Origin: Nitrososphaera sp.
Lineage (GTDB): Archaea > Thermoproteota > Nitrososphaeria > Nitrososphaerales > Nitrososphaeraceae
DNA length: 64,000 nt
Assembly: GCA_039938515.1 (NCBI GenBank)
Contig: JBDUUL010000001.1
Location: forward strand, 1 to 64,000
Direction of reading: 5' to 3'
Both the position numbers and the translations under genes were made by a program. Below are positions 1-64,000 of the stretch, piece after piece; the first letter of the stretch is position 1; each line of letters opens with the position of its first letter. A model generated the notes under the pieces. The model saw nothing but the letters and a program-made list of their open reading frames with translations. It did not search any database and was not told the origin of the DNA.

Positions 1-623
1 TAGCTTTCTGTATAGCTTATTCCTCCTGCGCCGGCGGTGCTGGCCCTGGCCCTGTGGCGGTTTATCAGGTCAGCTACAGTCACCATCCCACCGATTGCAA
101 GCCCGATGGCGCCCGCAAAGGCCATGAATCCTCCCGCTATCGCTGGCCCAAGCCCTCTGCCGCCCAGCAGTTCATTGACTGTAGGCAGGCCGTCGCTTCC
201 GATAAACGGGATGTAGCCGAATGTGCCGCCGACGGTAACAGGCGCCGTGCCGACGTTTGTGATAGTTGCAGTATAGGCCCCGGTTGAGGTGGTCTTGACT
301 GACGTTACGAACACGTTTCGAAATTCATTGTTGCTTACCACCTGTCCGCCGGGATCTGTAATGCTCTCATTGAGCAGTACGCCGCCTAGCTTCTGCTGCC
401 CGTCTGACCTGTCGACTCGCAGCGTCAGTGCAAGCTGCCTGTCTGTCTGCGTCACGTCTTTTTTCTCGGAAAGTGACTGCCCCGCCGCAAGCGAGGTCTT
501 TTCTATTATCCGGTTGTCTCGCCCAAAGGAATTTACAAACGCGCTTCCGTAATAGACTGCCACCGCGATGCCCGCCACGAGAAAAACTGCGCCTCCTATC
601 ATTATGATGTATCCAAGCCTCAT
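1..623 (-). CDS. Membrane-anchored protein of unknown function, 3' end cut by window edge
   Basis: The product is not recognised. Reading from an ATG at 623, it opens with a hydrophobic segment (residues about 3-25), continues as a soluble stretch of about 120 residues, and has a second hydrophobic segment near the C-terminus (about 165-190) followed by a short basic and Ser/Thr/Gly-rich tail. This suggests a two-pass protein with its central domain outside the cell. The frame runs off the left edge. The last two visible bases are TA, so the stop codon may lie just outside the window. Codon use resembles its neighbours. Function unknown; confidence that it is a gene is fairly high because the frame is open for about 207 codons with a clear membrane pattern. 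Confidence 0.7.
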   Translation of the reverse strand, partial: MRLGYIIMIGGAVFLVAGIAVAVYYGSAFVNSFGRDNRIIEKTSLAAGQSLSEKKDVTQTDRQLALTLRVDRSDGQQKLGGVLLNESITDPGGQVVSNNEFRNVFVTSVKTTSTGAYTATITNVGTAPVTVGGTFGYIPFIGSDGLPTVNELLGGRGLGPAIAGGFMAFAGAIGLAIGGMVTVADLINRHRARASTAGAGGISYTES

Positions 624-757
624 CCGTGCCCTTCCCCCTATGATGCCTCGCTCTTGAAATCAATGTTGGCCGCCGGACGCGCTTGGACTGACTTGACCAC
701 GATGGTATCTGCAGCCTCCGATGAGTCACTACTGTGCCTGACGATGCTCAGTTACAC

Positions 758-1156
758 TCATGAAGCACAGGTTGCATATACCTGAACCTGCATAGTGCTC
801 TGGCCGTGATTCACTAACTGGACGGCATATGCATTGAGTTGCAAAGAAGGACCTGTAAATAAGACTGTCCCGTCAGGACCCGAAATCTGGTATCCGCCTC
901 CAATAACCGCCTCATTATTCTTGCAGAAGGCACTCTCTGTCTGCGCGATACCCGGGCTAACTGTGTCGCTTTGCGCCCAATTCTGGGTAATTTTCAACGT
1001 ACCTGCGGTCGCTGTTGCGTTTTTGTTGCTGGTGAGATCAGAGATTGTGGGCGAAACCGCTACAACTGCAGGCAACGCGAGTACGAGGAGAATAACCGCG
1101 ACAAGCACAGATCCGCAAATTATTGCTCCACTTCGGAGTGGGTGAATTTTGGTCAT
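758..1156 (-). CDS. Small secreted or membrane-anchored protein
   Basis: This 132-residue protein has an N-terminal basic stretch and a long hydrophobic segment (about residues 10-34), then a Thr/Asn-rich region and a compact domain. Two cysteines, one mid-protein (about 78) and one three residues from the end, could form a disulfide outside the cell. An A/T-rich box on the minus strand at about 1176-1186 lies some 25 bases before the ATG, fitting a leaderless transcript. The family is not recognised. It lies next to another membrane protein read in the same direction, with about 130 bases between them, so a shared transcript is possible but not shown. Confidence 0.65.
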   Translation of the reverse strand: MTKIHPLRSGAIICGSVLVAVILLVLALPAVVAVSPTISDLTSNKNATATAGTLKITQNWAQSDTVSPGIAQTESAFCKNNEAVIGGGYQISGPDGTVLFTGPSLQLNAYAVQLVNHGQSTMQVQVYATCAS

Positions 1157-1186
1157 GAGCCGATGTAGGATGATTGCATTTTAAGG

Positions 1187-1562
1187 GTTGTTCAAGTTCA
1201 GTCCTTCAGACAATGGGGTACAATTGGTATAGACTGTAATGGACGTTCGATGTTCAAAAGAGAGCCTACACTTGCCAAGATTATATCCGAGTGACAAAAT
1301 TGGTGTCGTGAATGCCAGTGCAGCGTAAATTGGCAGTGATCTAAAATTTCTAAATAGCGAGATAAAGGAGGCTGTACAAAAATGAAGTGTTGTTTGAGGG
1401 GGAAACACACGAGCGGATCTTTACTCCTCTAACAAGAATGAAATGAAGGGGTGCAGACGCTCCTGACCTTATCTCTAGAGCGATGGATCGCAATGCCCAC
1501 TTTCGTTTGTTAATAACCGCAGGACTTGGCAGCAAAAAAGGACATGCGGTATCGAACGTAAT
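1187..1562. other. Stretch without a convincing gene
   Basis: Several short open frames cross this stretch on both strands, but none has recognisable sequence, a membrane pattern or a good start context. It separates a secreted-protein gene on the minus strand from a decayed gene on the plus strand. I see no repeat, RNA gene or strong hairpin in it. Confidence 0.4.
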
Positions 1563-1831
1563 ATGGCGGATCGTAGTGTAGTGTCCTTGGTAAGAACGGT
1601 CTTTTCGGAGGAAGAAGCAAGAAAACCCGGCGAAGAACTAGGAAGCGGCTGGTCCAAGGTTGAGTTAGAACAGTTCCTCAAGCTTGCAAGTCGAGCCCGA
1701 GCATGGCGAAGCGGATCCGAGCAGTAACGTGACTGGTGGCTACTCTATGCTGACGGGCAAAATTGCCTGGGATCATCTTGACGAAGTACCCGATTACTAC
1801 TCCGGGGCCGAAGAGAATGGAAAATTCATAG
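1563..1831 (+). pseudogene. Frameshifted DUF5661-like gene
   Basis: The frame from ATG 1563 reads SEEEARKPGEELGSGW then SKVELEQFLK, then goes out of frame. A second frame from about 1684 continues with VEPEHGEADPSSNVT and TGKIAWDHLDEVPDYY. A third frame at about 1808 gives PKRMENS and a stop at 1829-1831. Joined together, these follow the layout I remember for DUF5661 proteins: an EEA..G..LG..W motif, VELEHG, DP.TNVT, then GKIA.AHL.E.PDYY and a K.ME end. The first break fits loss of two bases near 1681; the second break is less certain. The remnant ends 11 bases before the 3' end of the opposing tRNA gene. Function of the family is unknown. Recognition of the family is from memory. Confidence 0.55.
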
Positions 1832-1842
1832 AGAATTACAAG

Positions 1843-1932
1843 CGGGCCCGGTGGGCTTCGATCCCACGACTTCCGGCTCTCTTCATGTGAATTTAGAAGG
1901 CAGGCGCTCTGTCCATGCTGAGCTACGAGCCC
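1843..1932 (-). tRNA. tRNA-Arg (anticodon TCT) with a 15-base intron
   Basis: On the minus strand a 7-bp acceptor stem (GGGCTCG with CGGGCCC, one G-T pair), a 4-bp D stem (GCTC/GAGC), a 5-bp T stem (GTGGG/CCCAC) with a 7-base loop and a G discriminator base form a complete tRNA. The anticodon loop reads CTTCTAA with TCT in the anticodon place. Fifteen extra bases follow position 37, the usual archaeal intron site. The CTTC of the loop can pair with GAAG of the intron, as in bulge-helix-bulge substrates. After removing the intron the anticodon stem CCTGC/GCCGG has one T-C mismatch. CCA is not encoded. Confidence 0.85.
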
Positions 1933-1990
1933 GCAACCTCTAGCTGCCTGACTGAAGGCAGCTGCATGGAGCAGCAAAAAGCGAACAAAT

Positions 1991-2000
1991 CCTTTATAAA
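1991..2000 (-). promoter_or_regulatory. TATA-like box upstream of tRNA-Arg
   Basis: The minus strand reads TTTATAAAGG here, about 60 bases before the first base of the mature tRNA, which would leave a 5' leader of roughly 30 bases. The box is nearly symmetrical, so it could also act on the plus strand, but no gene starts at the right distance there. Confidence 0.4.
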
Positions 2001-2212
2001 ATCCTTAGCGAAATCTCAAAGTCTGCACTCGCTATTGCCGCTCGCCTGCGGTTACACTATCTTAAAGACCTGCTTGGATATGCCCCAATAATTCGATTGC
2101 ATCTTGCAGATTTTGCATCAAAACCAGAAGTGTTGTAGAAATTGTGGAAGAACAAGCCTCTTATACTTACGGCACAAAAGGTAGAGCGATTACCGCAAGA
2201 AAGTGAAGCCTT

Positions 2213-2812
2213 GTGTCAGAGTCTGAAGTACGTGGAAATGCCGCTCTTAGGGAGAGCGATAGGTTAGCAATGGCAATGGGTTCGGCCAAGATGTTTGACT
2301 ATTGGTCCGAGATACTCAAACTGCCTTCAATCGGTCCAATGTATGCGTTTTCTAAGGAATTCCAGGCCTACGCGGACGATTTCGTCTCGCTCGGAAAAAT
2401 AGTCAGCGAGATGAGGGCGAATTTGGAGCATTACTGGGCGCTTGTAAACCAGGCGTATTCAAAGGCGTTCTCTGAGACTATGGAAAAGTCTCCTAGCAGG
2501 ATGGCGACCAAGGAGGACTTTGAACAGTACAGGCGTGCAATGATTGAAGCTTTCGAGGATTCATTTACGGATCTTTTCGCATCCAGCAAGTTTTCTGAAA
2601 TCTATGGCAAGGTGTTTAGCAACCAGCTTGACCTTTCCGGTGCTCTTCAGCGAATTGCAGAGAAGAACACAAAGGTTTTGAACCTGCCCACGAGAAGTGA
2701 AATGGATGAGGTGCTGAAGGACATACACGATCTCAAAAAGAGTTTCAGAGAGCTGAAAAAATCCCTGGAGATGGCAAAAACAAATGACCAAACAAGAGTC
2801 CCTGAAGTCTGA
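2213..2812 (+). CDS. phaE: Class III polyhydroxyalkanoate synthase subunit PhaE
   Basis: PhaE is the non-catalytic partner of PhaC in class III PHA synthases, which polymerise 3-hydroxyacyl-CoA into storage granules. The 199-residue protein is almost wholly helical and lacks cysteine. Its C-terminal part, about residues 150-190 (LPTRSEMDEVLKDIHDLK then further Lys/Glu heptads), matches the coiled region typical of archaeal PhaE. The start is GTG 2213; a TATA-like ttatac at about 2161 gives a leader of some 25 bases. Its last 29 bases overlap the start of phaC, which supports translational coupling and complex formation. The identification rests on both its own C-terminal pattern and the adjacent phaC. 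Confidence 0.85.
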   Translation: MSESEVRGNAALRESDRLAMAMGSAKMFDYWSEILKLPSIGPMYAFSKEFQAYADDFVSLGKIVSEMRANLEHYWALVNQAYSKAFSETMEKSPSRMATKEDFEQYRRAMIEAFEDSFTDLFASSKFSEIYGKVFSNQLDLSGALQRIAEKNTKVLNLPTRSEMDEVLKDIHDLKKSFRELKKSLEMAKTNDQTRVPEV

Positions 2813-3926
2813 TCAGCAGCCTGAAGCACTGGGTCCGGGCCAGGCACAGCGCTCAAGCTCCCCGGCGCAGGCAAAGCCCCAGGTGCCGCTGGCCGATGAA
2901 GCCAAGGAGTTTTACCGCAAGCTGGAGAAGACAAGGGATGTCCTTCATACTGCCGGCCAGGTTTCCGTTGGCCAGACGCCTCATGAGGTTATCCGAGAAA
3001 CAAGGTCTTACCGGCTTGTGCACTACCAGCAGATGGTCAACAAGACCGCCAGAACTCCAATTCTAGTTGTTTACGCGCTAATCAACAGGTCGTACGTTCT
3101 GGATCTTCAGGAGGACAAGAGCTGGATAAAGAGCCTGCTCTCTCAAGGGTTTGACGTCTATCTTGTTGACTGGAAGACTCCCACCATGGTCGACAAGTAC
3201 GACTCGTTTGACGACTATGTCAACATCTACATTGACGACTGCGTTGACACTGTTCTTCAGAAAAACAGGGTTGACAAGCTTACACTGCATGGCTACTGCA
3301 TGGGCGCGTCCATGTCCATCATGTATACAACCCTCCACGAGGAGAAGGTGAGAAACCTCGCGACAATCGCACCCGTTGTCGACACCGAAAAGGACACCAC
3401 GGTGATAGGCAACCTTGCCAAGCACATGGACGTTGACAAGATGCTTGCTACCATCGGCAACCTGCCGTCTGAGCAGCTGTATGCGTGCTACTCGGTCCTA
3501 AAACCATTCAAGCAGGGCGTCAACAAGTACTACAACCTTGTGCAGAACATAGACAACCAGCAGTTTGTCCAGAACTTTTTGCGAATTGAAAAATGGCTGT
3601 ACGACACGCCGCCGATAGCAGGCGAGACGTTCCGAGAGTGGATTTCCGACATTTACCAAAAGAACCTTCTTGTGAAAAATGAATTCAAGCTGGGCGACGA
3701 GATAATCGACCTATCTCGGATAAAGGTGCCGCTTCTAAACATCATTGCTGACGAGGACCACCTTGTCTCCCCCCAGTGCAGCGCGCCTTTAAGCGACGTG
3801 ATATCAAGTACTGACAAGAGGTTGATGCGGTTCCACACAGGCCACGTGGGCTTGATTGCAAGTCTCTATTCGCAGAATAACGTGCTCCCCAAAGTAGGGC
3901 AGTGGCTCAAAGCAAGATCCCAGTAA
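2784..3926 (+). CDS. phaC: Class III polyhydroxyalkanoate synthase subunit PhaC
   Basis: This is the catalytic subunit, an alpha/beta-hydrolase-fold enzyme that builds PHA from (R)-3-hydroxyacyl-CoA. It is 380 residues long, a little above the usual class III length because of a Gln/Pro/Ser-rich N-terminus of about 45 residues. The nucleophile motif HGYCMG places the catalytic Cys at about 172, replacing the Ser of true lipases. The catalytic Asp lies in the segment DEDHLVSP (about 323-325) and the His in TGHVG (about 354). The region VYALINRSYVLDL at about residue 92 is also typical. The gene overlaps phaE by 29 bases in another frame. A phasin-like gene lies far away at 41235. Confidence 0.95.
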   Translation: MTKQESLKSDQQPEALGPGQAQRSSSPAQAKPQVPLADEAKEFYRKLEKTRDVLHTAGQVSVGQTPHEVIRETRSYRLVHYQQMVNKTARTPILVVYALINRSYVLDLQEDKSWIKSLLSQGFDVYLVDWKTPTMVDKYDSFDDYVNIYIDDCVDTVLQKNRVDKLTLHGYCMGASMSIMYTTLHEEKVRNLATIAPVVDTEKDTTVIGNLAKHMDVDKMLATIGNLPSEQLYACYSVLKPFKQGVNKYYNLVQNIDNQQFVQNFLRIEKWLYDTPPIAGETFREWISDIYQKNLLVKNEFKLGDEIIDLSRIKVPLLNIIADEDHLVSPQCSAPLSDVISSTDKRLMRFHTGHVGLIASLYSQNNVLPKVGQWLKARSQ

Positions 3927-4008
3927 ACCCTCGCTCCGCTTTCCTTGGAAAGAGCGTTTAAATTGCATTTGCCGTGGATGTTAGGTCTGCCTAACGGTAT
4001 TTCGTCTA

Positions 4009-6141
4009 ATGCAAAATAATCAGGAAGCCAGAAGGATACGTATAGGGATCGATGTCGGCGGGACCTTTACCAAGGCCGTAGCAATAGACATGCAGCGCGG
4101 AGGCATTGTTGGCAAAATCACCGTTCCCACAACCCATTCTTCCGCGGAAGGCGTCTCGACCGGCATCGTAACTGCCCTGAGGTCGCTTCTTGAGAAAAAC
4201 TCTATCCTAAAGTCGGAGGTTGAACTTATCTCCCACAGCACTACGCAGGCTGTAAACGCGCTCCTTGAGGGCGACACCGCCAAGGTCGGCATAATAGGAA
4301 TGGGAGTTGGTCTTGAAAAGTCCAATGTGGTCAAGCGGACAAACGTAAAGGACATTGAACTTGCCCCGAACAAGTACCTCCGGACTTGCTACCGGTTTCT
4401 GGACACGTCCAAGTACCTTGAAGACCCGGAGGTCCGAAGCGCAATTTCCGAGCTGAAGGCCGAGGGCGCAGAGGTAATTGTGGTAAGCGAAGCGTACGGA
4501 GTTGACGATCCAAGTAACGAGGCTTTTGTTATGGAGCGCTCGGACATCCCAGCAACTGCCGGCCATGAGCTCACCGGAATTTACGGTCTCGAGATTAGGA
4601 CGCTTACCGCCGCAATTAACGCCGGTATTCTCCCGAAGGCAATAGCGACCGCAAAGTTCGTCGAGTCGGCCGTAAAGAACGAAGGCATTTCTGCGCCGGT
4701 CCTGATAATGAAGGGAGATGGCGGCGTCACGGACATGGGCACCTTTCAGTCAAAGCCCATTATCACCGTCCTCTCGGGCCCGGCTGCAAGTGTTGCCGGC
4801 GCACTATTGCACCTCCGGGTCATTGACGGCGTCTTTGTCGAGGTAGGCGGGACCTCCACCAACGTCTGCGTTATCAAGGACGGAAGGCCGGAAGTCCGGT
4901 ACGTTACCATCATGCAGCACCCTACCTGCATCAGGTCGCTTGATGTCCGTGTCGCAGGAGTTGCAGGGGGGTCGCTTGTGCGATGGTCTGGAAGGAAGGT
5001 GACAGACGTGGGGCCGCGGTCAGCCCACATAGCAGGACTGCCTTATTCCTGCTTTGCCTTGCCGGAAGAACTTGAGGGAGGACAGATAGTCACGTTCGCC
5101 CCACTGGCCGGCGACCCTCTGGACTATGTCGCGATAGAGTCGGGGGGAAAAAGGTTTGCAATCACAAATACCTGCGCCGCAAACGCCCTTGGTCTCGTGC
5201 CGGAGGGAGACTATGCAAGGGCCAACCAGGAATCTGCAAAGATGGCTCTGTCAATCCTTGCAAAGAGGACCGGCGTCACTATGGAACAGGTCGCTTCTTC
5301 GATACTCGACATATCATCGAAAAAAATACTGGAGCTCGTGGAGCCGATGATAAAGGAGTACAAGCTGAAAAAGGACCGGGTGGTCTTTGTGGGTGGAGGC
5401 GGAGGGGCTTCTGTGCTTGTCCCATACGTTGCCCGGAGGATGGAGCTTCAGAGCAAGATCGCCGAGCACGCCGAGGTGATTTCTTCAATAGGAGTAGCGG
5501 CAGCCATGATCCGCGAGGAATCCGAGCGCACGGTGGCAAACCCCAAGCCCGAGGACATTGCAGAGCTGACCGACGCGGTAAAGAACGCCGCACTTGCCCG
5601 CGGCGCACTACCCGAATCAATCACAGTCCAGTCTGAATACTTAAGCGAGCGCTCTATCCTGAGGGCAGTGGCGATGGGCAATGTTTCGCTTGACATCGGG
5701 ACTGTTAACGCCCAGGAAATCAATGAGCAGGAAGCACACGTCCTTGCATGCGAGCTGTTCGGGGTAAGCGAAGGGGTCCAGAGGATATTTGACATGAAGA
5801 ACTACCACATTTTTGCATGCGAACTGAGCAAAAAGAAACTGTTTCTAAAATCAAGGCGCCAGCCGGTATTGATTCTCGACAAGTACGGCAGGGTAAGGCT
5901 GTCGCTTGACAACGCGTCAGTTGTTAACGGCAAGCCGGGCGAAGTCGCAGACAGGGTCGAGGAAATTCTCTCGGAGAGAAAAAAATCCGGCGAGGACCTT
6001 GCGCCGCAGGTGCACCTGCTAGACGGAATCAAGCTGGTGGACTTTTCAAGCCTCAGTGCTCCAGAGCACGTGTCAAAGGCCGTGAGGGACGAATTGCGAA
6101 ATGCCACGGCTGAAAACGTGGCCGCCATAATCAGGGTTTAA
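4009..6141 (+). CDS. Hydantoinase/oxoprolinase family protein (HyuA-like)
   Basis: At 710 residues this matches the length of the ATP-dependent N-methylhydantoinase A / 5-oxoprolinase A subunit family, which opens cyclic amides by phosphorylation. The N-terminal IDVGGTFTKAVAID is the phosphate-1 loop of the actin-like ATPase fold. It is followed by STTQAVNALLEG, by MKGDGGVTDM with LSGPAASV (about 235-265), and by VFVGGGGGASVLVPYV (about 462) typical of the second lobe. No HyuB-type gene sits next to it, so the partner and substrate are unknown. A TATA-like TTTAAATT at about 3957 precedes the ATG. It could form a transcript with the two following genes, with a gap of only 16 bases to the next. 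Confidence 0.85.
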   Translation: MQNNQEARRIRIGIDVGGTFTKAVAIDMQRGGIVGKITVPTTHSSAEGVSTGIVTALRSLLEKNSILKSEVELISHSTTQAVNALLEGDTAKVGIIGMGVGLEKSNVVKRTNVKDIELAPNKYLRTCYRFLDTSKYLEDPEVRSAISELKAEGAEVIVVSEAYGVDDPSNEAFVMERSDIPATAGHELTGIYGLEIRTLTAAINAGILPKAIATAKFVESAVKNEGISAPVLIMKGDGGVTDMGTFQSKPIITVLSGPAASVAGALLHLRVIDGVFVEVGGTSTNVCVIKDGRPEVRYVTIMQHPTCIRSLDVRVAGVAGGSLVRWSGRKVTDVGPRSAHIAGLPYSCFALPEELEGGQIVTFAPLAGDPLDYVAIESGGKRFAITNTCAANALGLVPEGDYARANQESAKMALSILAKRTGVTMEQVASSILDISSKKILELVEPMIKEYKLKKDRVVFVGGGGGASVLVPYVARRMELQSKIAEHAEVISSIGVAAAMIREESERTVANPKPEDIAELTDAVKNAALARGALPESITVQSEYLSERSILRAVAMGNVSLDIGTVNAQEINEQEAHVLACELFGVSEGVQRIFDMKNYHIFACELSKKKLFLKSRRQPVLILDKYGRVRLSLDNASVVNGKPGEVADRVEEILSERKKSGEDLAPQVHLLDGIKLVDFSSLSAPEHVSKAVRDELRNATAENVAAIIRV

Positions 6142-6157
6142 CAAGGGGCGCTGTGGC

Positions 6158-6859
6158 TTGGGCTATGAGGTCTTAAAATGCGACAATGCAGGAATTGCAA
6201 GATGTGCCGAGATTATCAAGGGAGGAGGAATCGTGGTTTACCCGACGGACACGGTGTATGGAATAGGCTGCGACCCCTGCAACGACAAGGCCGTGGAGCG
6301 GGTTTTTGAAATCAAGAAGAGGTCCGGCTCAAAGGCACTCCCCGTGCTAGTCCGAAATCTCGCCACTGCAGACGGCCTTGTCACCATGGGCCCGCTTTCC
6401 CGGTTGCTTGCAGGCAGATTCTGGCCCGGCGGGCTTACGCTCCTTGCCCCTATACGAAAGCCAAGCAGGATTTCACGAAACGTCACTGCAGGATCTGAAT
6501 ATCTTGCAGTCCGTGTGCCTGCAAACGACTGCCTTCTGCAGGTGCTGGAGAGGGTTGGCATGATCGTGGGCACAAGTGCAAATCCATCGGGCAGTGCAAC
6601 GTGCGCAAGTGCAAAGGAAATAACCGCATCGGGTCTTGGCGGGTTTGACGCGGTGCTTGACGGCGGGGAAATCGCTGCCTCTGGAGTAGAATCGACCATA
6701 GTCCAGGAGCAGATGCCATACGGGAATTTCAGCTCATTAGAATTTACGGACCTGACCGGCCGCATCCAAATACTACGCCACGGCGCAGTATCCGACTCAG
6801 ATCTAGAGTCGTTCCTGCGCTCCGCTTTGAGGCCGGAGCCGAGGGAGGAGGCTACATGA
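6158..6859 (+). CDS. tsaC: L-threonylcarbamoyladenylate synthase (YrdC/Sua5 family)
   Basis: The enzyme makes threonylcarbamoyl-AMP from threonine, bicarbonate and ATP, the first step in the t6A37 modification of ANN-decoding tRNAs. The YrdC domain fills most of the 233 residues: VVYPTDTVYGIGCDP near residue 27, the KKR.. and KALPVLV stretch, FWPGGLTLL, the P-loop-like VRVPAND and VGTSANPSGS. It lacks the extra C-terminal Sua5 domain, so it is TsaC-like with a short tail. The start is TTG 6158, because an upstream GTG is out of frame. It overlaps the THUMP gene by 4 bases (ATGA). The KEOPS subunit Cgi121, which acts later in t6A synthesis, is encoded 530 bases downstream on the other strand. 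Confidence 0.92.
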   Translation: MGYEVLKCDNAGIARCAEIIKGGGIVVYPTDTVYGIGCDPCNDKAVERVFEIKKRSGSKALPVLVRNLATADGLVTMGPLSRLLAGRFWPGGLTLLAPIRKPSRISRNVTAGSEYLAVRVPANDCLLQVLERVGMIVGTSANPSGSATCASAKEITASGLGGFDAVLDGGEIAASGVESTIVQEQMPYGNFSSLEFTDLTGRIQILRHGAVSDSDLESFLRSALRPEPREEAT

Positions 6860-7386
6860 AAGACTTTAACCTGCTGGTCTCTACATTCAGGTTCAGCGAG
6901 GAATTTGCCCAGGACGAAATCATGGACCTTCTCGAAGACCTGGGAGACAGCGAGCATGAGAGTGAGATTAGCAACGTCACCGGCCTGATCCTCTGCAGGA
7001 CAAGCCTCGACCCTTTCAAGGCAATCGAACAGATTACGGAACTAGTAAGGTCCGAGCCGTGGCACATTCGCTACCTCCTGCGCGTGATTCCAATCGAGCG
7101 GGCTGTGGAAGCAGACACGAATTTGATCGCAGAAGCGGCTGCGAGTATCGGGCGCGCCAAGATGGTGGCGGAAGACACGTTTAGGATAACGGTGGAAAAA
7201 AGGCACTCCCAACTCTCCTCAAGGGAAGTGATTGAATCGGTGGCAAAGGTTTTTTCGAACAAAGTCCGGCTGGAAAACCCCGACTGGGTCGTACTCGTCG
7301 AGATTGTAGGCGCCACTGCCGGCGTCTCGGTGCTAAAGCCCGGGCAAATCTTCAGCTCGACCATCGAAAAAAGGCATGCCGAGTAG
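6856..7386 (+). CDS. THUMP-domain RNA-binding protein (Tan1-like)
   Basis: The 176-residue protein matches stand-alone archaeal THUMP proteins, which bind tRNA and in eukaryotes (Tan1) assist acetylation of cytidine 12. The N-terminal part (FNLLVSTFRFSEEFAQDEI) is the ferredoxin-like half. The C-terminal half with FRITVEKRHSQLSSREVIE, NKVRLENPDWVVLVEIVG and SVLKPGQIFS is the canonical THUMP core. No methyltransferase or thiolase domain is attached, so it probably acts as an adaptor. It overlaps the t6A synthase gene by 4 bases, so both are likely made together. It converges on the Cgi121 gene with two bases between the stop codons. Confidence 0.85.
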   Translation: MKDFNLLVSTFRFSEEFAQDEIMDLLEDLGDSEHESEISNVTGLILCRTSLDPFKAIEQITELVRSEPWHIRYLLRVIPIERAVEADTNLIAEAAASIGRAKMVAEDTFRITVEKRHSQLSSREVIESVAKVFSNKVRLENPDWVVLVEIVGATAGVSVLKPGQIFSSTIEKRHAE

Positions 7387-7388
7387 AT

Positions 7389-7982
7389 TCACCTGACCAT
7401 TATTGCAGCGCGCTCACACATAAAATCACCAAAGCACTTCACGGTAAAAATATCACCACCCTGTTTTTTCTTCCATCCGTGCAGGGAGATAATTGCGAGC
7501 ATCTTGCGCGGGCTTGGCGCCAGAGAAGAGTTGTCTACCCCTCCGCCAAGTTCCTCGCTCGCAAGCCGCTGGCCGAACTTTAGGATTTCCTTGCCGTCAG
7601 ACGATATGGCTATAAAACACGCAGGCTTGCCCGGTTTTATGCCAAGCCTGGTTATCGCCTCTGATATCTGAGCCGTCAGAGCCAGCCTAATCAGCACTTC
7701 AGTTTCCAGCCTCTTTGAAATCATGACACCTCTCTTTTTAGCCTCGATTGCGACCGCGCATATTCCCCTTGCATGCTGCACCCCAAAGACATAATCCGAA
7801 TCCACAACCTGAACCGCGGCAGGCGTTTCGGATCTTATCTTGTCAACAAGCGGCCCGGGAGGGGTGCCAGGCGGGATGCCATTTGTTCCGCAGACAAGCA
7901 CATGGTAGTTTGAAATTTCATAAATGAAGGGAGTGACGGGGGCTCCACTGACTTTGGCTACAGGGTTAAAGTCAGCCTGCAT
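7389..7982 (-). CDS. cgi121: KEOPS complex subunit Cgi121
   Basis: Cgi121 is the tRNA-binding end subunit of the KEOPS complex that transfers threonylcarbamoyl to A37 of tRNA. The most telling segment is VFGVQHARGICAVAIEA followed by SKRLETEVLIRLALTAQI and the SEAI.RLGI helix, about residues 65-120. This matches the family core. The 197-residue length is somewhat above the usual 150-170, because of an N-terminal stretch of about 45 residues. The gene follows the MoaD/ThiS gene by 8 bases and closes a run that starts at tatD or rps17e. The other KEOPS genes (Kae1, Bud32, Pcc1) are not in the window. Confidence 0.85.
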   Translation of the reverse strand: MQADFNPVAKVSGAPVTPFIYEISNYHVLVCGTNGIPPGTPPGPLVDKIRSETPAAVQVVDSDYVFGVQHARGICAVAIEAKKRGVMISKRLETEVLIRLALTAQISEAITRLGIKPGKPACFIAISSDGKEILKFGQRLASEELGGGVDNSSLAPSPRKMLAIISLHGWKKKQGGDIFTVKCFGDFMCERAAIMVR

Positions 7983-7990
7983 CGTCCCGC

Positions 7991-8242
7991 CTAACCGCCG
8001 TGAATCACGGGCACGATGGTCACGACGTCGCCGTCGACAGCCCGGGGGTCGCCGCCTAGGGATGCCGAGTCGACACCGTTTATCGCGACAATGAGGTTTC
8101 CTCTCTGCAGAAGCCTCGGCTCGACAGCCATCTTGCCTAAAAAGTCCAAAATCTCTGAAACAGAAGCACTAGTACCTTCAAAATTGACGGACTGCGTTCC
8201 TACGGCTTTTTTTGCGCCGCCCAAAAGCCTGAGCGTTATCAA
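7991..8242 (-). CDS. MoaD/ThiS family small sulfur-carrier protein
   Basis: The 83-residue protein has the beta-grasp outline of ubiquitin-like sulfur carriers: an N-terminal LITLRLLGGAKKAVG strand pair, LDFLGK, INGVDSASLGG, then DGDVVTIVPVIHGG at the very end. The C-terminal Gly-Gly is the site that becomes a thiocarboxylate in MoaD (molybdopterin), ThiS (thiazole) or tRNA-thiolation carriers. I placed the start at TTG 8242, because a longer frame would overlap the S17e gene and bring an unrelated basic N-terminus. There is no neighbouring MoaE or E1-like gene, so the pathway cannot be told from context. Confidence 0.85.
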   Translation of the reverse strand: MITLRLLGGAKKAVGTQSVNFEGTSASVSEILDFLGKMAVEPRLLQRGNLIVAINGVDSASLGGDPRAVDGDVVTIVPVIHGG

Positions 8243-8249
8243 TACCTGT

Positions 8250-8510
8250 TTACTCGGATTCCTCTCCGGCCGGCTCGTCGCCCTCGACCACATCCGGCTC
8301 GTCACCCTCAGAAGCTGCAAGCGATGCCTTTTCCTGAGCGGCCTGCTTGCGAAGCTGGGCGGTGATATGGCCCGCAAGCTCGTTCCGCAGGACCTTGGAC
8401 CTTACTATTGCAAGCTCATTAATCGCCTTCTTGTTACCGTCAAATTCCAGACCAAACTTTTTGGGATGCTTTTCCAAAAGCTCGCCGGAAATGCGCTTTA
8501 TCCTATTCAT
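8250..8510 (-). CDS. rps17e: 30S ribosomal protein S17e
   Basis: This is a small-subunit ribosomal protein found only in archaea and eukaryotes. The first 60 residues carry the family pattern: RIKRISGELLEKHPKKF, then NKKAINELAIV, SKVLRNELAGHITAQLRK. It has an acidic tail of about 20 residues (Glu/Asp/Gly/Pro) beyond the usual end, giving 86 residues in total. The ATG lies 36 bases downstream of the TatD stop and the next gene begins 7 bases after it, so it is probably co-transcribed with the MoaD/ThiS and Cgi121 genes. Confidence 0.95.
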   Translation of the reverse strand: MNRIKRISGELLEKHPKKFGLEFDGNKKAINELAIVRSKVLRNELAGHITAQLRKQAAQEKASLAASEGDEPDVVEGDEPAGEESE

Positions 8511-8546
8511 GGAGAAAGGAGGTTCTCTGACATCGGTATTTTATCT

Positions 8547-9326
8547 TTATCCTGTGCCAAGGTAAGATGATGCATTTGCCTCAAGCATGGCCTTTGTCTC
8601 CTCCACCGTTTTGCCCATAACCCTTGAGGTCTCGGCCAGCACGCTGACAAGAAACGATGTAGGCATCGAAGGCAGGTCGCGGAAGCACCGGGAATACCTT
8701 ACGGGCCCGTCAGTCTCTATGAGAACCCGGTCGGGGCGGCTGTTCTGGAGCAGCACTTTCTTGTCGTCTGCGTAGAGGAGTGCAGGCCCATAGGAGACAA
8801 AAACCCTGTGCATATCCATGCATTTTGCTAGCTGTTTTTTGCTTCCTGCAAACCAGTGGAGCAGGGTGGTCACCTTGTATGAGCCGAGGATTGCCAAAAT
8901 GTCGTCAAGCGACCGCCGCGAATGGATAGAGACAGGTTTTCCGCCGCGCTCTGCCAGCTCGAGCATTTTGCAAAAGACCGCGTTCTGCCTTTCGTACGAT
9001 AAGCCGCGCTCGACATAAGTCCTGTCGAGCCCTATCTCGCCCACTCCGTCTAGGTTTGCAATGTTGTCGTGGAACAAGACTTCAAACGCGTCGAGTTGTC
9101 CATACTCGCGCTCAGCCGCCTCCGGGTGAATTCCTATAAACTGCTTGACGTGCTCCCTATACCCTCCGAACAACTCTAGGCTTTTGCAGGAAGATGCCAC
9201 GTCAACCGTGACGGAGCACGCCGCAATTCCCATTTTCTTCATTCCTGCCAGAATGTAGGGGAAATACGGGAGCAATTCGCTGTCGGTCAAGTGCACATGG
9301 GAGTCGAGCAGCATATCCGTTGGCAT
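8547..9326 (-). CDS. tatD: TatD family metal-dependent DNase
   Basis: TatD enzymes are TIM-barrel hydrolases with DNase activity. The 259-residue product has LDSHVHL at the N-terminus (the first metal HxH), GIHPE (about 71), GEIGLDR (about 98), PVSIHSR (about 131) and LLHWFAG (about 157). Near the end is LIETDGP with the catalytic Asp (about 200). All metal ligands are therefore present. The start is ATG 9326; an in-frame ATG at 9314 gives a similar protein and lies at a better distance from the A/T box at about 9345. It is divergent from the histone gene, with some 70 bases between them. Confidence 0.9.
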   Translation of the reverse strand: MPTDMLLDSHVHLTDSELLPYFPYILAGMKKMGIAACSVTVDVASSCKSLELFGGYREHVKQFIGIHPEAAEREYGQLDAFEVLFHDNIANLDGVGEIGLDRTYVERGLSYERQNAVFCKMLELAERGGKPVSIHSRRSLDDILAILGSYKVTTLLHWFAGSKKQLAKCMDMHRVFVSYGPALLYADDKKVLLQNSRPDRVLIETDGPVRYSRCFRDLPSMPTSFLVSVLAETSRVMGKTVEETKAMLEANASSYLGTG

Positions 9327-9367
9327 GTCTGCGAATTGATAAGAGTCTTTCCGGCAAGTTAAGATAG

Positions 9368-9376
9368 AATTTTAAC
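9368..9376 (+). promoter_or_regulatory. TATA-like box for the histone gene
   Basis: The AATTTTAAC stretch is centred about 28 bases before TTG 9400, the spacing expected for a leaderless archaeal transcript, and it decides in favour of that TTG start over the in-frame ATG at 9439. Confidence 0.5.
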
Positions 9377-9399
9377 ATGGGGATTGCTAATGCCTGACA

Positions 9400-9630
9400 T
9401 TGTCTTCTTACTCGGGTCCGGAGTTTGGACTCGCGCCGATGTACAGAATCATGAAGAAGTCGGGGGCCGACAGGGTCAGCGACGATGCGGCAGACGAGCT
9501 GCGCAAGGTAGTCGAGGAGGTCGCGGAAAGGATTGCAAAGCAGGCTGTGGACCTTTCGGTGCACGCCGGCAGAAAGACCATCAAGCCCGAGGACATCAGG
9601 CTTGCTTCGAAAAATGTTGTAAGGGTCTAG
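9400..9630 (+). CDS. Archaeal histone
   Basis: This 76-residue protein is a single histone fold that dimerises and wraps DNA. The core has AADELRKVVEEVAERIAKQ, VDLSVHAGRKTIKPEDI and a final LASKN helix. The RKT and following Lys contact the DNA backbone and the HAGRKT loop is diagnostic. Ahead of it is a short N-terminus with LAPMYRIMKKSGADRVS that forms helix 1, so the TTG 9400 start is needed; starting at the ATG 9439 would cut the N-terminal residues. Its stop overlaps the end of the convergent cysteine synthase gene by 4 bases. Confidence 0.93.
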   Translation: MSSYSGPEFGLAPMYRIMKKSGADRVSDDAADELRKVVEEVAERIAKQAVDLSVHAGRKTIKPEDIRLASKNVVRV

Positions 9631-10631
9631 GGAAGAGTATAGGCAAGTTTTGACATGTGCTTGGCGCCCTGAAGCGCGCTGTTGTATTCCTGCTCGCTTA
9701 GGATGTTTTCCTTCACGTAAAGGCTTTTGAATTTTCTTCCGTCGTCTGCAAAAATTCCAACGAGAACTCCACTGTCAATTTCTCCCGCGACCTGAAGCAT
9801 TGATGACATCACCGATCCCGAAGAGGGACCGACCAGGAGCGATTCCTTCTGCACCAGCTGCCTAACTGCGTCAAAAGAATCCTTGTTCGTTGCAGTTATC
9901 CACTGGTCCACGACTTTCTCGCGCCTCTTGAACAGTTCCGGCATGGACGACTCTTCAAAGTTGCGAAGACCCTGGAGCAGGTGGTTTGGCTGCGCCTGGA
10001 TTGCAACTACCTTGATGTTTGGGTTCTTTTCCTTCAGAAAAGTTCCAGTGCCGGTTATTGTGCCGCCTGTGCCGCAACCTGTTAGAAAGTGCGTCACCCT
10101 GCCGTCCGTCTGCTTCCATATTTCCGGCCCTGTGCTTTCGTAATGGGCAAGAAAGTTTGCGTCGTTTTCATACTGATTGGGCATGTAGTAAATGTCCGGC
10201 CTTGGCTTTGAAATGGCCTTGGCAAGGGCAATACTCTGGTCTGTCCCGGCTCCGACCCTTGGGCAGAGGTCGTCTGAAGTCTCGTGCAACGTAGCGCCCA
10301 GGTGCCGCAAAATTTGCTTTGTCTCTTCGCTGACCTTGTCGGGGATAACTATTTCCACCTTGTAGCCAAGGGCGCTTGCAATACCTGTAAGTGCAATTCC
10401 GGTGTTGCCGGATGTCGGCTCGATTATGATGCTTCTGTCTTTCTTTAAAATTCCGCGCCTCTCGGCGTCCTTTACCATCCAGTAAGCTGCCCTGTCCTTT
10501 ACCGAGCCGAACGGGTTGTGCCACTCGAGTTTGGCATAGAACTTGACGCTTTTTGTTGAAAAGGAGGACAGCTCGATTAGGGGCGTCTGGCCGATCCTCT
10601 CGATTACTTCTGGCTTTGCTACAGTTGTCAT
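9627..10631 (-). CDS. cysM: Cysteine synthase family PLP enzyme
   Basis: The enzyme is a fold-type II pyridoxal-phosphate protein that makes cysteine from an activated serine and sulfide. The PLP lysine lies in NPFGSVKDRAA (about Lys 44), the asparagine loop is TSGNTGIAL (about 73-81), the phosphate-binding loop is TGCGTGGTITG (about 184-194), and the C-terminal GPSSGSVMS is also present. The length, 334 residues, is usual. The choice between O-acetylserine and O-phosphoserine as donor cannot be made from the sequence. The ATG directly abuts the stop of the TusA gene, so sulfur delivery and cysteine synthesis are probably linked in one transcript. Confidence 0.92.
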   Translation of the reverse strand: MTTVAKPEVIERIGQTPLIELSSFSTKSVKFYAKLEWHNPFGSVKDRAAYWMVKDAERRGILKKDRSIIIEPTSGNTGIALTGIASALGYKVEIVIPDKVSEETKQILRHLGATLHETSDDLCPRVGAGTDQSIALAKAISKPRPDIYYMPNQYENDANFLAHYESTGPEIWKQTDGRVTHFLTGCGTGGTITGTGTFLKEKNPNIKVVAIQAQPNHLLQGLRNFEESSMPELFKRREKVVDQWITATNKDSFDAVRQLVQKESLLVGPSSGSVMSSMLQVAGEIDSGVLVGIFADDGRKFKSLYVKENILSEQEYNSALQGAKHMSKLAYTLP

Positions 10632-10871
10632 TTACTTGGCCTTTTTAATTACAAACTCCAGATCCTTTTGTACTTTGTTGAGGGCGACAAGCTCATGACC
10701 GTTGCGCTTGACCCATCTGGAGATGTCCTCCTCTGATTCCGGGTCATCAGCGACAATCTTGAGCGTTTCTCCTATCTTTAATTTCTCAATTTCCATCTTG
10801 GTCCTAAAGACAGGCTCGGGGCAGTACAATCCTCTCACGTCGATTGCCTTTGTCGGCGGGCTTGCGCTCAT
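10632..10871 (-). CDS. TusA/SirA-like sulfurtransferase
   Basis: This 79-residue protein has the family signature DVRGLYCPEPVFRTK near its start with the active Cys in the CPEP motif (about residue 17). In the TusA family this Cys carries persulfide sulfur. The rest follows the two-layer alpha/beta outline, with ETLKIVADDPESEEDI and WVKRNGHELV. The gene lies directly before the cysteine synthase gene. Its promoter probably lies in the A/T-rich stretch at about 10886-10911, which contains two TATA-like sequences. Possible roles are sulfur transfer to cofactors or to tRNA; context favours general sulfur handling. Confidence 0.9.
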   Translation of the reverse strand: MSASPPTKAIDVRGLYCPEPVFRTKMEIEKLKIGETLKIVADDPESEEDISRWVKRNGHELVALNKVQKDLEFVIKKAK

Positions 10872-10939
10872 TATTTTGAACCTCGTACAATTATATCGCC
10901 GTTATATTAAATGTTATGAGTTTGTTTAATCAAAGGGCG

Positions 10940-11719
10940 TTATTTTCGGTTGTTGAACTTCGGTTGGTATGCACGCGTATTCACCGTACTAACGGAAGAG
11001 CCGCATCCCAGTGTTTCAGTGTTGCGCCACTTCAAAACGCTAGACAATTGAGCATTCTTGCATTTTTCAATCATGATTTGTCTGTAATCAAGTAGTTTAT
11101 CTTTGCTGTGTTCTGCCCATGCAACTGCTTGGGGAAGATTTACAACCCAAGCGTCACGCTCAATACCTGCTTTGAGTTGGATGTCTTGCTTGATAAGACT
11201 AGGTTGATCGAAATCCTTCCTAATCGTGAATGTATAATTTGCAGAAGGTGCTAGTCCTACGCCTATCATTTCAAGCTGCTGGTGATACTCATAGACTTCC
11301 GATACAGCCTTACCAGCAATTGCATTGTTTTTCTTGTAATACTTGCCAATCCCAATACCTCCTCTGAGGTAGATTTTTCGGATGAATACCTCTCCCAAAA
11401 TAAGACTGCATAAGAAGCCACTCACACTCAAACTGTGAAGGTCAAGCGGCCATGATGATATACCTTCGATAGCACCTGTAATTACAAGCGTGTCTGAGAC
11501 GTTAAGACACTCAAACGTAGGAAGTTTTTCTCCAGAACTCAAGTCACTGCTTTTAATGTTTGAAACCATTTCTGCCGCTTTGCTGGCAAAGGAGTCAAAC
11601 AAGTCAGTGAATTCTTCAACTGCGTCATCATCCCTGTTTCCAAGTTCTTTTGTACCTAGAATATCCAAGAAAACAACAATGCCATATTGCAATTGAAATC
11701 TGTTATCTCGCTGATCCAA
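10940..11719 (-). CDS. Nucleotide-cyclase-like protein of unknown function
   Basis: The 259-residue product begins a cyclase-like core at GIVVFLDILGTKELG, a pattern seen in a poorly studied set of proteins that resemble class III nucleotidyl cyclases. It continues with VSDTLVITGA in the middle and RGGIGIGKYY followed by GKAVSEVYEYHQQLEM. The Asp of the FLDILG segment and the Asp of the VSDTL segment would sit where cyclases bind metal, but I cannot show activity. It lies in an accessory patch beside a transposase stump, with base composition more A/T-rich than the genes before it. A signalling or defence role is possible but is inference only. Confidence 0.6.
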   Translation of the reverse strand: MDQRDNRFQLQYGIVVFLDILGTKELGNRDDDAVEEFTDLFDSFASKAAEMVSNIKSSDLSSGEKLPTFECLNVSDTLVITGAIEGISSWPLDLHSLSVSGFLCSLILGEVFIRKIYLRGGIGIGKYYKKNNAIAGKAVSEVYEYHQQLEMIGVGLAPSANYTFTIRKDFDQPSLIKQDIQLKAGIERDAWVVNLPQAVAWAEHSKDKLLDYRQIMIEKCKNAQLSSVLKWRNTETLGCGSSVSTVNTRAYQPKFNNRK

Positions 11720-11735
11720 TTTCCAAGGGATGATA

Positions 11736-11909
11736 TTAGATATTCGCTTGGCTCATTGCCAGTTCAAGAAGGTCTTTCCAGCCTTTCACTTTGATGCCCG
11801 CTGCCTCTGCCGGTGTCTTCCCACCTAGAGCCATGTGCGGCTTCACAAAGTCATAGTGTATTCGCTGACCTTCTGCCAATTGAGTCTGATATGACTTCCA
11901 GCCGCGCTG
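11736..11909 (-). pseudogene. C-terminal stump of a DDE-type transposase
   Basis: About 57 codons read QRGWKSYQTQLAEGQRI, then HYDFVKPHMALGGKTPAEAA and GIKV, ending near a stop at 11736. The HY.FV.PHMALGGKTPAEAAGI pattern with the closing helix is the C-terminal end of integrase-fold transposases common in this group of archaea. The catalytic domain is missing: upstream sequence in this frame is not related. I see no inverted repeats that would mark a complete element. It is therefore a relic, and it lies between a cyclase-like gene and unknown small genes. Confidence 0.7.
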
Positions 11910-12009
11910 CACCTTGACACATCCAGCAAAACACCATCTGCTTGCTCGCCAGGGTAAAAGGTTGAGATCTTGCTCAATTGAAAAAAGCAAACACCGTGTG
12001 CTCGAATAT

Positions 12010-12267
12010 CTATGCAGACTTTCGCTCAAACCACATGATGTTGCCCATAGGGGTTTTCGTTGTTGTGACTCTGTTATCATTCACGACAGCAGTTACTGCA
12101 AGACGCGCGATGCTTTCAAATTCCGCGGCATCGTCGCTGATAATCTCCTTTACGATGTCTAGAGCGGCCGCTTTCAAATCCAGAGGGGGAATCGGTTCAT
12201 ACATGAGGTCCTCGATAATGTGGTTAGCAACTCGTCTGGCAACAAGCTCTCGTTCAGTATCATTCAA
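12010..12267 (-). CDS. Hypothetical protein, 85 residues
   Basis: Not recognised. The product is helical and rather acidic at its N-terminus (NDTERELVARRVANHIIEDL), with a proline-rich PIPPLDL turn, another long helix (KAAALDIVKEIISDD) and a final basic part. The amino-acid pattern is protein-like, unlike the overlapping frames. It begins at ATG 12267. No membrane segment or cysteine motif is present. It lies just upstream of the transposase stump in an accessory patch, so it may be part of a transferred segment. Confidence 0.45.
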   Translation of the reverse strand: MNDTERELVARRVANHIIEDLMYEPIPPLDLKAAALDIVKEIISDDAAEFESIARLAVTAVVNDNRVTTTKTPMGNIMWFERKSA

Positions 12268-12381
12268 ACCGATTTCAACTACTTATTCTCTCGCCGGCTT
12301 AATGTGGGTGCCTGCGAAGCGGCGCACTTCGACCCTAGAAGCTGCTAATGACTATCATTGTAAGAAAAGTCCTACAGGTCA

Positions 12382-12585
12382 TTAGCCTGTACTAGAAGAA
12401 CGGATGCGGTCTTCCAAAATGTCCAAGGCATGCCTTACAAATGCATTGGTTACAAGCGATGGCAATTCAAGCTTTATTCCGGCTGGAAGGGAATCGTTTA
12501 GAACCAAAAGCATTTGCGTGCGTTTCTGAGTGTCCCATTGCTGTCTTATAAGAGAGATATCCCGAAGGATATTGTTCGACATCAT
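12382..12585 (-). CDS. Hypothetical protein, 67 residues
   Basis: Not recognised. The sequence looks like two amphipathic helices around a short middle section (LPAGIKLELPSLVTNAFVRHA), with a basic Arg/Gln-rich N-terminal half. A TTTTAAAC box on the minus strand at about 12612-12620 stands about 30 bases before the start, which supports real leaderless expression. ATG codons at 12585 and 12582 are both possible starts. No neighbouring gene gives a clue to its role. Confidence 0.5.
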   Translation of the reverse strand: MMSNNILRDISLIRQQWDTQKRTQMLLVLNDSLPAGIKLELPSLVTNAFVRHALDILEDRIRSSSTG

Positions 12586-12896
12586 TGAGTGATTCCATGT
12601 AGTTTGAGGAGTGTTTAAAAGTACGCGTGGTGAGTTTCCTGATTTGGTATCGACGAGTCCATTCTACCAGAGGCGGGGAGAATGAACAAAAACCTACCTA
12701 ACTCGCATAGCTGCTTGATGAACTAATTTTGCAATTCTTCGGCAACACAAGCCTGTTCGAAATCAGCACTCAAGCCTGGACGCCGCAAGGAGCGCCGCTG
12801 CATCCAAGATGAAAAAACCGGAGGCGCGGCGATACCCGGTGCTCGCTCGCACATACGCTTTGTCCACACTAGACCGGCAATGGTTTTGCCAATCTG
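12586..12896. other. Stretch without a gene between two minus-strand genes
   Basis: Apart from the promoter box for the 67-residue protein near its left end, this stretch has no credible open frame, tRNA or strong hairpin. It may hold the 3' region of the secreted-protein gene that follows. Confidence 0.35.
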
Positions 12897-13934
12897 CTAG
12901 ACACATTGATTCGAGGCTTCGTTGCCACTAAAAGATCCACGGGGCTCGAATGCAGAGCCGCAATAGTTCTTGATCGAACCCGAGTTTACTATGCTGCTAC
13001 CTTGATTCGGCTTGTCCCCGTTTGGAGTGAGGGGGCCCCTCAGCTGGCCGCTGTTGTTCACCAGGCCGTTGTTTAGAAAAGTGCCCCAGACGTGGAAGGT
13101 GGCTGACTGGAAGTTGTTAATGGTCCTGTTGTTGACAATTGTCCCCTGGTGGCTGTCGCCGGCCTGCCACATTACAAGCAAAGTGCCCTGGTTGTTGAGT
13201 ATGCCATTGTTTGTTAATGCACCGTTGCAGCTGTCAGAAATGACCACCAGTTTGCCGCTGTTTATGAACACGCTATAGCTCTCCAGGCTCACGCTGCAGC
13301 CTCCTATGGTCATTGTATTGTAGTTTCTTATCGCGCCGTAATTGATTATGGAGCCGCCGACGCCTGTCAACGACGAGTGGTTGATAACCTTGCCTCCCTT
13401 GTCTATGATGAGGGTGCCATTGATTGTTGAGGTGCCTGTGAGCACGACGACCTGTTTGGGGTGGACCTCAAATTGAGCGCCTTGCTGTATTGCAAGGCCA
13501 TGAATATTCCTGATTTCAGATGCCGCTGCCTGCATGTCGAATTGCACAGTGGCCTGGGAGGGACCGTAGGTTGCAACAGCCTTGTAGACTCCCTCGATGG
13601 CGTAAGGTCCACCTATCTTGAATACAACCCTGTACTGGCCATCTCCCTTTGTATAAATTGGCTCGATGTTTATCAGGTTGCCTTTCGGATTGAAAATCTG
13701 CACCACTACAGACTGGTTCTGATCCGCGGGAAATATCTGTCCCGATACGGTCACCGGCTCGCCGAGACTGTAGTTTATCCTGTCAGTCGATACCTGGACT
13801 ATTGGTTGCGAAGCCCAGGCACTTTTCAACAGTTCCTGGCCCGGAGTGGCTAATCCGGTCATAACAATTGCTAGGATTGCCGTAAATGCACCTGCAGCCT
13901 CCATTCTGTGTCTGAAAGTGGAACAAGTCTTCAA
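12897..13934 (-). CDS. Secreted Asn/Gly-rich surface protein with Ig-like domain
   Basis: This 345-residue protein begins with a signal-type segment (about residues 10-40, ending near TPGQELLKSAWA). An Ig-like beta-sandwich follows at about 45-130 (VSTDRINYSLGEPVTVSGQI then GVYKAVATYG). The remaining two thirds repeat short Asn/Gly units such as NYGAIRNYNT, TNNGILNNQGTL, NRTINN and NNGLVNNSGQL, the pattern of a right-handed beta-helix or stacked solenoid. A few cysteines lie in the helix part. The protein is probably outside the cell and may be an adhesin or cell-surface layer component. The family is not named. It has no C-terminal membrane anchor that I can see. Confidence 0.8.
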   Translation of the reverse strand: MKTCSTFRHRMEAAGAFTAILAIVMTGLATPGQELLKSAWASQPIVQVSTDRINYSLGEPVTVSGQIFPADQNQSVVVQIFNPKGNLINIEPIYTKGDGQYRVVFKIGGPYAIEGVYKAVATYGPSQATVQFDMQAAASEIRNIHGLAIQQGAQFEVHPKQVVVLTGTSTINGTLIIDKGGKVINHSSLTGVGGSIINYGAIRNYNTMTIGGCSVSLESYSVFINSGKLVVISDSCNGALTNNGILNNQGTLLVMWQAGDSHQGTIVNNRTINNFQSATFHVWGTFLNNGLVNNSGQLRGPLTPNGDKPNQGSSIVNSGSIKNYCGSAFEPRGSFSGNEASNQCV

Positions 13935-14119
13935 TTATGAGAACGGTGCTGATGGAAATATAAAAGTCTAGTATAACTTTGATACTTATCACGGTTACTA
14001 TTGTATGTCTGTGGGTCACACATTCAATTTGCTGGGGTGGAGCACGATCCCTATACCTCTGACTGCATTGGGCCAATACGCAAGGTTCATTTTTCAGGCG
14101 GGAATGAAGAGGTACCCGA

Positions 14120-14254
14120 ATGAGTTCGACTGAGCGGTTTGAAAGCTGTCGCGTTTGCGGCAGCGACGCCATAATATTTAATCGAAGAGTTATTCAGGGC
14201 AAGGAGGTGCAGGTCAGGTTCTGCAACAATTGTGGCGCCTTTGACAGGCTCTGA
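14120..14254 (+). CDS. 44-residue zinc-ribbon protein
   Basis: An ATG at 14120 opens a short frame with two Cys pairs, SCRVCGSD near the start and FCNNCGAFDRL at the end, joined by a basic VIQGKEVQVR linker. Four cysteines in two CxxC knuckles are enough for one zinc ribbon. The codons are in good agreement with the neighbours. A decayed relative of the same protein lies at 58785-58880, so this belongs to a small mobile or multi-copy family. The role is unknown; binding of nucleic acid or protein is likely from size and charge alone. Confidence 0.6.
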   Translation: MSSTERFESCRVCGSDAIIFNRRVIQGKEVQVRFCNNCGAFDRL

Positions 14255-14302
14255 TACCTTAAACGATGAAAGAAATTCGTTGTGCAAAATCCACAGTTCA
14301 AT

Positions 14303-14548
14303 TCAAGTTGCAGTAAGAGTTTCAACGGGACCCGCCAGCCTCTCTAGAAGCTTATCGAGATTTCCAATATACCGCTTTCTAAAAATATTTACAGACATGT
14401 CATCGGGCTCGTTGGTTATGGTCAACTGCACGCGTTCCTTTTCTTTGGCCACCAGGTACACCACAAGGTCCCACTCATCACTTGAGAGCTCCCTAGCTTT
14501 GCCGCCGACCACAAAAGTTCGTGAAGGCCGTTCTATATAAAAGATCAT
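14303..14548 (-). CDS. Hypothetical protein, 81 residues
   Basis: Not recognised. It starts MIFYIERPSRTFVVGGK, followed by helices (ELSSDEWDLVVYLVAKEKE) and a C-terminal LDKLLERLAGPVETL. No cysteine or membrane segment occurs. A TTATAGAG-like box on the minus strand at about 14565-14572 lies roughly 20 bases before the ATG, which fits a leaderless start. It converges with the zinc-ribbon gene 14120-14254. The alternating charged and hydrophobic pattern suggests a genuine small soluble protein. Confidence 0.5.
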   Translation of the reverse strand: MIFYIERPSRTFVVGGKARELSSDEWDLVVYLVAKEKERVQLTITNEPDDMSVNIFRKRYIGNLDKLLERLAGPVETLTAT

Positions 14549-14824
14549 GAAGCTTTACTCTATAACATGTACACATCAGCCAAAAACCCGATATTTCTTC
14601 CAGAATTGGCGAACAGTCGTATAGATAATACAGGGAACAAATGCAAAACCTTCTCCCTAGCTAGGAAGCACCAGCAAATTGACCGTAAACCAAACATGAA
14701 TCGCATATTACACATGGCTTAGGAATTGTCGTGCCAAAGAGTCGCACCTAGCTCCCTTCTGCTATCCTCTTTGCGACTACAGGAAATGCGAAGAGCTCTG
14801 GTTTGCCATGATATCCATGATGGT

Positions 14825-15268
14825 CTAGGAAATAGCTGCTCCCGCCGCACGTCTCTCTGGGTAGACAGCACGCGCTTTTTCAAGAGCCTCGAGGACGTTT
14901 GCCGAGTCGATTTGCGCCTCAAAGCCCGTCAATGCGTAAACCTCCTCGACTACCACTTGCATGATACTCGAATGAAATTCACCAAAGCTCTCGGCGAGGA
15001 GTTTGTTGAATGTCTCTATTTTACTCCTCAGGCCAGCTTCTGCTGTGTCGTGCCCCAAGGAAGGCTCCCGGATCCGAAAATTATGTACGAGTACGTCTGC
15101 AACCGACCTGCCGAGTGCCTGAGCAAAAATTTCCTCTGCGACGCTTATTACGAAATCGTCAAAGTGCTGCGACAGGAAGGGATTTCTCGGTCGGACGGGG
15201 TTCGACCCGTTGATTCTTGACATGGCGACAGTACTTCTCTTGTTTCCGCCTGGCGGATTGGAACTCAC
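14825..15268 (-). CDS. Helical protein, possibly NitrOD5-like
   Basis: The 147-residue product is mostly helical. Its middle and end (IETFNKLLAESFGEFHSSI followed by MQVVVEEVYALTGFEA) resemble the small helical output domain that databases call NitrOD5 in this group of archaea, in which a short FG or FGE motif is flanked by helices. I give this link low weight. A GTG start at 15268 gives a low-complexity N-terminus; an ATG at 15223 (MSRINGS) is an equally good start. It lies alone between a small gene and a membrane protein read in the same direction. Confidence 0.55.
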   Translation of the reverse strand: MSSNPPGGNKRSTVAMSRINGSNPVRPRNPFLSQHFDDFVISVAEEIFAQALGRSVADVLVHNFRIREPSLGHDTAEAGLRSKIETFNKLLAESFGEFHSSIMQVVVEEVYALTGFEAQIDSANVLEALEKARAVYPERRAAGAAIS

Positions 15269-15288
15269 CTATTGTCAATCCCTAGAAT

Positions 15289-15738
15289 CTAACTGGCGTC
15301 CGTTGCATCCGTCTGCTTGCCCTTTCGAAACTCGTCTGTCAGTTTAGTGGCAGACTGACGAAGTTTGCTCTCAATGTCATTTCTTGTAGCGCCTTTCCGA
15401 AGCATGCCGTAGGCAGTCCTGAAGGTGAGAAAAAGCGAGACTGCCACAAGTATGAACATTGAATCAATTGCTACATGGACAAATAACTCGACCTCCAGCG
15501 GAACAGTGAGAAATTCGCCAACATGGTAAATCAGGTGGGCAACTGAGGCCCCCAGTGCTGACGCCAGGACCACGAAAAGGTACCTGTAGAGGACTTTTGA
15601 GGCTGCAAGGATAAGGAGAGCCTTCGATAGCTCCTTTCGTATCAAGTAGGCATAGACAGCAGCCGGAACCATGAACGCAACTGAGACAGATGCCATGGCA
15701 AGGGCCAGCTGGTCGGCGAACAGCTCGTCAAGTACCAT
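15289..15738 (-). CDS. Membrane protein of unknown function
   Basis: The 149-residue product has four hydrophobic segments at about residues 8-32, 38-62, 64-80 and 84-107, and then a charged cytoplasmic-type tail of about 40 residues (RKGATRNDIESKLRQSATK). Its gene starts at an ATG at 15738 and ends 20 bases before the next minus-strand gene begins. Nothing in the sequence indicates a transported substrate or an enzyme motif. It is probably co-transcribed with the helical protein downstream. The function is not known. Confidence 0.6.
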   Translation of the reverse strand: MVLDELFADQLALAMASVSVAFMVPAAVYAYLIRKELSKALLILAASKVLYRYLFVVLASALGASVAHLIYHVGEFLTVPLEVELFVHVAIDSMFILVAVSLFLTFRTAYGMLRKGATRNDIESKLRQSATKLTDEFRKGKQTDATDAS

Positions 15739-15867
15739 TGCAAACCCGTCCCAGTCTGGCCGAAAAAGGACTGTGTATGTAGATTAATCCAGTCTGGATT
15801 GTAATGCTGATTTTTCGCTAAACGCTAGTTGAGAAAAGAAAAAAGTAGAGGTAGCTGCCGTTCATCG

Positions 15868-16443
15868 TCAGTACTGCGTCGTCTCAAGCCCCTGTCCGGT
15901 TAAGCCGCTTTGCGACTGTGGTGCTGGGGGCTGCTGTGCCGAATTGCCATAGCCTTTCCACATTCCCATTCCTGGGCCGTGGTGCCTCATCATTCCGCCG
16001 TGGCCAATTCCAAATCCCATGCCTCCGATTGCGTGTCGTGGAGACTGGTAGAGCACTTGGCCATTGCCCGGGTCAACAATCACGATGTATGCCTGGTTGT
16101 TCGAGGTGTTTACGACATTGAAAGTGTAGACCAGGTATCCCTGCATGACGCCCAAGCGACCTGCAACCACTGTTCCTCCGCTAATCGCGTCCCCTGCGGT
16201 TTTTGCCGCATCGGAGAAGCTGACCTTTATCTGGTTCTTGATTATCTGAGGAACGCTGATTGTGCCGTTAATGGTCGGCTTGGCGCCAGACATGGCATAC
16301 GGAAGGTTGTTTGTCCCCGTGCCGTTTGACTGCTGAGCGAACGCATCTGAAGATGAAAAAAACACCAGTCCTACAAGCGCCGCCGCTACCACGGCGACGA
16401 CAGGAATGATGACCTTCTTGTTGTTTCGCAGTAGGTCTGCCAT
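15868..16443 (-). CDS. Secreted PepSY-like protein with His/Met-rich tail
   Basis: A signal or anchor segment at residues 9-36 (IIPVVAVVAAALVGLVFF) precedes a mature domain. That domain has SVPQIIKNQIKVSFSDAAKTAG and QGYLVYTFNVVNTSNNQAYIV, then VDPGNGQVLYQSP; this layout is like the PepSY domain of extracytoplasmic proteins. The tail has clustered Met, His and Gly (GMGFGIGHGGMMRHHGPGMG), which could bind copper or another metal. In a copper-dependent ammonia oxidiser this is a reasonable link, but it is inference. A TTATTAAC box at about 16460-16470 precedes the ATG at leaderless distance. Confidence 0.7.
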   Translation of the reverse strand: MADLLRNNKKVIIPVVAVVAAALVGLVFFSSSDAFAQQSNGTGTNNLPYAMSGAKPTINGTISVPQIIKNQIKVSFSDAAKTAGDAISGGTVVAGRLGVMQGYLVYTFNVVNTSNNQAYIVIVDPGNGQVLYQSPRHAIGGMGFGIGHGGMMRHHGPGMGMWKGYGNSAQQPPAPQSQSGLTGQGLETTQY

Positions 16444-16580
16444 CAGGTCTGAATTGCCGGGTTAGTTAATAATGCCTTGCTTACCTTTGAAAGTTAACAT
16501 AGTTACCCAGTGTCCACCGGACCGCTGTGCTAAATCCCCTTTGTCGCCGAAGAGTCGCGCCGTACACTACCGCGCGTTTC

Positions 16581-17333
16581 TCAGCGGAAGAGGTCTTCTG
16601 CCTTCGGCCTGGAGAGCTTTTTGGCAGACCCGCGCGCCAGAGAGCGCTCATGGGAGTATCCCCTGACTATGGCCGCTGGAACGCCTATGGATTTTCCCAT
16701 CACCAGCTCTGCAGCGGCGGCTAACTCGTCTGCCACGGCTATCTCTGTCACCCTGAGTGTGTTTCCAAAAGTGTCCTTTGAGCCGATATAGCTCTTGATG
16801 GGTTCTATGCCGGACGCCCCAATGGCTACGTTTGTCTGTCCCATTCGAAATGCCCTGCCAAAGGTGTCGCTAATGATTACCGCAACGTTGACGCCAAACC
16901 GCGACTCTAGTGCTAATCTCAGTTTATGTGCAGACTCGTCGGAGTCTCGCGGGAGCAATACCGCGTAGCCTTGCCCGACGTTGCTCTGGTCAACACCAGA
17001 GTTTGCACACACAAATCCGTGGTGGGTCTGTGTGATTATGATCCCGCGGCTTGCGGCGACGACCTCGCTCGCTTCCTGCAGGATAAGCTCGGTTATCGCG
17101 GGATCCTTGGACAGCCGTTTGGCCGTTCTGCGCGCCCTCGCCGAGACCTTGACGTCTGACAGCCTGACGACACGCGATTCGCACTTGGAGACTATTTTCT
17201 GGGCGACTACAATGACGTCTCCTTGCAAAAGCGGTATTGAACCGAGTTCAAGTGCGTCCGCTATGACCTGCTCGAGCCTGTCTCCGGGGGCAACCTCTCT
17301 GTCGACCTTGAGCGGAATTACCTGGATCGACAA
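16581..17333 (-). CDS. cofE: Coenzyme F420-0:L-glutamate ligase CofE
   Basis: CofE adds glutamate to the F420-0 side chain using GTP. The 250 residues match the single-domain archaeal form. Indicative segments are VIPLKVDREVAPGD at the N-terminus, GDVIVVAQKIVSKCE (about 39-53), THHGFVCANSGVDQSNVG (about 104-120) and VIISDTFGRAFRMGQTNVAIG (about 152-172). The Gly-rich nucleotide- and metal-contact residues all seem present. It starts at TTG 17333, 25-30 bases after a GTTATATTG box. Other F420 genes are not in the window; the flanking phosphatase gene is in the same direction but 58 bases away and has its own promoter. Confidence 0.92.
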   Translation of the reverse strand: MSIQVIPLKVDREVAPGDRLEQVIADALELGSIPLLQGDVIVVAQKIVSKCESRVVRLSDVKVSARARRTAKRLSKDPAITELILQEASEVVAASRGIIITQTHHGFVCANSGVDQSNVGQGYAVLLPRDSDESAHKLRLALESRFGVNVAVIISDTFGRAFRMGQTNVAIGASGIEPIKSYIGSKDTFGNTLRVTEIAVADELAAAAELVMGKSIGVPAAIVRGYSHERSLARGSAKKLSRPKAEDLFR

Positions 17334-17391
17334 TTGCGGCTGACCGGTAGAGAATACAATATAACGTTGACGTTCTGGTGCTGGACTTGCA

Positions 17392-18069
17392 CTAGCGCCT
17401 GTTTGCTGCGTTTACCAGTACGGCCTTGCCGAACTTCTTTTGAAGGAGGTGCAGGAGTATTGTAAGGTCCTTGCTTGGAATGACCTCGTCTGCCTTGTCC
17501 CGTACGACATCGGCAGGGACAAAGCCCACCCGGAGCTCGGCGATGTCAAAGAGCTTGAGGTCGTTGGCCCCGTCAACTACCACGACCGTATCCTCCTTTC
17601 TTATGCCGTAGTCCCTGATAGTGGGCAGAACCGCTGCTGCCTTGTCAGATGTGACGTTCATCTTGACGTCGTCAAGCACGCCTTCCTTGAAGACAAGTTC
17701 ATTTGAAAAAATCCTGTCCAGTCCAAGCTCGTCCTTGAGCCTGTCTGTAATCAACGTAAAGCCTCCAGAAACCGCGATCATCTTCCATCCTGCCTTCTTC
17801 AAAGTGGAGCAAAGCTCTTTGGCCCCGTACATCAGCGGGAGTTTCTCGGCAATTTCCTTCGCATCCTCAAATGGGATGCCGCGAAGAGCATGGACGCGTC
17901 TTCTGAGTCCTTCTTCCCAGACAATGTCGCCGCGGATACCTGCGTTGGTGATTTTTGTAATCTCTGCCGCTTTGGCTTCACCCATGAGCTCTGCAAGCTT
18001 TGGCAGGTACTCTGCGTCTAGGAGCACGCCTTCCACGTCAAAGACAACGAGCATTCTTCGCTTGACCAA
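17392..18069 (-). CDS. HAD-family phosphatase, phosphoserine-phosphatase-like
   Basis: The 225-residue protein has the SerB-type layout: motif I VVFDVEGVLL (about 8-17), a helical cap, motif II MIAVSGGFTLI (about 97-107), the Lys of the second half at SDKAAAVL and motif III TVVVVDGANDLKLF (about 160-173). Motif I reads DVE rather than the usual DxD, so the second, acid-base Asp is a Glu. This may lower or change the activity. Phosphoserine or a related small phosphate is the likely substrate by family, and it could feed serine and cysteine synthesis. It starts at TTG 18069, about 25 bases from a CTTAATATA box. Confidence 0.8.
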   Translation of the reverse strand: MVKRRMLVVFDVEGVLLDAEYLPKLAELMGEAKAAEITKITNAGIRGDIVWEEGLRRRVHALRGIPFEDAKEIAEKLPLMYGAKELCSTLKKAGWKMIAVSGGFTLITDRLKDELGLDRIFSNELVFKEGVLDDVKMNVTSDKAAAVLPTIRDYGIRKEDTVVVVDGANDLKLFDIAELRVGFVPADVVRDKADEVIPSKDLTILLHLLQKKFGKAVLVNAANRR

Positions 18070-18110
18070 CTCACTCTACCGTTCGTATATTAAGCTTGTT
18101 CATTTTTTTT

Positions 18111-19565
18111 CTACCACTGAGAGCCCCGGGTTCTGATGGTTTTCTGCTTCTTGTTGCTGATATAATCGGTTAACAAAACCCTGTCAATATCTGACGGGTT
18201 GATATAGTACGACCGACCTTTCACGTACTTTTCCATTTCATTTACGTAGCCGAGCAGCGAGTCCTCCTCGCTTATCATAATAGTGTCAATGTCGATGTTA
18301 AGCGAGTGGCACCTCTTGGCCTCTACTATCGTCCGCTCACCTATGTACTGGTCGACCTGTCTGTACCTGTAGCACAGGTAGACGAGCTCGCCTGAAGCCG
18401 TGTCAAGATTCATGCTCTGGCTTGTCCTGACCATATCGAGAGTCTGTCTGTCAGGCGTGTAAAAATGCGAGTACGGCCTCTGCGAGAGAATCTTGTCCTG
18501 CTCGATCTTGTCGCTGATAAAACAGGCACTTGGGTGGCCGTCAGTCACAAGTACAATGCGTTTGTTCATGGAGCCGTCTTTCTGGAGAATTCTGCTTGCA
18601 AGCCTGAACGCGGCCTGATAATTGGTGTAGTGAAGAAAGTCAGAGCCCGGTTCGAAGGTCTTTAGGTACGGAATGTCCATTGGCGCGATTTTTGAGGCAA
18701 GAGCGCCAAAGCCGACAATGTAAATTGAATCGGATGGAAAGAACTTGCGATTCAGGAGGTAGAGGCTCCAAAGTGCGCGCTTTGCAGCCTCTATTCTGCT
18801 CATGTCTCCGTACATCGACGAGTAGCGCATGGTCGAGCTCAGGTCGATGCAGTATACGACGGAAACCCTGACGTCTTGCATGGTCTCGTACTCCTCAAAA
18901 TCCTCGACGTCCATTTGAAGGGGCGTTGTGAGGGGGGCCCCGCTGTCTATCGTCCTCTGAATGCAGTTCAAAAGCGAACGCGGCACGTTGAGTAGCCTGA
19001 TGTCGTCGCCAGGCTCAAACTTTTTGCTCGTATCGAGCAGAATGGAGCCGCTGCCATAGTTCTGGGTCTCGTGCAGGCCGGAATCTCCCTGCTTGAGTGC
19101 CTTCATCACGTCGCCGAGAATCCTGTTGCCAATCCCCACAAAGCCCCTTGGGCTGAGCCACTTTGGCGAGTCCTTCAGGTATCCTCTCTGCATAAGAAAT
19201 GAAACAAACGGGAGGCCCGAACCTTTGTCCTGATCGTCAAGATCACCGGGGAGGGGCTTTGAGCGAGTGGATTTTCCCAGATCGGCAGGGGTTGACGGGG
19301 ACGCGGCAGACTGGAGTGCCTGTTCGAGTTCCTGCAGTGTCGGCGTCTTTTCCCTGAGTGCCTCCCTTCCTGCTGCGGAGAGCAGTTTGTTCAGAAGGTC
19401 CCTACCGCGCTGCTTTTTTTCAAAGTCGCTTTCAGAATGCTGGCCTGCAGAGCGCTGCCTTTTCTGGTCACTGCTCTTAGAGTCGCCGCTCCTGTCCTGT
19501 TCGGGGCTGTCAGCAGACACGTAAAGGAACCGCTTGCTTGCTGCTGCCCTATATGGCTGGGACAT
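18111..19565 (-). CDS. VWA-domain protein paired with MoxR-type ATPase
   Basis: The C-terminal half contains a von Willebrand A domain with the metal site DLSSTMRYSS (about residue 239), a Thr-containing loop and LVTDGHPSACF (about 331). The N-terminal 130 residues are charged and low in complexity, with GlnGluLeu-rich stretches, and probably form a linker or platform. VWA proteins of this type work with a MoxR AAA+ ATPase to remodel or load metal into target proteins. The gene overlaps the ATPase gene by 17 bases when the ATG 19565 is taken as the start (a TTG at 19586 is an alternative). The target of this pair is unknown. Confidence 0.85.
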   Translation of the reverse strand: MSQPYRAAASKRFLYVSADSPEQDRSGDSKSSDQKRQRSAGQHSESDFEKKQRGRDLLNKLLSAAGREALREKTPTLQELEQALQSAASPSTPADLGKSTRSKPLPGDLDDQDKGSGLPFVSFLMQRGYLKDSPKWLSPRGFVGIGNRILGDVMKALKQGDSGLHETQNYGSGSILLDTSKKFEPGDDIRLLNVPRSLLNCIQRTIDSGAPLTTPLQMDVEDFEEYETMQDVRVSVVYCIDLSSTMRYSSMYGDMSRIEAAKRALWSLYLLNRKFFPSDSIYIVGFGALASKIAPMDIPYLKTFEPGSDFLHYTNYQAAFRLASRILQKDGSMNKRIVLVTDGHPSACFISDKIEQDKILSQRPYSHFYTPDRQTLDMVRTSQSMNLDTASGELVYLCYRYRQVDQYIGERTIVEAKRCHSLNIDIDTIMISEEDSLLGYVNEMEKYVKGRSYYINPSDIDRVLLTDYISNKKQKTIRTRGSQW

Positions 19566-21201
19566 AGGTGTTTTCCTTTTTCTCAAGCACAGGCGGCTGC
19601 AAGTGGCTGAGGCCTTCGAGGACTAATTCGGTGACGGAGGCTGTAAATTCGCCGTCAAGTTCTGTGTCGGAGGACACCGACATGGTCGGGATGCTGTACA
19701 GGCGCGCCCGCTCGACGAGTTGCTTCTGTCGCTCTCTGACAGCCGCAGCGGCCTCTGCAACCAGCTGCTTTAGCAATGGAAACTTGCCAAGCTGTGACTG
19801 GTAATCATGCGCGTCGCCCTGCTTGCCTGTCCCAAGACTTGACTGTGAAACCTGAAAGGCCTTGTTCTTGGCAAATTCTGACTTGACCTTTGAAACCAAC
19901 TCGGGCTGGAAATTGTCCGCATAGCTGAGCGAGATCTGCGAGAGCGTATTCTCTATTATGGAGTAAAGCACGGTATCGCGGTTTTCCCTTGTGTCTTCCA
20001 TCTCGGAAAGTTCGAACTTTGAGGACTGGCGGATAGCGTAGATATCGCTCAGACGCGGTATGGCAATTACGTTGTTGTGAATCGCTCTCGTCCGCTCGGC
20101 CTCGCCTGTCAGTACTTCCATGGAGTGAACAGCCATTCTTACGCTCACGCCCTTGTCGTGGTTGACGCTTTGGTGGGCTCTTGCCCCCTGGGTCACCATG
20201 GCTATGATTCTCAGCATAAACTCTGGGACAAAGACCGGGGCATCTGGAATTCTCGCTTCCTGCAGAACGATGAGCATCTCGTCTTCTACGGTCTTTGGAT
20301 AGTGGGTGTCGACGTGGCTTTTCAGCCTGTCAAAGAGGGGCTCTATGACCTTGCCAGAGTGGGTATAATCAATCGGGTTTGCCGTGGCGATAATCTTTAC
20401 GTCCGGCTTGAAGACGACGGGGTAGGCGCCTGTGGTAAACTTGCCTTCCTGAAGCACGCTGAGAAGCGCCACCTGCTTGCGCGGGTCAAGGACCGGCAAT
20501 TCGTCAATACAGAGTATGCCGTGGCGCGCCTGAAGAAGCTGGCCTGCAGAGTATGACTCGATGCTGTACAGCTCAACGCCCTTTTTGGCGATTTTTATGG
20601 CGTCAATCTGGCCTACTAGATCCTTCACCGAAATATCTGGGGTAGAAAGTATGTACTTGTACCTGTCTTCTCCGGAAATCCAGTCCACCTTTGTCTCGAG
20701 TTTGTCGTTCTTGATTATTTCCTCGCACTCGTTTGATACCGTAAATTCAGGATGGGTCCTGACAATATCGCCACCGCCGAGTAGCGCGGTCATGTGTTCC
20801 TCAGGAATCGTGGTAGGGATATCGTTTGTAATGGTGCCTCTGACGACCGGTATCGGCGAGAGCAGGCTTTTGGCGATTGACTCTGCAATCTTGGTCTTTG
20901 CCTGGCCTATCTGCCCCACGAGAAGCATGTCGTGCCCCGAAAGAATGGCCCTGTTTACGGCAGGCACAACGTCCTCGTCGTACCCGATGATGCCTGGATA
21001 GGGGTGCTCGCCGGCGCGCAACTTGCGAATCAGATTTCCGCGCAATTGCGCGTCTGCGCTTGCGTGCTTGTAGTTTATCTTGAGCAAGTCTCCAAGGGTC
21101 TTGACCTGCCTATAGTCCTCCGGGACGCCTGGCTGAATTTCAGAGTATTTTGGTTTTGAACTGTATGCGCGATGAACGATATCCTCAATCTTGGAACTCA
21201 T
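19549..21201 (-). CDS. MoxR-like AAA+ ATPase
   Basis: The protein is an AAA+ ATPase of the MoxR / magnesium-chelatase I group. The Walker A region is LLVGQIGQAKTKIAES (about 91-106, with Q-A-K-T in place of the standard G-K-T) and Walker B is GILCIDELPVLD (about 226). Sensor and arginine-finger regions follow (IIATANPID and EPLFDRLKSH). I chose the ATG 21201 because a TTAAATTTAA box lies about 30 bases upstream; the longer TTG frame at 21228 would begin inside that spacing. It is followed by the overlapping VWA gene, so the two are made together. Confidence 0.9.
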   Translation of the reverse strand: MSSKIEDIVHRAYSSKPKYSEIQPGVPEDYRQVKTLGDLLKINYKHASADAQLRGNLIRKLRAGEHPYPGIIGYDEDVVPAVNRAILSGHDMLLVGQIGQAKTKIAESIAKSLLSPIPVVRGTITNDIPTTIPEEHMTALLGGGDIVRTHPEFTVSNECEEIIKNDKLETKVDWISGEDRYKYILSTPDISVKDLVGQIDAIKIAKKGVELYSIESYSAGQLLQARHGILCIDELPVLDPRKQVALLSVLQEGKFTTGAYPVVFKPDVKIIATANPIDYTHSGKVIEPLFDRLKSHVDTHYPKTVEDEMLIVLQEARIPDAPVFVPEFMLRIIAMVTQGARAHQSVNHDKGVSVRMAVHSMEVLTGEAERTRAIHNNVIAIPRLSDIYAIRQSSKFELSEMEDTRENRDTVLYSIIENTLSQISLSYADNFQPELVSKVKSEFAKNKAFQVSQSSLGTGKQGDAHDYQSQLGKFPLLKQLVAEAAAAVRERQKQLVERARLYSIPTMSVSSDTELDGEFTASVTELVLEGLSHLQPPVLEKKENTYVPAI

Positions 21202-21229
21202 GAGTAGAGTTACATAGCGAGCGTTCAAG

Positions 21230-21239
21230 TTAAATTTAA
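21230..21239 (-). promoter_or_regulatory. TATA-like box for the MoxR/VWA pair
   Basis: TTAAATTTAA on the minus strand, about 30 bases before ATG 21201. It fixes that ATG as the start of the ATPase gene. Confidence 0.45.
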
Positions 21240-21259
21240 GTTAACGCGCCCAGCATAGC

Positions 21260-21361
21260 CTAGTGGTTTTCAATCGCAAGCTCTACCTGTCGGAGCAGTT
21301 CCTTCATTTCCAGTTCCGCGTCTGACTCTGTTTTTTTCCGAACCTCGCTCGCGCTCTGCAA
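21260..21361 (-). CDS. Possible 33-residue helical protein
   Basis: A short frame starts at TTG 21361 and ends at a TAG at 21260-21262. It is strongly helical and charged (ASEVRKKTESDAELEMKEL followed by LRQVELAIENH), with regular heptads. A TTATTATAAG box at 21390-21399 stands about 30 bases before the TTG, which supports leaderless expression. The upstream part of the same frame remains open for 14 more codons but has no conventional start. It fills most of the 309-base space between the MoxR and S13 genes. No function can be assigned. Confidence 0.45.
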   Translation of the reverse strand: MQSASEVRKKTESDAELEMKELLRQVELAIENH

Positions 21362-21510
21362 TGCTGTCGTTTTTTTGGCCTCGGGTGGGCTTATAATAAT
21401 TTAGATAAAGCAATACTCACCAAGCGACAAAACTTTTCGCTGCGCCGGATGCTAGTAAGACTTCCTGTGGCCATTTCCGGCTAGAGCCTGTACACCCAGC
21501 ATGGTTTTTA

Positions 21511-22149
21511 TTGCCGTCGCAAGTCGAAGAAGCACACTTGTCTGCTTCAGAGTACAAGCACATCCTCAGAATTGCAGGAAAAGACATTGAGGGCAGCAAA
21601 AAATTGATTGTTGCTCTAAGTGAGATAAAGGGCATAGGCTACACCTATGGCCAGGTTTTGGTAAACACGTTAAAAATTAATCCCAACATCCGGGTTGGCT
21701 TTCTTACAGAAAACGAAATGCGCGAAATCGAGAGCGCGATCTCAAACCCCTCAAAGGCAGGCGTTCCAGAGTGGTATCTCAACCGCAGAAAGAACGTCGA
21801 CACAGGGACCAGCGGCCACCTGATTACCTCGGATCTTGATTTTGCAATTTCTAACGATATCGAACGTGAGAAGACGGTGATGAGCTGGCGAGGCTACAGG
21901 CACATGTTTGGCCTTCGCGTGAGAGGCCAGCGCACTCGGACAACAGGCCGCAAGGGAGGAGCTGTCGGCGTAAAGAAGACGAAGGCAATGCCTGGCGCCG
22001 CGCCTGGAGCTCCCGGTGCTCCCGCAGCCCCGGCAGCTGCTGGAGCCGCCCCTGCTAAAGATGCCAAGGCCGCTGCACCGGCTGCTGGAGCTGCATCAGC
22101 TCCGAAGGCTGGAGCCGCGCCCGCCGCAAAGGAGCCGGCGAAGAAATAG
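21511..22149 (+). CDS. rps13: 30S ribosomal protein S13 with Ala/Pro-rich extension
   Basis: S13 lies in the head of the small ribosomal subunit and contacts the P site. The first 150 residues carry all family features: ILRIAGKDIEGSKKLIVALSE, IKGIGYTYGQVL, YLNRRKNVDTG and SWRGYRHMFGLRVRGQRTRTTGR. A tail of about 60 residues made almost entirely of Ala, Pro, Gly and Lys follows. Such tails also occur on other ribosomal proteins in this group. TTG 21511 is one possible start; TTG 21538 (MSASEYKH) is another and has a TTTTTAT box about 28 bases upstream. S4 follows after 14 bases. Confidence 0.95.
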   Translation: MPSQVEEAHLSASEYKHILRIAGKDIEGSKKLIVALSEIKGIGYTYGQVLVNTLKINPNIRVGFLTENEMREIESAISNPSKAGVPEWYLNRRKNVDTGTSGHLITSDLDFAISNDIEREKTVMSWRGYRHMFGLRVRGQRTRTTGRKGGAVGVKKTKAMPGAAPGAPGAPAAPAAAGAAPAKDAKAAAPAAGAASAPKAGAAPAAKEPAKK

Positions 22150-22163
22150 GAGTCTGGTGTTGA

Positions 22164-22676
22164 TTGGGAGATCCGCGTAAATCCCGCAAACTGTTCCACC
22201 GTCCAAGGCGCATCTGGACTACGGATCAGCTCTCATCAGAGCTATACGTGATGGGTTCTTACGGCCTGAGAAACAAGCGAGAACTCTGGAAGGCGCAGAC
22301 CGAAGTTGCGAGAATCAGAAACCAGGCGCGAGCCTTGCTTGCACTTCCGACCGAGGTCCGATCAGAGAAGGAAAGAAGGCTTCTTAACTTTCTCACGCGC
22401 CTCGGTCTAGTTAACGAAGAGTCCTCACTTGACGACATTCTCAACCTCAAAATTGAGGACCTGCTTGAGAGGCGCTTGCAGACAATTGTCATGAAAAAGT
22501 CCGGCGCCAGGTCACCCTACCAGGCACGACAGGCAGTAAGCCACGGCCACGTCTCAATAGGGAACCGAAAGGTGAACCTCCCTGGCTATTTGGTAAGAAA
22601 GGAAGAGGAGGCGGGAATCCTGCTTCACATAGAACTCCCCAGTGCCGGAGCCCCGAATTCTGCCCCGCAGTCCTAG
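22164..22676 (+). CDS. rps4: 30S ribosomal protein S4
   Basis: S4 nucleates assembly of the small subunit. The archaeal form begins at TTG 22164 with DPRKSRKLFHRPRRIW and then ELYVMGSYGLRNKRELWKAQ. The S4 RNA-binding domain lies at about 104-150 (LERRLQTIVMKKSGARSPYQ then ARQAVSHGHVSIGNRKVNLPGYLV). The end is acidic and short. The gene is 14 bases behind S13, in keeping with the usual S13-S4 pairing; the S11 and RNA polymerase D genes that often follow are absent here. Its stop overlaps the stop of the converging gene by 4 bases. Confidence 0.95.
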   Translation: MGDPRKSRKLFHRPRRIWTTDQLSSELYVMGSYGLRNKRELWKAQTEVARIRNQARALLALPTEVRSEKERRLLNFLTRLGLVNEESSLDDILNLKIEDLLERRLQTIVMKKSGARSPYQARQAVSHGHVSIGNRKVNLPGYLVRKEEEAGILLHIELPSAGAPNSAPQS

Positions 22677-23638
22677 GCAACAGCGGTGCCGACCACGTCT
22701 ACGTGGTCAATCTTGCCGTCAGAATCCATGTCAAAACCCTGCACCACGACGGCAAAGTCAGTCTTTTCGTTGAATCTTTTCAAGACCTCCTCGCTGTAGT
22801 TTGTAAGGGCAATAACTGCGGCCTTTGTCCCGGCCGACCTGACACCTGCAAGTACGATTATGCTTGTCGTCGGGTCGTACGGATTTTGAATCTTTGCAAT
22901 GAGCCCATGGGTGTCTGAGGTGTACCGCCTGCCTGACCTCTCCACTAGGCCTGCCCAAAAGTTGTTCTCGTCGAAGCGAATGGGAAGGTAGCCGTTGTAC
23001 TCTGCGGTCACCATGTTGGTGCCCGGTCCGCCGAGGGTGATGAGATTCTGCCCTGTCAGGGACTTTTCAGCCTTGGCGTCGCTGTCCAATTTGACGACAA
23101 AGCCCGAAGGCGCGCTGGAGCTGATTGTCCCGAGGAAAAACGCAAGCTGGATGGCGTAATGGCCGTCGCGCGCAGAAGACTTGTGAGGGCCGTGCGGCTC
23201 AGGCGAGCCTACGATGATCAAGCCTCTGAAAACATTCGTCTCGTCAAAATATCCCCTGAAAAACCGCGAAGCAGGCTTGAATTGGGAAGAAACGGGTGAT
23301 TCCACTCGCGCCTCCTCGGACTCCATCTCGATTCCAAATGCCGGGCTGGCCGTATGGTACATCTTGGCGGTTCCGCCCCTGACAAGAATCCTGCCTGTTT
23401 CCTCAAGCGCACCGATAGCAACCAGTTTTCTGATGTAATAATATGCGCTCTGCTCGTAAATCTTCAGAACCTTTGCAACCTGGGCGGGATACATCGCGTC
23501 TTGTGACAGCAGCTGGACGATCCTCCAGGCGACGGGGTTTGAGAGGATTTTCATTGAATTTACATCATCAAATATCGTTATCTTTTTCGCGGTCGCCTTG
23601 CCATCCGACTCGGAAACCAGTGACTTTCTAAGCACCAT
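22673..23638 (-). CDS. Winged-helix regulator with S-layer-like C-terminal domain
   Basis: At the N-terminus (about residues 20-105) is an ArsR-type winged helix: FDDVNSMKILSNPVAWRIVQLL, YPAQVAKVLKIYEQSAYYYI and LEETGRILVRGGTAKMYH. The other two thirds consist of an alternating alpha/beta domain with GLIIVGSPEPHGPH, NLITLGGPGTNMVTAEYNG and IIVLAGVRSAGTKAAVIALT, like segments of archaeal S-layer proteins. A Gly-Phe-Asp-Met-Asp-Ser-Asp-Gly-Lys motif near the end may bind calcium. I placed the start at ATG 23638, because a TTATATAG box is about 25 bases upstream. The combination suggests a regulator that senses a ligand through the second domain. Function unknown. Confidence 0.75.
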   Translation of the reverse strand: MVLRKSLVSESDGKATAKKITIFDDVNSMKILSNPVAWRIVQLLSQDAMYPAQVAKVLKIYEQSAYYYIRKLVAIGALEETGRILVRGGTAKMYHTASPAFGIEMESEEARVESPVSSQFKPASRFFRGYFDETNVFRGLIIVGSPEPHGPHKSSARDGHYAIQLAFFLGTISSSAPSGFVVKLDSDAKAEKSLTGQNLITLGGPGTNMVTAEYNGYLPIRFDENNFWAGLVERSGRRYTSDTHGLIAKIQNPYDPTTSIIVLAGVRSAGTKAAVIALTNYSEEVLKRFNEKTDFAVVVQGFDMDSDGKIDHVDVVGTAVA

Positions 23639-23799
23639 CCTGATAACTCTACCACCACTATATAACATTGAACACTGGTACACATGTACATTTTGTAAAA
23701 ATGTAACATTCACGCTCCGGACTCCTATGTACCACGGTATAGCGGGTAGAAGCGCGCGTCAATAATGGATTTAAGCCTGCGTATGGTGGAGTTTTTCGT

Positions 23800-25566
23800 A
23801 TGTGTTCCATAATCGGATATCGTGGTAAGAATTCTGCCGCTCCTATTATCGTTAATAGTTTAAAGCGGATGGAGTATCGGGGATATGACAGTGTCGGAGT
23901 TGCGACGATTGACGACGAAAGTGCAATCCGAGTTCGCAAGGGCACCGGCAAGGTACTTGAAGTAAACAAGAACCTGGGAATAAGCGGAATGAGCGGCCAC
24001 ATCGGCATCGGACATACGCGCTGGGCGACCCACGGCGGCGTAACGGACAGTAATGCACACCCCCACTCTGCATGCAACAACGGTATAGCCGTCGTTCATA
24101 ACGGCATCATAGAGAATTACAAAGAGCTCAAGCAGACCCTCGAAAAGTCAGGCCATCATTTTACCAGCCAGACAGACAGCGAGGTAATAGCCCACCTTCT
24201 AGAGGTCCACTCAAGCGCGGGTCATGACATCAAACAGGCCATGATCAAGACTTGTCACGAGCTCAAGGGCAACTTTGCGTTTGTCGCCGTCTTTAGAGAC
24301 GGGACCATTGCGGCCGCTAGGTTTGAAGAACCTTTGATTGTCGGAGTCGCAAACGACGGCTACTTTTTGTCAAGCGACGTGCTCGGCTTTCTGGAATACA
24401 CCGACAAGGCGATATTTCTCGACAACCGGGACATCGCAGTTGTTGACAATTCGAAACTCGAGATATTCGACTTTGATGGAGTGCCGGTGGCAAGGCCTAT
24501 CACGCAGGTTGCGTGGGAACTTGGAGATATTGACAAGGGAAAATACGCCCACTATACGCTCAAGGAAATAAACGAACAGAGGCTCACCGTACTGCACGCC
24601 TCGAGGCAGGACGAGGCGAAAATTGAAGACTTTTGCAAGGTGCTAAAGGACGCCGAGAGCATCTACCTGACGGGCAGCGGCACAAGTTTTCATTCCGCAA
24701 TGATCTTCAAGCACCTCCTTGCAAGGTTTGCGAAGCTCCGCGCCGAGACTGTCATGTCTAGCGAGGCTCAATACGTGCTCTCATCAATGGATTCAGGCTC
24801 GGTTGTGGTCGCGTTTTCACAATCCGGCGAGACAGCAGACGTTCTTGATTCCGTGAGAATTGCGCGCAAGCAGGGTGGAAAGGTCCTTTCAATAGTTAAC
24901 GTCACGACGTCATCGCTTGCAAGAAACAGCGACGTCTTCCTTTCGACAAACTGCGGCCCCGAGATTGGCGTCGCCGCGACAAAGAGCTTTACCGGTCAAC
25001 TCTCCTTGGTCTACTCGATAGTCAGCCGCCTCTCAGAGGGCAGCCTTGACATGGCCAAGTCCGGTGTGCCAGCTGCAATTGACAGCATGATTGCCAACCA
25101 GGCAAAGGTGCTCAAAGTAGCAGACCAGATCAAAGAGTCCACCGACGTCTACCTTCTTGGCAGGTCGCTCCACTATCCAATCGCCCTTGAAGGCGCCCTC
25201 AAGATGAAAGAGCTGGCTTATGTCCATGCTGAAGGAATAGCGGCCGGCGAGCTGAAGCACGGTCCGCTGGCGCTGATGGAGAAGAACACGCTTGTAATTA
25301 TCCTGAACCCGCGGGACTCCACTTTCAGCGACTCGTCTTCTAACGCCCACGAGATAAAGGCAAGAGGTGCCACCGTCATTGGCATCTCAGACAAGCCCGA
25401 CGACACATACGACTTTTGGATTGAAATTCCACACATGGAAAACGAGGCCTTCTACCCAATAGTCGAGGTTATCGCCCTGCAAATCCTCGCGTACTACATG
25501 GCACTTGGAAGAAACGCCGACCCTGACTATCCGCGCAACCTTGCCAAGTCTGTCACTGTAAGATAG
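23800..25566 (+). CDS. glmS: Glutamine-fructose-6-phosphate aminotransferase
   Basis: GlmS makes glucosamine-6-phosphate from fructose-6-phosphate and glutamine, the entry to amino-sugar and glycan synthesis. The product starts MCSIIGYRGKNSA, so Cys 2 is the glutaminase nucleophile exposed after Met removal. The N-terminal Ntn domain has the standard GIGHTRWATHGGVT and AHPHSA. Two sugar-isomerase (SIS) domains follow, with YLTGSGTSFHSAMIF, VVAFSQSGETADVLDS and LLGRSLHYPIALEGALKMKE. The end matches the family (NLAKSVTVR). The 588-residue length is usual. An ATTTAAG box lies about 28 bases before the ATG. Confidence 0.97.
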   Translation: MCSIIGYRGKNSAAPIIVNSLKRMEYRGYDSVGVATIDDESAIRVRKGTGKVLEVNKNLGISGMSGHIGIGHTRWATHGGVTDSNAHPHSACNNGIAVVHNGIIENYKELKQTLEKSGHHFTSQTDSEVIAHLLEVHSSAGHDIKQAMIKTCHELKGNFAFVAVFRDGTIAAARFEEPLIVGVANDGYFLSSDVLGFLEYTDKAIFLDNRDIAVVDNSKLEIFDFDGVPVARPITQVAWELGDIDKGKYAHYTLKEINEQRLTVLHASRQDEAKIEDFCKVLKDAESIYLTGSGTSFHSAMIFKHLLARFAKLRAETVMSSEAQYVLSSMDSGSVVVAFSQSGETADVLDSVRIARKQGGKVLSIVNVTTSSLARNSDVFLSTNCGPEIGVAATKSFTGQLSLVYSIVSRLSEGSLDMAKSGVPAAIDSMIANQAKVLKVADQIKESTDVYLLGRSLHYPIALEGALKMKELAYVHAEGIAAGELKHGPLALMEKNTLVIILNPRDSTFSDSSSNAHEIKARGATVIGISDKPDDTYDFWIEIPHMENEAFYPIVEVIALQILAYYMALGRNADPDYPRNLAKSVTVR

Positions 25567-25669
25567 CCTGCGGGGAATAAAGTGACGGAGGGCCGGCGAT
25601 GCCTGCCCCCCGCACGACCGCATTTTCTGCAAATTCTTATTATAGGCGTTGGAGTGAACTCGACAGCGT

Positions 25670-26743
25670 TTGAACTGGCGAATAGTGGCAATTCTGGCAA
25701 GCGTCGTGCCATTTTTGGTACTGTTTCTTACCACCAAGGTCTCGCCAGGTGATGTTTTTGCCCTGGGAGTCGTCCCCTTTGCCATGTCTGCCACGGCGGC
25801 GCTATCGCGTAACTTCTTGCAGGCAATCCGATTCAAGTACTACATCCGCCGCTTCATAGGCCGTGACGTGAGCTCCACTGCCAAGACCGTGGAGGCAAGG
25901 CTTGGAGGCGAGTTTGTCACATCCACCACGCCCTCGTACGTGGGAGGTGAGTTTGTCAGAATAGCCTGGCTTGCAAAAAACGGTGTGCCGCCGGGCAAGG
26001 CCGCATGGGTGGCGACAATGGAGATTATCACCGACGTGTTTGTTGGCTCGATGCTCGCGTTCATGGCAGGCATAGTCGCGATACTGCGGGGAGGGACCGT
26101 GATAGGCTCGATTGTAATTCTCGTCACAATCCCGACCTTTGCCGTTTGGCTTGTGCTTGTGCTCGTCTCATCAAAAAGGACGCTGAGGCTGCCAAACTTT
26201 GTCCTTCCGCTTCTTCAAAAGTTTATTGCAAAGCAAAAGGCTCAGAGCCTTGTAGAATCGGCGAACACTGCTATTTCTGACCTCTGCCAAATGAGCCGGG
26301 AAAACTTTGGCCAGAAGAAGACCCTTGCAACTTTTGCCGCGGGGCTTGCAATAACCTTCGTTGCATTTATCGCCTACGGCGCCTCATTTATGATCCTTGC
26401 AAACGCGGCTGGCTCTAAGATAGGACTGTTCGACTCACTGATGTCCACCTCGGCTTCCACCTCGATTGCAAATCTTCCAATCACAATTGGCGGATCGGCT
26501 CTTGCTGAACTGGGAATCTGGGCATACCTGGCAAACCTCAGCGGCATACCCGACTATTCTGCTTTTGTACATGACTCGCAGCTCAAAGTCATCATAGCGT
26601 GGAGGATAACAACATACCATATCCCGCTAGCAGTCTCTTGGATTGCTCTCATGAGACTGACGACGCGCAAAGCGACTCCGCCAAACCCGGACCAGATTTC
26701 CGTAAATCCTGCCGACAACCCCGGCGACCCTCCTGCGAAGTAG
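25670..26743 (+). CDS. Flippase-like membrane protein (UPF0104/lysylphosphatidylglycerol synthase TM type)
   Basis: About eight hydrophobic segments fill this 357-residue protein, and the order and motifs follow the UPF0104 (AglD-like / LPG synthase transmembrane) family. In particular there is a RNFLQAIRFKYYI loop, GGEFVTSTTPSYVGGEFVRI (about residues 78-97) and ASTSIANLPITIGGSALAELG (about 262-282). Family members in archaea help in glycan or lipid transfer at the membrane. No mobile catalytic domain is fused. The start is TTG 25670; the gene is about 100 bases behind glmS and may share its transcript, which would agree with a role in glycan assembly. Confidence 0.75.
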   Translation: MNWRIVAILASVVPFLVLFLTTKVSPGDVFALGVVPFAMSATAALSRNFLQAIRFKYYIRRFIGRDVSSTAKTVEARLGGEFVTSTTPSYVGGEFVRIAWLAKNGVPPGKAAWVATMEIITDVFVGSMLAFMAGIVAILRGGTVIGSIVILVTIPTFAVWLVLVLVSSKRTLRLPNFVLPLLQKFIAKQKAQSLVESANTAISDLCQMSRENFGQKKTLATFAAGLAITFVAFIAYGASFMILANAAGSKIGLFDSLMSTSASTSIANLPITIGGSALAELGIWAYLANLSGIPDYSAFVHDSQLKVIIAWRITTYHIPLAVSWIALMRLTTRKATPPNPDQISVNPADNPGDPPAK

Positions 26744-26759
26744 GGCCGGCCGTACTGGT

Positions 26760-27212
26760 TTATTCCTCGTCGTCCTCTGACTCGGAGCCTGCCGACTGAG
26801 TGGGCGTATCCGACTCGACATCCATCAGTTGGAGGTCCGCCAGCTCAAACTTGTAAATCGCCTTCATGTCAAGGCTGTACTTTGTCTTCAAAAGTTCAAC
26901 CAGCTTTTCTGAAAGAGGGCCGGTGAACATGTTTATCTTGAATTCGTATACAAAGCCTTTCATAAAGTCGGAAATCTTCATGGACTTGGGCACGTCGAGG
27001 CCCTCAACTATGGATCTTCCATCGGGGATTGGCTCGTAGACCTGGATGTCCACCTTGTACTCCTGCTCATAAATGTCAAGAAAGTAACCCGTGCGGCTAA
27101 TGACTTCCTTTTCGCCGAACTTTACAGACCTGATCTCGTCCTCGGCCCACTTTGGGAGAGCCTCTTCCTGCGAAGAGGAACCTGAGGAATCCTTTGCCTT
27201 GGCCCGACCCAT
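26760..27212 (-). CDS. Conserved-looking soluble protein of unknown function
   Basis: Not recognised. The 150-residue protein has a Ser/Glu-rich start, a central domain with alternating strands and helices (EYKVDIQVYEPIPDGRSIV, MKGFVYEFKINMFTGPLSEK, LVELLKTKYSLDMKAIYKFE) and a very acidic tail of about 20 residues. There is no signal or membrane segment. A CTATTATATCC box at about 27246-27258 precedes the ATG by some 30 bases. It sits between a membrane protein and cdvB, convergent with the first, and shows codon use like its neighbours, so it is probably a core gene of the lineage. Confidence 0.6.
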   Translation of the reverse strand: MGRAKAKDSSGSSSQEEALPKWAEDEIRSVKFGEKEVISRTGYFLDIYEQEYKVDIQVYEPIPDGRSIVEGLDVPKSMKISDFMKGFVYEFKINMFTGPLSEKLVELLKTKYSLDMKAIYKFELADLQLMDVESDTPTQSAGSESEDDEE

Positions 27213-27354
27213 CGCTATTGTATCCTACCTAGAGCGAGTCGGCTCTGGATATAATAGCTTTGAGTCATCGTAAAACACCTGTTTACAAAATATTACCCGC
27301 GGGTAGCTGAATTATGACACATCTGTTTAACGTCTTTTTCTCTGGCTAGACACC

Positions 27355-28008
27355 ATGACGAGCTTTAGCAACAATTGGGTGAAGGACAATAAACCAAACA
27401 TGTCTGAGCGGATAAAGCAGAACGTCGGGCCACAGCAGCCCTTGAAGCCACGAATCGAGTTTGCAAAGAACAAGATTCAGGCGCAGAACCAGAAACTTGA
27501 CACCATCCTTGAAAAACTGAAGGGCAAGGAAAAGTCACTGTTTAATCAGGTCGTATCGTCTCTCCAGAGACATGATGCGCAGCAGGGCAAGATGGTCTCA
27601 AACGAAATTGCACAGATTAGAAAGACCATCAAGATGATATCACAAATAAAGATGGCACTGGAACAGATACAGCTCCGCCTCGAGTCAACCATCGACCTCG
27701 GAGATGTAATGGTCGCAATCGGTCCGGCAATGGGTGCATTGACAAGGGTAAGGTCCGGATTGTCAGGAGTAATGCCAGAAGTCGACAGAGAGCTTGGTGA
27801 AATCAACGGAGTCTTTAGCGACATCATGATGAGTGCAGGAAGCATGGGCAACACATCTTTTGCCTTCGACGCAAGCGGCGAAGAAGTAGACAGAATCCTT
27901 GCAGAAGCAGGCGCAGTGGCAGAGCAGAGAATGACCGAGAACTTCCCCGACGTCCCGGTAGGCTCATCGATAGGCTCAAGGTCTATCGCCGGCGAGCACA
28001 CGCAGTAG
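27355..28008 (+). CDS. cdvB: Cell-division protein CdvB (ESCRT-III-like)
   Basis: CdvB forms filaments that constrict the membrane during archaeal division. The product is highly helical and basic at the N-terminus. It contains the Snf7-like core (FAKNKIQAQNQKLDTILEKL, GKEKSLFNQVVSSLQRHDAQ, IAQIRKTIKMISQIKMALEQ, QLRLESTIDLGDVM) at about residues 40-130. The C-terminal part is acidic with DREIGE-type helices and FDASGEEVDRILAEAG. I see no C-terminal winged helix, so this may be one of the paralogous CdvB forms rather than the one that binds CdvA. The gene is followed by a strong terminator-type hairpin. CdvA and CdvC are not in the window. Confidence 0.9.
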   Translation: MTSFSNNWVKDNKPNMSERIKQNVGPQQPLKPRIEFAKNKIQAQNQKLDTILEKLKGKEKSLFNQVVSSLQRHDAQQGKMVSNEIAQIRKTIKMISQIKMALEQIQLRLESTIDLGDVMVAIGPAMGALTRVRSGLSGVMPEVDRELGEINGVFSDIMMSAGSMGNTSFAFDASGEEVDRILAEAGAVAEQRMTENFPDVPVGSSIGSRSIAGEHTQ

Positions 28009-28019
28009 GAAACCTGTTA

Positions 28020-28047
28020 GGCGGGCTTGCCGCCTTTCCCTTTTTTC
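28020..28047 (+). terminator. Hairpin plus T-run after cdvB
   Basis: GGCGG and CCGCC pair around a 5-base loop, and a T-rich run (TTTCCCTTTTTT) follows. It stands 12 bases after the cdvB stop and would end that transcript before the GPN GTPase gene. Confidence 0.6.
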
Positions 28048-28104
28048 ATTTTCAAAGCAGAAAAAATATACAGATATCCCCTGCACAGTCTTTTCTGACA
28101 AGCA

Positions 28105-28857
28105 TTGAAGGCGATTTTTGTAACGGGAACGGCTGGCTGCGGCAAATCACTTCTCACATCTCGCCTTCTGCGCTGGTATACGGACAACGACGCCTACCCG
28201 ATTTCGCTCAACCTTGACCCCGGCGTCGGCGCGCTTCCATACGAGCCGGACGTCGACATACGCGACTTTGTCGACATTGACACAATCTCTGAAACATACG
28301 GCCTGGGGCCGAACGGCTCGCTTGTAATGGCCAATGACATGATTGCAACCCGGCTTGACGAGGTCCAGCTCGCAGTGGACCAGCAAAATGCGGACTATGT
28401 GGTAATTGACACCCCCGGGCAGATCGAGCTGTTTGCCTTCCGGCAAAGCGGCCCGGTAATCGCTTCAAACCTCAGAGCAGAGGACAAGGCAAGCATCTTT
28501 GTTTTTGACGGTGCGCTGGTGTCTTCGCCGGTAAACTTTGTATCGATATCACTGCTATCTGCGTCTGTTGCCCTCAGGCTCAAGACTGCCAGCCTTGACG
28601 TCCTCTCAAAGACCGACCTTATATCCGAGAGGCTTGCCGACATCCTCGAATGGGCATCCTCTTCCAGTGCACTAGAGGAAGCGCTTTCAAAGGAGAGAGA
28701 GACGGAATACTCATATCTGAGTGCAAAGTTGGCGCGCGCCCTCTCAGGGGCCGGCCTTGCCCCTGGCCTGATACCCGTATCGGGCGTGACTCTTGGCGGC
28801 CTGGTTGAGCTCGGCGCAGCTCTTGCGCGAGCTCTAAATCAGGGTGAGGATGGTTAG
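28105..28857 (+). CDS. GPN-loop GTPase
   Basis: This P-loop GTPase belongs to the GPN family, which in eukaryotes helps assemble RNA polymerase. The 250-residue product starts with Walker A VTGTAGCGKSLLTSRLL, contains the family motif GLGPNGSLV (about residue 68-76), the switch DYVVIDTPGQIELF (about 96-109) and FVFDG, then LSKTDL (about 172) as the guanine-specificity motif. Gly-Pro-Asn at the loop is the hallmark. The start is TTG 28105. It probably continues into the homoserine kinase gene, 29 bases downstream. Confidence 0.93.
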   Translation: MKAIFVTGTAGCGKSLLTSRLLRWYTDNDAYPISLNLDPGVGALPYEPDVDIRDFVDIDTISETYGLGPNGSLVMANDMIATRLDEVQLAVDQQNADYVVIDTPGQIELFAFRQSGPVIASNLRAEDKASIFVFDGALVSSPVNFVSISLLSASVALRLKTASLDVLSKTDLISERLADILEWASSSSALEEALSKERETEYSYLSAKLARALSGAGLAPGLIPVSGVTLGGLVELGAALARALNQGEDG

Positions 28858-28886
28858 CTTGAAGAAAACGGAGGAAAGGAATTCGA

Positions 28887-29843
28887 TTGCGATTTAGGAC
28901 CTGCACTGCAAGGGCGCCATGCTCCACGGCCAATCTGGGGCCGGGGTATGACGTGTTTGGGCTTGCCCTTGACGCGCTTGAGGACAGGGTAACAATCACT
29001 GCTACCGAGAGCCATCGGGGCCTCAAAATCAGCATAGCCGGCCTGGCAGGCGAAATTTCCACAGACCCCGAACAGAATTCGGCGGGCCTGGTTGTGGCTA
29101 GAATGGCAAGTGACGCCGGGTTGGAAAGAACCGGCTTTGATCTGGAAATAAACAAAGGGGTACCAGCAGGCTATGGAATGGGAAGCAGCGGCGCCTCGTC
29201 AGCCGCCGCAGCTGTTGCCTTTGATCACCTTCTTCAGCTTGGGGTGGAAAGAAACAAGCTGGTCGAGTACGCTGCGGCGGGCGAAATCGCGAGCGCCGGC
29301 GCCGCACACTATGACAATGTCTCTGCGTCGCTTCTCGGCGGCTTTGTGATTTCGCGGCTCTCCGGTCCGAGCACTCCTGAATTCGTCCGGTTTGAACCGC
29401 CTCATGGACTCCGGCTTGTCGTCGCGGTGCCGCGGGTTGCCGTGCCAAAGCGCAAGACCGAGGTTGCACGCAGCGTGCTGCCCAAAGAAGTGTCTCTTGA
29501 AAAACTGGTCCACAATGTTTCTAGCGCAAGCACTATTGTGGCTGGCTTTTCGAAAGGCGACGTGGAAATGATAGCGCGTGGGGTCGATGACGTGATTGTA
29601 GAGCCGGCGCGAAAGGGTCTAATCTCGGGTTACGACGACGTCCGCAGGATGGCACTGGACGCCGGAGCGCTCGCTGTCACGATAAGCGGCGCAGGCCCGT
29701 CTCTCATTTCTATACTCAAGGGGCGGGACAAAGAGGCGCAGGTGGCTCAGGCCATGGAGCAGGGCTTCAAAAGGTCAGGCATCGAGAGCAAGACGTTTGC
29801 GTGTGGTCCTAGCAAAGGCTCCGAAATTCTCTCCGCAAGGTAG
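28887..29843 (+). CDS. thrB: Homoserine kinase (GHMP family)
   Basis: ThrB phosphorylates homoserine on the way to threonine. The 318-residue product has the GHMP features in order: PCSTANLGPGYDVFGLALD (about 11-29), the phosphate loop VPAGYGMGSSGASSAAAAVAF (about 91-111) and the C-terminal AVTISGAGPSLISI (about 263-276). DNVSASLLGG supports homoserine kinase rather than mevalonate kinase. It starts at TTG 28887, 29 bases after the GPN gene. A threonine synthase gene is not in the window. Confidence 0.9.
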   Translation: MRFRTCTARAPCSTANLGPGYDVFGLALDALEDRVTITATESHRGLKISIAGLAGEISTDPEQNSAGLVVARMASDAGLERTGFDLEINKGVPAGYGMGSSGASSAAAAVAFDHLLQLGVERNKLVEYAAAGEIASAGAAHYDNVSASLLGGFVISRLSGPSTPEFVRFEPPHGLRLVVAVPRVAVPKRKTEVARSVLPKEVSLEKLVHNVSSASTIVAGFSKGDVEMIARGVDDVIVEPARKGLISGYDDVRRMALDAGALAVTISGAGPSLISILKGRDKEAQVAQAMEQGFKRSGIESKTFACGPSKGSEILSAR

Positions 29844-29887
29844 CGTCTCCGATAGCCCGCAGCCGGAACGAAATCGAAGTGCAGTAG

Positions 29888-30751
29888 TTACTTCTTGCCT
29901 TTGCTGAGAAATGCGGTCATCATGTTCTTTCTGTCTTCGTGCGCAAAGCAGAGGGCCCATCCGTAAATCTCCAGCCGCAGGCCGGTCTCGATGTCCGAGT
30001 CCATTGCCCTGTTGACAAGCATCTTGCTCACCTTGACCGCAGTCGCACTGTTCTTTGTGATTTCTCTGGCCAGGGCAATACATTCGGAAATCAACTTCTT
30101 GTTTAGCAGCTTGGCAACCTCCGCAGCGCGCTCTTTTTCCTTGGCTGCGTCGCCCTTGGGCGCCTCAGCTGGAAGCTGGTCCTCCTGCCCTAGGCTGACA
30201 ACCTTGTTTACAAGGCCAATCGAGGCGGCCTCGTCGGCGGTTATCATTTTCCCTGTGAAGATCATTTCCTTTGCCTTTGCGGGACCAACCAGCCGTGTGA
30301 GCCTCTGGGTGCCGCCCCAGCCAGGCGGGATGCCTATTGTTACCTCTGGCTGTCCCAGTTTCGCATTGCTTGAAGCGACCCTGATGTCGCATACCATCGC
30401 CAACTCGCATCCGCCTCCCAGAGCAAATCCGTTTACCGCTGCAATGACCGGCTTGTCGAGTCTTTCGATCTTGTTGAGAACGGCCTGAGCGGCCGTCGCG
30501 TATTTTTCCGCGTTCATTGGCTCAATATTTACCATGTACGAGATGTCGGCACCCGCACAAAACGATCGCTCGCCCGCACCCGTAATGATCACGGCCTTTG
30601 TACCCTCATCGGCCGCAAGTATGTCAATCGTCCTTGATAGTTCGGCGATAACATCAACGTTCATTGCGTTAAGTGCCTCTTGGCGGTTTATCCTTACAAT
30701 TGCGATGTCGCCCAGTGGCTCAAGTTGGATATACTTCATCGTTCCAGACAT
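29888..30751 (-). CDS. Enoyl-CoA hydratase/3-hydroxypropionyl-CoA dehydratase-like crotonase
   Basis: Crotonase-fold enzyme. In this group of archaea a close homologue serves both 3-hydroxypropionyl-CoA dehydration and crotonyl-CoA hydration in the carbon-fixation cycle. The oxyanion segment is FCAGADISYM (about 63) and GFALGGGCELAMVCDI (about 108-123). Both catalytic Glu residues appear, in GCELA and GQPEVTIGI (about 137). An inserted charged segment of about 25 residues, GQEDQLPAEAPKGDAAKEKE, near residue 185 is unlike a typical crotonase of 260 residues and probably loops out. The start is ATG 30751, about 25 bases after a TTTAATTTAAAG box. It converges with thrB. Confidence 0.85.
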   Translation of the reverse strand: MSGTMKYIQLEPLGDIAIVRINRQEALNAMNVDVIAELSRTIDILAADEGTKAVIITGAGERSFCAGADISYMVNIEPMNAEKYATAAQAVLNKIERLDKPVIAAVNGFALGGGCELAMVCDIRVASSNAKLGQPEVTIGIPPGWGGTQRLTRLVGPAKAKEMIFTGKMITADEAASIGLVNKVVSLGQEDQLPAEAPKGDAAKEKERAAEVAKLLNKKLISECIALAREITKNSATAVKVSKMLVNRAMDSDIETGLRLEIYGWALCFAHEDRKNMMTAFLSKGKK

Positions 30752-30876
30752 GGGGGCCGGACAGCTTTGTCTTTAAATTAAATCTTCTGAGAAATGTGCG
30801 AAGTCGGGTTCTCCTGTTTCAGTAACACGCGAGCTCGGATACGGTTAAAAAGCTACAATGGACGCGCGGATGCATA

Positions 30877-31734
30877 GTGAAGCTGCACCGATCAAACGCT
30901 CGAAATTTGTCCGACGCTGAGGTGGTCATCTTTGGAGTCGCCGACGAGTCCGGCTCGCACGCTAAAAGGAAAGGGGCAGGCGCGGCCCCGGACGTGCTCC
31001 GGGCGGCCTGGAATGAATTCGAATACTTTGAGCGATCTGGAAAGCTAATCCCCGTGGCTCCAATGAGGGGAGGGCTCGACGGGAAGGCGGTTTACGATTC
31101 GGGCAACATTGGCAAGAATGCCGTCGCAAGATTCACCTCAGAGCTTGCGACGCAGGGTAAACTGCCTGCCATTATTGGCGGAGACCACTCCGTCACCACT
31201 AGGGCAATCGAGGGAATCCACAAGGCACTTGACAGACGGATTTCAATACTGTACTTTGATGCTCATCCCGACTTTGTCTCGTCGGCACGAAACTATTACG
31301 GCTCAGTCCTTTCCGATTGCTCTGAATGGCTCGATTTTACAAAGAGCGCCCTTGTCGGCACAAGGGCAGCTGAACCTGAGGAGGTTGCAAACATAAGGTC
31401 CTCCAAGCTCAAAATGTTCAGCCCGATTGACATTGCCGAAAAGGGCGTCGTCAGCGTCGCTGAAAGATTGGTTTCAAGGATAGGGTCGTCGCCTACTTAT
31501 GTTTCGGTTGACCTTGATTGCCTGGACCCGGCTTTTGCCCCCGGGGTGTCCGTGCCGTCTCCATGCGGCATGTCAGCGATAGATCTTACAGTTATGCTAA
31601 AGACCGTGATGAGCAAGGGCAGGGTTGTCGGGCTCGATATGGTGGAACTGTCTCCTGATTATGATTTCAACGGCATGACAGCCAGCCTAGCTGCCAAATT
31701 ACTCTCAGAGTCGATTGCATCGCTCCCATCCTAG
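30877..31734 (+). CDS. Arginase/agmatinase family enzyme
   Basis: Ureohydrolase with two manganese ions. All metal motifs are visible: PAIIGGDHSVTTRAI (about 103-117), LYFDAHPDF (about 127-135) and VSVDLDCLDPAFAPGV (about 211-226), with GGLDGKAVYDSGN earlier. At 285 residues it fits agmatinase (agmatine to putrescine and urea) or a guanidinobutyrase-type enzyme; arginase is less likely. Polyamine or urea metabolism is the probable role. It begins at GTG 30877, about 28 bases after a GGTTAAAAAG box. Its last 4 bases overlap the stop of the convergent glycosylase gene. Confidence 0.87.
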   Translation: MKLHRSNARNLSDAEVVIFGVADESGSHAKRKGAGAAPDVLRAAWNEFEYFERSGKLIPVAPMRGGLDGKAVYDSGNIGKNAVARFTSELATQGKLPAIIGGDHSVTTRAIEGIHKALDRRISILYFDAHPDFVSSARNYYGSVLSDCSEWLDFTKSALVGTRAAEPEEVANIRSSKLKMFSPIDIAEKGVVSVAERLVSRIGSSPTYVSVDLDCLDPAFAPGVSVPSPCGMSAIDLTVMLKTVMSKGRVVGLDMVELSPDYDFNGMTASLAAKLLSESIASLPS

Positions 31735-32378
31735 ACTTGAGTCGGACCGGGAGCCGGCTTTCTGGAAATGAACGGCAAGCTTGATGCGTCAATGAACCGC
31801 CACGGCTTGTCGCAGGCCCTCGAAATCCCAACCCTGGTGCAAGATTCGACCCGCGGTGTTGGACCGGATGGGCTCTCGCAAATAAAGAGTTCTGACAGGT
31901 GGCTAGTCAAATCGATGCCGTTAAGGTTCCTCGAAATGCCCATCGCTTGTGTCAATCTTCCCGGGCCCGAAGCCAGCTCCTGGAGGTCTTGCCTCCTGCG
32001 AAACGACTGCATTATGTCAATGCCCAAGTTGGGCCTGATGCTGCGAATGAGAACTGCCCCTGCGCTAGCCGAGTCGTCCCTCGCGGTCACATTGACGCAA
32101 TGGTGGTTGCCGTACGTAAAATAAACATAAGAAAACCCGACGGGTCCGAACATGACTGAATTTCTTTTGGTGATTCCTCTAAACGCATGGCTGGCCTCGT
32201 CGTCCTCAGAACCGTATGCCTCGGTCTCTATGATTGTCCCCGCCAGGGTGAGGCTCCTGCCTTCGATGGAAATGCGCCTGACAAGTTCAAGCCCAACAAG
32301 ATCCCTTGCAACTTCCTGCGTCGGCCGGCGGTAAAAGTCCCGTCGAAGCGAGGCTAGCGGTTTATGCGAATTCTTCAA
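31731..32378 (-). CDS. 3-methyladenine DNA glycosylase (AAG/MPG family)
   Basis: The enzyme removes alkylated or deaminated purines from DNA. The core reads VARDLVGLELVRR, AGTIIETEAYGSEDDEASHA, FGPVGFSYVYFTYGNHHCVN and AGAVLIRSIRP, then SGPGRLTQAMGI, which cover the AAG fold with its catalytic Glu (ETEAY). A longer frame from 32426 exists, but TTG 32378 (MKNSHKPLASLRRDF) gives the usual length of about 215 residues and leaves only a 17-base overlap with the upstream uracil-DNA glycosylase gene. The pair thus looks like a small base-excision repair operon. Confidence 0.87.
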   Translation of the reverse strand: MKNSHKPLASLRRDFYRRPTQEVARDLVGLELVRRISIEGRSLTLAGTIIETEAYGSEDDEASHAFRGITKRNSVMFGPVGFSYVYFTYGNHHCVNVTARDDSASAGAVLIRSIRPNLGIDIMQSFRRRQDLQELASGPGRLTQAMGISRNLNGIDLTSHLSELFICESPSGPTPRVESCTRVGISRACDKPWRFIDASSLPFISRKPAPGPTQV

Positions 32379-32964
32379 GTGAATGGTCCGGTGAGTTGCG
32401 GCTGGGAATTCCTGCATGCGTCGCAAGAGTCTGGATGTCGCGCTCCAGGACTGATTTCAGGCTCCTGTTGTAAATAGCTGCCGCCGGATGAATCGTCAGA
32501 AAGTATTTGCGGCCCTTTGATGTTATTATTTTTCCCCGGCTTGCGGTTATCGATCCGCCGCCTAGCAATGAGGAAAATGCTGTCCTGCCAAGTATGCAAA
32601 TGATGCGGGGGTTTATGAGCGAAATCTGCCTTTCGAGATACGGCCTGCATGCTTCAAGCTCGTCGTCCTGCGGAATCCGGTTCTCCGGGGGCCTGCATTT
32701 TACGACGTTTGTAATGAAAACTTCTGAACGTTTCAGGCCTGCCTTGTCGAGAGCGGAATCTAAAAGTTTTCCAGCAGCGCCGACAAAAGGCCTGCCCTTT
32801 GCATCCTCGTTTTTCCCGGGCGCTTCGCCCACAAACATAATCTTTGCCAAAGGTACTCCCTCGCCGGGAACCGCGTTTGTGCGAGTTCTTGAAAGTTTGC
32901 ACAATGGGCAGCCCTTGACCTCCCCGGCTACTTTTTCAATCGAATCCGACTGTCCAGCAGACAA
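32362..32964 (-). CDS. Family 4 uracil-DNA glycosylase
   Basis: Family 4 enzymes are thermally stable Fe-S glycosylases that remove uracil from DNA. Four cysteines for the cluster are visible: GCPLCKL (about 18-24), NVVKCRPP (about 87) and LEACRPYL (about 105). The catalytic region MFVGEAPGKNEDAKGRPFVG (about 43-62) and HPAAAIYN (about 160) are also present. The start is TTG 32964, about 25 bases from a TATTTATT box. The gene overlaps the 3-methyladenine glycosylase gene that follows. Confidence 0.93.
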   Translation of the reverse strand: MSAGQSDSIEKVAGEVKGCPLCKLSRTRTNAVPGEGVPLAKIMFVGEAPGKNEDAKGRPFVGAAGKLLDSALDKAGLKRSEVFITNVVKCRPPENRIPQDDELEACRPYLERQISLINPRIICILGRTAFSSLLGGGSITASRGKIITSKGRKYFLTIHPAAAIYNRSLKSVLERDIQTLATHAGIPSRNSPDHSLEEFA

Positions 32965-33141
32965 GCGTTCAATATCGTGTGGTCGGCGTTCAATAAATAG
33001 AGATAGGTCTCACACAGTGCTCCTCTTTTGTTATTCTGAAAAATTGACAAGAAACATTATTGGTAGGAAGAATTAGCGGCGTGATGTCTCATGTCAATTA
33101 CAATTTAGTCATTATCCTCTTTTTTTGCCTCCCTTGCATTC

Positions 33142-33333
33142 ATGACTGTACGGCAAATTGAGATTCAAGCAGCGCTAATCGGAGCAGGCGTTGCGGGAAT
33201 AATCGCAAGAGTTGTAATATCTGCTCTGGCGAAAAATCTTTTCTGGCGGCCTAATGTTTGCGACGTTACCTGCCAAAGCGAGGACTTGATTTTTGTGGTC
33301 AAGGACGACATTCACGCATTGCGAGGGGAATAG
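33142..33333 (+). CDS. Possible small membrane protein, 63 residues
   Basis: An ATG at 33142 opens a frame with one hydrophobic segment (AALIGAGVAGIIARVVISAL), two cysteines close together after it and a short charged end. It is weakly supported: no promoter box is certain, and another overlapping frame to 33464 is about equally long. The region from 33334 to 33496 has no other credible gene. Confidence 0.3.
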   Translation: MTVRQIEIQAALIGAGVAGIIARVVISALAKNLFWRPNVCDVTCQSEDLIFVVKDDIHALRGE

Positions 33334-33496
33334 TTTCATGCATACAAGAACGGTATCAGATGCGGGCAGAGTACGTTGTCCAGAAAATCACTCCGCACTA
33401 TGTGTTACTTTTGTCGGGCCTCGATAGGTGGACACCAAACAGAGAACTGGTTAGGACTGGGTAGCCCCAATCCACTCCCCTCGCCCTAAAGGCTAT

Positions 33497-34177
33497 CTAA
33501 GCAGCGCTTGTGCGCGTAGAGTCAGTTGCCTGTGACATCTGGCCGTAAAGATTATCGAGTATTGCGCTAAGCTTTGAATCGCTGGAATACTTGACCGGCT
33601 TTGACCCCATCTTGGTGCACAGCCTTGTCATCATTCGGTTGAGGATAAAGTCTGACGCGGTATTGAAGCTGGACCACAATATGGGAGATATCTTGTCAGC
33701 ATCAAAGTAGCACCACTTCAGGCTCGTATTGTGCTCACGTAGTCGAATTTCTAGCCATGAGAATGACTCGGGGCCGAGCGCCTCAAGTATAAAATCGGAA
33801 ATCACTTTTGAAACCTCGCCGTTGAATTCCTCCGCGGAAATTCGCTTCCGGTGAACCTCTTTGTCTCTTGATTTCAGGGCTGGGGCTGGGTGGGATAATT
33901 TCTGCCCTGAAATTGCCTCCAGATTGAGCCAGAGTTTTTGCAAAAGCATTTGCCCTCCCTCATGGCCAAACATCTCGAGGATTGATGCTGACAGTTTGTC
34001 TTTGTCTATTGCTGGACCTTTCGCGTCCAGGCCGTACTTTTGTTGCAGCGTCGCAAGGATCGCCGCCTTTGGCCCATCGCCCAAGGCCGTTAGAGTCATG
34101 TCGAGGGCCGATGGCAGCAGCGCCTGTGCGCGGGGAGCATTGCAAACTGGTTCTGGGACCTTCAAAACTACTTTCAA
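33497..34177 (-). CDS. Two-part protein with NitrOD5-like N-terminal domain
   Basis: The first 70 residues (LPSALDMTLTALGDGPKAAIL, then LQQKYGLDAKGPAIDKDKL and SILEMFGHEGGQMLLQKLWL) resemble the small helical domain known as NitrOD5, found in many proteins of this group; I am recalling the pattern, not matching it. The rest, with EEFNGEVSKVISDFILEALG and a C-terminal LSAILDNLYG, is helical and not recognised. It probably belongs to a sensing or regulatory set. The start is TTG 34177, about 20-25 bases from an A/T-rich box at 34190-34205. It has its own transcript, well separated from neighbours. Confidence 0.6.
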   Translation of the reverse strand: MKVVLKVPEPVCNAPRAQALLPSALDMTLTALGDGPKAAILATLQQKYGLDAKGPAIDKDKLSASILEMFGHEGGQMLLQKLWLNLEAISGQKLSHPAPALKSRDKEVHRKRISAEEFNGEVSKVISDFILEALGPESFSWLEIRLREHNTSLKWCYFDADKISPILWSSFNTASDFILNRMMTRLCTKMGSKPVKYSSDSKLSAILDNLYGQMSQATDSTRTSAA

Positions 34178-34268
34178 ATCAAAGGCAGAGGCGATTTTAT
34201 TTAATTAGGGTTGCATGTAATCCAAATTAATACTTCAACAGAAGCCTATTTGCCTGTAAAGGAGGGTC

Positions 34269-35147
34269 TCACTTGAGTTCCTGCCGTATTTGCCGTATAA
34301 GCTCCAACACCTCGTCCGCATCAGCAGCTTCAGGATCGATTTCAAGGTACGAGTTCAGGGAATTCAAAGCCTCTGTCGCATTGCCGCTTTTGTAGAGAAG
34401 TACTCCTCTGTCTCTTATCGCGTCGGGGTTATACCGATCTAGGGCTAGAATCATTTCGTTTGCTCGCTCGTACCTGCCAATGTCGCTGACCTCCGAATAG
34501 CTTGCCTTCAGGTTATTTAGCATCCTAGTGATAACCTGGGCGCTGGTGGCGGCTTCGACAAAGGATTTTGTAAGTGGGATATTCTGATGTGGAAACGACT
34601 GCTCCAGCAGTGTTTTGAGCGAGTAATCGTCCATTATCCTGCCCCCGTTAAACGGGTCTACAATTATTTCGCCGTTTTCTCCCTGCATTACATGCTTTAC
34701 GAGGAAATGCGCGGGAAAACTGACCGGTACCATTGGAAGATTCACCGAGTTAGCAAGCCTCAGGTAAATTACGCAGAGCGTTATCGGAATGCCTTTTTTC
34801 TTCTCAAGCACCACGTTGAGGTAGCTGTTCAGGGGATTGTAATAATCCTCGGTGTTGGGCGAGAATCTTTCGACCTGAAACATCTGCTCGTTTAGTTTCT
34901 CTATCACAAAAGTTGGCCGCGCAGGCGACGTGGGGCTCTTCTTCAAAGCGGCGAGCACCCGATTCCGCACCTCTTCAATCCTGTCGAGATAACCCTGAAC
35001 GTCAAGCCCCGGATAAGCGAGGATTCTAGAGAGATGAAGTGCGTATTCGGCAAGAGAGAAGGGGTCATCCCTGGTTCGAATTTTGCTGACCACGGTGTCT
35101 TCCCAATCAGCAAGCCAAGAGCCGGAATCAGCCCCCCCTTCCAACAA
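34269..35147 (-). CDS. SirB1-like transglutaminase-fold protein with TPR
   Basis: The 292-residue protein has the SirB1 (UPF0162) core: FSLAEYALHLSRILAYPGLD near the start, PLNSYLNVVLEKKKGIPITL, CVIYLRLANSVNLPMVPVSF and PAHFLVKHVM, followed by VDPFNGG. The KKGIPIT.C motif and the HF..H region correspond to the transglutaminase-like site. At the C-terminus (about 225-290) tetratricopeptide-type helices (RANEMILALDRYNPDAIRDR) follow. In bacteria related proteins lie beside prmC and modify or bind translation factors; here there is no such neighbour, so the role is open. TTG 35147 is the start. Confidence 0.8.
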   Translation of the reverse strand: MLEGGADSGSWLADWEDTVVSKIRTRDDPFSLAEYALHLSRILAYPGLDVQGYLDRIEEVRNRVLAALKKSPTSPARPTFVIEKLNEQMFQVERFSPNTEDYYNPLNSYLNVVLEKKKGIPITLCVIYLRLANSVNLPMVPVSFPAHFLVKHVMQGENGEIIVDPFNGGRIMDDYSLKTLLEQSFPHQNIPLTKSFVEAATSAQVITRMLNNLKASYSEVSDIGRYERANEMILALDRYNPDAIRDRGVLLYKSGNATEALNSLNSYLEIDPEAADADEVLELIRQIRQELK

Positions 35148-35344
35148 GATTGGAACTAGGTATAATTTTTCATGTATTTATGTCAATCACGAAAAATTCT
35201 ATCGGCCAAATAGCACATGCTAATAAATTAAATCATCATAAAAGTGCCCTCCTGCGCTATACCCTCAAAAAGGCCCGGATTCAGTATTTACACACATCAC
35301 CGTGAAATTCGAATTTAAGTAAGCCATTCGAAAAATAAAGTAAA

Positions 35345-35354
35345 TACTTTTATT
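35345..35354 (+). promoter_or_regulatory. TATA-like box for the Amt gene
   Basis: TACTTTTATT stands centred about 30 bases before ATG 35380, giving a leaderless or very short-leader transcript. Ammonium transporter genes in such archaea are usually highly expressed. Confidence 0.5.
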
Positions 35355-35379
35355 CAAACCCCCGAACAAGCATCGATAT

Positions 35380-36903
35380 ATGATTTCACGCGGTAGTCCG
35401 GCAACTTTTCGCAAAAAGTACCTTGCGCTGTTCGGCGTAGCAGCCGTGCTTGCCACAGTCTTGGTAAGCACATCAGGTGGAAATGCATTTGCATACCGAT
35501 GGGACGATCCAGCGGTAAAATACCATTGTTTTGTTGACCAGAACAACGACACGAAGATCACTGCTGCTGACGAAGTTAACGGTTCAAACGGCATGGCCCT
35601 TGTGCCCTGCAAGATTGACACAGGTGACAACGCATGGATGCTGACCTCTTCAGCGCTCGTGCTCATGATGACGCCCGCCGGTTTGGCTATATTCTACGGT
35701 GGTCTGGCACGGCAAAAGAACGCTGTAAACACCTTGCACCTCGTATTCATTACTACCGGCGTGATTGCCATCCAATACGTGCTCTGGGGCTACAGCCTTG
35801 CATTCGGACCGGATGCGGGCGGGTACGGCTTCATTGGCACACTCGATTGGGTGGGCCTGAACAACGTACTGCATGACGTACCATCTCTTGCATACGGAGG
35901 CATAACAGGAACAACCATTCCTCACGGAACCTACATGATATTCCAGATGATGTTCGCCATAATCACACCTGCACTGATAGTCGCTGCGCTTGCAGAGAGG
36001 ATGAAGTACAGCGCATTTATCGTCTTTATCGTGATCTGGGCGACTTTTGTCTATGACTTTGCAGCCCACTGGACATGGGAATTGGCGCCAAATAACTACG
36101 GCGCGAACCCCGGTTACGTGGGAGGGTGGGGCGGAACTTTTGGCGCCCTTGACTTTGCAGGCGGAACGGTCATCCACATCACATCTGGTTGGTCCGGGCT
36201 TGTCATAGCACTGATGCTCGGTAGGAGAATCGGATATGGCAAGATCCCAATGGAGCCCCATAACATATCCCTGGTGGTGCTGGGCGCTGCATTGCTCTGG
36301 ACCGGGTGGTTCGGCTTCAATGCAGGCTCTGCGGCTGCAGCTGCAAGTAACGCGACCAGTGCTTTCATCGCAACTCAAGTTGCAACTGGTATGGCTGCTG
36401 TAACATGGGCTCTGATATCTTGGGCGCATACTGGCAGGCCCTCTACTGTGGGCGCTGCTTCTGGCGCGGTAGCGGGGCTTGTGGCTATTACGCCGGCATC
36501 CGGCTTCGTCTCGCCGATGTCATCTATAGTCATAGGCATCCTGGCCTCGGTAGTCTGCTACGCCGCGGTTGCCTTCAAGAACAAGCGCAAGTGGGACGAC
36601 GTGCTCGACACCTGGGGCGTGCACGGCGTCGGCGGTCTCGCAGGGGCACTTCTGACAGGCATTTTTGCCGAAAAGAGGTTTACTCCGTGGGGACACGACG
36701 GACTGGCCTTTGGAAACCCCTTCGCATTTGTGCAGAACGCAGTAGGAGCGTTTGCTGCACTTGCGTGGTGTATGGGTGTGACGGCTGCCATTATCAAGAT
36801 AATGGACATGGTCTGGCCCGGTGGACTGCGCGTCACGCCAAAGGAGGAAGAGCTCGGCCTCGACCTGGCGCAGCACGGCGAGAGGGCATACGTAACAGAG
36901 TAA
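35380..36903 (+). CDS. amt: Ammonium transporter (Amt)
   Basis: The protein imports ammonium across the membrane and supplies the energy substrate and nitrogen source. Eleven transmembrane segments can be traced from about residue 88 to 480. Family motifs include PAGLAIFYGGLARQKN, FDFAAHW-like VYDFAAHWTWE, GGTVIHITSGWSGL with the first conserved His of the twin-His pair, and VHGVGGLAGALLTGIF with the second. Before the first Amt helix is a leader of about 38 residues and an extra segment with cysteines at about 50 and 77. Between them is a loop DQNNDTKITAAD that looks like an EF-hand calcium loop. No GlnK gene lies next to it. Confidence 0.96.
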   Translation: MISRGSPATFRKKYLALFGVAAVLATVLVSTSGGNAFAYRWDDPAVKYHCFVDQNNDTKITAADEVNGSNGMALVPCKIDTGDNAWMLTSSALVLMMTPAGLAIFYGGLARQKNAVNTLHLVFITTGVIAIQYVLWGYSLAFGPDAGGYGFIGTLDWVGLNNVLHDVPSLAYGGITGTTIPHGTYMIFQMMFAIITPALIVAALAERMKYSAFIVFIVIWATFVYDFAAHWTWELAPNNYGANPGYVGGWGGTFGALDFAGGTVIHITSGWSGLVIALMLGRRIGYGKIPMEPHNISLVVLGAALLWTGWFGFNAGSAAAAASNATSAFIATQVATGMAAVTWALISWAHTGRPSTVGAASGAVAGLVAITPASGFVSPMSSIVIGILASVVCYAAVAFKNKRKWDDVLDTWGVHGVGGLAGALLTGIFAEKRFTPWGHDGLAFGNPFAFVQNAVGAFAALAWCMGVTAAIIKIMDMVWPGGLRVTPKEEELGLDLAQHGERAYVTE

Positions 36904-36990
36904 ACCAATCGGTAGCGGCAAGTCTCCGCTCCGAACTCCTTTCTTATTTTCTCTTTCTTGACTCAGAATTTAATGATAAAGCCAAATCTA

Positions 36991-38157
36991 TTACTCGTAT
37001 ACAGCCACGACTTTGGTGCCAGCTCTAACTAGCATTGGACCTACGACCGTCGTGATGGCCACGACCATGCCGACGATCGGGAAAAGCGAACTGCTAATTG
37101 CTCCTAGGTCCTGACCCGTCTTGAGAACGATAAACGAGAACTCGCCAAGTTGAGCCATGGAAAGGCCTATTCCGAGTGCAAACTGCCGCTCGAACCTGAA
37201 GAACTTGGCGCCAAGATACACCCCGCCAACCTTTCCAAGTATCGTCACGAGGCTGATTACCATAACAGGGATCCAGTAAACAGAAATCAGTGAGAGGTTC
37301 ATCAGGGCGCCTATAGTAACGAAAAAGATCGCTGCAAAGATCTCTCTTGTAGGAGAAATCAGGTTCGTTACCTGCTCTGAGAAGCGCGATCCTGCAATGC
37401 ACACCCCTGCAAGAAAAGCGCCGGTCGCGGCGGAGAATCCGAGCTGGTCTGATGCAAATGCCAGGCCAAACGCCAGTCCCAGTGCAAGCATTATCGTTAT
37501 TTCATAGCGTTCTAGTTTTGCGACGAGTGCAAAAAGCCTTGGAACAATTAATACGCCTGCGGCGATGGTTCCTCCGATAAAAAGCCCGATCTTGCCTACG
37601 GTGAAAAGTACCTGGGATAATTCGAAGGAGCCATTTACAACGCCAGAGTGCATGGCGCTTATGAGAACGACGGCCACCAGATCCTCTATTACTGATATTC
37701 CGATGACAATTATAGCCTGGGTGGTCTCCATCTTGCCGGCGTCCTCAAGAACTTTGACAATTATTGCGGTTGAGGTTATGGAAATTGCTGCGGCAAGAAA
37801 CAGTGAATCGTAAAACGACCATCCAAGTCCAAGGCCGACCGCAAAACCAAGGCCGAGCATTACAAGGATTTCAATGATGGCGATGCCCGTACCCATTAAT
37901 CCGATTGCCCGCAGCTGGCTGAGCGGGAAGGAAAGACCAACGCCAAATAACAGAAGCACAATTGCAATATCGGAAAAGTTGTTCAGCATATCCACGTTTT
38001 TTATTAGCGAAAATGGGCCGAAGGGGCCTATCAGAATCCCTGCGACCAGGAAGCCCAGTACAAGTGGTTGTCTGAAAATATACGCAAGCGTGCCTACCGC
38101 TGCGGAAATCAAGAGCAGGTATCCTAGGTCCCCAACAAGTTCTATCCCTGTGCTCAC
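36991..38157 (-). CDS. CPA2-type cation/proton antiporter (Kef-like)
   Basis: This is a 12-13 helix membrane protein of about 389 residues, the bare transport domain of the CPA2 family (Na+ or K+ against H+). It lacks the C-terminal RCK/TrkA-N nucleotide domain that regulates KefB/C. Typical segments are FLVAGILIGPFGPF, IAIVLLLFGVGLSFP, FLAAAISITSTAIIVKVLEDAG, GISVIEDLVAVVLISAM, ATGAFLAGVCIAGS and LSMAQLGEFSFIVLKTGQD. The Asp of the IEDLV motif is the usual ion site. GTG 38157 fits a GATATAG box some 30 bases upstream; an in-frame TTG at 38205 is the alternative. Substrate is unknown. Confidence 0.88.
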   Translation of the reverse strand: MSTGIELVGDLGYLLLISAAVGTLAYIFRQPLVLGFLVAGILIGPFGPFSLIKNVDMLNNFSDIAIVLLLFGVGLSFPLSQLRAIGLMGTGIAIIEILVMLGLGFAVGLGLGWSFYDSLFLAAAISITSTAIIVKVLEDAGKMETTQAIIVIGISVIEDLVAVVLISAMHSGVVNGSFELSQVLFTVGKIGLFIGGTIAAGVLIVPRLFALVAKLERYEITIMLALGLAFGLAFASDQLGFSAATGAFLAGVCIAGSRFSEQVTNLISPTREIFAAIFFVTIGALMNLSLISVYWIPVMVISLVTILGKVGGVYLGAKFFRFERQFALGIGLSMAQLGEFSFIVLKTGQDLGAISSSLFPIVGMVVAITTVVGPMLVRAGTKVVAVYE

Positions 38158-38385
38158 GAGACTATTGGTCTGAAACTGGAAATGCGCTATATCACAACAA
38201 GTCAAGATTACTTTTCTTAATAGACAATATTTTGCTCTGTATTGGAATGACTGCTATTCGAAATATGGACAGTGAGGGTCAACTATACAGTCTGGATACT
38301 CGCTCAATCTGACGGTAGCACTTCTGTGACAACCCTGCAAGTTAGAATAGAAGTTCCAAACCGGCGGGACAAAAAGAAGAAAAGA

Positions 38386-38559
38386 TTACTTGCGTCCCTT
38401 TGAGGGCTTGTTGTTTTGTTCCATCTGATTGCTGCGAGTATTCGATGAGGCTTTGCTCGCAGGGCTGTTCGGGTTGAACGTACTTGGACGCGTCTCGTTT
38501 GGCGTATAGCTGTTTCCGATGTTTATCGGCGCTTTAGAGGTCTTTTGTTGTTCAGTCAT
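38386..38559 (-). CDS. Small disordered hydrophilic protein, 57 residues
   Basis: An ATG at 38559 opens a 57-codon frame. Its product is rich in Asn, Ser, Thr, Pro and Lys (SKAPINIGNSYTPNETRPST and NQMEQNNKPSKGRK), with no cysteine and almost no large hydrophobic residues. Such a sequence would be unfolded on its own, which is common for small nucleic-acid or protein-binding factors. It is too short to identify. It lies in the gap between the antiporter and a small plus-strand gene. I include it because codon composition is consistent along its length. Confidence 0.4.
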   Translation of the reverse strand: MTEQQKTSKAPINIGNSYTPNETRPSTFNPNSPASKASSNTRSNQMEQNNKPSKGRK

Positions 38560-38809
38560 CACTGGTTCTGGGTTGGGTGCCTTACTTGAGTGGGAGTGTT
38601 GTCATGTCCTGTATCACCAAATGTTCAATAACAAAAGTCAATTGTCGTGTCGAGATTGCCCTTCACTGAACCAGTGTGATGCCCGAACGATCAAATGAGC
38701 TCAATGTTTAGGAAATTACTTGACCTCTCCTCACATACGTTATCTATGATGCATTATGTGAAAAAACGTATGACACATGATCTTTCGTTCATTATGATTA
38801 TATATCAGC

Positions 38810-39010
38810 ATGCCGACGGTGCTGTTACCAAAATTGGCCCAGCAGCACAAGGACGCCGAGATTATCAGCGACATACTGCTAAAGGCGGCAAGCGAGCCAG
38901 ACTTCCGCAACATGCTGCTTAGCGACCCTGCTTCGGTACTGGCTAAGTATGAACTTTCGCGCGAGGCCGTTTCTATAATCCGCCGGACCATTTCCGATCT
39001 GTCCCAGTAA
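38810..39010 (+). CDS. Small helical protein resembling NHLP-clan leader peptides
   Basis: The 66-residue product contains DILLKAASEPDFRNMLLSDP followed by ASVLAKYELSREAVSIIRRT. An F...LL.DP...L..Y.L pattern followed by a helix is shared by leader regions of nitrile-hydratase-like/Nif11-like peptide precursors and by stand-alone Os1348-type proteins. There is no Cys- or Ser-rich core at the end, and no lanthipeptide, radical SAM or YcaO gene next to it, so a peptide precursor role is uncertain. A TATA-like ATTATATATC lies immediately before the ATG 38810, too close for its own use; the promoter may be the TTATCTATG at about 38738. Confidence 0.55.
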   Translation: MPTVLLPKLAQQHKDAEIISDILLKAASEPDFRNMLLSDPASVLAKYELSREAVSIIRRTISDLSQ

Positions 39011-39132
39011 GAAAATTCCTATTTGATTGCATGAGCATTCTCTACTTAGAATTGTACGCGCGGAATTTGCGCGTCATGTTTCGCTGACTTACTATTAAAA
39101 TCATTAAAATCCTTTCCTGCGCGCCTTTGCCA

Positions 39133-40197
39133 ATGAACAAACCAAACGCCACGATTGCATTAGCTTTGATTGTAGGCCTAGCATCTGCGGGTCTCGGTTC
39201 GGCTTTTGCACAAACAACTTACTCGGCAAATCCGAGCACGAGTACCGCGGCGACTGGCAACCAAACGAGCACCGCCAGCCCCAGTACAGCAGCTGGTCCG
39301 ACGACGACTAGCAGCTCGAACAGTACCGCTAGCACTGCCAGTAGCACAACACCGACATCATCCAATGTTACGACCTTCAATGCATCCGGAAACATCACCG
39401 GTATCATTTTCCCAACAAGCACTCCAGCCTCCAGCACTGCGATTCCATCAGCTCCCGTCACATCGAGCACTACTTCTCCGTCATCTTCCAATACGACATC
39501 AAGCAGCACAGTTGGTACTGTAAATTCTACCGCTCTTGGTTCTAACTCGACAACGACACCACCAGCTGCCGGAAGCAGCACAGCGGCCGCAGCAACTTCT
39601 GCAACAAGCAACAGCTCAACGTCTACCACTCCGACCACTAGCCCGTCAACGAATACCGGAACAGCAAGCATGACAGCAGCAAATGCGACCGAAACTATGC
39701 CATATCTTCTGGCTGGAAACTGGCAGCTCAGTGTTTCAAATGGCAACGTGTCAAAGTTTAGCGCATCGTTTACCATGGTTCACACTGACGGAACCGGCAG
39801 GCATTCACATAGCATCACCAATTTCCACTCGACCATGAAGCACCCCGTAAGCCTATCAAACACCACACTAATTTCCGGAACAGTTGACGTCATGAAGGAT
39901 GGGTCGGTTCAGTGGTCTAACGTAAGCGCCGCAATAATGATCCAGAACAACAACGTCGTAAGCATCGCACTTGACTCAAAGGCAACCTCCGACCACTTTG
40001 CAGGCCAGCCGATTTACGGAATCACGACCTCCCTGACAAATGCACAGGGAACGCAAATGATCCAGGGTGCAACTACAAGCGCTTCAAACATCGGGCAGAC
40101 AATCACCCAGGGCGCTTCAAACCTGGGAAGCAAGGCCTCTAGTGCATTAAGCAACCTGAGCAGCTCAGTACAGCACGCATTCAATAAGACTAAGTAA
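39133..40197 (+). CDS. Secreted Ser/Thr-rich surface protein
   Basis: A signal peptide (ATIALALIVGLASAGLGSAFA) is followed by about 170 residues composed mainly of Ser, Thr, Ala, Pro and Asn, likely heavily O- or N-glycosylated. A folded domain comes next at about 195-305 (LLAGNWQLSVSNGNVSKFSA, GTGRHSHSITNFHSTMKHPV, TLISGTVDVMKDGSVQWSNV). It ends with a Ser/Ala/Gln-rich helix. The folded part with its His-rich HSHSITNFH could bind metal. I chose ATG 39133 over the upstream in-frame TTG because of the TATTAAAATC box some 30 bases away. The family is not named. A clear terminator hairpin follows. Confidence 0.75.
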   Translation: MNKPNATIALALIVGLASAGLGSAFAQTTYSANPSTSTAATGNQTSTASPSTAAGPTTTSSSNSTASTASSTTPTSSNVTTFNASGNITGIIFPTSTPASSTAIPSAPVTSSTTSPSSSNTTSSSTVGTVNSTALGSNSTTTPPAAGSSTAAAATSATSNSSTSTTPTTSPSTNTGTASMTAANATETMPYLLAGNWQLSVSNGNVSKFSASFTMVHTDGTGRHSHSITNFHSTMKHPVSLSNTTLISGTVDVMKDGSVQWSNVSAAIMIQNNNVVSIALDSKATSDHFAGQPIYGITTSLTNAQGTQMIQGATTSASNIGQTITQGASNLGSKASSALSNLSSSVQHAFNKTK

Positions 40198-40206
40198 GCG
40201 AAGGAG

Positions 40207-40239
40207 CCTTCCGATTGGAAGGCGACCTATCCTTTTTTT
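40207..40239 (+). terminator. Hairpin plus T-run after the Ser/Thr-rich gene
   Basis: CCTTCC and GGAAGG pair around a 4-base loop, and a run of seven T follows nine bases later. It sits between two convergent genes, ten bases after the plus-strand stop. Confidence 0.6.
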
Positions 40240-40248
40240 ATTTACGAT

Positions 40249-41160
40249 CTACCATTTCTTCCCTGCGACCTGCCTTATGTGGTAGTAAATTAACTGCTGG
40301 GCGTAGCCTGCGTAGTAACCATAGCGGGATCGGGCGCTTTCCGATAAAACCTTGTACTGGTTGGGCGTGAGTTTCTCAGCGAACTTTATAGGAGCCTGCA
40401 GTCCGCATACGGAAGCCAAGGCCCTTGCTATCCAGACGTCTATGGGGAATGATTCCAGCTTGTCAAAAGCAAAAAGTAGTACGCAATCTGCTATCTTGTT
40501 GCCAACACCGTCGAGCGACATCAACTCCTCCTTTGCTCTGGCATAATCCATCTTCCTGCAGGCATCGATGTCAAACTCCTTGTTTGAGAGCTTCACGGCA
40601 AGCCCGTGTACGGCCCCGGCACGGTACCCCAGGCCGCAGGTCCGAAGCTCTTCTAGAGAACTCTGCGCCAACCTTTCCGGGGTCGGAAATAAGTGAAACT
40701 TGTGACCGTCAATTATGGCGGTCTCACCGAGTTTAGCACAAAGCTGTGAAAGCATCCTGCGGATCATCTGGATATTCGTATTGCTTGCGCAGAGAAATGA
40801 AACGAGGCACTGGCGCGGATCCTGCCTGAGCAGCCTCAGGCCGCGGTGGGCCCGGACCAAGTTTGATATGAATGGATCAATTGAAATCGACGCAACAATG
40901 GACTCCATGTCGTCGTCCAGCCGAAGGAACCTTGCGACCGCGTCTTGGTTTTCATCGGGAAATGACCTTGCTTCCTCGACCCTGCCGGCTGCCATGGTGA
41001 TTCGAAGTAGTCTCGACCCGTCAACGCCGTACCACTTGTCGCCGATTTTCTGCCACAGAAAGACCTGGCCGCTCAGAATGGTCTTGTCAATATCAATGGT
41101 ATCAAGTGAAGCGTTACGTCCTGCCTGGATAGGCAAAACCATTCTCGAAAAACTTTGCAT
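40249..41160 (-). CDS. ogg: 8-oxoguanine DNA glycosylase (Ogg-type)
   Basis: This enzyme removes 8-oxoguanine opposite cytosine. The N-terminal part (ILSGQVFLWQKIGDKWYGVDG) is the TBP-like wing of the OGG family. The helix-hairpin-helix with the catalytic Lys and Asp reads SLDGVGNKIADCVLL and FPIDVWIARAL, about residues 220-255. LVSFLCASNTNIQMIRRML is also characteristic. The product is close to the usual 300 residues. Starts at ATG 41160 or ATG 41142 are both possible; a longer TTG/GTG frame to 41193 adds an unrelated peptide. It diverges from the phasin-like gene with about 75 bases between them. Confidence 0.9.
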   Translation of the reverse strand: MQSFSRMVLPIQAGRNASLDTIDIDKTILSGQVFLWQKIGDKWYGVDGSRLLRITMAAGRVEEARSFPDENQDAVARFLRLDDDMESIVASISIDPFISNLVRAHRGLRLLRQDPRQCLVSFLCASNTNIQMIRRMLSQLCAKLGETAIIDGHKFHLFPTPERLAQSSLEELRTCGLGYRAGAVHGLAVKLSNKEFDIDACRKMDYARAKEELMSLDGVGNKIADCVLLFAFDKLESFPIDVWIARALASVCGLQAPIKFAEKLTPNQYKVLSESARSRYGYYAGYAQQLIYYHIRQVAGKKW

Positions 41161-41234
41161 AGACCTAATTAAAGTTGTCTTTTGAGTCACCACTCAAATA
41201 GCGTTAAATAACTGGATACAAGACTTGTATTTAG

Positions 41235-41552
41235 ATGACTTCCGGCGAGAAGCCGACCGATCCTGCCGACGCGTTCAAGGCGGCCGTGGAAAAGGGCAGC
41301 AGGGCACAGGAAGACCTGGTCAAGCAGTTCTCCGCAATCCAGCAAGACGCTGCGCAGAGCTATCTCGCAATGCTTAGGGGCCTGACGTTTTACAACGCAA
41401 TGTTCAAGACTACTGTGCAGAGCGGCGGGAGGATATCAATCCCTGAGGCGGAGCGACAAGCCCTTGACATCGATGACGGCGATCTGGTGCAGGTCATAGT
41501 GGTTCCGATTGAGCGACGGCACCGCGAGGGCAAGAAAGAGAATACAAAATAA
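41235..41552 (+). CDS. Phasin-like helical protein with AbrB-type C-terminus
   Basis: The first 65 residues form a long amphipathic helix (DAFKAAVEKGSRAQEDLVKQ and FSAIQQDAAQSYLAMLRG) of phasin type, which coats polyester granules. The end (RISIPEAERQALDIDDGDLV followed by QVIVVPIE) matches an AbrB/SpoVT beta domain, a DNA-binding or dimerisation module. In haloarchaea, phasin and PHA-regulator genes carry AbrB-like domains, and phaE and phaC are present in this window at 2213-3926. A role in PHA granules or their regulation is an inference, not shown. ATG 41235 has a GTTAAATAAC box about 28 bases upstream. Confidence 0.65.
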   Translation: MTSGEKPTDPADAFKAAVEKGSRAQEDLVKQFSAIQQDAAQSYLAMLRGLTFYNAMFKTTVQSGGRISIPEAERQALDIDDGDLVQVIVVPIERRHREGKKENTK

Positions 41553-41570
41553 CACAGGTTTGACTGCGAC

Positions 41571-42401
41571 TTACAACGACATCTGGTTTCCAAGCAAGAA
41601 CCGCAAAACAAGTTTGTTAAAAGTCATCGGCTTTTCAATAAAAGGCACGTGACCGCAGTTCTTTATGACGACCAGCTCCAGGTCAGGGATTTCCCGGTAC
41701 TCCTTGGCGTATTGCACTGGAATCATTTTGTCGCTATCACCCCAAAGCAGCAGCGTGGGGCATGTTATTTTACCCAGCCTGCCCTGAAGGCGAGGGGCAT
41801 ATCTCATGCCAAGCAGTGTGGACATGAAGGCATACTTTGAGTTTGGAAGCTTCATTCTATTTACAAAGTCGTTGATTACATCATCGCTTACGACTGCGGG
41901 ATCGTATGACATTGCGGAAAAAGCCTTCTCAGAGTTCTCGTAGGTGGGATAAAGCGCTGACATTATGTAAGAGTCGAGGACCGGGGTCGAGGTTCTCATC
42001 ATTCCTGCGGGCGATACTAGGACGAGTTTCTCGATCTGCCTAGAGTGGCCAACCGCGTATTCAGTGGCAAGGTGTCCGCCAAACGAAGAGGCCACAATTA
42101 CGGGCTTTAATATCCCTAGGTTTTTGAGGAATGTAGCAAGAAAATCTAAAAAAAAATCCATGGTATACTCGACGGTCGGTTTGTCGCTGTATCCAAACCC
42201 GATGATGTCCGGGGCCACAACCCGAAAGTACCTCGCAAGAGTGGGAATGACAAGATTCCATCGGTCGGCAGACGCCCCTATTCCATGCAGCAATACGACG
42301 ACGCGGTCGGACTCCGACGACAAGACATCCAGGTACCTAACGGAGTAGCCGTTTACGTCGACTATGCGCTGCGGCAGAGATTGCACTTGCAGTAGCTGCA
42401 T
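41571..42401 (-). CDS. Alpha/beta-hydrolase
   Basis: The protein has a complete hydrolase triad: the nucleophile Ser in VIVASSFGGH (about 107), Asp in LLWGDSDKMIP (about 220) and His in NCGHVPFIEKP (about 250). The oxyanion HGIGASADRW (about 40) is also standard. About 276 residues starting at ATG 42401 make up a single-domain enzyme; an in-frame start at 42443 adds a small tail. No secretion signal is present. Esters, lactones or a short PHA oligomer are candidate substrates; the last follows only from the nearby phasin-like gene, which points toward it on the opposite strand. Confidence 0.8.
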   Translation of the reverse strand: MQLLQVQSLPQRIVDVNGYSVRYLDVLSSESDRVVVLLHGIGASADRWNLVIPTLARYFRVVAPDIIGFGYSDKPTVEYTMDFFLDFLATFLKNLGILKPVIVASSFGGHLATEYAVGHSRQIEKLVLVSPAGMMRTSTPVLDSYIMSALYPTYENSEKAFSAMSYDPAVVSDDVINDFVNRMKLPNSKYAFMSTLLGMRYAPRLQGRLGKITCPTLLLWGDSDKMIPVQYAKEYREIPDLELVVIKNCGHVPFIEKPMTFNKLVLRFLLGNQMSL

Positions 42402-42478
42402 GACTGTTTCCTTCACTAATATACCTATGCGGGTAGGAAGCAAAACAGCGGTTGGGTGTATCCGCGCCAGAACTGCGC

Positions 42479-44338
42479 TCAGTAGGTAAAGTTCGCCGAA
42501 ACTGGGTGGACCCCAGGGGTATGCGGCACCGGAGCGGGCTGCACAAGCCTGGTTCCGTCGGAGTTAAAATAGCCGAACTCGCTCTTGGCAGCAGAAATCG
42601 AATTCTCCCATTTTGCCTCGTCGAAGCTGTACCCTGCCTGCAAGACAATTGACTCGTAGGCCCTTGCCCCCGCGGTGAGTTCTCTTGAGCATACTCCGCA
42701 GCTCGATTGAACTGCGTCTTTGTGCAAACCCGCGGCGCTCGCTCTATTGACGTGGAATAGCCCAAAGTGGGACTGGCTCCTGTAGCCTTCCTGGAGCTCC
42801 CAGTTGTCGACTAGCGACCAATGCATGTAACCTATGACGTTTGCCCCATCTTTGATTGCAGACATCATTTCTTCAATATGAGAGACAATGTATTGGGCAC
42901 GGTGCTTGTCTGAGCCGTCTGCGATGCCGTTCTCTGTAATCATTATCGGTTTGTTCCATTCGTTCTTGATATGCATGAGGATCCTGTACAGGCCATTGGG
43001 ATAGATTTCCCATCCGAGGTCGTTCTTCATGCTGGCAGGCTGACCATTGGCTGTCAGCGAATCAGAAAAGGCGCCGCCCAGAAATTTCGCTGATGAATTG
43101 GCAATGCCCCGGTCATACGAAATGTACGCGCGCCTGTAATAGTTTACACCCACAAAATCAAGTTTGTTTTTCCAATCGGGGTGCTTTATGAAGTTAGGGC
43201 TTGAACTATTGTGCTCTACAAGTGTGTTGAGAAAGTTTTGATCCTCCTCCCCATTGACGACCGCATTTATGAAATAGTCATTGGTATAGTAGGACGCGTC
43301 TTGCGCCGCCTTGGCATTCTGCGCGTGAGTTTCCTGCTTGTCGTGGACCGGCTCCAGGTCCATCATTGCGTTGGCAAACCCGACCAGCTTTGCGGGACCT
43401 GACCTGTCAGCGGCTACGTCGTCAAGGCTAGAGATCGCATCGTAGGCCCGCACGTGTGCCTCCAGCAAACTGTGCAGTGCGACCTTGGCCCTTGCTCCGT
43501 CCCCGACAAATCCTGGAGACCAGAGCCCTACTATGTAGCCAAGAGATACATATACCCCAACCGGCTCGTTCAGCGTTAGCCAGTAATCAACCAGGTCTTT
43601 GAGCTTCGGGACGACATAGCTGACATATTTCACATACTCGTCGACAGTTTCATTCGAATCCCACCCGCGCAATGATTTGAAATAGCCTTCTCCCTTGCAT
43701 GAAGGATTGGACTCTACGGGGTCTGCGAGGCAGTCCTTGTTTACGATCGGCGTGAGCACCCAGAGTGGCAGCGTAAAGTGCTCGAGCGTTACTACCGGGG
43801 TAATGCCTCTCGCCTTTAGTGCCATTATCATTTGCCTGTAGTGCTCTATGGCGCTCTGGTCCCAGACCCCTTTTTGAGGTTCAATCCTGCTCCATTCAAG
43901 GCTCAGCCTGTACGAGTTAAGTCCCAGCGACTTGGCATTATCGAAATCTTTCAGATAGTATTGGGGATCCCATTCGCGGTCTGCCTCGCCTGCGGGTTGC
44001 ATGTTGTTCGTACCACCGCCCACCCTCTCCTTTATCTGAGGCGAGCTGTTGAAAAAATTAAAGTCGTTGTTTGTAATGTTGCCTTCAACCTGATAGGAAG
44101 ACGTGGCGGCGCCCCAGAGAAACACCGGTCTTTGTGATGTTGCGCCAGTACCGCCTCCTGGTTTTTCGGCATAGGTCGCGGTAATGGCACCCCTGCCTGC
44201 AATACTCGGAAAGGGGAGAACCAGCGCGGTTACGGCAATCAAGGCGAGGGCCTGCAGGGGAAGGCCCACCCCTGAGCGCCTGGAATGCAAAATTGAGAGA
44301 ACCGAACGCCAACCCCGTTCGACCAAAGCGTTAGTCAT
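42479..44338 (-). CDS. Secreted glycoside hydrolase family 1 beta-glycosidase
   Basis: A signal-type helix at about residues 26-50 precedes a complete GH1 barrel. Key parts are FLWGAATSSYQVEGN (about 73), RLSLEWSRIEPQKGVW (about 143), TLEHFTLPLWV, the acid/base Glu in WLTLNEPVG (about 257) and the nucleophile Glu in MITENGIADGSDKHRAQYI. The segment GYMHWSLVDNWELQEGYRSQ near the C-terminus contacts sugar. The 619-residue length exceeds a bare GH1 by about 100, owing to the signal and inserts. Extracellular beta-glucosidase- or beta-galactosidase-type activity is likely. Such a gene is unusual for an autotrophic nitrifier. It starts at ATG 44338. Confidence 0.9.
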   Translation of the reverse strand: MTNALVERGWRSVLSILHSRRSGVGLPLQALALIAVTALVLPFPSIAGRGAITATYAEKPGGGTGATSQRPVFLWGAATSSYQVEGNITNNDFNFFNSSPQIKERVGGGTNNMQPAGEADREWDPQYYLKDFDNAKSLGLNSYRLSLEWSRIEPQKGVWDQSAIEHYRQMIMALKARGITPVVTLEHFTLPLWVLTPIVNKDCLADPVESNPSCKGEGYFKSLRGWDSNETVDEYVKYVSYVVPKLKDLVDYWLTLNEPVGVYVSLGYIVGLWSPGFVGDGARAKVALHSLLEAHVRAYDAISSLDDVAADRSGPAKLVGFANAMMDLEPVHDKQETHAQNAKAAQDASYYTNDYFINAVVNGEEDQNFLNTLVEHNSSSPNFIKHPDWKNKLDFVGVNYYRRAYISYDRGIANSSAKFLGGAFSDSLTANGQPASMKNDLGWEIYPNGLYRILMHIKNEWNKPIMITENGIADGSDKHRAQYIVSHIEEMMSAIKDGANVIGYMHWSLVDNWELQEGYRSQSHFGLFHVNRASAAGLHKDAVQSSCGVCSRELTAGARAYESIVLQAGYSFDEAKWENSISAAKSEFGYFNSDGTRLVQPAPVPHTPGVHPVSANFTY

Positions 44339-44514
44339 CTTATAGAACTATCTTACATCGAAAGTTCTTAAAGAATCTGGAAGAAATTTCAGTGCGCATT
44401 TTTCCCCACAACCATCAACTGCAAGCCAGTACTAGTATGGTTTATAGTAAAACCAAGACTGGATAACTTCCGCAGCTCGTCCGTTTGCAGCCCGGCCGAG
44501 GCAAGGTTTAAGTT

Positions 44515-44928
44515 GTGATAAACACTCCCTCGCTGGGGGTTGTTTCCTTGACGGCTTCACAATCACCAATTACCTTGACCCTGCAGGAGGCACAGGTCTC
44601 GGCAGGGCAAGAGCTTCACGGGATTGTAGAAATCGGGTATCAGGGCCGGTACGACAGCCTTGTCATTAATTCGCAAATAGAACGGTCAAACGATGTCTTT
44701 TCCTATGTCGGGCTCAACGGTAAAAAGGTAAAACACCCCTACGCAAGGTACTCTATATTCAAGTCAGAGCTCGGAGGACGAAGCAAGATAGAGTTCGTTG
44801 CTGTCACATCGCATGTGCCCGAGGGCGCTGATACTCCGACCGTCGCCAAGTTCAGGGTGAGCCTTATTCAGGAACACAAAGAGGTGGCGACTGACATCAA
44901 ACACGTAAGCATCACACGAAGTGCCTGA
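44515..44928 (+). CDS. Beta-sandwich protein, possibly arrestin-like
   Basis: Not recognised with certainty. The 137-residue protein is made of short strands with conserved-looking turns (ITLTLQEAQVSAGQELHGIV, YDSLVINSQIERSNDVFSYV, IEFVAVTSHVPEGADTPTVA). This is the layout of arrestin-like or Spo0M-like beta-sandwich domains that act as adaptors. There is no signal peptide, cysteine or catalytic motif. The start is GTG 44515. A TATA-like GTTTATAG at about 44439 would leave a leader of about 45 bases. It converges with the cytochrome b gene, 12 bases apart. Confidence 0.5.
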   Translation: MINTPSLGVVSLTASQSPITLTLQEAQVSAGQELHGIVEIGYQGRYDSLVINSQIERSNDVFSYVGLNGKKVKHPYARYSIFKSELGGRSKIEFVAVTSHVPEGADTPTVAKFRVSLIQEHKEVATDIKHVSITRSA

Positions 44929-44940
44929 CTCGCTAAAGGC

Positions 44941-46584
44941 CTAGATTTCCCGACCTGTGGTTCCATGCGTATCTTTGTCGCTTGCCTGCAGGCTGCGCGT
45001 GTCCTGATTGGCAGTTGCCTGTCCCGCTCCCTCGGTCTTTGCCTGTGGTGATGCCTGGCCAGCTCTGGACTGGTGACTAAGCGAAGGGGACTGTTGGGGT
45101 GCGGTGACCTTGGGTGCAGTAGAAGCGGGCTGGGCTGGCAAAGGTTTCTCCTGAGCCGGCGTTGAGGGCGCGGGCCTTTGCGGGGAGGGGATCATCTTGG
45201 TGTAAGGTGGTGGACTGGGTTTTGGAGGAGGCGCCTTGGCCATTGCCCTTCCATACCTATACAGGTGGAACATGCCGGCAAAAACCAACATCATGATGCC
45301 TATTATGAACAGGGAATAATTCTTCATTCCATTAAGCACGGCATAGTATGCGGAAATGTTGAGGTATACCTGAAAAGCCAGTAGAACTGCAAACAAGGCG
45401 AAAAGCCAGCGTTGGGAAAGTTCGATTGACTTGGCAGCCGCTTTTTTTGGCTGGAGCTTGGCGTTAGCGTCGGCGTGCTTGGCCAGTTTTATCATCATGT
45501 ATGTGAACCCGAAGGAAAGAGGCACCAGCAGCATCATTACTGTGTAAAAGAATATCGGATCTATTACCAGTCGCTCGAGCAGCGCCTTGTGCGGGTCCGG
45601 GTCAATATAGAATCCCCAGTAGGTGGTAACTATGATCTGAGCCAGACTCGTGATGCCGAGCGCAGTAATAATCGGCCTGTCTTTCCAAGAGAACTTTTTG
45701 TACTTGTCCAGAAACGGGACTACGAGCAACGAGAAAATGAACAGTCCCGGCCAGGCGACTCCGGTTACGAACTTGTCGTACATTGTACGCAGAAATGCAT
45801 AGAGGCCTGTGAGATACCATTCCGGCACCGTGATGCCCGGTGGCACTTCGGGCTTGAAGGGAAGCCCGAGACCGACAGGAAACACCCCGCCGGTAAGCAT
45901 GATAGCTCCTGCCACTGCCATGACCATCGGCACATCGAACACCAGGAATCTTGGAAAGTGGATTACCATCAGGCCCAGAAGGGCTATGGGCAGCATGAAG
46001 ACATGGAAACCAAAGAAGCGAAGCACAAAGTCATGGAATCCTGCGCCAAAGAACGCATCTCTCATCTGCGGTCCCATGATCGGGATGGAATTGGTAAGCG
46101 AGGCGGCAATTGAGATCGCAAGCTCCGCGCGTTCGCTGAAGATAATGTCATAGCCTGTGAATGCTTCCAGAATCGTGAGCACGCCGAGTATGATTCCTGA
46201 TACCCACAGGATTTCGTTCCTGATCTTGTACCTGCCGCTAAAGTACTGGTAGTACATGTGGAGAAGAGCCATCATGACCATCGCGTTTGACGCGTGGTAG
46301 TGGATGTTGCGGATGTGGAAGCCATAGGGTATAGTGTCGTTGATGTTCTTGACGCTATTCCAGGCCCTGTCAAGTATTGGCTCGTACCAGAACATGAGAA
46401 GAGCGCCAGTTATGCCAAGAATAATGAAAATTACAAATGTGAGCATCCCAAGAAAGCCTAGGGGGCTGACGAACCTTCCCGGGAAGGTGAACTTGAGGCC
46501 CATGAATATACTTCGGTCAATTCCGGCGTAAACCCACCGGAAGAACCTTACGAGGCTATTTTCATACGTTAAGGTAGCGCCCAT
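44941..46584 (-). CDS. Cytochrome b of the Rieske/cytochrome b complex
   Basis: Membrane cytochrome b of the quinol-oxidising complex. About eleven hydrophobic segments span residues 25-465. Heme-ligating His residues appear in the paired helices HIRNIHYHASNAMVMMALLHMY and FGFHVFMLPIALLGLMVIH. The quinol-site region PPGITVPEWYLTGLYAFLRT is also present. After the last helix comes a cytoplasmic-type tail of about 85 residues rich in Pro, Ala, Gln and Ser. I chose the ATG 46584; it overlaps the Rieske gene by 23 bases, giving a tightly coupled pair. It should carry electrons from the quinol pool towards copper proteins. Confidence 0.9.
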   Translation of the reverse strand: MGATLTYENSLVRFFRWVYAGIDRSIFMGLKFTFPGRFVSPLGFLGMLTFVIFIILGITGALLMFWYEPILDRAWNSVKNINDTIPYGFHIRNIHYHASNAMVMMALLHMYYQYFSGRYKIRNEILWVSGIILGVLTILEAFTGYDIIFSERAELAISIAASLTNSIPIMGPQMRDAFFGAGFHDFVLRFFGFHVFMLPIALLGLMVIHFPRFLVFDVPMVMAVAGAIMLTGGVFPVGLGLPFKPEVPPGITVPEWYLTGLYAFLRTMYDKFVTGVAWPGLFIFSLLVVPFLDKYKKFSWKDRPIITALGITSLAQIIVTTYWGFYIDPDPHKALLERLVIDPIFFYTVMMLLVPLSFGFTYMMIKLAKHADANAKLQPKKAAAKSIELSQRWLFALFAVLLAFQVYLNISAYYAVLNGMKNYSLFIIGIMMLVFAGMFHLYRYGRAMAKAPPPKPSPPPYTKMIPSPQRPAPSTPAQEKPLPAQPASTAPKVTAPQQSPSLSHQSRAGQASPQAKTEGAGQATANQDTRSLQASDKDTHGTTGREI

Positions 46585-47173
46585 AACCAACTATCCCATT
46601 TTTGTTTGGATCCCACACGGGTGGAAGTATCCACAGATTGCCGTCCGAGTCGACCTCCAAGTCCAGCTTGGCAAGTACGTTTGAAGGAGGCCCCTGGAGA
46701 GAAGCCGGGCCCGCAAATGCCTTGCCTGTGAGCGGATCGTACATGCTGCCGTGGCATGGACATTCCCCACGCTTGCGGCCTGGATCTGGCCAATACTTCC
46801 ATAAACACCACAAGTGCAAACAGACCATGCTATAAGCTCTGAAGGCAGAAGCGTCGTTCTTTTTGCCCCCGAGCTCCTCCGGCAGGCGGATCAACTGCCA
46901 GGTTCGAAATGCTTCCTTGTTTAGTACCGGGTCATCGGACATTGGATAAATGATGACTTCGGAATGATTTACATCAAAAGTCTTGACGTTGACCTGGCTT
47001 CCGTCTGACAGAAGGGCCTTTGCCTTCTGCGAGGTATTTCCCGCAGGATTTGGAAGAAACTTGCCCCAGTCAACAAACGGCGTAAATGTCATAACAGTCC
47101 CGGCAGCGGCCATTAATTTAAGAAAGTCGCGCCGAGACACTCGTCCTCCCGCAACCGGAGGATTCTGCGCCAT
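46562..47173 (-). CDS. Rieske iron-sulfur protein
   Basis: The N-terminus has the twin-arginine signal VSRRDFLKLMAAAGTVMTF, so the protein is folded with its cluster before export. The 2Fe-2S ligands are in MVCLHLWCLWKYW and GECPCHGSMYDP, where the two Cys-His pairs and the extra disulfide Cys are all visible (about 118-153). The C-terminal GPPSNVLAKLDLEVDSDGNL also matches the family. It overlaps cytochrome b by 23 bases and probably transfers electrons from quinol to a copper protein. An A/T-rich box at about 47192-47206 precedes the ATG. Confidence 0.93.
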   Translation of the reverse strand: MAQNPPVAGGRVSRRDFLKLMAAAGTVMTFTPFVDWGKFLPNPAGNTSQKAKALLSDGSQVNVKTFDVNHSEVIIYPMSDDPVLNKEAFRTWQLIRLPEELGGKKNDASAFRAYSMVCLHLWCLWKYWPDPGRKRGECPCHGSMYDPLTGKAFAGPASLQGPPSNVLAKLDLEVDSDGNLWILPPVWDPNKNGIVGYGRYLNV

Positions 47174-47244
47174 TCAGTCACGAAAGGCATCTAATAAGTT
47201 AATAAACGTTTGTGAAAATGAGCATTAGCGCCTGAAAAACGGTT

Positions 47245-47751
47245 CTAGTGAGGCGCGCTATCCTTGCCTTGCAGGGCCCAAGAGGTGCCGTCGAGCTTTG
47301 CATACTTTAAAAATGCCCCCGACGAATCTGCCGGCACGTTTGCGTTTTGAAGCAAGGACTCGACCATTATGGTTTTGAAAAACTTGCTTCCTGTAAAGTT
47401 TGCGTCCTGGGCATTTGCCCACATAAAGTTCGTGAGCGTAAGGTTTGCGTTCGCAAAGTTTGCTCCCTTGATTTCCGTGTACATTAGCAGGGTTCTCTCC
47501 AAGTTCGCGCCCTCAAAATTCGCCGAATTCAACTCCGCCTGCACCAAGTTGGAGCCAGACAAGTTTGCATTTGCAAAAGAAGTTCCATTGGCGACCACAC
47601 CGTTCAGAAAGGCGCCTTCAAGGTTCTTGCCTGAAAAGTCCTGCCCTGAGATGTCTAGCTTTAAAGTTAGGTTGCTAATTCGCCACTTGTTAAATTCTGC
47701 AACAGACTCACGTTTCAAAAGGTCAATTCCGTTTGAGGAGGCTCCGGACAC
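47245..47751 (-). CDS. Pentapeptide-repeat protein
   Basis: The 168-residue protein has about 18 consecutive five-residue units of the A(N/D)LxX type, such as FSGKNLEGAFLNGVV, ANANLSGSNLVQAELNSAN and FEGANLERTLL. These form a right-handed quadrilateral beta-helix. No signal peptide or membrane segment can be seen. Pentapeptide proteins range from DNA mimics to structural scaffolds; nothing here favours one of these. The start is GTG 47751, about 28 bases after an AATATATAG box, so it is probably a monocistronic transcript next to the Rieske operon. Confidence 0.85.
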   Translation of the reverse strand: MSGASSNGIDLLKRESVAEFNKWRISNLTLKLDISGQDFSGKNLEGAFLNGVVANGTSFANANLSGSNLVQAELNSANFEGANLERTLLMYTEIKGANFANANLTLTNFMWANAQDANFTGSKFFKTIMVESLLQNANVPADSSGAFLKYAKLDGTSWALQGKDSAPH

Positions 47752-47832
47752 GACAAAATCCTTCGTGGCCTAGCGGTCTATATATTGTTGCCCGTCTTTC
47801 CAGGAATCCTGCAGGACCAGTTACCCTGAGCC

Positions 47833-48963
47833 TCAAGCCGGGTCCTTGCGGTCGGGAGGCGAGCCATCTCCGTTATGCTCCCAGGGGTTTATTCCCCACT
47901 GGTAGCGCAGGGCATCTATCAAGCCCTCAGCATACCCAATGCTTAGAACCGCGAGCTCTGGTTTGTGCTGATTTAGGAATCTTTCGGCGTCAAGTATGTA
48001 ATATTCGGCATTGTCCAGAACCTCAAATACGCCTCGCCTGCTGGCCGTATCTGCTGCGTGCGCTGTTATGTAGCCTCTCATTTGCCTGACCGCACTTTTC
48101 GCCTTCGGCGCGTATCTCGACATCATCCTTTCAGATACTGTTCGTAATGCAAGACCGTTGTCGCTTGCGGGACCGAGGCACTCGGAGAATTGTTCAATGT
48201 ATTCAAGTTCGGTAAAGTGCAGAGAGGCAGGAATGATTATCGAGTGCGGCCCCTCTCCAAATTCCGCCGACATCACGCGCTCAAGCGGTCCAGACAGTAT
48301 GCGCTGGTCGCGGCTTCCTATCCTTGACGCGACAATGACAAACGTCCGGGGGAGAATGAGCCCCAGCTCCTGGTCCTTCTCGACTTGCTCGAGCATGCCA
48401 AAGGCAACGCGCGGCTCTAGAAAGTGACTTTCTGAAGAACCTGGTGGGGCATCAGGTCCGGAGTTGTTATTATATTCGAGCAGAACCAGGCTGTGGCTGC
48501 CACTCAAAATGTTTTCTCGAATTTTTTCGTACACGCTAATCGCGGAGTGCGGGTCCGCCATGACAGTTGACGTCCTGCCAAACCTGTAGTACTGCAGGCC
48601 GGTCTCCCCAATCAGCGCCGATATGCCTGATGCTGAATGCATGATTCTGGTAGGAATACCCCGCGCGGCCGCTCTGGTCCGAAGCTCGGAATGAGTGGTT
48701 GCAATGAGCGGGTCGCCATAAGTAATCAAGGCGACGGAGCCATTCTTTGCTCTCTCGAGTATTTCCCTCCCGTCCTCGACATACCATCTGGCGACCAGCT
48801 CTGGCTGCTTGTCCAGCATGTTTCTGAGCTCTTCCAAGTCCCTGTCCGAAAGGTAGCTTGTGAAGCGCTCGACGCAAACAGTATCACATTTTTTCAGTTC
48901 ATCCAGAGCCGCAAGGCTAAGACCCCTCACTCCGTCAATTCCCGTGCCTGCAAACAATAGCAT
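47833..48963 (-). CDS. dphB: Diphthine synthase fused to a DUF357-like domain
   Basis: The first 265 residues match DphB, the AdoMet methyltransferase in diphthamide synthesis on elongation factor 2. Segments include MLLFAGTGIDGVRGLSLAAL at the start, VALITYGDPLIATTHSELR (about 76-94), SASGISALIGETGLQYYRFG (about 109-128) and IIIPASLHFTELEYIEQF. The last 90 residues (MRGYITAHAADTASRRGVF, DNAEYYILDAERFLNQHKPE, SIGYAEGLIDALRYQWGI) match the helical DUF357 domain, which is usually a separate archaeal protein. The fusion suggests that both act together on a translation factor. ATG 48963 is about 30 bases downstream of a GGATATAAC box. Confidence 0.88.
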   Translation of the reverse strand: MLLFAGTGIDGVRGLSLAALDELKKCDTVCVERFTSYLSDRDLEELRNMLDKQPELVARWYVEDGREILERAKNGSVALITYGDPLIATTHSELRTRAAARGIPTRIMHSASGISALIGETGLQYYRFGRTSTVMADPHSAISVYEKIRENILSGSHSLVLLEYNNNSGPDAPPGSSESHFLEPRVAFGMLEQVEKDQELGLILPRTFVIVASRIGSRDQRILSGPLERVMSAEFGEGPHSIIIPASLHFTELEYIEQFSECLGPASDNGLALRTVSERMMSRYAPKAKSAVRQMRGYITAHAADTASRRGVFEVLDNAEYYILDAERFLNQHKPELAVLSIGYAEGLIDALRYQWGINPWEHNGDGSPPDRKDPA

Positions 48964-49007
48964 TAGGTTACGTTAGCAGAATCAATTACAGACCGTTATA
49001 TCCTAAA

Positions 49008-50132
49008 CTATGCCTTGGCTGATTTCTGGTTGTGATGGATGCGTGACAGGTGGAACATTGCCCTTCCGTAAACCTCGATGCTGGATACATACTCGTCAAT
49101 GTTGACCCGCTCGTCTGCGGTGTGGGATGCGTGCGGGTCGCCCGGACCGTAAGTGACTACCGGTATCTTGAAGTTGTGACCAAGGACGTTCATGTCCCCT
49201 GTGCCGGTTTTCCGTAGGAGCATGGGACGGCTCTTCCTGACATCAAGCACGCCCAGTATGAGCGACCTGACAAGCGGCGATGAGTGGTCGGCCTCAAACG
49301 GTTCCGTCTTGTCCTCTATTCGTACGGTCGTCTTGACGCCCTTTTTTGACCCCGTTTGCGCAATTACTGATTCGACTGCGGAGAGGACCTTGTCGCAGGT
49401 CGTGATTGTGGGAACCCTGATGTCTATCGTGATTCGGCACTTTTGCGGTGTCACGTTGTGGCTCGACCCTCCGCTTATCTCGGTGAGACAGCAGCTGATG
49501 GATTTGGCCTTGTTCTCGGCCGTGCCGATGCGCTCAATTTCGGACTTGATTGCAAGCCAGAACTCGCTCATCTCCTCGATGGAATTCTTTGCCAGCCACG
49601 GCGCGCTTGCATGCGCGCTGTCCCCGACGTCGCAGGTCAGCCTTATCGCCAGCCTTCCCTTGTATGCAACCGTGACGTTGTCAATGCCCGAAGGCTCCCC
49701 GAATATTGCATAGTCTACACCCAGCTTGCTCTTTACAAGCTGCTTCACACCCGCCGCGTTGCCCTCTTCATCAACCACGCCTGCGAAAATCGCAGTTCCG
49801 CTTTGCTTTGGAAATTCAGAAGCCGCAAGCAGCATCGCAATGAGCGGCGCCTTTGCATCGGATGCTCCCCTGCCGTAAATATGGCCGTCCTCGATTCGGA
49901 CAGGGACCTGGCCTGGCACGGTATCCATGTGGCCGCATAGCAAGATCCTGGGAAAACCACTTCCCCTTGTGGCAATGATATTGCCAACACTGTCGATGTT
50001 TACCTGTTCAAATCCCAGGTCATTGGTGCATCTGTCCCGCAGCAGGTTGGCAAGGGCCGCCTCGGAACGCGATGGAGTATAAATTTCCAGGGCCTTTTTC
50101 AGTAGCTCGACCGCGTAGCTAGGAGAAACCAA
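49008..50132 (-). CDS. lysK: [LysW]-lysine/ornithine hydrolase (LysK)
   Basis: LysK is an M20-type metallopeptidase that releases lysine (or ornithine) from the LysW carrier. The metal and substrate motifs are in order: ILLCGHMDTVPGQVP (about 63), YGRGASDAKAPLIAM (about 86), AGVVDEEGNAAGVKQL (about 117), FGEPSGIDNVTVAYKGR (about 144) and the C-terminal GDPHASHTADERVNIDEY. The 374-residue length is usual. It starts at TTG 50132, 4 bases behind lysX. The adjacent lysX, lysW and homocitrate synthase genes confirm the pathway. Confidence 0.93.
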   Translation of the reverse strand: MVSPSYAVELLKKALEIYTPSRSEAALANLLRDRCTNDLGFEQVNIDSVGNIIATRGSGFPRILLCGHMDTVPGQVPVRIEDGHIYGRGASDAKAPLIAMLLAASEFPKQSGTAIFAGVVDEEGNAAGVKQLVKSKLGVDYAIFGEPSGIDNVTVAYKGRLAIRLTCDVGDSAHASAPWLAKNSIEEMSEFWLAIKSEIERIGTAENKAKSISCCLTEISGGSSHNVTPQKCRITIDIRVPTITTCDKVLSAVESVIAQTGSKKGVKTTVRIEDKTEPFEADHSSPLVRSLILGVLDVRKSRPMLLRKTGTGDMNVLGHNFKIPVVTYGPGDPHASHTADERVNIDEYVSSIEVYGRAMFHLSRIHHNQKSAKA

Positions 50133-50136
50133 AGGA

Positions 50137-51054
50137 CTATTTTTTTCCTGCCGCTATGGCATACTCGATCATCAGTCCCGGGATGTCGACTCCCGTGACC
50201 CGTACTGTGTTTTTGAATTCAGTAGTATTGTTTACCTCGTGAACCAGGAGGCCTTTAGAATCGCTTTCCATGAGGTCCACCCCAACGATTTCACCGCCGA
50301 GTGCCTTGGAGGCTCTGATGCATATTGATTCAAGTTCGGACGTGATGGGGCATGCTTCTGCCCGGCCGCCAAGCGCCATGTTGGTCTTCCATTCTCCTTC
50401 ACCGGAGTATCTGTATATCGCCGCCACCACCCTGTCGCCTACGACGATGGCCCTGATGTCCCGCGGTGGCCGCTTCACAAATTCCTCAAAGTAGTATACA
50501 TGGTACAACGGGAACATGTGCTCTCTGTCCTCAATGACCGCTCGGGCGGCTTCCTTGTCCTTCAAGAGTGCAATGAGTCTGCCCCAGCTTCCGACTGTCG
50601 GCTTTATCACTGCAGGGTAACCGAGTTCTTCAAGCGCCTGGAGCGCAGACTCTTCTGAAAATGCAGAAACTGCTCTCGGGGTCTTTACGCCTGCCTTTTC
50701 AAGAGCCATGTGGGCAAACAGCTTGTTGCCCGAAAGGCTCGCAGACTTCAAAGAGTTGATAACGCGCGCGCCGAGGCCTTCAAGCGCAGCAGTCGAGTGG
50801 ATGCTCTTAAAGTAGCTGACGCAGCGCTGAATTACTACAGTGCCTTCGTATGCACTTCTCCCGTCCAAGGGCACAACCATACTCTTGGCGTCAATGCTCG
50901 TTGAATTGATCCCGTTCTTCCTGCAGGTTTCATAGATGGCCTTTTCTTCCCACCTGATATTGTCATACAAAACCACAAGGGATCCGGCCTTGACACTTAC
51001 ATCAAGTTTGTAGGTGGGGTGAGAAGGTAGCCCGTTACCTTCTCCCGTCGTCAC
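50137..51054 (-). CDS. lysX: LysW-dependent ATP-grasp ligase (LysX/ArgX)
   Basis: ATP-grasp ligase that couples alpha-aminoadipate or glutamate to the C-terminal residue of LysW. Domains in order are a Rossmann-type N-terminus (VVLYDNIRWEEKAIYETCRK), an ATP-grasp fold with YPAVIKPTVGSWGRLIALLK, and the catalytic end with AVVGDRVVAAIYRYSGEGEW and GVDLMESDSKGLLVHEVNNT followed by TEFKNTVRV. The start GTG overlaps the lysW stop (GTGA). An N-terminal tail of about 25 residues precedes the usual start. Whether it serves lysine only or both lysine and arginine cannot be decided; a homocitrate synthase gene and argH are next to it. Confidence 0.92.
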   Translation of the reverse strand: MTTGEGNGLPSHPTYKLDVSVKAGSLVVLYDNIRWEEKAIYETCRKNGINSTSIDAKSMVVPLDGRSAYEGTVVIQRCVSYFKSIHSTAALEGLGARVINSLKSASLSGNKLFAHMALEKAGVKTPRAVSAFSEESALQALEELGYPAVIKPTVGSWGRLIALLKDKEAARAVIEDREHMFPLYHVYYFEEFVKRPPRDIRAIVVGDRVVAAIYRYSGEGEWKTNMALGGRAEACPITSELESICIRASKALGGEIVGVDLMESDSKGLLVHEVNNTTEFKNTVRVTGVDIPGLMIEYAIAAGKK

Positions 51055-51218
51055 TGACCCCAGTCCTCTCCAACAACCTGGGCGGGCTTGATACCAAAGC
51101 CCTCGGCTGCCTTGACCAGCTCATAACTAGCGCCACAATCCGGACAGGTTACAATTTCTCCCTCGATGGAGTCTGCGGGGACCTTGATTTCTGCGTCGCA
51201 TTCTGGACATTTGACCAA
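51051..51218 (-). CDS. lysW: LysW amino-group carrier protein ending in Gln
   Basis: LysW is the carrier on which the growing lysine/arginine precursor is held by its C-terminal residue. The 55-residue protein has a zinc ribbon with cysteines at about 4, 7, 25 and 28 (VKCPECDAEI, IVTCPDCGASYELV), and an acidic loop. The conserved end is EDWG followed by Gln and then TGA; in characterised LysW proteins I know the last residue is Glu (EDWGE). The codon here is CAG, one base away from GAG. The start is TTG 51218, with a GGAG stretch before it, and it begins just after the homocitrate synthase stop. It overlaps lysX. Confidence 0.9.
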   Translation of the reverse strand: MVKCPECDAEIKVPADSIEGEIVTCPDCGASYELVKAAEGFGIKPAQVVGEDWGQ

Positions 51219-51228
51219 TTCTAACTTA

Positions 51229-52449
51229 CTACTCCTTTACCTCGGTTACCTTCATTGGCGCGTCATTAAGTATTTTTCTCTCAAGCCTGTCGTCAAGGTA
51301 CAGCTCCAATATGTCCCCCATCCGAAGCTCCTTCAGGCCCTTGGCAAGGGTCTCGGCCTCGTGCTTGGTTGTTTCAAGGCCAAGAAGCGTCAGGAGGTAG
51401 GCGGCTCCGTTCTTTCCCGCAAGCTCGCCAAAGACAATCTTGCGCCTATTCCCGACAGTCTTGGGCTCGAGAATTTCATATGCCGCTGGATTTCTCAGGA
51501 TAGCGGCCAGATGGGTTCCGGCCTTATGCTTGTATGCGCTGTCGCCAACTATCGGCTTTGATTCTGGCACCGGCATTGAGGTATAGTCTGAAATGGTCTT
51601 TGAGAGGTCCCTTAGCATATGCAGCCGTAGGTCGTTGTTCGAGCGGTAAATCAGAGTCAGCGCGACTGCAGTTTCCGCAAGTGACGGGATGCCCGTTCTT
51701 TCGCCAAAGCCGTCAATGGTCGTGTGGATCTGATCCGCTCCTGCATCGCAGCCGGCGAGCGCGTTTGCCAAGGCAAGGCCGACATCGTTGTGGCAGTGGA
51801 CATCGAGCTTTGACTTGGACGTGTCGATATTGTCTCTGACCAATTTTATGAGATTGTACATTCCCCGGGGCCGCATGATTCCTACAGTGTCCGGGATGCT
51901 TATCCTTTCAATCCCCCTCTTGTTCATCTCCTTGCACATCTCGATGAGAAATTCCGGAGAGGTCCTACTTGCATCTTCCATGGTAAAGCGTGACTTGAGA
52001 CCATGCGCCTTGATGTAGTCTGCTACCTCGAGAGCCCTTATCTTGGCCTCTTCGCGCGAAATCTTTAGTTTCGCTGCAAGGTGTATGTCAGAGATTCCCA
52101 TGTAGGTGGCGACCCAGGTTGGATCACAGTTAAGCGCAAGGTCAACATCAGACTTGATTGCGCGGACGTGGGCTACAATGTCCGCGCGAAGGCCCTGCTT
52201 TATTATGGTCTTTGTTGCCTCAAGATGGTCCTGAGAAACCACCGGGCTGATTTCTATTTGGTCGACTCCAAAAGAGTCGAGCATCCAAGCAATCTGGATG
52301 CGCTGCTTGATAGTAAACGAAACACCTGGATGCTGCTCTCCCTCTCTAAGCGTGCTGTCCAGGATACTGATCTTTCTTGCTGGCTCGTCTTCTGACCAGC
52401 GATTGTACTGATGAGCATAAAAGTTCGGGTCGTCGGTTTTCAGGGACAT
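51229..52449 (-). CDS. Homocitrate synthase/isopropylmalate synthase family protein
   Basis: The enzyme condenses acetyl-CoA with 2-oxoglutarate to start the alpha-aminoadipate lysine pathway. It has the TIM barrel motifs ILDSTLREGEQHPGVSFT (about 28-45), DVHCHNDVGLALANALAGCD (about 214-233) and IDGFGERTGIPSL (about 244-256). The C-terminal domain has GDSAYKHKAGTHLAAIL. The 406-residue length fits. Family membership alone does not separate homocitrate from isopropylmalate synthase, but LysW and LysX next door make homocitrate much more likely. It is the first gene of the cluster. Confidence 0.87.
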   Translation of the reverse strand: MSLKTDDPNFYAHQYNRWSEDEPARKISILDSTLREGEQHPGVSFTIKQRIQIAWMLDSFGVDQIEISPVVSQDHLEATKTIIKQGLRADIVAHVRAIKSDVDLALNCDPTWVATYMGISDIHLAAKLKISREEAKIRALEVADYIKAHGLKSRFTMEDASRTSPEFLIEMCKEMNKRGIERISIPDTVGIMRPRGMYNLIKLVRDNIDTSKSKLDVHCHNDVGLALANALAGCDAGADQIHTTIDGFGERTGIPSLAETAVALTLIYRSNNDLRLHMLRDLSKTISDYTSMPVPESKPIVGDSAYKHKAGTHLAAILRNPAAYEILEPKTVGNRRKIVFGELAGKNGAAYLLTLLGLETTKHEAETLAKGLKELRMGDILELYLDDRLERKILNDAPMKVTEVKE

Positions 52450-52705
52450 GATCCGATAAGAAACGCCTCGAGCAGCAGATATAAACGTTTTCGCAAGACA
52501 ATTACGAAAAGCAGCACTTTGCCAACGTAAACAGACGCTTTTCGCATCGCCATACGCTCTTGCGGCCCAACGCTGATATCCTCACAAATGCTGAAAGTCC
52601 CAACCAGCTCATCGAACTTACGTGGAGACCTGCATGTAGCAGTTAATCAGCAACGGTCTGGGTGATCAATTCCGCCATTGAGCCTGCTCCGGAAGCGAAT
52701 CCTCA

Positions 52706-54190
52706 TCATTTAGTGAGTTCTGCGACAATTTTTTCTAGGTTTGCGTTGGCCTCTTGGAGTAAGGAGATCCTGGACCCCAGTGCCGCTCTCTGTTTTCTCT
52801 GAGCTTCAGACACCTCGTCAATCATTGCTGCCTGCTCTTTTGGACTCGGCGACCCCTGAGACTTTTTGCTCCTGACAGACTTTTCCGGTGTCATTTCTGA
52901 AATCACCTTGTGAATTCTTGCAACATCGAATTCCTCCTTGGGTCTGGCGCGCAATAGCGCAGTCTTGATATCGGCCTCGGATAACCCCCGGAGCGAGCCA
53001 TGGCCCTTTGAGATCGCCTCATTGACTACAGCTCCAACTATCTTGTGAGCCGCGCGAAAAGGGATGCCCTGCTCGGAAACGAGCCGCTCGGCGACGTCCA
53101 GGGCTATTGCATAGCTGTTCTTGCAGGATTCTTCCATCCTTTCATGCCTGATCTGCAGGGTATCTACCACTCCTTTCAATACACGGAGGGTGTCAAGGAC
53201 CGTCTTGCTCATCCTGAAAAGTGGCTGCTTGAATTCCTGCAAGTCCCTGTCGTAGCCGGACGGCAGAGACTTTACTATCGCCAGAAGGGAAACGCAGTCT
53301 CCGATTACCGAACCAGCCTTAGCTCTTGCCATTTCAAGTGGGTCGGGATTTTTTTTCTGAGGCATAGCGCTTGAGGTGGAAGAATAGCTGTCGTCCAGCT
53401 CGATGTAACCGAACTCCGTGCTTGACCACAGTACAAGATCTTCTGCCACGCGAGAAATCGAGTTCATGCAAAGTGTCAAGTCTGATGCGTACTCTAGCAG
53501 GACATCCCGGGAACTTGTAGCATCAAGCGAGTTTACCACAAGACCATCAAAGCCGAGCGTCCTGGCGGTAAATTCCCGGTCAATATTCATGCTCGTTCCC
53601 AGTATTGCGCAAGAGCCAAGTGGCGACCTGTTTACTCTCCTATACGCCTCACTAAGGCGCTCCACGTCCCTGAGCAGACTATATGCGAAAGCAAGGAAAT
53701 AGTGCGAAAGGGTGCCGATCTGTGCCTGCTGCAGGTGCGTGTAGAAGAGCATGACCGTACACTTGTTTTGCTTTGCGCGCCGAATCAATACCTCGACAAG
53801 GTCAAGAAGGGCGCTGGAAATCAAGTTGATATCGTCGCGGATTTTCATCCTTGTATCAAGTGCCACCTGATCGTTGCGCGACCTTGCGGTGTGCATCTTG
53901 CCACCTGCTTCGGTGCCCGCCTCGGTGGCCACAAATCCCTCAAGAGCCTCATGGATGTCCTCAAAGCCTTCGGTTCTAATCAGCAGCGGTTTGCTTTTGG
54001 CCAGCTCCAGCGCAGCGAGAACTGCTTTCAATTCTTTTGCCGTGAGGTACTTTTGCTTGTGAAGCATCAAGACGTGCGCCTCTGTCCCAAGGATGTCGTA
54101 ACCAAGAATCGCCTTATCTTCCTGCATTGATGACAAAAAATCCAGCGCGTCACTGTCAAGTTCGCCCTTGGGCCTTGAGCGGTACATCAT
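52706..54190 (-). CDS. argH: Argininosuccinate lyase
   Basis: ArgH cleaves argininosuccinate to arginine and fumarate. The 494-residue product has the superfamily signature SSAMPQKKNPDPLEMARAKA (about 276-295) and the catalytic HTARSRNDQVALDTRM (about 99-114), TVMLFYTHLQQAQ and SPLGSCAILGTS. Beyond the normal C-terminus is an extra tail of about 60 residues, a Ser/Lys/Gln-rich linker and a coiled helix (LGSRISLLQEANANLEKIVA). ATG codons stand at 54190 and 54187, about 28 bases after a CTAAAATAAAG box. About 255 bases without a gene separate it from the lysine cluster. Confidence 0.94.
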   Translation of the reverse strand: MMYRSRPKGELDSDALDFLSSMQEDKAILGYDILGTEAHVLMLHKQKYLTAKELKAVLAALELAKSKPLLIRTEGFEDIHEALEGFVATEAGTEAGGKMHTARSRNDQVALDTRMKIRDDINLISSALLDLVEVLIRRAKQNKCTVMLFYTHLQQAQIGTLSHYFLAFAYSLLRDVERLSEAYRRVNRSPLGSCAILGTSMNIDREFTARTLGFDGLVVNSLDATSSRDVLLEYASDLTLCMNSISRVAEDLVLWSSTEFGYIELDDSYSSTSSAMPQKKNPDPLEMARAKAGSVIGDCVSLLAIVKSLPSGYDRDLQEFKQPLFRMSKTVLDTLRVLKGVVDTLQIRHERMEESCKNSYAIALDVAERLVSEQGIPFRAAHKIVGAVVNEAISKGHGSLRGLSEADIKTALLRARPKEEFDVARIHKVISEMTPEKSVRSKKSQGSPSPKEQAAMIDEVSEAQRKQRAALGSRISLLQEANANLEKIVAELTK

Positions 54191-54339
54191 TGGTGTTGAC
54201 TCCTGTTGCTTTATTTTAGTATTGGGTGCGCACCGTAACAGCTTAAAATTTAAGATTCAAGATGTTTTTTCTAGCGTTGGCTGCACTAGCCGAAGGAGAG
54301 TTTTAAGCCTTTTATCCGACCGTCAGAATTTAGCTGCTA

Positions 54340-54573
54340 GTGCGCATTCCCTACCAAGTGCGGCCCGCATCCGTTATTGCCGATAGGGCAAGAAAGCTCA
54401 TCCACAAGTCAAACTTCCAAACGGGCAGTTGCACTCACTGCGGCAGTCCAGCGACCAAGGAGCTGTTATTCAAAGAAAAGGATGGTATTATCATCGAGAG
54501 GTACTGTGACAAGTGCGCAGATGTGATTCTGGCCGGTAAGGAGTTTTTCAAGATAAAGACGTCAGACCTTTGA
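54340..54573 (+). CDS. Zinc-finger protein, 77 residues
   Basis: The product is a short basic helix followed by a four-cysteine knuckle pair (GSCTHCGSPATKE and ERYCDKCADVI). This is a plausible zinc ribbon. The GTG 54340 has a TTTTAAGCC-like box about 30 bases upstream. It has no recognised family. It lies at the point where the chromosomal genes give way to the region of small genes that continues to the right edge, so it may belong to either. Sequence outside the Cys pairs is rich in Lys and Ile, consistent with nucleic-acid binding. Confidence 0.6.
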   Translation: MRIPYQVRPASVIADRARKLIHKSNFQTGSCTHCGSPATKELLFKEKDGIIIERYCDKCADVILAGKEFFKIKTSDL

Positions 54574-54591
54574 CCTTGCGACCGTACACAT

Positions 54592-54801
54592 CTATTGAAC
54601 GCGATGTCTTCTCAAAGCAAACATTACGTTTATCATCACCACAACGCCAAACATCACAAAGAGAAGAGGAATTGTGATCTCTATCGAACTAATCTGCGAT
54701 GATATTTCCTTCCGAAGCAGGATGTAAGAAACGACCGAGTAAACTGCCGTGATGGTAGAAAGCCTGATGATTAGCGCGTTGCGTAGAGAAGTGCGCCACA
54801 T
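54592..54801 (-). CDS. Small two-helix membrane protein
   Basis: The 69-residue product has hydrophobic segments at about 8-28 (NALIIRLSTITAVYSVVSYI) and 40-60 (ITIPLLFVMFGVVVMINVMF), with Arg/Lys at both ends. It is not related to any family I recognise. The gene starts with ATG 54801 and converges with the zinc-finger gene 54340-54573. The A/T-rich stretch at about 54818-54828 may be its promoter. It could belong to the integrated element that begins near here. Confidence 0.5.
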   Translation of the reverse strand: MWRTSLRNALIIRLSTITAVYSVVSYILLRKEISSQISSIEITIPLLFVMFGVVVMINVMFALRRHRVQ

Positions 54802-54936
54802 TCAAAATCTGGCAGTAATTATTGGATTTATTGCTTCTTGAAGTAGCCTTCCGTTCCATTCTCTCCGGCTTTGTGACGGACTCCCTCCCCCTCAAGTACC
54901 AGCTCTGATATAAGGTCAGCCTTACAGCTAGCCGCA

Positions 54937-55164
54937 TTGCATTGCATCCTTTACTGCAACTGGGTCGGACGCAAAGCTGCGAATTTTGGTCCAGACTGGA
55001 AATACTGCGCTCTATGCTGCACCTACTTCAAGCAGAAAGGAGTTAGATGTCCTTGCTGTGGACGGACGCTAAGAGATGCCAGTTATCCGCGCTGTGAAAA
55101 ATGCGGCAGGAAGCTCAAAGCAGGCATTTGCTATTCATGCATGACCAACGGTGAAAAGGGCTAG
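54937..55164 (+). CDS. Multi-cysteine zinc-ribbon protein, 75 residues
   Basis: Three zinc-type knuckles follow each other: YCALCCTYFKQKGVRCPCCG (about 23-42), RCEKCGRKLKAG and ICYSCMT, plus two leading cysteines. It resembles the 65-residue protein encoded at 55821-56018 on the other strand (shared pattern YC..C..F......RCPCC..LR), so the two are paralogues placed face to face. TTG 54937 is the likely start; a GATATAAGG box lies about 27 bases upstream. It lies at the left margin of the element-like region. Role unknown; nucleic-acid binding is likely. Confidence 0.65.
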   Translation: MHCILYCNWVGRKAANFGPDWKYCALCCTYFKQKGVRCPCCGRTLRDASYPRCEKCGRKLKAGICYSCMTNGEKG

Positions 55165-55353
55165 GGGAACCGGCTTGTGAATAAGACAGACCTGGACAAG
55201 ACCGGATGCCAGTCGCAGCCTAGCCCCGAAATCGGCGTACTCTATAATGCCAATCGAGAAAATAAGCAGAATAGCTGGTTGTTATAGATCGAAAAAATGA
55301 TTCTGGAATGTTAATTGCATAACTGCATCAGATAACCTTTGATTTGTTAAAGT

Positions 55354-55439
55354 GGGAGAGGGGACCTTTGATGAGAAGGCAACCATGCTAGACCAGTTTG
55401 TGTGACCAAGTTTGGCATAACATGACAAGCCCCTCTCCC
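55354..55439. repeat. Perfect 10-bp inverted repeat enclosing nested hairpins (element A)
   Basis: GGGAGAGGGG at 55354-55363 is matched exactly by CCCCTCTCCC at 55430-55439, 66 bases apart. Within lie CCTT/AAGG around a 7-base loop and a longer ATGC/GCAT arm, so the whole could fold as a stem with two side arms. No protein frame of any known family crosses it. It is the first of three such structures between convergent zinc-ribbon genes; the 55165-55820 stretch has no other gene. Confidence 0.6.
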
Positions 55440-55593
55440 AGCTAATGCATTTCTCCGGGAGAGATTTAACTGATTGTTCAATCATTGACCCGCTGTTCGC
55501 TGATTGCCACATTTTGCAACGGTGTATCCTTTTGTTCGCCTTTAGAAATATTTGGCTAATTCGCAGATAACTAACTCGCGCGTCAATTCGCGC

Positions 55594-55646
55594 AAGCAGG
55601 GGTATTGGTTCAATTGAGCTCAAACCTTTGGACTGTGCCCCTGCTT
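55594..55646. repeat. Perfect 9-bp inverted repeat (element B)
   Basis: AAGCAGGGG at 55594-55602 pairs exactly with CCCCTGCTT at 55638-55646, with a 35-base interior. The interior includes a GGTT/AACC pair and the palindrome TTGAGCTCAA at 55614-55623. The T-rich run CTTCTTTT begins at its right end, so on the plus strand it could also end transcription. It is smaller than elements A and C. Confidence 0.6.
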
Positions 55647-55656
55647 CTTTTAATCG

Positions 55657-55740
55657 AAAAGGCGGGCACGTGGTCCTGAATTACAGGAGTCGGACCCCTT
55701 ATGGCAAGTTACCATGCCATTGGACCGTTACCCGCCTTTT
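55657..55740. repeat. Perfect 10-bp inverted repeat enclosing nested hairpins (element C)
   Basis: AAAAGGCGGG at 55657-55666 is matched exactly by CCCGCCTTTT at 55731-55740, 64 bases apart. Inside are a perfect TCCTG/CAGGA hairpin (55674-55688) and an ATGGCA/TGCCAT hairpin (55701-55720); GGTCC (55672-55676) can also pair with GGACC (55722-55726). The fold is again a closing stem with two arms, of almost the same length as element A. The A-run and T-run at its outer ends would let it work as a terminator in both directions, which fits convergent genes, but a simple terminator does not need the interior. Confidence 0.65.
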
Positions 55741-55820
55741 GTCGTGTCGAAACTCTCCACTAACAGCGAGAATGCGGCTATGAAGAGCAGCAACACTACC
55801 GCCTTCTTGGTATTTCTGAG

Positions 55821-56018
55821 CTATCGTATAGTACTCTGTTGGCGCTTTATCATGACTGAATAATTTGCAATCGAGCCACGCCGGAGCATCTGATTGCAGC
55901 AAGGGCACCTGTTAGATTTAGGCAGCCAGAAACACTCGCACCTTGAGCAGTAGGCAAAGCCGCGGCTGTAAGTGCCGCCGCGGATGCCTTCTCTAGAGCA
56001 TAGATTGCAGCAGGTCAT
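55821..56018 (-). CDS. Multi-cysteine zinc-ribbon protein, 65 residues
   Basis: The product has CxxC knuckles in CCNLCSREG, AYCSRCECF and RCPCCNQML, with a short basic tail. It resembles the protein at 54937-55164 in the spacing of the second and third knuckles and the LR after the last. It is the final gene of a run of six minus-strand small genes, starting 5 bases after the stop of the previous one. The function is unknown; the whole run looks like early or regulatory genes of a virus or plasmid. Confidence 0.65.
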   Translation of the reverse strand: MTCCNLCSREGIRGGTYSRGFAYCSRCECFWLPKSNRCPCCNQMLRRGSIANYSVMIKRQQSTIR

Positions 56019-56023
56019 TTCTC

Positions 56024-56386
56024 CTAGACTCTGAAATCAAAGTTAGCCTCGCCAAAGCCGCGCTGTGTATGCCTGCATGCAGGATGTACATGCCATGATC
56101 CTGTTATGGAACCGTTGCTGAACGGTACAAGCGTACCTTCCTTGCCAAGGCACACCATGCACATTTTCGAACCCTTCGTGCCCTTTGGCGGCCAGTTGAG
56201 CTTTGCCATCGCTTCAGCAAACGGCTCGTCTCTGGGCGAAAAGATGGTTTCAAGGTCGCATCTTAGCATTGACAGAAGCGATTCCGTAGCATACGTGCCA
56301 ACGTCCTGCTTGTTGTGCTGTGCCAGGTGCTTTAGGACTTCGTACTGGCCGCTTGTCAGCTCGATAAATGCAACAATGCGCTTCAT
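56024..56386 (-). CDS. Hypothetical protein with a C-terminal Cys/His site, 120 residues
   Basis: The N-terminal 45 residues (KRIVAFIELTSGQYEVLKHL then ESLLSMLRCDLE) resemble the N-terminal part of the next protein upstream (56383-56598), so the pair arose by duplication. The rest has MCMVCLGKEGTLV and WHVHPACRH, which could bind a metal ion through two Cys, two His and another Cys. It ends with a short basic segment. The gene overlaps the upstream gene by 4 bases. Not a recognised family. Coupled small genes of this type are common in archaeal viruses. Confidence 0.65.
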   Translation of the reverse strand: MKRIVAFIELTSGQYEVLKHLAQHNKQDVGTYATESLLSMLRCDLETIFSPRDEPFAEAMAKLNWPPKGTKGSKMCMVCLGKEGTLVPFSNGSITGSWHVHPACRHTQRGFGEANFDFRV

Positions 56387-56598
56387 TCCTTCTTGCCCTC
56401 TTCGAGCTTGGCCAGCAATTCTTTGCGCTCGGTGTGTCCGTACTTGAAGGTAAGGTCAATGTTTGACTCCAGGCATGAAATGACATCGCCCTGCACATAC
56501 TCGGAATGGTCCATGCATTCCACCTGGCAGATGCGATTCATGACTTCAAACTGTGCATCTGTCAGCTCTATCATGGCGATTATGCGCTTCAAGGTCAA
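56383..56598 (-). CDS. Hypothetical protein, 71 residues, paralogue of its neighbour
   Basis: It begins LKRIIAMIELTDAQFEVMNR, similar to the first 20 residues of the downstream 120-residue protein. This is followed by a helix with ICQVECMDHSEYVQGDV and a charged tail of Lys/Glu (LLAKLEEGKKE). There is no C-terminal Cys/His part, so it looks like the same N-terminal module alone. It overlaps both neighbours by 4 bases. Likely a subunit or regulator partner of the larger copy, but that is inferred only from similarity. Confidence 0.6.
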   Translation of the reverse strand: MTLKRIIAMIELTDAQFEVMNRICQVECMDHSEYVQGDVISCLESNIDLTFKYGHTERKELLAKLEEGKKE

Positions 56599-56900
56599 TC
56601 CTCTCCCAGCTCGCAGGCGTGGATGTTGTGGCCCTCAATCATTGATTTTGCCAGCAGCTCGCCAAGCCTCTTGTTGTCGACCTTGAGCCAGTACCTTGCT
56701 ACTTCCTTCATGCAAAACGTGACGTACTGAGAGAAGTCCTCAAAGTCAAGCTCCCTTGCCATCTGCTCATGGAACGCGTGAAGTCTTGAAGGCAGTACAA
56801 GGCCGTTTTTCAGGTGTGCCCGTACGACCATTGGGATATAATCCGGCTTGCCTAATTCGAACTCAAAGCCAGGTTTGCCGAGGACCTCTTTTTCAGTCAA
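56595..56900 (-). CDS. Hypothetical protein, 101 residues
   Basis: Not recognised. It opens with a polar strand region (KPGFEFELGKPDYIPMVVRA), then continues with helices (LPSRLHAFHEQMARELDFED, FSQYVTFCMKEVARYWLK) and a final acidic part. It resembles in outline small RNA- or DNA-associated viral proteins, but no motif supports that. Its ends overlap the neighbours by 4 bases each, so it is translated from a shared transcript. Codon use matches the other genes of this run. Confidence 0.6.
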   Translation of the reverse strand: MTEKEVLGKPGFEFELGKPDYIPMVVRAHLKNGLVLPSRLHAFHEQMARELDFEDFSQYVTFCMKEVARYWLKVDNKRLGELLAKSMIEGHNIHACELGED

Positions 56901-57106
56901 GCTGCAGCGCCTCCCTTGCTTTCAATCGGTGCTACAGTCAGACCTTGACTTTCCAGCTCCTTTGCTATCCTGTCGTAGAGCTCGACTGATTCTTTCAGGG
57001 CTGTCTCTTTGTCGTTAGAATAGACATGGACCGTATGCCTCGCGCCTTTGGCGGACCTCTCTATCTTCACCGAATACTGGAATAGCGGAGCCTGCTCGTC
57101 GGACAC
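56897..57106 (-). CDS. Hypothetical protein, 69 residues
   Basis: Not recognised. Beginning QAPLFQYSVKIERSAKGARH, it contains an amphipathic beta strand pair, followed by a Lys/Glu helix (DKETALKESVELYDRIAKEL) and a short Gly/Ala end. That layout could be a small nucleic-acid-binding fold. It starts at GTG 57106, whose G is also the last base of the upstream stop (TAGTG), and its end overlaps the next gene by 4 bases. Confidence 0.55.
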   Translation of the reverse strand: MSDEQAPLFQYSVKIERSAKGARHTVHVYSNDKETALKESVELYDRIAKELESQGLTVAPIESKGGAAA

Positions 57107-57321
57107 TATAGCTCAACTCCATACTTGGCCCACAGCTCAGGGTCGGCGCCGGCGTCTTCGAACTTGTACGTTCGAAAGCAGACTGCCAGTGCTGTCCAGT
57201 CGACCCATACCTGCTCGCATCTTTTCTGATAGTACTGTCCTGAAAGGAAGGTCTCCATCTCGGCGGCTGTCCGAAATTCTCGTATGTTGATGTTGCTTTT
57301 TGCAAAGGATGACATTTGCAT
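57106..57321 (-). CDS. Hypothetical protein, 71 residues, first gene of the small-gene run
   Basis: Not recognised. It reads QMSSFAKSNINIREFRTAAE, METFLSGQYYQKRCEQVWVD and then WTALAVCFRTYKFED, with helices and aromatic residues but no clear motif. The ATG 57321 lies about 27 bases from a TTATAA box (57346-57351) embedded in TGTTGTA repeats, so this gene is the entry to a run of six coupled genes. A second in-frame ATG lies two codons later. Expression is presumably controlled together with the divergent regulator gene at 57413. Confidence 0.6.
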   Translation of the reverse strand: MQMSSFAKSNINIREFRTAAEMETFLSGQYYQKRCEQVWVDWTALAVCFRTYKFEDAGADPELWAKYGVEL

Positions 57322-57327
57322 GGTGTA

Positions 57328-57389
57328 TTGTTGTAATGTTGTAGGTTATAAGTCTTGTTGTAGTGTTGTCAATACAACAAGCTATAAAG
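57328..57389. promoter_or_regulatory. Divergent promoters studded with TGTTGTA repeats
   Basis: Between the divergent genes are TGTTGTA at 57329-57335, 57337-57343 and 57356-57362, a partial copy at 57364-57369 and an inverted copy TACAACA at 57373-57379. CTTGTTGTA (57354-57362) and TACAACAAG (57373-57381) make a perfect inverted repeat with a 10-base spacer. A TTATAA box (57346-57351) serves the minus-strand run, and CTATAAAG (57382-57389) serves the plus-strand regulator gene. The repeats touch both boxes. This is the layout of an operator for a small dimeric repressor, most simply the ribbon-helix-helix protein beside it. Confidence 0.7.
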
Positions 57390-57412
57390 ACAAGATTTTA
57401 TAAATCGTCGCT

Positions 57413-57577
57413 ATGTCAGAGCTCGATGCCATGCCAGACGATCTTGTTCAAACTTCTTTGAGGATGCCTAAGGAGCTCTTGAAAGACTTGAAGCGGATTG
57501 CTCTCGATAGTGATAAGTCCCTCCAAGACCTTATAGTCGAGTGTCTTTCTGACTTTGTGAAAAAGAAGTCTAAATAG
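57413..57577 (+). CDS. Ribbon-helix-helix (CopG/Arc-like) regulator, 54 residues
   Basis: An ATG at 57413 opens a 54-codon frame. TSLRMPKELLKDLKRIALDS is the beta-strand and first helix and SLQDLIVECLSDFVKKK the second helix of a ribbon-helix-helix domain. Such proteins bind inverted repeats as dimers. The gene begins 31 bases after a palindromic TGTTGTA pair and about 28 bases after a CTATAAAG box, so autoregulation is likely. It stands divergent to the small-gene run and 40 bases ahead of the Shedu-like gene. Confidence 0.8.
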   Translation: MSELDAMPDDLVQTSLRMPKELLKDLKRIALDSDKSLQDLIVECLSDFVKKKSK

Positions 57578-57617
57578 AAGATTTAGAACCACTGTTTTCG
57601 GGGCTTGAAAGGAGATT

Positions 57618-58769
57618 TTGGTCACATCTAGTCATTCGGCAGAATTTGCACCAAAATTCAAGCTGTTCCTTGAAACTTATCTCGAGAAGATTGCGAATCT
57701 ATGTACACAAGTGCCGAGTGATATCAGGGAACAGGTATTGCCCGAGTACATGCGGATTGTCATGGGGCGAAAATACAAGAGCTTCATTTATCCTGACAGG
57801 TTTGACATGTTAGGATTTGAAATTATCCGACCTCTGACGTACAAATCCGAGATAAAAATAGAGCCGATGTTATGGAAGGTCGAGCAAAAGATCTTTGGAT
57901 TCTATGATATCGACAATCTTCAAAATCACTGGGTTATTTTGGAGGCCATTCTAGATGCGACTTTCACGAATGTTACCTTCGTAGGACCGCCGCCTTCTGG
58001 ACCGGTGCAAATCCAATTTAGCAGTGCACGATTTACAGATTGTAAGGTCCGCTGGAACGCCTCATCTTCAAATCCGTTCTTCAAAGAAATCCCGTTTGCT
58101 TGGGTCATTCATTATTCAATCATTCGCTTTGCCAATCCAATTCTGCATGCGGAAAATGACTTTTACTATGCGCTTTTGCGTGCATTCGGAAAACAGGTCA
58201 TGCGAGATGAAGGACGAGATATACTATCAGGCGTCACCAAGGATTCCTTGGCAAAGTTCTATCAAAAACTGCTTAAACAGATAGAATCAGAATATTCACA
58301 GAAAATTCAACTCACAACAACCGACGAAGAGGTCTTCCAAACTATGCTAAACAAATACTCGTTTATCTTGGAACCATCAGCCCGGTCAATAGAAATCAAA
58401 CTAGGATTAACCGGTGGCACTCAAAAAACTGATTATGTCATAACCATGCAGGATGAAAGCATAGTATTCGTGGAACTTGAACGACCGCATGATAAGCTTT
58501 TCGTAGATGGTCAACCATCCGCACGGTTGAAGCATGCGCGAGACAGTCAAGTCGCACAATGGAAACGACTTATTCCAAAAATGGAGAGATTTAAGGGCAA
58601 ACAAGTTCGGTTCTTAATTGTAATAGGGCTGGCATCTAGACTCAGCGCTGAGGAAAAAAGACTGCTGGAAGAGGCAAACAGACTGAGCTCTGATACTAAA
58701 ATTGTGACATACGATATGTTACTCGACAACATTGGCAAAATGCAGTTGAAACTCAACCAGCTATTCTAA
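57618..58769 (+). CDS. Shedu/DUF4263-like nuclease candidate
   Basis: The last 140 residues (about 240-380) match the DUF4263 domain of Shedu immune effectors: a helical start EEVFQTMLNKYSFILEPSAR, TQKTDYVITMQDESIVFVE then LERPHDKLF, RDSQVAQWKRLIPKM and FLIVIGLASRLSAEEKRLLE with KIVTYDMLLDN. The acidic residues of the TDYVI and VELER segments and the Gln would form the PD-(D/E)xK site, though the usual Lys of ExK reads Glu here. The first 240 residues are a separate domain that I do not recognise. It starts at TTG 57618 behind an AAAGGAG stretch and follows the regulator gene. Confidence 0.65.
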   Translation: MVTSSHSAEFAPKFKLFLETYLEKIANLCTQVPSDIREQVLPEYMRIVMGRKYKSFIYPDRFDMLGFEIIRPLTYKSEIKIEPMLWKVEQKIFGFYDIDNLQNHWVILEAILDATFTNVTFVGPPPSGPVQIQFSSARFTDCKVRWNASSSNPFFKEIPFAWVIHYSIIRFANPILHAENDFYYALLRAFGKQVMRDEGRDILSGVTKDSLAKFYQKLLKQIESEYSQKIQLTTTDEEVFQTMLNKYSFILEPSARSIEIKLGLTGGTQKTDYVITMQDESIVFVELERPHDKLFVDGQPSARLKHARDSQVAQWKRLIPKMERFKGKQVRFLIVIGLASRLSAEEKRLLEEANRLSSDTKIVTYDMLLDNIGKMQLKLNQLF

Positions 58770-58784
58770 TTAGCTCTAGTCGTT

Positions 58785-58880
58785 GGCTCTGACGAGATAG
58801 TCTTTAACATTCGAGTCGTTCAGGGCAAGGAAATACGTGTGAGGTTCTGCAATGCCTGCGGCTCGTTTGACAGGCTTTAG
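58785..58880 (+). pseudogene. Decayed copy of the 44-residue zinc ribbon
   Basis: The frame GSDEIVFNIRVVQGKEIRVR followed by FCNACGSFDRL and a stop at 58878-58880 is closely related to residues 14-44 of the zinc ribbon at 14120-14254. The part that should hold the first CxxC reads ALVV instead of CRVC, and no start codon remains. It follows the stop of the Shedu-like gene in the same frame, 5 codons later. The decayed copy may mark where foreign DNA replaced the first half of the gene. Confidence 0.6.
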
Positions 58881-59047
58881 ACACCAAGAAAAAGCATTAG
58901 AATCTCGAGCTTTACGCCTTTTAATGTGCCAGAACTGATAAATTTCAAGCAAGGTGACCTATTCTTTGAGCCCAGGCTTTCCCACATTTCGAGAAGGGAG
59001 AAAAAAAATGGGAGAAATTCTCACCCTTCATTCCGGCCGATGAGTGC

Positions 59048-59530
59048 CTACAGAATTTCCCCGCCCGAACCGCCAGTCTGTCCTCCACCTTGTGATCCAC
59101 AATTCAAATTTACGCTGAGATTTCCGATTTGTGGTGCTGTCGTTGAATTTGGAGCGATAACTACGTTAACAGTGGTCGGGCAGGTACCTCCGCCAGGCCC
59201 TCCTCCATTTCCACCCCCCTTTCCGCCGCCCTTTCCACCATCTCCTCCTTCAATTATGCCATCAACAACTTTCTTAGCTAACGCCCACAATTTTGCGAAA
59301 TCAAAGCCGTCGAAAATAGATTCGGCGATACCACTCACAGTGATAGTGGTCAGTCCGCCGCGTGGCCCTACTATTCTCTTAATGACGGCATTTTCACGAT
59401 CGGTTCTAATGACTGCAAGAACTTCGCCCGACGTAGTCACGAATGGTTTTGAGATTGAGATAACCGAGCCTATTTCCGCCGATTCGAACTGGATTCTGTT
59501 TACGGTTTTTTCTACAAGTGATGTTTCCAT
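59048..59530 (-). CDS. Gly-rich virion-type or structural protein, 160 residues
   Basis: Not recognised. The first 90 residues contain a compact domain (KTVNRIQFESAEIGSVISIS, IKRIVGPRGGLTTITVSGIA). Next comes a Gly-rich run of about 25 residues with a GGGKGGGNGGG pattern, and a last part with two cysteines. Collagen-like Gly runs occur in tail and fibre proteins of viruses, which would fit the tape-measure and terminase genes upstream in the same direction. A CTTAATTATTTC box at about 59548-59558 precedes ATG 59530 at leaderless distance. Confidence 0.6.
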   Translation of the reverse strand: METSLVEKTVNRIQFESAEIGSVISISKPFVTTSGEVLAVIRTDRENAVIKRIVGPRGGLTTITVSGIAESIFDGFDFAKLWALAKKVVDGIIEGGDGGKGGGKGGGNGGGPGGGTCPTTVNVVIAPNSTTAPQIGNLSVNLNCGSQGGGQTGGSGGEIL

Positions 59531-59790
59531 CAAATACTGTTGCTTTGAGAAATAATTAAGAAATCTCCAAATTCTTGATATAATAGTGATGTCAGTTTGT
59601 CTGTCCGCTAAATCGAATAACTTCTCGTTCAGATGGTGCTCTCTTTTTTCAACGATACCTAGACGTGGTCTTCAGATAGCAGGCTCCCTATCGCGTTCTG
59701 TGCCATCCTGCAGCGCAGTTTTTCCCGGTTTTTGTTGCTAGCTCGCGCCCGTAGTCTGCGCGCTTGACTGCGTGCTGTACAGCGTGCGTG

Positions 59791-60159
59791 CTATCTCGGT
59801 GAAACATATGTGTCGTCGTCAGTCAGTGAAAAATTAATGATAGCATGCACCAACGAGTGATACTCTGTTAACTTCATATCATCGATTTCTTCCTGTGTCA
59901 ATCTCATACACCTCCTAAGTATGAGGGTCCCGAGAGCATCCGTCTCATTGTTGATTTTGTTCATTCTCTCTAGGATTTCATCCATTTGTGTTTTGTTTAA
60001 AAGGGGGTCTTCTTGCGCTAGCTTGGCATGCGTATGCTTGAGATTTGACCACTCGGCTATCTTTGACTTCATGTTCAGGGCCTCTTCCTTATCCAATTTC
60101 TCGTAGAGTGGCAACGACTTGTTGCGGTGTTCATTATTGATGAACCAAGGCCCGTTCAA
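59791..60159 (-). CDS. Helical protein of the tail region, 122 residues
   Basis: Not recognised by family. It is strongly helical (DKEEALNMKSKIAEWSNLKH, THAKLAQEDPLLNKTQMDEIL, RMNKINNETDALGTLILRR) with an acidic end. It follows the tape-measure-like gene by 34 bases in the same direction, a place often taken by small tail proteins. After its TAG stop the same frame stays open for another 43 codons (see findings). Position and coiled pattern suggest a virion or assembly protein. Confidence 0.6.
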   Translation of the reverse strand: MNGPWFINNEHRNKSLPLYEKLDKEEALNMKSKIAEWSNLKHTHAKLAQEDPLLNKTQMDEILERMNKINNETDALGTLILRRCMRLTQEEIDDMKLTEYHSLVHAIINFSLTDDDTYVSPR

Positions 60160-60193
60160 ACCTCGTCGAGAAAAATAAATCAGACCGTCCTAT

Positions 60194-61681
60194 TTATCCC
60201 AACAGTCCAGTAAAGCCCCGTTTGCGTGCCTCGTTCTTCATGTGCGCATCAACCGCGTTCATTAGTGCCTGTGTAGTCCAGATGCTACCTGATACCTGGA
60301 AGTAGTAGTTATGAACTGCTCCCCCTCCTCCACGCCGTGTTTGTGCCACTGTGGAAATATCAACAGCCTCGCCCGCATGAGCCTGGAATATCGTATCTCG
60401 CCCGAGAACGCCTGAAAAACCCGTTGCTGCCGAGATAAGCGGTATAGACGGGATCGGAATTGTCACATGGGCAAAGTCCTTCAGGCCAAGTACCGCGCCC
60501 GGACCGGCATTAATGGAATCAATAATGCCATTTACACCATCAATCATGCGATTGATAAAGTCCTCCATGCCTTTCACAATGGCCTGAATAGCAGTATTGG
60601 CAACCTTTGCCATGTTATTCCAAAAGTCCGTAAATCCTTTGTGTATGTCATCCCAGATTGGCGCTATCGCCTGTTTGATCCAGACAAATGCATCGTAGAT
60701 TTGCTTGCGAAATACCAGAATTGCAACTGTGGCGACTGCTATCGCTGTACCAATCAATGCAATTTTTGCAATCTCGGGAAACTCTAATGCAATGCCTGTA
60801 CCGATTAATGCAACTCCACCAATCGCTTTCAGCTTGTCGGTCAAGTCGTCAGACTTGCCAATCATTGCATCAATGCCGCCCGTTCCAAGCAATGCCGCAC
60901 CTCCGGCAATGGCAGCCATTCCGCCGAGTGCTTTAGCCGTAGATCCTCCGCCAAGGCTTTCAAAGCCCTTGACTATTGTACCAAAGAAGCCGCCGATCTT
61001 TGCAACAGCAGTACCATCGGTGAAAATGGAGAATGCCGTTTTTAGTTTGCCGCCTAAAGTTGAAGCATCGGTTCCAAGGTTTGACAGAGTTGTTAGGACG
61101 TCGCCTCCGTTCTTTTTCCATGTGGCATAAGCGGTGTAAATCTTGACTGCTTCACCAATCACTATCACGCTACTCGCGGCTGCAGTTGCAGCTGTTGAGA
61201 TTATCTGAGTCTGTTGGTCTTTGATTGCCTGAGTTATCTGATTCTCGATATCACGCTCTTTTGTTTTATCAAGTGGTACTGCTTCGGGATTGTTCTTGGC
61301 GTCTAGCAGTTCCTGCTTTTTGGCTTCGACAAGCTTTTCCCGCAATTGAGCGACTTTGTCAGACTGGCCCATCATGACCAGGTTGGCTAGGTTGATGGCA
61401 TTTACGACTGCCAGAGTTGCCCTAGCTGCACTGCCAAACGTCTGCATCGCATTTGTAAGGTTCAAGAGCGCTGGATGCTGAGCAAGCATTATCTGAGTAT
61501 TGGCTCGATGTTCATTGACTAAAAGCCGGGCATCGCGGGCAGTCGAGCGAGTAGTCTCCGCGTTTTGAAGTTGAGCTGTGGAAACTCCGAGCATTGCCGC
61601 ACGTACGTCTAAGAGCGACTGCTTTGTCTCGTCTGCGCCTTCCTCTCGGATGCGTATTCCAACGTTGGCAGTAGTTGACAT
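60194..61681 (-). CDS. Tail tape-measure-like protein
   Basis: This 495-residue protein has the build of a short tape measure: a long coiled N-terminal part (LREKLVEAKKQELLDAKNNP, IENQITQAIKDQQTQIISTA), several hydrophobic helices in the middle (about 180-215, 245-265, 285-310) and a C-terminal segment ISAATGFSGVLGRDTIFQAH followed by AGEAVDIS. The latter resembles the conserved end of tape-measure proteins that reads GEAGPEAV. Tape measures set tail length in head-tail viruses. A short coupling of 6 bases separates it from the upstream gene. The identification rests on pattern and context. Confidence 0.65.
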   Translation of the reverse strand: MSTTANVGIRIREEGADETKQSLLDVRAAMLGVSTAQLQNAETTRSTARDARLLVNEHRANTQIMLAQHPALLNLTNAMQTFGSAARATLAVVNAINLANLVMMGQSDKVAQLREKLVEAKKQELLDAKNNPEAVPLDKTKERDIENQITQAIKDQQTQIISTAATAAASSVIVIGEAVKIYTAYATWKKNGGDVLTTLSNLGTDASTLGGKLKTAFSIFTDGTAVAKIGGFFGTIVKGFESLGGGSTAKALGGMAAIAGGAALLGTGGIDAMIGKSDDLTDKLKAIGGVALIGTGIALEFPEIAKIALIGTAIAVATVAILVFRKQIYDAFVWIKQAIAPIWDDIHKGFTDFWNNMAKVANTAIQAIVKGMEDFINRMIDGVNGIIDSINAGPGAVLGLKDFAHVTIPIPSIPLISAATGFSGVLGRDTIFQAHAGEAVDISTVAQTRRGGGGAVHNYYFQVSGSIWTTQALMNAVDAHMKNEARKRGFTGLLG

Positions 61682-61687
61682 TTCCGG

Positions 61688-62074
61688 CTATTGAGCGCCT
61701 TGCTCAAACTGCTCTTGCGTTATCTGGTTTGTTATTCCCTGAGCTCCAGGCCCGCGAAAGATGTAAAACTGCGTTGCCTTGGTGAAATGCTTTCTTAACT
61801 TGTCAAGGTTGGCCTTGGTAAACTCGTGCTCTGCGGTTGTGGGCCACTTTCTAGAGTTTCCTACTTCGCTTAGATAGGTGCTGATAGCCCTGCCTGAGCT
61901 GAGGCTGCTGTGGCGCATCTCGTTCCACTGTATGTACTGCTTGTTGTTTTCTTCATACCGGTAGATGGCCTCAATCTGCCTTGTTACAGGCGCTCTCTTT
62001 ACGCGCCTGTCTTCAAACTCTTCCAAAGGCATGTGCAGCGGAGCTTCTTCGTCAGGGTCTGCGAACTGGACCAT
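61688..62074 (-). CDS. Structural or tail-assembly protein, 128 residues
   Basis: Not recognised. The product has an acidic start, a basic middle (RRVKRAPVTRQIEAIYRYEE) and a helical end (KANLDKLRKHFTKATQFYIF). It lies directly upstream of the tape-measure gene, the location usually occupied by a tail-assembly chaperone or major tail protein. It begins at ATG 62074 and shares the base with the stop of the preceding 59-residue gene (TAATG). I cannot choose between a structural and an assembly role. Confidence 0.6.
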   Translation of the reverse strand: MVQFADPDEEAPLHMPLEEFEDRRVKRAPVTRQIEAIYRYEENNKQYIQWNEMRHSSLSSGRAISTYLSEVGNSRKWPTTAEHEFTKANLDKLRKHFTKATQFYIFRGPGAQGITNQITQEQFEQGAQ

Positions 62075-62253
62075 TACTGATGGAACGCTCCTTCTATGTT
62101 CTCGACCTTGCCGCTAGGCCATCTTACAGACATTTTCGATGTTGCCCGCATGATAGAATCCTGCGCGTTTTTGGCCTGATTCTTGGTGTCATTCTGGAAC
62201 AGGTTGTACGTGTTGTTACTGATTGCGACGTTCTTTTTGTCCTGGCTAGACAT
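62074..62253 (-). CDS. Small protein of the virion operon, 59 residues
   Basis: ATG 62253 opens a short frame reading SSQDKKNVAISNNTYNLFQN, DTKNQAKNAQDSIMRATSKM and a final basic part, ending in a TAA that overlaps the next ATG. It is polar, rich in Asn, Gln and Lys, with no cysteine. Coupled stop-start overlap on both sides and conserved direction support it as a real gene. A perfect palindrome lies 37 bases upstream of the ATG. No function is known. Confidence 0.6.
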   Translation of the reverse strand: MSSQDKKNVAISNNTYNLFQNDTKNQAKNAQDSIMRATSKMSVRWPSGKVENIEGAFHQ

Positions 62254-62289
62254 TCTAGCGCTACTGCACGCGGCAGATAGTTAAGATAG

Positions 62290-62309
62290 ACCTAAAACCG
62301 GTTTTAGGT
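62290..62309. promoter_or_regulatory. Perfect 20-bp palindrome between terminase and tail genes
   Basis: ACCTAAAACCGGTTTTAGGT reads the same on both strands. It sits 3 bases past the stop of the terminase nuclease gene and about 36 bases before the ATG of the next gene. It could be an operator for a dimeric regulator or, as a hairpin with a zero-base loop, a weak terminator. Confidence 0.6.
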
Positions 62310-62312
62310 TTT

Positions 62313-62999
62313 CTAGTCGCTCTTTTGGCCGGGATAGTACACAGCTGAGCCTAGCGTTATGGTGCGGTTTGGAATGTCGCTTGCGGGAATGCCAAAGCGA
62401 TAATTGCCCTCGTCGTATGCGTCGTACTTTCTCGAATAGACCATGCCAACGTTTCGGTTGCCGCGCATTGTGAACTTTAGGCATCCATGTACCGACAATT
62501 CCCAGGCTATGGCAAGGTCGTTATGCTTGCCTGCAGGATGGTCAAAGGACGTCTTGCCTGTTTTTGTTACGACAATCTGCTCCTGCTTTAGCTGCTGTAC
62601 AAGCTCCATGACATAGCGGCCCGCGGTCGGGTCTGATATCTTGGACGGATTGGGGAACTTGTAGCCCTGCTTTATGACAGATAAGCCATCTTCCTTTAAC
62701 ATCGTCTTGCTGGCCGTAGTGAATTGTACGAGCTCAACCTTGGACTTGCCGTATACCTTTAGCAGCAGGTCCGAGAACGTCCTTTCATTCGAATAGTCAA
62801 TGACGATGTAGTAAGGCGGATAGCGTCGAAACATGTCATTGACGATATAGTCATAGAGCCGGTCAAATGACGTATGGTTCAGCTGGTTTAGTGCCTTGAG
62901 CTTTGGTACCTTGGATTCTCCCTCTGGCAGCTGGTGCACCACAATGCCAAAATAGTCTGATTTGCTTGCAGGGTCGAGGCCGTAGACATACCTAGCCAT
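62313..62999 (-). CDS. Large terminase, nuclease part (split TerL)
   Basis: The product is the RNase H-like nuclease of a viral DNA-packaging terminase. The three metal-binding acidic residues are in YGLDPASKSDYFGIVVHQ (about 6-23), YYIVIDYSNERTFSDLLLKV (about 62-81) and AGKHNDLAIAWELS (about 162). It lacks any ATPase motif. The neighbouring upstream gene carries the ATPase part, and they overlap by one base as TAATG. The split is real in the sequence because the stop TAA and the start ATG are both clear. A role in packaging is known for the family; its partnership with the ATPase gene is inferred. Confidence 0.8.
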   Translation of the reverse strand: MARYVYGLDPASKSDYFGIVVHQLPEGESKVPKLKALNQLNHTSFDRLYDYIVNDMFRRYPPYYIVIDYSNERTFSDLLLKVYGKSKVELVQFTTASKTMLKEDGLSVIKQGYKFPNPSKISDPTAGRYVMELVQQLKQEQIVVTKTGKTSFDHPAGKHNDLAIAWELSVHGCLKFTMRGNRNVGMVYSRKYDAYDEGNYRFGIPASDIPNRTITLGSAVYYPGQKSD

Positions 63000-63973
63000 T
63001 AGAGGGTAACCTCGGTTGTGTCTTCTGTATCGTATTCAAAGAGATCACTGTCATACCAGGCATTGCCTGAACTTGTAAAGTCGCATTCATAGTAATGCGC
63101 GTACAGCGGGCCTAGCCTGGCCTTTTCATTAGCAAGAAATTCCCTGCTGATTATGCCATGCTTGACGCCTTCAGACGCGGGAATCATGAACAGTTTGAAC
63201 TGGCCTGTCTTTGGCTCTCCGGAGTAGGATTGAGCCATCTCGTAAATAGGTCCGAAGGCAGGGCCCGGAATTGTCTCGATAATCATCGTTCCGTTAGTGT
63301 TTGCAAGCCTTGTTATGGCTACATTCAAGGATTCTGAATAATCGCCGATTGTGGCTGTAATGTCTGAAACGTGTATGTGCTTGATGTTCGGCCACGACTC
63401 GAGCGAGCCTGAATTGTCAGCACCTAACGCAATTATTCGACTGGGAGAGCTCTCGTCTTCCGGATTTCTAATGTAGATAACTGCTGTCTTGGTCTTTTCA
63501 TCGCGCATTATCGACCGTATAGAGTCGGAATCGTCAAGTTCAGCAGGCTTGTCTATTAGCCATTTTGCATATTTCTTTGACCGGAGAATCATCCTTCTAA
63601 GATTGCGAAGGTGCTCTTTTGCAAGGTCTTTAGTCTGTGATATGACCAAAGTGTCAAAGCCTCGCGTACTCATTGGATGGCTCGAAGGCAGTACTGCGAG
63701 CTGGAAATCCATTAGCAAGGTTGACGTTGTTAGCCCTATCTTATGAGACTTGATTACAAGGATTCTCTTGTACTTGAATAGAGCGTGCCATGTCTCATAC
63801 TGGAATGGAGCCAGGCTGAGGACTGGCTTTCTTGTTTCGGGATGCCTGAGATAGCCAAAGTCTCGATAGAATGCTTCAGGCTCTAGCGGGATATTGTCGT
63901 TTAGCTGTATGGACATACTAGCGTCTAAATCCGATAATGCCTGTGAAATGCCGCGTCCTAAAGCCGAAGGCAT
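62999..63973 (-). CDS. Large terminase, ATPase part (split TerL)
   Basis: The 324-residue protein is the packaging motor of a terminase. The adenine-binding Gln is in LSLAPFQYETWHAL (about 53-66). The deviant Walker A is LVIKSHKIGLTT (about 72-83), with the Lys at its beginning, much like that of lambda terminase. The Walker B-like segment is IKHIHVSDITATIG and the coupling motif is TNGTMIIETIPGPAFGPI. The nuclease lies in the next gene. ATG 63973 is shared with the stop TGA of a gene that continues beyond the right edge, probably the small terminase. Confidence 0.8.
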   Translation of the reverse strand: MPSALGRGISQALSDLDASMSIQLNDNIPLEPEAFYRDFGYLRHPETRKPVLSLAPFQYETWHALFKYKRILVIKSHKIGLTTSTLLMDFQLAVLPSSHPMSTRGFDTLVISQTKDLAKEHLRNLRRMILRSKKYAKWLIDKPAELDDSDSIRSIMRDEKTKTAVIYIRNPEDESSPSRIIALGADNSGSLESWPNIKHIHVSDITATIGDYSESLNVAITRLANTNGTMIIETIPGPAFGPIYEMAQSYSGEPKTGQFKLFMIPASEGVKHGIISREFLANEKARLGPLYAHYYECDFTSSGNAWYDSDLFEYDTEDTTEVTL

Positions 63974-64000
63974 CAGTGACCGACTCCTGAAGCGTCGGCA
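63973..64000 (-). CDS. C-terminal end of an upstream gene, cut by window edge
   Basis: Eight codons (ADASGVGH) end in a TGA that overlaps the terminase ATG as TGATG. Its place suggests a small-terminase or other early packaging gene, but eight residues identify nothing. Confidence 0.35.

Follow-up and report, generated by a model that had tools for sequence, protein, structure and literature searches.

The window, a 64,000-nucleotide stretch of a Nitrososphaera sp. genome, contains three inverted repeats, A, B and C (Table 1), in a region where inspection of open reading frames, whose reach does not extend to very small peptides, found no credible or long frame. Their outer stems of 10, 9 and 10 bp can be read directly from the sequence, as the initial annotation had stated. 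The arms are GGGAGAGGGG/CCCCTCTCCC in A (11 bp when the flanking T-A pair is counted), AAGCAGGGG/CCCCTGCTT in B and AAAAGGCGGG/CCCGCCTTTT in C. The minus strand is the better folding one for A and C and the plus strand for B; thus oriented, A and B diverge from each other, and B and C converge across the 10 bp between their stems.

Small zinc-ribbon-like genes flank the cluster on both sides (54340-54573 and 54937-55164, plus strand; 55821-56018, minus strand), and the gene at 54937-55164 has an 85% identical relative at position 270714 of another contig, C15. A provirus-like block starts next door and extends from 56024 to the end of the window and on to about 69866 of the same contig (C1). 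Judging from translations only, it carries a terminase-like gene, a large tail-like gene and a recombinase-like gene (C1:68577-69866). Elsewhere in the window, a tRNA at 1843-1932 (minus strand, Rfam score 42.5 bits) was missed by ARAGORN; it is 90 nt long and perhaps has an intron.

Table 1. Elements of the A-B-C cluster and associated signals (window coordinates).
Feature	Position	Strand	Evidence
A: candidate small RNA gene, ~86 nt, outer stem around two hairpins, the second one long (type 1)	55354..55439	-	~12 copies, pairing, strand bias
TATA-like box of A, GTTAAAT on minus, ~26-31 bases ahead of outer stem	55464..55470	-	Position peak and score against controls
Operator-like palindrome AATCATTGA upstream of the A TATA box; family consensus ATCANTGAT	55480..55488	.	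Fixed place in most A copies, by eye
TATA-like box of B, AAATATTT	55546..55553	+	Retained in several B copies, ~27 bases ahead of 5' hairpin
B 5' hairpin, GCGCG-TCAATT-CGCGC	55578..55593	+	Compensatory change in copy at C1:81271
B main hairpin; putative small RNA gene spans ~55577-55655	55594..55646	+	5-6 copies, strand bias
U-rich end of B, TTCTTTTAAT; putative terminator	55645..55654	+	Sequence; similar in other copies
C: core of candidate small RNA gene; outer stem, second stem, two hairpins, loop RGUAAY, UUUU end	55657..55740	-	13 copies, two-sided changes
C 5' region, position of short hairpin; weak here, preceded by no clear TATA box	55741..55772	-	Comparison with other C copies

In both A and C, a single stem encloses two inner hairpins, a fold that is most stable on the minus strand. 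All three elements are more stable than dinucleotide-shuffled controls on both strands, with z scores (plus, minus) of -3.9 and -4.6 for A, -4.2 and -2.8 for B, and -3.2 and -5.3 for C. As palindromes, on their own merits, they are only mildly unusual. Counting perfect inverted repeats with arms of at least 9 and loops of at most 70, the window has 16, where first-order random sequence averages 13.6. Of 40 random windows, 2 had three such repeats with starts no more than 400 bp apart. Without relatives this would be a weak finding, and a case for A, B and C can be made because homologous copies exist, not because of the palindromes alone.

Three repeat families seen so far in one genome

A DNA search of the organism's own genome (2.56 Mb, 24 contigs) found 20 further places. 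Covariance models built from the first copies raised the number of loci to 12-13 for A, the last few of them weak, and to 13 for C; B has 5-6. The majority lie on contig C15, which makes up 13% of the genome, in stretches poor in long open reading frames (coverage of 34% at C15:240-260 kb). Most of the RNA elements are located in the interval C15:240000-260000, which also carries small genes of the response-regulator, winged-helix and zinc-ribbon types.

The order A-B-C recurs at C15:258.6-259.0 kb, with 85% identity across 427 columns; at other loci A lies near C, B accompanies C, or an element stands alone. Genes next to the copies vary in kind, strand and distance, and three C loci are directly upstream of one same small paralogous gene.

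At C1:55740, C15:92292 and C15:248036 the C cores agree at 95-96%, and the likeness ends at the stem base. The core at C15:92292 matches that at C1:55740 at 0.95, with flanks at 0.62 and 0.55, and its flanks match those of C15:248036 at 0.62 and 0.57 (random expectation 0.57). Near-identical cores thus sit in unrelated flanks, and therefore cores move between contexts, either by gene conversion or by copying of the unit. Other C pairs have in common the 5' flank only, or chiefly the 3' flank: 94694 shares its 5' flank with 272147 (0.93; core 0.98, 3' flank 0.58) and mainly its 3' flank with 243610 (0.93; core 0.77, 5' flank 0.75).

Two other repeats were seen on C15. Family D has four copies (C15:87022, 91460, 270203 and 129905), is structured, folds better on the minus strand, and has a TATA-like CTACTATANTTATAATC in three of the four. 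Segment E (GGCCAGGGGAGACGCC...), part of which may be coding, is repeated at C15:87980, 92033, 246292 and 253142, often just beyond A.

In other genomes, the covariance models gave no convincing match among 17 congeners (best E value 0.44). Under stricter filters, which can lose weak matches, no convincing match turned up when the A model was run on 69 further genomes from the family and the C model on 200 further genomes from the order. Exact patterns of the A and C cores, which are strict and were run on GTDB r220 contigs from which the organism's own record was possibly left out, returned none. A 200-kb sample of one congener, small and unmatched, yielded two-copy repeats only as analogous families. 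The conservation of A, B and C is therefore that of copies inside one genome: the covariation sought in relatives is present as compensatory changes among these copies, and the other species searched showed no orthologues.

Paired positions, strand and upstream signals

When 13 copies of C are aligned, 90% of cells pair, with changes on both sides in 21 cells at nine pairs. Values this high were reached by 0-1 of 500 shuffles, in an alignment fitted to the model and among copies whose relatedness can inflate such results, and pairing dropped to 30-50% when the partner was slid. The seven-copy seed alignment by itself did not differ significantly from shuffles, 98 of 500 of which reached its number of two-sided pairs. 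We regard the compensatory support for the predicted C structure as good, not overwhelming. In distant C copies, the third helix appears by eye to have a different stem around an unchanged RGUAAY loop. In A, 90% of cells likewise pair, a value that none of 500 shuffles reached, and the 5' hairpin of B has a compensatory change to GCACG/CGTGC at C1:81271.

Changes between copies that keep a pair as G-U on one strand appear as A-C on the other, and can be used to tell the strands apart. In hand alignments, G-U outnumbers A-C by 28 to 4 for C on the minus strand, by 17 to 0 for the B main hairpin on the plus strand (20 to 0 including the 5' hairpin) and by 20 to 4 for A on the minus strand, where the bias is smaller, 16 to 10, on the model alignment. 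Folding energy favours the same strands: minus in nine of nine copies for C and nine of ten for A, and plus in five of five for B. Because the changes are compensatory and G-U pairs fall mainly on one strand, the elements seem to work as RNA rather than as DNA cruciforms, and RNAs are the one option of the initial annotation to find support here. Its remark that A and C have the same shape with different sequence holds loosely, yet the two belong to distinct families, and each has siblings of its own.

TATA-like words upstream of A (minus strand) peak, across copies, between -31 and -28 when counted from the base at which the outer stem begins, and the spacer between box and stem is barely conserved. 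The mean TATA score at -34 to -22 exceeds that of control positions for A (p<0.0005), B (p 0.02) and C (p 0.03); the C value, counted from the 5' hairpin with start points picked by eye, is the softest of the three. Most C copies have a TATA-like box some 26-31 bases ahead of the putative RNA start and, right before the core, a short hairpin of unrelated sequence. This 5' region is more stable than controls (p 0.003), although the copy in the window has a weak one. A palindrome resembling ATCANTGAT, likely to be a regulator site, is placed upstream of the TATA box in most A copies when these are aligned by eye. It had been proposed that A and B lack obvious flanking T-runs on both sides, which is only partly right, given that B on the plus strand is followed by TTCTTTTAAT and A on the minus strand by ACTTTAAC.

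Probable small RNA genes and competing explanations

On balance, we think it probable that the cluster consists of three genes for small structured non-coding RNAs, A on minus, B on plus and C on minus, that are transcribed separately and represent three new multicopy families, so far limited to this species. In this scenario, each gene would have an archaeal promoter of its own, which is clear for A and B and unseen for the window's C, and would give a product of about 65-120 nt with a long outer stem, inner hairpins and a U-rich 3' end at which transcription may terminate. A factor binding to ATCANTGAT would probably regulate A. By default, the RNAs would most likely act in trans, in regulation or protein binding. 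Two hallmarks of archaeal intergenic small RNAs are a TATA box about 26 bp ahead of the start, found here for the families as a whole and not clearly for the window's C, and an RNA structure conserved on one strand, found for A, B and C alike.

It is unlikely, in our judgement, that the elements are instead small mobile palindromic units (MITE-, REP- or SINE-like), whose hairpins themselves have spread, with RNA features that either came along as a by-product or help in this spreading. Palindromic repeats of the REP and MITE kind are short, dispersed and species-limited, with sharp ends at the stem, and A, B and C share all of these properties. The near-identical C cores in unrelated flanks, with limits at the stem base, are the sharp repeated unit typical of MITE and REP sequences. 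However, unlike REP and MITE repeats, A, B and C have strand-biased pairing, inner helices with two-sided compensated changes and promoter-like boxes at a fixed distance, and no target duplications were noticed by eye in the flanks inspected.

A role in cis, as a riboswitch, an attenuator or two-way terminators between convergent genes, is improbable. The U-rich ends, the position of the cluster between convergent zinc-ribbon genes and the three C loci just ahead of the same small paralogous gene would agree with such a role. A riboswitch or leader should keep a constant place upstream of one kind of gene, whereas the neighbours of the copies are mixed and only those three C loci precede the same gene; moreover, the inner helices and loops are conserved beyond the needs of a terminator, the elements have promoter-like boxes of their own, and no Rfam riboswitch matched. 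Rfam gave no family at curated scores for A, B or C and nothing credible below them. A likeness of the A plus strand to the SAM-I riboswitch (GATGA..GGCAACC) was discarded, since Rfam returned nothing for it and A is better read on minus. An attenuator on the A plus strand (CTCTCCC..GGGAGAG) was rejected on the grounds that its conserved 'tail' resembles a minus-strand promoter. C/D and H/ACA guide RNAs were dismissed by eye for want of proper boxes, and the first C model (R1), on the plus strand, had poor structure and was set aside.

Long perfect outer stems and the adjoining provirus-like block would fit recombination sites folded as single strands, or packaging or replication signals, but we consider this highly improbable, since the copies are dispersed over the chromosome far from that block and carry promoter-like boxes at a fixed distance, the strand-biased G-U pairs favour RNA, and a phage or viral origin found no match in 50,697 phage records or, for the exact core patterns, in the viral contigs searched. 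No obvious attC-type GTTRRRY/RYYYAAC was seen by eye in the outer arms.

Relation to known small RNAs and significance

Like sRNA154 of Methanosarcina mazei (PMC5867862) and sRNA132 of Haloferax volcanii (PMC6560208), the small RNA genes proposed here are short, structured and intergenic, apparently with their own promoters. Those two were described as single genes with tested targets, one of them conserved genus-wide, whereas A, B and C are multicopy, species-limited and known here from sequence alone. Several paralogous structured RNA genes per genome are also found in Listeria (LhrC; PMC4132741) and marine Synechococcus (seven Yfr103 paralogues; PMC5069720), which belong to another domain and have no sequence relation to A, B and C; in the present genome, several such families are interleaved and cores are exchanged between flanks.

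It is conceivable, if somewhat doubtful, that A, B, C and probably D form a species-specific system of interleaved multicopy structured RNA families, whose cores pass between different promoters as exact hairpin units, by copying or by swapping, amounting to a combinatorial or self-spreading small-RNA system. We know of no archaeal example of such a system.

The small RNAs of ammonia-oxidising archaea, which are important players in the nitrogen cycle, seem to have been hardly studied, and a 2012 review noted that no thaumarchaeon had been analysed for small RNAs (PMC3432209). If A, B and C are transcribed, they would add a number of new RNA families, rich in siblings within a single genome, for each of which a start, a strand and a structure are predicted. 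That RNA cores are exchanged at the stem base also raises a concrete question, that of how small-RNA families spread.
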